Source: a candidate division SR1 bacterium CG_4_9_14_3_um_filter_40_9 (lineage in GTDB: Bacteria > Patescibacteriota > Gracilibacteria > Absconditabacterales > Absconditicoccaceae). Taken from it: a stretch of 15,019 nt of DNA. Positions within the stretch are counted from its first letter, which is position 1. Each line of letters opens with the position of its first letter. The notes beneath the pieces were generated by a model. The model saw only the letters and a list, made by a program, of their open reading frames with translations. It made no database searches and was not told the origin of the DNA. The position numbers were made by a program, and so were the translations under genes. This document shows, piece by piece, positions 1 to 15,019 of this stretch. The stretch lies in contig PFWQ01000025.1 of the NCBI GenBank assembly GCA_002791215.1, positions 2,167 to 17,185 on the forward strand, given 5' to 3'.

Positions 1-2
1 GG

Positions 3-1658
3 GGCATAGGCAACAAAGGTGCAAAGGAAGTGTTATCAGAAACCTCTGTACCCATACACCTATCAAACCTATCCACCTTTAAGTATAACATTTCCAATCT
101 CCAACAAATGCCCTTGAATGACTTGATAGCATTCTTGGATGCATATAGAGAGCACAATACAAAAGACAAAATACTTCTAGGGAGGATTATGAATCCTCTA
201 GCCGATAGAACCAAAACGATTCAGGATTTATGATTGGGATTTCTGAGTCTGAGCAGAGGAATCGATACATTATCCGGTTGAGAAATCCAAAGATTGAGAC
301 TCGCAAAACAACTCGGGAATAAATTGACTTGAATAATTTATGTGCTTGATGAACCGACAATCGGACTTGATGACAGAGAAATCAAAAGAGCTATCGTTGC
401 GATCCAGAGACTCAAAGAAATGGGAAACACGATCATCGTCGTGGAACATAATGAAGAATTCATCAAAGCAGCAGATCGGATTACTGAGATAGGACCTGGC
501 TCCGGAGACTTCGGCGGGAAATTGTTATTTAACGGTCCGTATGATGATTTTATAAAATCTTGAACCTTGACTGCGCAATATATCACGGGGAAGAAAAAAG
601 TGACCCTGGACGGCTGGGGTGAGCATACGCCAAGCAATAATTATGTGCATATCAGGAAAGCATCAAAATATAATCTTGCCGACATCAATGTCAAAATCAG
701 ACTGGGAAGTTTTACCATCATCACCGGTCCTTCGGGAGCAGGTAAAACGACGTTGATGTATACTACCCTCTTCAGATTTTTGAATGACAAGCAGAAATTC
801 GTGCAAAGTTATATCAGGATCCAACTCTTGAAAAAATGACGAAGCCGACAGGAAATCCTCGCTGCACCAGTCATGAAAAGAGAAGAATACACACACTACG
901 AATCACTCGCATTGCAGGAATTCTATAAGGATATCGCGGTAGATACTATCACCGGTCACGAAGAAATCAAAAATGTTATCTATGTCGATCAGACAAGTAT
1001 TGGAAGAACTCCTAGGTCATGTCCTGCAACATTTATATGAACATTTGATCATATCAGAAAACTTTTTGCCTGAACGACAGAAAGTAAATATCTATGATTC
1101 ACCGCGAGTTATTTCTCTTTCAACTCCAACAAGTGAGCATGCCAGGCATGTGACGGCTATGGATATAAAAAAATAGAATTACAATTTTTGCCTGATACCT
1201 ACATCCCTTGCGAATTATGTAATGGCAAAAGATATAAAAATGAAATCCTCGCCATCAAGCGGAGAGGCCATAGCATCACGGAGATTTTGTGAATGTATAT
1301 TTCTGACGCATTGGAACTCTTCAAGGAAATCGATCATATCAGAGAAGAATTGCAACTGATGGTGGATATCGGACTTGGGTATCTGAGGATGGGACAACCG
1401 GCGCATATGCTATCATGATGAGAAAGCCAAAGATTGAAGCTGGTCAAGCATCTTTTGAAATCCTACAAATGACATTCGGTCTACTTCTTGGATGAACCGA
1501 CGGTGGGACTGCATTTTGCTGATATAGAAAAACTGCTCAGAGTGATCAAAGAATTTTTGGATAAGGGCGATACGGTTCTGATGATTGAACATGATAAAAA
1601 TATCACCAAGTTCGCCGATGAAATCATCAGATTGGATAATGGAAAAGTTGTTAATTAA
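3..1658 (+). CDS. uvrA: UvrA excinuclease ATPase subunit, 5' end cut by window
   Basis: Damage-recognition ATPase of nucleotide excision repair, which loads UvrB onto lesions. The visible 551 residues cover the end of the first ABC ATPase and all of the second. Counting from base 3: signature LSGGE (90-94), Walker B DEPTIGLD (from 116), second Walker A GPSGAGKT (from 242), the VDQTSIGRTPRS block, a zinc-binding pair CxxC (380-383) and CxxC (403-406), second signature LSGGE (470-474) and Walker B DEPTVGL (from 497). Family proteins are about 940 residues, so about 390 N-terminal residues lie outside the window. Thirteen in-frame TGA codons are read as Gly, including one Gly of the first LSGGE and both of the second; without recoding the gene breaks into fragments. 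Odd: the first Walker B continues GLDDRE where most UvrA have GLHQRD, and the second Walker A has GPSGAGKT rather than GVSGSGKS. Stop is TAA. It begins a closely spaced plus-strand row. Confidence 0.96.
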
Positions 1659-1692
1659 ATTCTAAATTTTAAATGATAAATGTTAAATTCCA

Positions 1693-2134
1693 ATGCACAT
1701 CAGATTCGCAAAAAAAATGAGAGGAAAAAAAACTTTCGCTCATAGTAAAGAAAAACTATTCACCCTTCTATGCGGGATTGGCGTGCAAAGAAATAGGTGC
1801 AGCTTTCAAAGATTTTCCTATCAAACCGAAATATTTCGTGGCAGAAGAAAAAGGCGAGATCAGGTGATTTGCTGGGTTTATGGCATCCCGGATCGATTAT
1901 TGTGTCTACGATATCTGCCGAGTGAATGTGGAACCAAAGTATCAATGACAAGGTATAGGCTCTCAACTTATAAAAAAAATCATCAAAACGATCAAATCAT
2001 ATCAAGGCATACACAAGGCCAGCATGGTAATGCTTACAGCATGTAAGCCGAAATTCTACGAAAAGTTCGGTTTTAAAACGGTATCCAGATATAAGAGAGA
2101 TGATTGTCTGATGGTGTTAAAAATTTCTAAATAA
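1693..2134 (+). CDS. GNAT-family N-acetyltransferase, frame broken in an A8 run
   Basis: Acetyl-CoA-dependent acetyltransferase of unknown substrate. The main frame (bases 1720-2134) gives KKLSLIVKKNYSPFYAGL, then RGFAGFMASRIDYCVYDI, then the acetyl-CoA loop YQGQGIGSQLI (the first Gly is TGA at 1946) and a C-terminal FYEKFGFKTVSRYKR strand typical of GNATs. No good start exists in that frame. The only ATG that fits (1693, MHIRFAKK) is one frame off and joins it at eight consecutive A's (1710-1717): seven A's would give MHIRFAKKGEEKKLSLIV in one frame, about 146 residues, a normal GNAT length. The cause may be an assembly or sequencing error, a real mutation, or transcriptional slippage. It lies 34 bases after uvrA and 29 before the peptidase gene, so it is probably co-transcribed. 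The family call is firm; the start is uncertain. Confidence 0.75.
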
Positions 2135-2163
2135 TAGTCATTTTATATTCTGAACTTAAAAAC

Positions 2164-2799
2164 ATGAAAATATTTCTTTTCGGTGGAGCGAGAACGAAAG
2201 AAGATGGGCATTCGGACGTCGAACCGCTTATGAAGCTTATAGAAAAAGTCATCCACGAACTTAAACCTAAGCAGATTTTTCATGTTCCCTTCGCTAGGAC
2301 GACTATATCTCAGATCGAACGAGCAGACGGTCGATTTGCCAAGCATATAAACTTGGACGGAATAGAATACCTTGATGCAAACGATGAAGGAGCTCTCGAG
2401 AAGGCAGATTCCTCTGTTGTTTTTTTGAGCTGAGGCAGCAAGACCAGCAATCTTCTGAAGGAGATCAAAGCCAATCCCGCTTTGGAACAGGTAATCAGAA
2501 ATGCAACATATATTATAAGCGAATCTGCGGGCTCAAAAGTTTTATGAAGCTACCTCAGGACCGAAAAGGATGAAATGGTTGAATGACTCGAGGTCATCAA
2601 AAATACTGTCATAGAACCGCATTATAGGGAAAAAAATAGACAAGCATTGCTGGAACAGGAGATGGAAGAAACTCATACAAAGTATGGCATCGGTGTAGAT
2701 GTTGAAACAGCGATGGTATTTGATGTAGAAAATTTCCCTGAGAAGTATACAGTTATAGGTAACGGAATTGTGGAAGTGAAAACTAATAATAACTTTTAA
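2164..2799 (+). CDS. Peptidase E-like serine peptidase (family S51)
   Basis: A 211-residue cytoplasmic protein of the peptidase E/cyanophycinase group. Family S51 enzymes use a Ser-His-Glu type triad to cleave Asp-containing dipeptides or related substrates. Visible marks: MKIFLFGGAR at the N-terminus, the FLSGGSKTSNLL turn (residues 88-98, Gly90 coded by TGA), the nucleophile elbow SESAGS with Ser121, EPHYREKNRQ with His153 as likely catalytic His, and GVDVETAMVF near 177-186, matching the acidic region that follows in the family. Three TGA codons (2431, 2548, 2584) are read as Gly. The elbow has Glu before the Ser where E. coli PepE has Trp. No signal peptide. There is no Shine-Dalgarno before the ATG, which starts 29 bases after the GNAT stop. 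Substrate cannot be read from the sequence. Confidence 0.85.
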
Positions 2800-2816
2800 A
2801 TCCTAATTTCCCCCTC

Positions 2817-3203
2817 ATGAAAAAACTTCTCACTATCGGACTTTTGATGACTGTGGTCATTCTTACAGGATGCAGCAAAACTGAAACAACTGACGACACA
2901 ACAGCTGTCGTCATCCCTGATGGCTGTACTAATCGGTTTGACGGATGTAATAATTGCAGTGTAGAAGACGGGAAACCATTGGCTTGCACGAAAATGTTCT
3001 GCGAGACCCCGGCAGAAGCAAAATGCACTGAATTTGTACCAGTTGATGAAAAAGAGGATGTAGAAACTCCTGTCATCCCAGAGAATTGTGTTTCTTGGTA
3101 CGATGGGTGCAATAATTGCAGCGTAAAAGATGGCAAAGCTGATGCTTGTACTATGATGTATTGTGAAACTCCGCAAACACCGAAATGCTTAAAATTTAAA
3201 TAA
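2817..3203 (+). CDS. Small lipoprotein with two Cys-rich repeats
   Basis: A 128-residue secreted lipoprotein. The N-terminus is a signal peptide (MKKLL, then a hydrophobic stretch) ending in a lipobox LTGC, so Cys19 should be lipidated. After a Thr/Asp-rich linker come two tandem repeats of about 45 residues (roughly 39-80 and 87-128). Each has the order C, DGCNNCSV, DGK, ACT-M-CET and a final C, i.e. six conserved cysteines per repeat, presumably disulfide-bonded outside the cell or binding a metal. Short domains of this DGCN-C-V type occur widely in candidate-phyla bacteria, but I know of no assigned function. There are no TGA codons; all seven Gly are GGN. It starts 17 bases after the peptidase stop and ends 6 bases before the next start, so it is in the same operon. 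Confidence 0.85.
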   Translation: MKKLLTIGLLMTVVILTGCSKTETTDDTTAVVIPDGCTNRFDGCNNCSVEDGKPLACTKMFCETPAEAKCTEFVPVDEKEDVETPVIPENCVSWYDGCNNCSVKDGKADACTMMYCETPQTPKCLKFK

Positions 3204-3209
3204 TAGGAT

Positions 3210-3623
3210 ATGAAAACCGTCCTCACTTTCTGAACATTTGATATCGTACATCCCGGGCATGTATATTTTCTCCAACAAGCGAAAGCTCACGGAGATAAAT
3301 TGGTCACCATCATCGCCAGAGATCAAAATGTAGCGAAATTCAAAGGTAAAGCTCCTTTGCACCATGAGAAAAAAAGGATGCAAGATATCAAGGATCTGAA
3401 TATCGCTGATCTAGTAGAACTCGGGCATAAAAGCGACTATTTTCTCGTCATCAAAAAACATAAACCTGATGTCGTCGTGCTGTGATATGATCAGACATAT
3501 CTAGTGGAGGAACTTAGTAAATTTTTGTATAATCACGGCCACAAAACTGAAGTAATCACCATAAAGGCCTTTAAACCAAAAGAGCACAAAAGCTCAATAA
3601 TCAAAAAGAAGATGAAATCGTAA
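3210..3623 (+). CDS. Cytidylyltransferase-fold nucleotidyltransferase (RibL/TagD-like)
   Basis: A 137-residue enzyme of the HxGH nucleotidyltransferase group, which transfers AMP or CMP to a phosphorylated substrate. The N-terminus GTFDIVHPGH (residues 8-17) holds the nucleotide-binding HxGH motif; Gly8 is TGA and is invariant in the family. A second TGA gives the Gly of GYDQ (about residue 92). The C-terminal EHKSSIIKK occupies the place of the STT-I motif. The GYDQ-x-LxxxL-xxHG block followed by a short strand resembles archaeal RibL (FAD synthetase) as much as glycerol-3-phosphate cytidylyltransferase, and the substrate cannot be decided here. It is the last gene of the plus-strand row; a dispersed inverted repeat starts 20 bases after its stop and may end the transcript. 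Confidence 0.82.
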
Positions 3624-3643
3624 GTTGTCTCCTTTCGCCTCGC

Positions 3644-3723
3644 GTCATTGCAAGGAGCATCGCGACGTGGCAATCTGCGGAATATTCAGACTCGTTAGAT
3701 TGCCGCACTTCGTTCGCAATGAC
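3644..3723. repeat. Dispersed inverted repeat, copy 1 (GTCATTGCRA ends)
   Basis: An 80-base imperfect palindrome. It begins GTCATTGCAAGGAGCAT, with GTGGCAATCT closing the left arm, and ends AGATTGCCGCACTTCG with TTCGCAATGAC at the right tip. The arms pair over about 27-33 bases with small loops. The same end sequences frame the element at 6492-6607. Elements with these ends are found between genes of many unrelated bacteria and look like MITE- or REP-type sequences. Here it sits behind the cytidylyltransferase gene and may act as a terminator. The tail just after it (CAGACTCGTCTG) is a further small palindrome. Confidence 0.8.
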
Positions 3724-3765
3724 AGACTCGTCTGATGACTGTTGTCTTTCTTAATACTAATTTAG

Positions 3766-3793
3766 TTGACTTTTATTTTTAAAGTACTATACT
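3766..3793 (+). promoter_or_regulatory. Promoter of the 3831 gene
   Basis: TTGACT (-35), 16 bases, TATACT (-10). Transcription would start near 3800, giving a leader of about 30 bases before the ATG at 3831. It is one of six candidates in the window with the same 16-base spacer. Confidence 0.72.
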
Positions 3794-3830
3794 CACAGGT
3801 GTGCCAAAAAATTTTACCCTATTTTAGGCA

Positions 3831-4826
3831 ATGGACATCAGAAATTTTAGGAAAAACAAGTTCAACCAGAAGAAATTTTTGACGACATTTATCGTCGTTT
3901 TGATCGTGATATTCTTTTTTTACAAAATCAAAAATTTTTTCTTTAATCCTCCGCAGGAACAAATCTGGACCGGTGATATATTTAGCGGTCAACAGCTCTC
4001 CTCATACAAGAAATGAGATAAGATAAGATTTGCAGGAAGCTTGTCGGTCGACAATCATTTCCCTCTCTATACACATACTATCATCAGAGGTCCTGATGTC
4101 ATATGACTAAAAAGTACGACCATTAATCTCAACAACTACGTATGAGATATTGAAATTGTAGGCGAAATCATTGATTTTGATAAAAACTTACCGATAGTGG
4201 ATGTAGCTATCGTCAAACTCGCTAAACCATGACTCGTTATCAAAGGAAATACCTATCTTTTTATCAAAGATCTTTTGTATCTTGATTTCAATGACCAGCT
4301 ACAGCTCTCTGCTAACAAATCAGGGAAGAACATTACTATCTATTTCAACAAAGCACCGGTATTTGACGTGGAACGCTTTTTGTGCAGTAAGATACTGCAG
4401 GATAAAGACTGTAATTATATCATCGAAGGTTATCTTAGCTCTCAGAAAGAATTTTTTAATACGGAAGCATGATACACCTTTTACAAACATGCCGACAAGA
4501 CCTGGGCAGTATTTGATGGGAATATATTCTGATATATGTTTAAAAATATAGAAGATGACATGATCTTGGACATCTCTAATATGGTAAAGATAGTGAACAA
4601 AGATTTTGTCGTAGAGAATAAGAAGGATTTGATCAAAGAGAAATGTGCGAATGCTGATGATATTCTCAAAACTATCGGATTTTCCAAGGTAGGTTTCAAC
4701 GACCCGTATTTCCTTATGATCAGCGTAGAAGGTACGACCTCACACAGAAAACCATGCACCTGTAACATCACATTTGATCTGCGGAATGAATGGACGCCTA
4801 CGGAAGTGAATTTTGAAACTGAATAA
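3831..4826 (+). CDS. Membrane-anchored protein of unknown function
   Basis: A 331-residue protein I do not recognise. A basic N-terminus (MDIRNFRKNKFNQKK) is followed by one hydrophobic segment at about residues 17-33, so it is probably held in the membrane with the rest outside (inference). The exterior part is rich in beta-strand-like stretches; around 80-125 the pattern INLNNYVGDIEIVGEIID followed by PIVDVAIVKL resembles an OB-like barrel, though I cannot assign a family. Cys pairs occur at about residues 183/193 and near the C-terminus (PCTCN). Several in-frame TGA codons are read as Gly (for example 4014, 4104, 4137 and 4530). It has its own promoter, no Shine-Dalgarno, and faces greA tail to tail across a 68-base spacer that is almost entirely one inverted repeat array. 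Confidence 0.8.
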
Positions 4827-4831
4827 AAAAA

Positions 4832-4893
4832 ACGGTGAACGGATAACGTAGAACGTCTGCCGCGTACCGTTTACCATGTAACGTATACCGTAT
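4832..4893. repeat. Inverted array of 7-base units between convergent genes
   Basis: The left half runs ACGGTGA ACGGATA ACGTAGA (7-base units) and the right half ACCGTTT ACCATGT AACGTAT, then ACCGTAT. The right half is roughly the reverse complement of the left, so the whole can fold into a long imperfect hairpin. It fills the spacer between the convergent stops at 4826 and 4895 and could end transcription from both sides. Confidence 0.6.
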
Positions 4894-4894
4894 T

Positions 4895-5371
4895 TTACTT
4901 TACCTTAATAATTTTCACTTCTTTTCTTCAGGTCGCCAATCTCATCTTGACCGTTTCACCTGATTTTTTACCGAAGACGGCCACACCCAAAGGCGATTCC
5001 GGAGATATTTCCAACTGCGAAGCGTCATTGACCTTAGCTTCTCATGATCACACGATTATCACATCGTATTCTTTATCATCCTCTATCTTTACTGTCACTT
5101 TGGAACCGAAATCAACTACATCGCCCTTTTTCCTCTTATCCTCTTCAATAATCTCTACATTTTCCAACAATTCTTCAATTTCATTGATTCTGCTCTGGAT
5201 GAAATCCTTATCTTCCAATGCTGATTTATATTCGAAGTTTTCTGAAAGATCTCCCATGGCTTTAGCCTCAGATAATCTTTCCAGCACTGCAGGAAGTTTG
5301 GTTGTCTCAAACTCATTCAACTGTTGGACTAAATCTTCATATCATTCTTTGGTAAGGAAATTTGTTTTCAT
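4895..5371 (-). CDS. greA: Transcription elongation factor GreA
   Basis: A 158-residue protein, the normal length for the family. GreA enters the RNA polymerase secondary channel and stimulates cleavage of backtracked RNA. The N-terminal coiled coil (about residues 1-75) carries the tip motif GDLSENFEY with the acidic residues that act at the polymerase active site (canonical GDLxENAEY). The C-terminal FKBP-like domain runs from about 80 and includes ISPESPLGVAVFGKKSG, a hallmark region. Four TGA codons give Gly, in KEGYEDL, VGSGEA (two) and ATGRK. The ATG at 5371 is chosen because MKTNFLTKEGYEDL matches the usual GreA start; no Shine-Dalgarno precedes it. It lies downstream of the HPF-like gene, separated by a 10-base-period repeat array. 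Confidence 0.96.
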
Positions 5372-5383
5372 GGATAATAAATA

Positions 5384-5500
5384 TTGGATAAAACTTGATA
5401 AAAGTTGATAAAAGTTGACCCCGCAATATCTTATAGCATGGTTGATAAAAATGGTTATAACAATTTTCAACAATTTTTATCTATCTTTATCAATTTTTAA
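5384..5500. repeat. Inverted array of 10-base units (GATAAAA type)
   Basis: The left part has consecutive 10-base units of the form TTGATAAAAG (5384-5417) and again near 5440-5460. The right part has the reverse complement, units such as CAATTTTTAT, CTATCTTTAT and CAATTTTTAA (5461-5500). The two blocks can pair. The array fills the spacer between greA and the HPF-like gene and belongs to the same type as 9451-9680 and 12966-13050. Confidence 0.65.
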
Positions 5501-5830
5501 CTACTTCTTGGAAAGCCTTTCCTTGAAATGTTGGAAAGCATGATTGACTAGGTCTAATAAGATTTTGAATCCTTCTTTCTTGTAGATGAAATCTTCGCCG
5601 TCATATTTGAAAATGAAGTCAGCATCATATTTTTTCGAGTCTTCATGGTAAGTAATCGTATACTTGATAGCCACTTCTGCATCATCTTTTCTGCTAAACA
5701 CTTTCTTTAGATAAGAATCCAACTTGCCCACAATATTTTTTCAGACAATCTCTTGGGTAAACTTCTTATCTTGTTCGGACACGTTATTAAATTTCGGTAA
5801 CAATTGCACGTGAGCTAGAAGTTCTGTCAT
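5501..5830 (-). CDS. Probable HPF-like ribosome hibernation/S30AE protein
   Basis: A 109-residue small protein. The C-terminal 75 residues read LDSYLKKVF, a charged strand region (AEVAIKYTITYHED and DADFIFKYDGEDF), then LLDLVNHAFQHFKERLSKK. This order of helix, strands and a final amphipathic helix with D-x3-A-x2-HF-K-L-K is how the S30AE domain of HPF/RaiA ends, and the length fits the short form. I see no single diagnostic motif, so the family is a moderate call. One TGA gives Gly (IVGKNIVGK). The start at 5830 is supported by a promoter (5863-5890) placing the transcript start about 26 bases upstream. Stop is TAG. An alternative is an unrelated small protein of unknown role. Confidence 0.6.
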
Positions 5831-5862
5831 GAAGATAGTTTAATAGCTAAATCAGTACAGGG

Positions 5863-5890
5863 AATATAGTAAATGGCTTTGGAAATTCAA
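5863..5890 (-). promoter_or_regulatory. Promoter of the HPF-like gene
   Basis: On the minus strand: TTGAAT, 16 bases, TATATT. The expected start point is near 5856, about 26 bases before the ATG at 5830. Confidence 0.65.
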
Positions 5891-5896
5891 CACGAA

Positions 5897-5950
5897 TGAT
5901 AGGCTGATAGATTTGATAGAATTCCTATGTATCTATGACTCTATGATACC
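5897..5950. repeat. Inverted array of 8-base units (TGATAG type)
   Basis: Left units TGATAGGC, TGATAGAT, TTGATAGA; right units CTATGTAT, CTATGACT, CTATGATA, about the reverse complement of the left block. The array ends one base before the Nudix stop codon and could fold as its transcription end. Confidence 0.58.
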
Positions 5951-5951
5951 A

Positions 5952-6452
5952 TTATTCTAACTTTTGGAGGAACTGTTGCTTGATATTGTTATTCTTCTGA
6001 TCCTGCTTGATAAGCACATAACTTTTCCTAATCAATTCCCTGATATCATTGTAATAGATCAAGCCTAGGACATTGCTTAATGTCGCCCGCTTATAAACAC
6101 CTATATAGCCCTCTTTTTCTGTAATGTTGAGTATCGAAGGATCCCCGCCGAATTGCATGAGAAAATAGGTGACATCTTTATCCATCTGTCATTTGATGTT
6201 TTCCACATTTCTCAATTGCGTTGTTCCCAACTGTTGTTTGAGCTTTAACTGGTTGATAGGGATCCCTGTTTCTTCGCTAACCTCCCTCAACGCAGCTGTC
6301 TGGAGAGATTCTCATTGCTGAACCTTTCCTTTGGGGGCGACCCGTTCTATTTTTTTGGAAACTGCCAGTCTTTTGATCAACAGATATCTCGGTTCTCCAT
6401 TCGGCTCCAAATAATACACTATTCATCACGCGCTTTGAATAACATCTCACAT
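5952..6452 (-). CDS. Nudix hydrolase
   Basis: A 166-residue pyrophosphohydrolase that cleaves a nucleoside diphosphate linked to another group. The Nudix box is complete: G-KVQQG-E-SLQTAAL-REVSEETGI, with the REVSEE residues that bind the metal. The N-terminus MGDVIQSAGGIVYY is the usual first strand, followed by RYLLIKR. Five TGA codons are read as Gly (MGD, both of AGG, QGE, KGQ); one of them is the box-flanking Gly. Substrate unknown: the short form with a Lys/Gln-rich C-terminus could be a housecleaning or diadenosine-polyphosphate type enzyme. The ATG at 6452 is followed directly by a TGA codon, so under the standard code the gene would look like a short C-terminal fragment. Confidence 0.92.
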
Positions 6453-6491
6453 ATAATTAATTTAAAGCTAAAAGTAAAAAGTGATTGGTCC

Positions 6492-6607
6492 GTCATTGCG
6501 AACCCCGCACTTCTGCGGGACAGGCTCCGTGTGGTTTTAATCCTGAGGAACAATCTAGACTGTAAACGGTTAGATTGCTTCCCCCGAATAGTCGGGGTCG
6601 CAATGAC
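6492..6607. repeat. Dispersed inverted repeat, copy 2 (GTCATTGCGA ends)
   Basis: A 116-base imperfect palindrome with the same ends as the 3644-3723 element: GTCATTGCGA at the left tip, CAATCT closing the left arm, AGATTGC opening the right arm and TCGCAATGAC at the right tip. Each arm carries an extra local hairpin, CCCCGC-ACTTCT-GCGGG on the left and CCCCGA-ATAG-TCGGGG on the right, which explains the greater length. It lies between the Nudix start and the stop of the next gene, ending six bases from that stop, and may serve as that operon's terminator. Confidence 0.8.
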
Positions 6608-6612
6608 AACCG

Positions 6613-7113
6613 TTATGCTAAATTTTCAGGGATTATATCGGACTCGCTGAATCTGAAAACTTTTTTGAACACCCAGCCCGCCGGTCATGTAGCCGCAAGC
6701 ATCGTATTGAGCGGTGCATTTGCTGCGTCTATCCTATTATTTGTTACATTTTCTGTGGCGCCCTCTGGCAGATTAAAATCGTCTATCGCGACATTCTGAC
6801 CCTTGGAACTTAGTGTCTTGGTCTTTGATGCTAATGCCTTTTCTTTCTTGTTCTCCGATTCATTGGCAGCAAGACTCTCTTTATTGAGCTCTGCATCAAC
6901 CAGTCATTTTTCAAGATATTTGTCTGCATTCTCTTTCTGTAATGCATCGTTTTCTGCGACAGCTTTCTGCATCTCTTTTTTGCTGATTGAAGCCTCTTGA
7001 TTTTTTTCTGGTTTTGGCACCTCCGGAGTCTGCTTCTTGACCTTCTCATCAAGCTTTTTGAGCATGTCATCCACTCCCAATGGTATATTGCTCTTTTCTA
7101 TATTTTTACCCAT
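6613..7113 (-). CDS. Charged, probably coiled-coil protein of unknown function
   Basis: A 166-residue protein I do not recognise. Residues about 10-100 are dominated by Lys, Glu, Ala, Asn and Gln with heptad-like spacing (KKLDEKVKK, then KKEMQKAVAENDALQKENADKYLEK), suggesting a long helix or coiled coil. The C-terminal third turns to a less charged stretch with NAPLNTMLAATGPAGWVFKKVF. Two TGA codons give Gly. It starts nine bases after the hrcA stop and so is the second gene of that operon. GrpE often follows HrcA, but the GrpE sequence marks (DFxNYRKR and the beta-wing) are absent, so I do not call it GrpE. It ends against the dispersed repeat. Confidence 0.7.
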
Positions 7114-7122
7114 ATCGTCTGA

Positions 7123-7791
7123 TTATTTATGTAAAGAGTGTACTAATTTTCTTAATATTTTTACATTTTTTTTGTAATCCACTCTTGTAGGACCGATGAT
7201 ACTGACTACGCAATCGTAGTCCTCTACTGCCAATTTGGTATAGAGGCAGGAAATCACCGTATCCTTGTCTTCGATGAAAGTATAATAAATCTGGTCCCTT
7301 TTCATGATCTTGCTATCGATGAATCTTACGAGTCTCTTCTCTTCGATGAAACGGATTATATTTTTGGTCGCATGATATTCATCTACCATATCATCTCTGA
7401 GAAGGTTATTGATACCGAGATAATAATATTGATCATTTCTTACGAATCCTACTACTACCCCATCAGCGAGATTTCCGATGGTTTCCACAAGGTATTTGAC
7501 TCACTTGCGCACATCAGTGACTCCGGCATCAGTTTCTTCTTCTTTGACAGCGAGATATCATTCGATATATTGTGAAAGTCCTTGAACAGTCGGGATTCTT
7601 CATGATGAATTGTAGGGCTGGTAGACCATGCCTGACTTTTCCAGTTGATTGAGATATTTTCTGAGTGTCGATGGCGCAAACTGGGTATCTCCTGAGGCAT
7701 GCAAAAATTTGGAACCGACCGGTTCTCCTTTGAAGATATAGCTATCTATTACTACGTCCAAAAGCGCTAGTAACTTGGAATCCACTGCCAT
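7123..7791 (-). CDS. hrcA: Short HrcA heat-shock repressor
   Basis: A 222-residue protein matching HrcA, the repressor of groE/dnaK-type heat-shock operons. The N-terminal winged helix is clear: FAPSTLRKYLNQLEKSGMVYQPYNSSGRIPT, matching the family's S-x-T-IR-x3-x-LE-x-GY-x-QPHTSAGRxPT. The C-terminal end VSIIGPTRVDYKK matches the family's GPTRMxY signature. Family members are usually about 340 residues, so most of the inserted dimerisation part between these two ends is missing or reduced. Three TGA codons give Gly (SSGRIP, IEGYL, RKGVK). The promoter is at 7935-7962, and a hairpin-rich element lies in the leader. No CIRCE operator is visible in the leader or elsewhere in the window, so auto-control is not evident. 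Confidence 0.88.
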
Positions 7792-7825
7792 GAAAAGAGT
7801 TAAGAATGAAGGAGAAACAATTTTT

Positions 7826-7915
7826 CCTCCTTTTTTTAAAGGAGGGGGTGCCCTTTAGGGTGGAGGATTTTTAAAATCCCTCTGTCCATGCGGACTTCTC
7901 CCTTGACAAAGGGAG
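7826..7915. repeat. Three-hairpin element in the hrcA leader
   Basis: Three consecutive perfect stems: CCTCCTTT/AAAGGAGG (7826-7845), GGATTTT/AAAATCC (7865-7879) and CTCCCTT/AAGGGAG (7898-7915). They lie between the hrcA promoter and its start codon. The right part (GCGGACTT next to CCCTTG) resembles the element at 10709-10843, so this is probably a degenerate member of a related dispersed family. Confidence 0.6.
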
Positions 7916-7934
7916 ATATAATTGATACATTTTT

Positions 7935-7962
7935 ATTATACATATTTGCCTGCTTTAAGCAA
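7935..7962 (-). promoter_or_regulatory. Promoter of hrcA
   Basis: On the minus strand: TTGCTT, 16 bases, TATAAT, with TG directly before the -10. The start point near 7928 gives a leader of about 137 bases that contains the three-hairpin element. Confidence 0.65.
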
Positions 7963-7972
7963 GAGAAATTAA

Positions 7973-8014
7973 TAAAAAAAATCGTTAGCTAGGCCAACGA
8001 TAATTATATTTTTT
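7973..8014. terminator. Bidirectional hairpin terminator
   Basis: The stem ATCGTT/AACGAT (7981-8001), with an inner GC/GC pair in the loop, is flanked by a run of A on the left and a run of T on the right (plus strand). On the minus strand it is followed directly by seven T's, which fits termination of the ABC-ATPase operon that stops at 8082. Confidence 0.7.
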
Positions 8015-8070
8015 TGTTTTAAAATGCTAGTTCTTGACTGAGTTTTACCATAGGTATAGTTCTCGCATCC

Positions 8071-8096
8071 ATAAAAAATATTTACATATTTTTTAT
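8071..8096. repeat. Perfect AT-rich palindrome over a stop codon
   Basis: ATAAAAAATA, six bases, TATTTTTTAT: 10-base arms with no mismatch. The stop codon of the minus-strand gene (8082-8084) lies in the loop. Confidence 0.7.
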
Positions 8097-8561
8097 GGCG
8101 GTCGAACTAAGTTCCTTTTGCCGCAACATCCTATTGATAGACATTCTGGTGGGTGTCGCATTGCAAAATTCGTCGGCGGTGAGCAGAAGCAGTCATTTGA
8201 TTCCTTGCATGATATACGTCAGATTGTAGTCGTTGTCCCAGATTTTTTGGTGTATTTTGTGTTCGCCGACACGTTCCAATCATTTTTTGGATATGAAATA
8301 ATGTACGTCATGATCCGTAGATAATTCATGTTTTCTCGATGCATCATACTCCAACTTGTGGATCTGATTTGTACTCTGATTATCCAGCAAGGCCAGATAT
8401 TCTTTGAGCGCATCGATATTTTGATACACATTTTTGATTTTATAATAATGAAGATATTTGAGGAGTTCTCTCACTTCATCTTTGAGATATCAGGCAACAT
8501 CAACATCTTGAAGCTGCAACATTATATGTTCTATGAGTGTTTCCTTTTTTGTCGTACTCAT
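8082..8561 (-). CDS. Protein of unknown function downstream of the ABC ATPase
   Basis: A 159-residue protein I do not recognise. It is mostly helical in appearance, with no signal peptide and no strong membrane segment; only a short GIKGLLLL stretch near residue 130 is hydrophobic. It is rich in His, Lys and Tyr in the middle. Three TGA codons are read as Gly (VAGYL, KKGLE, IKGLL). The ATG at 8561 gives MSTTKKETL and lies 27 bases after the ABC ATPase stop, so both are probably one transcript. It is not a membrane permease, so it is not FtsX. The transcript end is the hairpin near 7981-8001. Confidence 0.72.
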
Positions 8562-8588
8562 ACGTATTCCGTATTAGGGGTAAAGCAA

Positions 8589-9263
8589 TTATACCATCAC
8601 ATGTAATTTGATCTTATGTTTTTCCTTGACGTAATTGAGAAGGTGGATGTCGTGAGTGATCAACAATACGGTGTTGCCCATGAGGTTAGTCTGAATGAGC
8701 AAATCTGCAATCTGCTGGGTATGCCCCCAGTCGAGATTTCCGGTTGGTTCGTCGGCAATCACAAATTCCGGTTCATGGATAAGCGCTCTTGCGATGCATA
8801 CTTTCTGTTTCTCTCCGGCGCTTAAAAATTTCACCGGAGTATTTACGAGTTTCTGTAAACCAAGCTTTGTTTTCATGGCATCGAATTTGCTTTCGATGAT
8901 GTTCTCTCCAAGGCCGTATATTTTTAATGGATACGTGATGTTCTCTTTCACGCTCAATTGTTCCATGAGTTTATAATCCTGAAATACTATTCAGATTTTT
9001 CTTCTATAAAGCTGTAATTCTTCATCTGAATATTTGGAGATGTCTTCTTTCTTGTGATAGATAGCTTTTTGCGGAGCTCTGAGTTCGCCTATCAGCAGTC
9101 TCGCAATTGTTGATTTTCCTGTGCCTGATTTTCCCATGATCACGAGAAAATCGTTCTTATAGAGAGCGAGATTGAATTTGCTGAAAAGAAGATATGGATT
9201 TTCTGGATATCCTCGTGTGAGGTCCTTGATGTCTATCAAGAGATTATGTTCCATCTGGTCCAT
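8589..9263 (-). CDS. ABC transporter ATPase, FtsE-like
   Basis: A 224-residue ATP-binding subunit, the length of FtsE (about 222). Walker A GKSGTGKS (44-51), Q-loop in GIVFQDYKL (Gln95), signature LSAGE (147-151), Walker B FVIADEPTGNLD (167-178), H-loop His204. The Q-loop region LYRRKIGIVFQDYKL is closest to FtsE; MacB/LolD ATPases share the ADEPTGNLD box, so those remain possible. The second signature residue is Ala where LSGGE is usual. Gly91 is coded by TGA. FtsE works with the membrane protein FtsX, but no FtsX-like permease lies in the window: the gene before is across a divergent spacer and the gene after is not membranous. Promoter at 9378-9405. A second ATG (residue 4) is an alternative start. 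Confidence 0.85.
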
Positions 9264-9274
9264 GAAATAATAGT

Positions 9275-9370
9275 GAAAGGAGTAAACTTAGTTAATTTAG
9301 TAAACTGAGATGGCTGCATACCTTATGGCTAAGTTTACACAGTTTTACTCAGTTTACCCAGTTTTACTGA
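9275..9370. repeat. Inverted array with 10-base period (AGTTTAC type)
   Basis: The right block (9332-9370) is four 10-base units of the form AGTTTACYCA / GTTTTACTCA in tandem. The left block (9275-9306) carries the reverse complement, AGTAAACTTA and AGTAAACTGA. The array lies within the leader of the FtsE-like operon on the minus strand, in the divergent spacer shared with pheS. Confidence 0.65.
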
Positions 9371-9377
9371 CATTATA

Positions 9378-9405
9378 AGTATACTCGCGAATCGTAATAT
9401 TTCAA
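9378..9405 (-). promoter_or_regulatory. Promoter of the FtsE-like operon
   Basis: On the minus strand: TTGAAA, 16 bases, TATACT. The start point near 9371 gives a leader of about 108 bases that spans the inverted array at 9275-9370. Confidence 0.6.
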
Positions 9406-9434
9406 AAAATAAGCGTTTCATCGACCTTTAAGTG

Positions 9435-9463
9435 TTGACAAGAAGCCCGAAAATGGTTAAAAA
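9435..9463 (+). promoter_or_regulatory. Possible pheS promoter
   Basis: TTGACA is a perfect -35 box; 17 bases on is TAAAAA, a weak -10. No better plus-strand candidate was found between 9264 and 9679. If right, the pheS leader is over 200 bases and is made of repeats. Confidence 0.35.
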
Positions 9464-9676
9464 TGGATAAAAATGGATAAAAATCGTTAAAACTAGGCTT
9501 AAAATAAGCCAAAATCTGGTTGAAAAGCTGGACTGAAAAGATAAACAATGGGTGAACGCTTCGCTGATAAACAATAGATAAACAATGAACAAGTTTATCG
9601 CATGAAGTGCCTTTATCGCGAATGAAATGAGCCTTTATCGCTCGCTTTGCGAGCTTTTATCATTTATATTTTGAAT
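9451..9676. repeat. 10-base-period arrays upstream of pheS
   Basis: Four tandem units ATGGTTAAAA, ATGGATAAAA, ATGGATAAAA, ATCGTTAAAA occupy 9453-9492. Next comes a small hairpin GGCTT/AAGCC near 9497-9511. Then GATAAACAAT occurs three times (about 9540-9585), and the reverse-complement type GTTTATCGC / CTTTATCGC four times (about 9592-9660). The overall layout is again one block of units followed by its inverse. Confidence 0.65.
9640..9658 (+). terminator. Hairpin plus T-run just before pheS (possible attenuator)
   Basis: The perfect stem GCTCGC-TTT-GCGAGC is followed by TTTT, 21 bases before the pheS ATG. It has the form of a weak intrinsic terminator inside the leader. No T-box sequence is seen nearby. 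It may instead be just the last unit of the repeat array. Confidence 0.4.
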
Positions 9677-9679
9677 TTC

Positions 9680-10705
<1,026 letters not shown>

Positions 10706-10708
10706 TTG

Positions 10709-10843
10709 ACAAACCCACCTAAATCCTCCCTTGTCAGGGCGGACTTGAAGGCATCTTGTTTAATTATATGTAAACGAACATAAAATATAAATATATTATT
10801 CCTTTGGCCTGCCCTGACAAGGGAAGGTCGGGAAGGGTTTGTT
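10709..10843. repeat. MITE-like inverted repeat after pheS
   Basis: Arms of about 33-36 bases: the left (10709-10741) contains ACAAACCC and CCCTTGTCAGGGC, the right (10808-10843) contains GCCCTGACAAGGG and GGGTTTGT. They are separated by about 65 bases of AT-rich sequence. Inside each arm CCCTTG/CAAGGG-type stems repeat. No transposase is present. It lies between pheS and the two small genes that follow. Confidence 0.78.
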
Positions 10844-10871
10844 TATTCTTTTATAACTTTATAAATTACGC

Positions 10872-11027
10872 ATGACACAAGCAAAAAGAAAACAAAAAGT
10901 AGATGATACTCATCGGGATTACTATAAGAATAACCCGGATTATATCCCAGTAAATGTACCTATAGAAGAGTTTATAGCAGTCTTGGAAAAGAGCATCAAG
11001 AAGGCTAAGAAAACTACAAAATCTTAA
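10872..11027 (+). CDS. Small basic protein, 51 residues
   Basis: An unrecognised short protein, MTQAKRKQKVDDTHRDYY and on to a Lys-rich tail KKAKKTTKS. The middle part (DYIPVNVPIEEFIAVLEKSIKKAK) looks like a short strand followed by an amphipathic helix. No TGA codons and no Gly. It is probably real because it lies in a compact block with the His/Cys peptide and a terminator, and the reading frame has normal codon use for the window. No Shine-Dalgarno precedes the ATG. A candidate promoter (TTGTTT, 15 bases, TATAAA at 10839-10865) would make it almost leaderless, but this is weak. Confidence 0.55.
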   Translation: MTQAKRKQKVDDTHRDYYKNNPDYIPVNVPIEEFIAVLEKSIKKAKKTTKS

Positions 11028-11057
11028 AATAACTTTTAACCTTATAACCCCATTATT

Positions 11058-11168
11058 ATGGCAAATATCCAGCAGGATGCGCATGCGCATCATCATCACC
11101 ATGATGGCGATCATGAATGCTGCGGCGAGGGCAAATGTAAGGACGATGGAAAATGCAAATGTAAGTAG
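11058..11168 (+). CDS. His/Cys-rich 36-residue peptide, likely metal-binding
   Basis: A very short gene, too small for most gene finders. The product has a short leader (MANIQQDA), a histidine cluster (His9, then His11-15, and His19), and a C-terminal cysteine part ECCGEGKCKDDGKCKCK: seven His and five Cys in 36 residues. Such composition suggests binding or storage of a transition metal such as Ni, Zn or Cu (inference, by analogy with small His-rich metal-storage peptides like Helicobacter Hpn). It starts 30 bases after the 51-residue gene and is closed by TAG and then a strong terminator 19 bases later, supporting a true gene end. No TGA codons; all Gly are GGN. Confidence 0.68.
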   Translation: MANIQQDAHAHHHHHDGDHECCGEGKCKDDGKCKCK

Positions 11169-11187
11169 TTGCCAAATGCATATATGA

Positions 11188-11215
11188 AAAATCTCCCAAC
11201 CGGGAGATTTTTTTT
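11188..11215. terminator. Strong bidirectional intrinsic terminator
   Basis: AATCTCCC-AACC-GGGAGATT: 8-base perfect stem with a 4-base loop, followed by a T-run on the plus strand and preceded by A's, so it also has a T-run on the minus strand. It ends the pheS-side plus-strand genes and can also stop transcripts from the minus-strand methyltransferase gene that ends at 11268. Confidence 0.88.
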
Positions 11216-11267
11216 GAAAGAAGTATTTTGTAAGTTAAAATTCTCCTAGAATATAGTGCAACCTCAG

Positions 11268-11918
11268 TTAAACGGTCGCTTCGTCTTTTACTTCAAGCAA
11301 ATTATTCCTCAGAGCGATTCTTAATTTATAAGACCTTTTTCTTAATCTTTGTTTGATTTTATTTATATTTAGATTTTCTGATTGAATACTCATTTTTATT
11401 TTTCCATTTGATTTAAGATGCTGCAATGCTTGTAAAATCAAATGATAAAGAAATTCGATTCTTCTTCCTTGATAATTAGCACCACTAATTCTATTTATTA
11501 GAACGCTCTCCGGAAAAATTATAAGATCGTATTTCTCATCGCCCAAATCAGTCCAGCTTCCATACATGTCAAAGATTTTTGATTTGAATTCTTTTGGCAA
11601 ATGTTTTGGATCAATATCAGAAAGTGTAATATTTTCTTTTTTAACACCTAATTTTACTAACAATCTCTCTAAAAATGCAGAACCGGAGCCAATGGATAGT
11701 AGCGTTTTAGAATCGTCGGATATCAAATCATTAATATCTGTTTTAGTAATCAATCTTGTATTCACGTGCCGACTCGGAGCGAAATAGAAATAAGAATTGC
11801 CCTCTGGAGTGTGAATATCATCACCATTTTTGAATTCAGAAAATAATTCTATTTCTAATTTCTTAATGGTTTCTAAATATTTTTTCTTATTTTCCGTATG
11901 CCTTTTTTCTTTTTCCAT
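11268..11918 (-). CDS. Class I SAM methyltransferase-fold protein
   Basis: A 216-residue protein. A basic helical N-terminus (about 1-30) precedes a Rossmann-like core: TLLSIGSGSAFLERLL (about 72-87) is the SAM-binding motif I (IGSGxxxLE), LSDIDP after it is the acidic end of strand 2, then KYDLIIFPESVL as motif IV-like strand, and LKSNGKIKMSI as the following strand. Substrate not known. The ATG at 11918 is preferred; a TTG at 11975 would extend the frame but overlaps the pyruvate kinase end by 23 bases. It lies 34 bases after that gene. Unlike its neighbours it has no TGA codon (all ten Gly or so are GGN) and is clearly more AT-rich, so it may be a later arrival. Confidence 0.75.
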   Translation of the reverse strand: MEKEKRHTENKKKYLETIKKLEIELFSEFKNGDDIHTPEGNSYFYFAPSRHVNTRLITKTDINDLISDDSKTLLSIGSGSAFLERLLVKLGVKKENITLSDIDPKHLPKEFKSKIFDMYGSWTDLGDEKYDLIIFPESVLINRISGANYQGRRIEFLYHLILQALQHLKSNGKIKMSIQSENLNINKIKQRLRKRSYKLRIALRNNLLEVKDEATV

Positions 11919-11952
11919 CTTGGCGACAAAAGAATGAAAATATATATATCTC

Positions 11953-12954
11953 TTACAATTTCTCTGCTTGCTCAATGACTTTTTTCATCACTTCTACGCA
12001 TTGGAGAGGATACTTACCGACTGCGGTTTCTCCTGAGAGCATGACGTAGTCGGCTCATTCACGTACTGCGTAAAAAATATCGCTCACTTCTGCTCTGGTA
12101 GGAATCGGATTGGTGATCATCGTCTCCAACATCTGCGTCGCGACGATGACGGGCTTATTTTTTTCTTTGCATTTTTTGATGATGTTCATCTGATGAACGG
12201 GAATAGTTTCGAGCGGTAATTCGGTTCATAAGTCCCCTCTCGCCACCATGATCATATCGCTCGCATCGATGATCTCATCGAGATTGCCGATTCATTCTTG
12301 GTTTTCTATCTTGGCCATGATTTTGATCTGGCTTCAATTATTTTGCTTGAGAAAATCTCTGAGTCACTGAATATCTTTTCCGCTTCTCGTGAAACTCATT
12401 GCTATGTGAGAGAATCCGTTCTTGGTAGCAAACAACGTGTCATCAAAATCCTGTGGTGTGAGCGTCGGCAAATCGCAATGGATGCCTGGCAGATTCACGT
12501 GTCTCCTTGAGCCTACGGTAAATGAAATTAATGCCTCCACAACCAATGACTCTGATCATTTTTCTATAACTTTTACATCAAAGAGTCCGGAATCAATTTT
12601 TATGATTGAATCTATCTGTGCATCGTTTATTAATTTAGGATAGTCACAGAAAAGATCACGATCCCCTCTTTTATTTTCTTTGACCACGATCCTGAATTTT
12701 TCTCCGATAGTGTAAGAAATCGGCGTCGTGAGAACTCAGGTTCTTATCTGCGGTCAGCTTGTATCCAAGAGAAGATCGAATTTTCCACCAAGTTTTTTTT
12801 CTACTTCATGGATATTATTTGCATCTTTGAGCGCGCTTTCTTGATCGTAATGCGGAAAATTGAATCTCAAAATCCTCACTCCATCATTGTAGAGCTTGGT
12901 CAGCATCTCTGTGTTGTTGATTGCAGGTCACATGGTGACGAGGATGTTGGTCAT
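11953..12954 (-). CDS. pyk: Pyruvate kinase, short form without C-terminal domain
   Basis: A 333-residue enzyme that makes pyruvate and ATP from phosphoenolpyruvate and ADP. Visible landmarks: [12 protein letters not shown] and [10 protein letters not shown] (the Arg and the NFSH-type strand), DTSGPQIRTG, the B-domain around 75-150, then [22 protein letters not shown] (catalytic Lys and metal-binding Glu), [42 protein letters not shown] and [11 protein letters not shown]. Nine TGA codons give Gly, including conserved ones in TMGP, SGPQI, ENQEGI and GDLG. It ends soon after [21 protein letters not shown], so the about 130-residue C-terminal domain that carries allosteric sites in typical 470-residue enzymes is absent. 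It lies 101 bases downstream of AMP phosphorylase across a repeat array. Confidence 0.95.
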
Positions 12955-12965
12955 GGAAGAAATAA

Positions 12966-13050
12966 AAATTGTTAAAACTTGTTAAAGATTGTTAAAACTT
13001 GTAGTGCCATTTTATCCATTTTCATCGATTTTTATCCATTTTTATCAAAG
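12966..13050. repeat. Inverted array of 10-base units between pyk and AMP phosphorylase
   Basis: The left block is 10-base units ATTGTTAAAA, CTTGTTAAAG, ATTGTTAAAA. A spacer (CTTGTAGTGCC) follows, then the right block TTTATCCATT, TTCATCGATT, TTTATCCATT, TTTATCAAAG. On the minus strand the right block reads ATGGATAAAA, identical to units at 9463-9482. It fills almost the whole spacer between the stop at 13056 and the pyk start. Confidence 0.7.
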
Positions 13051-13055
13051 AGCGA

Positions 13056-14606
13056 TTAGCGAATTTCGTACATCTTCTTTTGATCTAAGTATTCGATTGC
13101 CATCTTTATCTTCGGTTCTTCGCTCGCATAGAGAACATAGATGATATCTCATTTTTTCACTGCATCCCCTGTCTTCTTGCGGAGATACAATCACGCTTTG
13201 AGATCTATCGGTGCGCCCAACGTTCTTGCAACCACATTGAGTACTTTCATATCTATCGATTTCACTCTTCCGTCTTTTTCAGCTTTGATTTCTTTTTTGA
13301 TTTTTGCAAGTTCAAGCTGTTCAGATTTTATGTTTGGATTGCCGTGTTGTGCCTTGATGATCTCCTGCATCTTTCCCCATGCCTTGCCAGATTTCAATGT
13401 CTTCAATGCCAGCTCATCAGCAGCTTTTCCTTTGGCCATGCCGACAAGTTCTATAATTCTCGCTGCTAGGAATAATGCTTTATTCTGGAGATCCATAGGT
13501 CTGAGTTCGTGCTGTTGTAATACTCTCAATACTTCTCTCACTTGTAGAATGGCGCCGATTCCAGCTCCGATGGGTTCAATCGCATCAGTGATTTCTACAT
13601 GTACTTTCATTCATAATTTCTGTCCCACATATATAAACTGTTTTTTTAGTTTATTCGCTGTTTTCATGTCAGGTACTTTCGCTGTAGGTCCCATAGGGAT
13701 ATCGATAAGCGAATGATTGATGCCCATAGCATATTTTTTAGCCATAATGCTGACAATAGTTCTGGAGTACGATTGCATGGAGAGCGGATACGCAGCTTTG
13801 ATGAGTTTTTCATCAGCTGGTGCCAGATCCAATCCCCCGCCCCAAACTAAACAGGTATTATGTTTTCTTACTAATTCTTCGATTTGTTTCTTTGAAAAAG
13901 AGATATCCATCAGCACGCTTACGCATTCACCAGTTGCGGCTGGCGTAGTGATTGCTTTGGAAAATGTTTTCGGCATTTTGATACCCAGTGATGTCAATAG
14001 CGGAATCATGATCATAGTTGTTTCATTGCCTGGGACTCCTCACATACAATGTTTGTCTGCTACGACTCCTGGGAAATGGAGCATTTCACCAGTTTGGGCC
14101 ATGGCTTTTGCCATGATGTACAATTCATGATCTGTCGCTGGGTAGAAAAATCCTAACGCTGAATAATACGTCGTAAGCGTATCGGTGAAACGATTGGTAG
14201 CGATATCTTTCATGATAGAAAATGTTTCTTTTTCATTTAATTTCACTCCCTTGAGCGCCTTCTTGAGGGCTTCTACAGAAAGTGAACTATTTGAAGTAAA
14301 AGCTACAGCAACCATTTTCCCAGCTTCTATCTTGTATTTTTGCACTACATCTTTGAGAATTCCCACCTCTCCACGTTTGATATAGCTATGACTCAGATCC
14401 GCATCTACGACAATCTCTTCCCCTTCGTAGATGAGAGATATTTTATCCATACTGTTTATTCCATGATCCCGAGCCTCCTGCTCATTGAGCAATGCTGTAA
14501 ACGAATCTCCTTCCTGGATATCGATGAGTCTTGTTCTTACGTGGAAAGCCTGCCTAACTGGCAGGTAAACCTGCTTTGGTGATGTCTGTGTTTTTTTTGG
14601 ATTCAT
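13056..14606 (-). CDS. deoA: AMP phosphorylase (archaeal-type DeoA)
   Basis: A 516-residue enzyme, close to the about 503 of archaeal AMP phosphorylase, which splits AMP with phosphate into adenine and ribose-1,5-bisphosphate. An N-terminal domain of about 90 residues is present, as in the archaeal type and unlike ordinary thymidine phosphorylase (about 440). Core marks: TGEMLHFPGVVADKHCMGGVPGNETT (phosphate site; one Gly of MGGVP is TGA at 14037), KAITTPAATGE, the hallmark WGGGLDLAPADEK, PLSMQ, IMAKKYAMGINHSLIDIPMGP, and a C-terminal KKTGDAVKKGDIIYVLYA barrel-like region. Four TGA codons in all. In Absconditabacteria, Gracilibacteria and archaea the product goes on through ribose-1,5-bisphosphate isomerase and RuBisCO to 3-phosphoglycerate; neither gene is in this window. 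The promoter is at 14646-14673; there is no Shine-Dalgarno. Confidence 0.94.
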
Positions 14607-14645
14607 AAGATATATTTATATATAAAGGTTTTTGAACTATATATA

Positions 14646-14673
14646 ATTATACCCAAAATAGAAAATTTTGCAA
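14646..14673 (-). promoter_or_regulatory. Promoter of the AMP phosphorylase operon
   Basis: On the minus strand: TTGCAA, 16 bases, TATAAT preceded by GGG. The start point near 14639 gives a leader of about 33 bases. Confidence 0.72.
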
Positions 14674-14733
14674 ATTTTTAGACACTTTTAAAGAAAATTT
14701 ACAAGCAGATTTTTCAAGCAAATTTTTTATACT

Positions 14734-14759
14734 AAAAATCGTCTCGATTAGTCGGGACG
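14734..14759 (-). terminator. Terminator of the candidate non-coding RNA
   Basis: On the minus strand: CGTCCCG-ACTAAT-CGAGACG (7 pairs, one G-T), then A and five T's. It stands between the candidate RNA and the AMP phosphorylase promoter, separating the two units. Confidence 0.68.
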
Positions 14760-14983
14760 AAAATGGAAATATATGATATAGTTGCAAATTAAAGGTCCCC
14801 CGCCGTACGGCGGGGTAGTAATGGCGAAAATACGCCTAAATTCTTTTAAGTAAGTTCGAAGATAGTGGTTAGCTACTTCAGTACCAGACTCGCAATTGCA
14901 TAAAATTTTGGTGTTAGTGAAACAATAAATCCTGAATGAAATTCCTATATGGTAAAATTCATCCGATAACACTCTTTCGAGAT
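14734..14983 (-). ncRNA. Candidate structured non-coding RNA, about 250 bases
   Basis: No recognisable gene lies between 14607 and the window end, but the minus strand has a near-consensus promoter (14990-15017) and a terminator (14734-14759) enclosing about 250 bases rich in hairpins: CTC-GAAA-GAG at the 5' end (14972-14981, a GNRA-type loop), GTGTTA pairing with TAACAC (14967-14972 with 14911-14916), GAAGTAG with CTATCTTC (14879-14873 with 14865-14858), GGCG-TATTTT-CGCC (14836-14823) and the perfect 18-base palindrome CCCCGCCGTACGGCGGGG (14815-14798). I could not match it to tmRNA, RNase P, SRP RNA or tRNA; a 6S-like RNA or a lineage-specific RNA is possible. A 74-codon GTG frame across it shows no protein-family marks. 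Confidence 0.5.
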
Positions 14984-14989
14984 GATTAT

Positions 14990-15017
14990 CTTATATATAT
15001 TTACTATCAAATGTCAA
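14990..15017 (-). promoter_or_regulatory. Strong promoter at the right edge
   Basis: On the minus strand: TTGACA (perfect -35), 16 bases, TATAAG. The start point near 14983. No convincing coding sequence follows, which is why an RNA gene is suggested. Confidence 0.65.
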
Positions 15018-15019
15018 GT

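Follow-up and report, generated by a model that had tools for sequence, protein, structure and literature searches.

Spacers between genes in this candidate division SR1 bacterium carry short tandem units in inverted, head-to-head arrays more often than expected by chance, and the pattern first noticed in the window (the analyzed stretch of 15,019 nucleotides) is real and genome-wide. We sampled 40 contigs (379 of 922 kb), of which 20, including that of the window, were chosen by matches to the 9451 array and 20 were picked by number, and compared spacers of 40-700 bp to 40 dinucleotide shuffles each. A tandem period beat all 40 shuffles in 88 of 199 spacers where ~5 were expected, with 67 of 137 in the contigs chosen for matches and 21 of 62 in those picked by number; with a fixed cut-off, the contigs picked by number had arrays in 24 of 67 spacers compared to 1.5 in shuffles. 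Among 30 same-period pairs no more than 60 nt apart (cut-off 9), 22 were inverted, one was direct and seven were ties, and a stricter count of adjacent arrays (cut-off 11) gave 17 inverted, 2 direct and 5 ties, with 21 neighbors differing in period. These results confirm genome-wide what the sequence-only reading had proposed, that spacers combine tandem period and inversion above chance. Period 7 accounted for 65 of 148 arrays and period 10 for 40 (score cut-off 11, both contig samples). Our tentative explanation is that rapidly replaced palindromic arrays of the heptamer type occupy hairpin slots past stop codons, partly as substitutes for terminators.

The six window sites had been described as sharing one head-to-head design with a constant period, which three fit well and three only loosely. 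The convergent spacer downstream of the gene at 3831-4826 does contain the head-to-head 7-mer array at 4832-4893, with a left arm of ACGGTGA/ACGGATA/ACGTAGA units (4832-4855, plus strand) and a right arm of the same type reverse-complemented, GTACCGT/TTACCAT/GTAACGT (4864-4890, minus strand), before the greA stop. Clear head-to-head arrays of 10-mers lie at 5385-5505 and 12962-13046. In the former, TTGATAAAAG (5385-5418, plus) is upstream of the start of greA, a minus-strand gene, and CAATTTTTATC (5459-5505, minus) is immediately past and overlaps the stop of gene 5501-5830; in the latter, TAAAAATTGT/TAAAACTTGT (12962-13002, plus) is upstream of the pyruvate kinase start and TTTTATCCAT (13010-13046, minus) is past the stop of a pyrimidine-phosphorylase-like gene (13056-14606). 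The 8-mer site at 5896-5950 is head to head but weak, with TGATAGAT (5896-5920, plus) facing CTATGTAT/CTATGACT (5924-5950, minus), which adjoins the stop of a NUDIX gene (5952-6452). Arms at 9273-9368 are also head to head, with AGTAAACT (9273-9306, plus), between a minus-strand ABC-transporter ATPase gene (8589-9263) and the core of a divergent spacer, pairing with AGTTTACYCA (9329-9368, minus), but the period is not constant, since TRF gives 9, 10 and 19. At 9450-9676, only the left arm, ATGGATAAAA (9450-9492, plus), with the divergent core on one side and pheS (9680-10705) on the other, is a clean 10-mer array; the right part contains no matching reverse complement, and the mixed, unstranded remainder (9540-9676) is made up of a GATAAACAATA 11-mer pair (9566-9586), then GCCTTTATCGC copies spaced 22 nt, and a GC stem with a T-run (9640-9654). 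Units of 10 bases at 5384, 9451 and 12966, which had been taken as separate, instead form a single family, NTNGWTAAAA. The description of the sites as transcription-unit borders is partly right, as one is convergent, three are codirectional and two fall within one divergent spacer.

The core of that divergent spacer (TATAAGTATACTC ... TTGACA, 9371-9445, unstranded) is similar in relatives when compared by eye and possibly holds both promoters. Promoter-like sites were found there at 9405-9378 (minus) and 9435-9464 (plus), in a region whose total of 25 such sites compares to 26.0 in shuffles. A-tracts with a ~10-nt period were also seen by eye at the 9450-9492 position in some relatives, and curved DNA through phased A-tracts could apply to period-10 arrays only. 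Rfam returned no matches at gathering score within the window.

Arrays abut the ends of coding sequences. Across the sample 98 of 394 coding ends were abutted by an array compared to 0-0.7% in shuffles, and in contigs picked by number the count was 20 of 134 compared to 0.5. Of 72 arrays in spacers of 200 nt or longer, 28 lay no farther than 12 nt from a CDS end, compared to 5.5 expected. Codirectional stops had an array within 12 nt in 47 of 151 cases, which falls inside the distance of ~15 nt from the stop typical of REP-type elements. The gene's own stop codon often forms one array unit: past the stop, TAA or TAG recurred at +7 in 29 of 234 cases, at +14 in 30 and at +21 in 22, whereas the remaining 30 positions between +3 and +35 had a mean of 10.9 (range 2-23). 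The host bacterium decodes TGA as glycine. By orientation, all shuffles were beaten by 71 of 155 codirectional, 15 of 24 divergent and 2 of 20 convergent spacers, and 12 of 54 divergent start ends were abutted by an array, showing that arrays are also present in 5' leaders.

Two orthologous gaps contain palindromes whose units differ by species, or a plain hairpin or classical terminator instead. For the convergent spacer at 4827-4894, nine genomes gave three arrays, five classical terminators (judged by reading) and one with neither; bidirectional intrinsic terminators thus occupy the same gene end in five relatives, whereas array arms are imperfect and mostly lack a GC stem plus U-tract. The second gap lies between rpoB and rpoC (genes Pfam-confirmed), where arrays were flagged in 10 of 16 genomes, most with differing units, and where two further genomes have degenerate arrays and two have plain stems by eye. 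Left arms in this gap pair with their own right arm at -18.8 kcal/mol compared to -9.3 kcal/mol with right arms of other species, and the own right arm ranks first or second in 11 of 16 genomes. G022, G018, G341 and G343 failed this test, perhaps partly due to splitting the block at its midpoint; G018 (z -5.6) and G341 (z -4.2) have plain hairpins here. Since rpoB and rpoC are usually co-transcribed, a full terminator between them would be costly. Several family members have arrays near background or short rpoB-rpoC spacers. The spacer at 5372-5500 is 129 nt long here, 160 nt in G324, 96 nt in G012 and 25-76 nt in the remaining 8 genomes. The gene L036:15902-17251 is poorly conserved.

The terminator role that the sequence-only reading had offered stands for one orthologous convergent spacer, in which arrays are found where relatives have classical terminators, but is not general, given how few convergent spacers hold arrays and that arrays lie at divergent starts and between rpoB and rpoC. 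Nor is terminator substitution a rule, because two convergent spacers of G012 (L238:17046-17166 and L241:18858-19017) hold an array and a terminator-like stem together. Folding is weak as well. Window array spacers fold no better than shuffles (z -1.3 for 4827-4894, -1.2 for 5372-5500, 1.3 for 5831-5951 and 1.4 for 12955-13055), this genome's rpoB-rpoC spacer has a z of -0.9, and post-stop windows with an abutting array have a mean z of -0.95 (15 of 46 below -2) compared to -1.66 (37 of 88) for those without. Terminator-like sites were found beside arrays in 1 of 49 codirectional cases compared to 10 of 109 elsewhere (p 0.17, not significant) and in 0 of 4 convergent cases compared to 5 of 11 elsewhere (p 0.23, not significant); a GC-rich stem plus T-run is accordingly not a property of the arrays in these 49 post-stop windows and four convergent array spacers. 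Thirteen terminator-like sites were found, all outside the window arrays except two in 9496-9654. Divergent-start arrays, few convergent arrays and weak folding together rule out a pure terminator model as the full account. The Rho RNA-binding domain was found in none of 23 family genomes, with a control found in 9 of 14.

We therefore put forward the explanation of replaceable arrays in post-stop hairpin slots with reserve, as one that falls somewhat short of probable. The units are short, degenerate and tandem, mostly of 7 nt, or of 10 nt in the family prominent only here, and would originate and expand through replication slippage. Slippage had been suggested before, and the tandem form fits it; a 30-nt stretch common to two loci, and a unit pair found by eye at two loci of G323, suggest copying between loci within one genome too. 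In this lineage, which has no detectable Rho, the palindrome would be retained where a post-stop hairpin is useful, whether by forming 3' ends, by terminating in part or by protecting the message upstream of it. Any folding sequence may suffice, and the unit would therefore be freely swappable, while start-adjacent arms would persist only if they fit U-rich, G-poor leaders like those of non-array genes. Counting in favor are the chance and inversion tests, abutment to CDS ends, stop phasing, the two orthologous gaps, the lack of detectable Rho, the lower (not significantly so) frequency of terminator-like sites beside arrays and the base composition of start-abutting arrays; counting against are weak folding, poor pairing of 10-mer arms, the scarcity of convergent arrays, divergent-start arrays, the G012 spacers with both array and stem, the likely cost of a full terminator between rpoB and rpoC, and the family members near background or with short rpoB-rpoC spacers.

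It is also conceivable, though we lean against it, that arrays are a neutral by-product, built by replication slippage and fold-back copying wherever tolerated, with gene-adjacent spacers being safe places and the palindrome a trace of mechanism without function. Such an origin agrees with how freely the unit sequence changes. No constant core motif common to all array copies was found, unit families vary by locus and species, and the 10-mer family is prominent in this genome only among 49 genomes of its family, a set with no second genome from the same genus. The heptamer TAGTCTT in three copies occurs in at least 111 stretches in named genomes across several phyla. Arrays as extra blocks in certain species only, as in spacer 5372-5500, also fit neutrality, as does weak folding, and the 10-mer arms even avoid pairing, with same-locus arms pairing worse than different-locus arms (0.0012 by complementarity and 0.0002 by energy in 10,000 permutations). 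At 12 of 15 paired 10-mer loci the two arms are of opposite unit classes, conceivably because perfect palindromes are lost or mis-assembled. The MutS N-terminal domain, present in 21 of 23 genomes, was not found in this array-rich genome (88.5% complete) or in G326, but MutS is present in other array-bearing genomes. Arrays in the place of relatives' terminators at one site, and the plain hairpins of G018 and G341 between rpoB and rpoC, also count against neutrality.

REPIN-type mobile hairpins, mobilized by a Y1 (HUH) transposase present in single copy and inserted past stop codons, are an improbable source. Y1_Tnp matches were found in 7 of 23 genomes, including one here (C68:589-951) and others in G012, G322, G321, G324 and G014, but array-bearing G323, G325, G326, G020 and G342 gave no match. 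Unit order was shared at p<=0.05 by 190 of 723 array pairs, and this 26% is not a clean rate, because a high unshuffled score had been the condition for including a pair, which favors sharing. Orthologous sites that are filled in some species and near-empty in others, and the G323 unit pair, would suit mobility, yet most copies do not share a loop, the ends lie at no set position and a constant core is absent. Arrays resemble REP, BIME and REPIN elements as dispersed palindromes, some close past stop codons (PMC12306157), and differ from them in lacking a fixed REP core, in their 7-10 nt tandem units and in an incomplete link to Y1 transposase.

We think it equally unlikely that the arms are translation elements, acting as U-rich, G-poor repeats upstream of starts and as all-frame stop codons past stops. 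Start-abutting arrays are 6.6% G and 45% T (sense), an SD-like motif was found in none of 47 array starts compared to 13% of 173 other starts, in-phase stops recur with a period that is not a multiple of 3, and E. coli REPs within 15 nt of the stop are described as influencing translation (PMC12306157). Non-array starts are T-rich and G-poor as well, and the head-to-head form is left unexplained. Triple-frame stop insurance was rejected, since TAA/TAG shares within 30 nt past the stop are nearly equal across the three frames (0.45, 0.40 and 0.47).

The statement that no named class has this form did not hold, as inverted heptamer arrays as such are already known from Xanthomonas. PMC4692102 describes degenerate 7-nt tandem arrays between genes, with the unit GGGAATC in Xanthomonas and GGGGA(T/C)T in Nostoc. 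Such arrays lie a short way past the upstream ORF (28 nt on average), and two Xanthomonas genomes have 70 and 75 inverted neighboring pairs, with array length and sequence varying between the two. They are like ours in being 7-nt, degenerate, tandem and intergenic, with inverted pairs in Xanthomonas, but have a single type of G-rich unit, investigated as a G-quadruplex, whereas ours have many unit families; the 10-nt family, stop-codon phasing, differing units at orthologous palindromes and a terminator replaced at one site appear only on our side. The trnL intron of Nostoc is a group I intron. Its P6b stem-loop is described as a hairpin of degenerate heptanucleotide repeats that fall into two motif classes and change in copy number (PMC3488679); it is confined to one intron, whereas arrays here are spread over many intergenic spacers. 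In Beggiatoaceae and cyanobacteria, TAACTGA repeats form heptamer arrays scattered among intergenic regions; in one genome they stand mostly right before start codons, and the main genome has 169 direct sets and one inverted (PMC4679880); their fixed unit and almost entirely direct sets contrast with the mostly inverted arrays and varying units here. Cyanobacteria are described as being without Rho (PMC13289151). In these papers, heptamer arrays are described from several phyla with no settled function; among the literature matches listed, none named Patescibacteria.

A broader proposal, which we regard as unlikely but worth stating, is that in Rho-less bacteria with TGA as glycine, transcript-end hairpins may be sequence-free slots in which the palindrome is kept and units are rewritten from a genome-specific repertoire, and hence that terminators would evolve by repeat replacement and not by base substitution. 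If true, this would be a bacterial regulatory part conserved in shape and place but not in sequence, and renewed through tandem-repeat turnover. It would also give heptamer arrays a testable role and bear on how transcripts end in bacteria without Rho.

The draft genome under study (G000) comprises 922,604 bases in 95 contigs and is 88.5% complete; the window covers positions 2167-17185 of its contig C64. From it we sampled 40 contigs, 20 picked for matches to the 10-mer array at window position 9451 and 20 picked by number, in which a simple codon-usage caller found 308 genes. Coding coverage in the by-number sample was 82% with TAA and TAG as sole stops compared to 33% with table 11, a gap exaggerated by low table-11 coverage, as the caller trains on long ORFs. 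TAA/TAG-only coverage was also higher than table 11 in 14 of 14 sampled stretches from 12 family genomes. The window genes thus read through TGA, and going by table 25 this fits the Gracilibacteria/Absconditabacteria group of Patescibacteria. Genes beside window arrays encode GreA, a NUDIX protein, PheS, an ABC-transporter ATPase, pyruvate kinase and a pyrimidine-phosphorylase-like protein. Reading by eye also showed a 36-codon ORF (11058-11168, plus strand) for a His- and Cys-rich peptide with a His run followed by CC and CKC motifs, possibly metal-binding.

The window arrays described in the sequence-only reading came up again with Tandem Repeats Finder and in a search for inverted repeats. 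When the best period of 5-14 in each spacer of 40-700 bp was compared to 40 dinucleotide shuffles, 88 of 199 spacers exceeded every shuffle (~5 expected): 67/137 in contigs picked for 9451 matches and 21/62 in by-number contigs. By orientation these were 21/56 (++), 50/99 (--), 2/20 (convergent) and 15/24 (divergent). The commonest periods at z >4 were 7 (n=37) and 10 (n=24), with period-10 arrays nearly all in contigs picked for 9451 matches (1 of 33 arrays in by-number contigs). Same-period arrays within 60 nt of each other were inverted in 22 cases and direct in 1, with 7 ties, and the A-rich arm was the left one in 19 of the 22 inverted pairs. The excess over shuffles and the inversion bias therefore run against the possibility, raised in that reading, that such designs are no more frequent than in shuffled spacers.

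Intergenic heptamer arrays with inverted pairs are already known, and the G000 arrays are taken here as a variant of these. Published accounts describe inverted pairs of heptamer arrays that follow ORFs in Xanthomonas (PMC4692102), heptanucleotide hairpins in the Nostoc trnL intron (PMC3488679) and TAACTGA arrays on the start side in Beggiatoaceae (PMC4679880). Unlike the intergenic arrays of G000, a repeat reported from a Gracilibacterium is a 9-mer coding repeat in a gene flanked by long stem-loops (PMC6851277). The literature searched yielded no report of such intergenic arrays in the Gracilibacteria/Absconditabacteria group.

The two main unit lengths differ in breadth. The 10-mer pattern GWTAAAANTNGWTAAAA matched 62 times in 26 contigs of G000 (reversed control, 14) and at most once in any of the 48 other genomes of the family, and its three-unit form was absent from 285 other genomes of the phylum, drawn without same-family members. 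Heptamer arrays are widespread outside G000: three copies of TAGTCTT occurred in at least 111 stretches elsewhere, with Bacteroidota, Gammaproteobacteria and Patescibacteria among the matches listed. Within the family, array-bearing spacers exceeded shuffles in G012 (26/73 vs 4.5), G014 (15/34 vs 5.5), G020 (12/25 vs 3.0) and G004 (11/19 vs 4.8, few of period 7), and were near background in G008 (5/49 vs 3.5), G005 (6/18 vs 4.8) and G010 (0/8 vs 1.0); the remaining genomes were intermediate or gave small samples. By eye, A-tracts of ~10-nt period lie 3' of a common TTGACA in the pheS leader of several relatives (G022, G324, G325), seen at window 9435-9500 and loci L350-L359, and are a possible ancestor of the 10-mer family.

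Arrays abut coding ends. A frequent codirectional layout, in gene sense, is stop codon, array, loop, inverted array and start codon, and some other codirectional spacers have a single arm. An array lay within 12 nt of 47/151 codirectional stops, 33/151 codirectional starts, 6/38 convergent stops and 12/54 divergent starts, compared to 0-0.7% in shuffled spacers; in spacers of at least 200 nt, 28 of 72 arrays were this near a coding end (5.5 expected). TAA or TAG recurred at +7, +14 and +21 in 29, 30 and 22 of 234 genes, against a mean of 10.9 (range 2-23) at the remaining offsets from 3 to 35, where +24 has 23, and in 8, 7 and 7 of 86 genes in by-number contigs (background 4.0). The gene's own stop codon is thus often one unit of the array. 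Named genomes gave 110 TAGTCTT arrays whose flanks were long enough to examine, a further 9 being too close to an end. Among the 110, a sense ORF of at least 100 codons ended inside or up to 7 nt before the array in 23, and its antisense counterpart in 8.

Several results speak against a transcript-end account. Arrays 5' of divergent starts have no upstream gene to end, convergent spacers carry the fewest arrays (2/20), and arrays are poor folders. Post-stop folding z averaged -0.95 with an abutting array vs -1.66 without, and the window's own array spacers gave -1.3 (4827-4894), -1.2 (5372-5500), 1.3 (5831-5951) and 1.4 (12955-13055). A terminator-like site was found in 1 of 49 abutting arrays by a weak detector that called 10 of 109 array-free and 4 of 109 shuffled windows. 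The two arms were of opposite unit classes at 12 of 15 paired 10-mer loci; 10-mer arms matched their own partner less well than partners assigned by re-pairing (permutation fractions 0.0012 and 0.0002). For 7-mers the own partner paired better (p 0.057, mixed families). Start-abutting arrays are more simply explained by a constraint on leaders, since they are T-rich and G-poor like other G000 starts. The -10 to -30 region of G000 starts is T-rich and G-poor, and SD-like motifs occur at 13% of 173 non-array starts and 0 of 47 array starts. Both arrays of divergent spacer 9264-9679 are probably in 5' leaders because a core alike in relatives separates them; 6 of 11 genomes have arrays there.

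The spacer between rpoB and rpoC was compared in 16 genomes, with gene identity confirmed by Pfam. Of 9 species in genus g13, 7 resemble each other over the final 30 nt 5' of rpoC, but in 10 genomes a palindromic array directly follows the rpoB stop, and its unit varies among species: AAAATGA (G012), GGGAGCA (G323), AACAACT (G325, G324), GATACAT (G326, G320), GAGATGA-like (G022), a 9-mer (G342), AGCTTCT (G001) and TAGCTTC (G000). Both arms or one long array were flagged in five of these, and one arm in five, with the partner read by eye. Inspection by eye further showed degenerate arrays in G322 and G321, plain stems in G018 and G341 and a different dispersed palindrome in G020; nothing was seen in the 50 nt of G343. 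Whole-spacer folding reached a z of at most -2.0 in 11 of the 16 genomes (G000, -0.9). The mean pairing energy of left arms was -18.8 kcal/mol with their own right arm and -9.3 with right arms taken from other species, and the own arm was among the top two in 11 of the 16 spacers. Further dispersed palindromes were read by eye in the window at ~3640-3730, 6490-6610, 7825-7915 and 10710-10835, of a TCATTGCGAAC...TTCGCAATGAC type and a CCTCCC...GGGAGG type; the former also occurs in spacer L015:15448-15622, and the G020 palindrome is similar to it.

Syntenic counterparts of most genes in window 3831-10705 exist in ten relatives. At convergent spacer 4827-4894 (9 usable genomes), head-to-head heptamer arrays occupy G000 (z -1.3), G323 (-3.1) and G326 (-4.8; left arm flagged, right by eye), A-tract/stem/T-tract terminators occupy G012 (-5.4), G324 (-3.7), G022 (-6.0), G320 (-2.9) and G020 (-4.3), and G322 has neither. 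Spacer 5372-5500 (11 genomes) has flagged arrays in G000, G324 and, a short one, G326, and reading by eye adds a degenerate array in G012; it is 25-76 nt long in eight genomes, including G326. At spacer 12955-13055 (7 genomes), G000, G012, G323 and G326 carry arrays, G321 has a plain hairpin, and G322 and G020 have neither. Simple replacement of terminator by array is spoken against by convergent junction L238:17046-17166, where a one-arm array of G012 lies next to a terminator-like stem and G320 has a terminator; L241:18858-19017 of G012 is similar to its L238 junction.

Array units may be copied between loci of one genome, as suggested by a 30-nt stretch common to two arrays and by a unit pair that two G323 loci have in common. 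This GC-rich stretch lies verbatim inside 10-mer arrays in L018 (contig C68, spacer 1884-2157) and L023:6979-7122. Shared unit order, in 190 of 723 preselected array pairs at p<=0.05, weakly indicates such copying. A Y1 transposase occurs in G000 and 6 others of 23 family genomes and is absent from several array-bearing ones; the single Y1_Tnp gene of G000 (C68:589-951) has 15 in-frame TGA codons and therefore suits a code in which TGA means Gly. Of 23 family genomes, all but G000 and G326 yielded the MutS N-terminal domain. The Rho RNA-binding domain was found in 0 of 23 family genomes and 9 of 14 control genomes. Several species have a hairpin in the slot that follows a stop codon, formed from unrelated repeats or by a terminator, and these slots point to selection acting on the shape and place of the post-stop hairpin.
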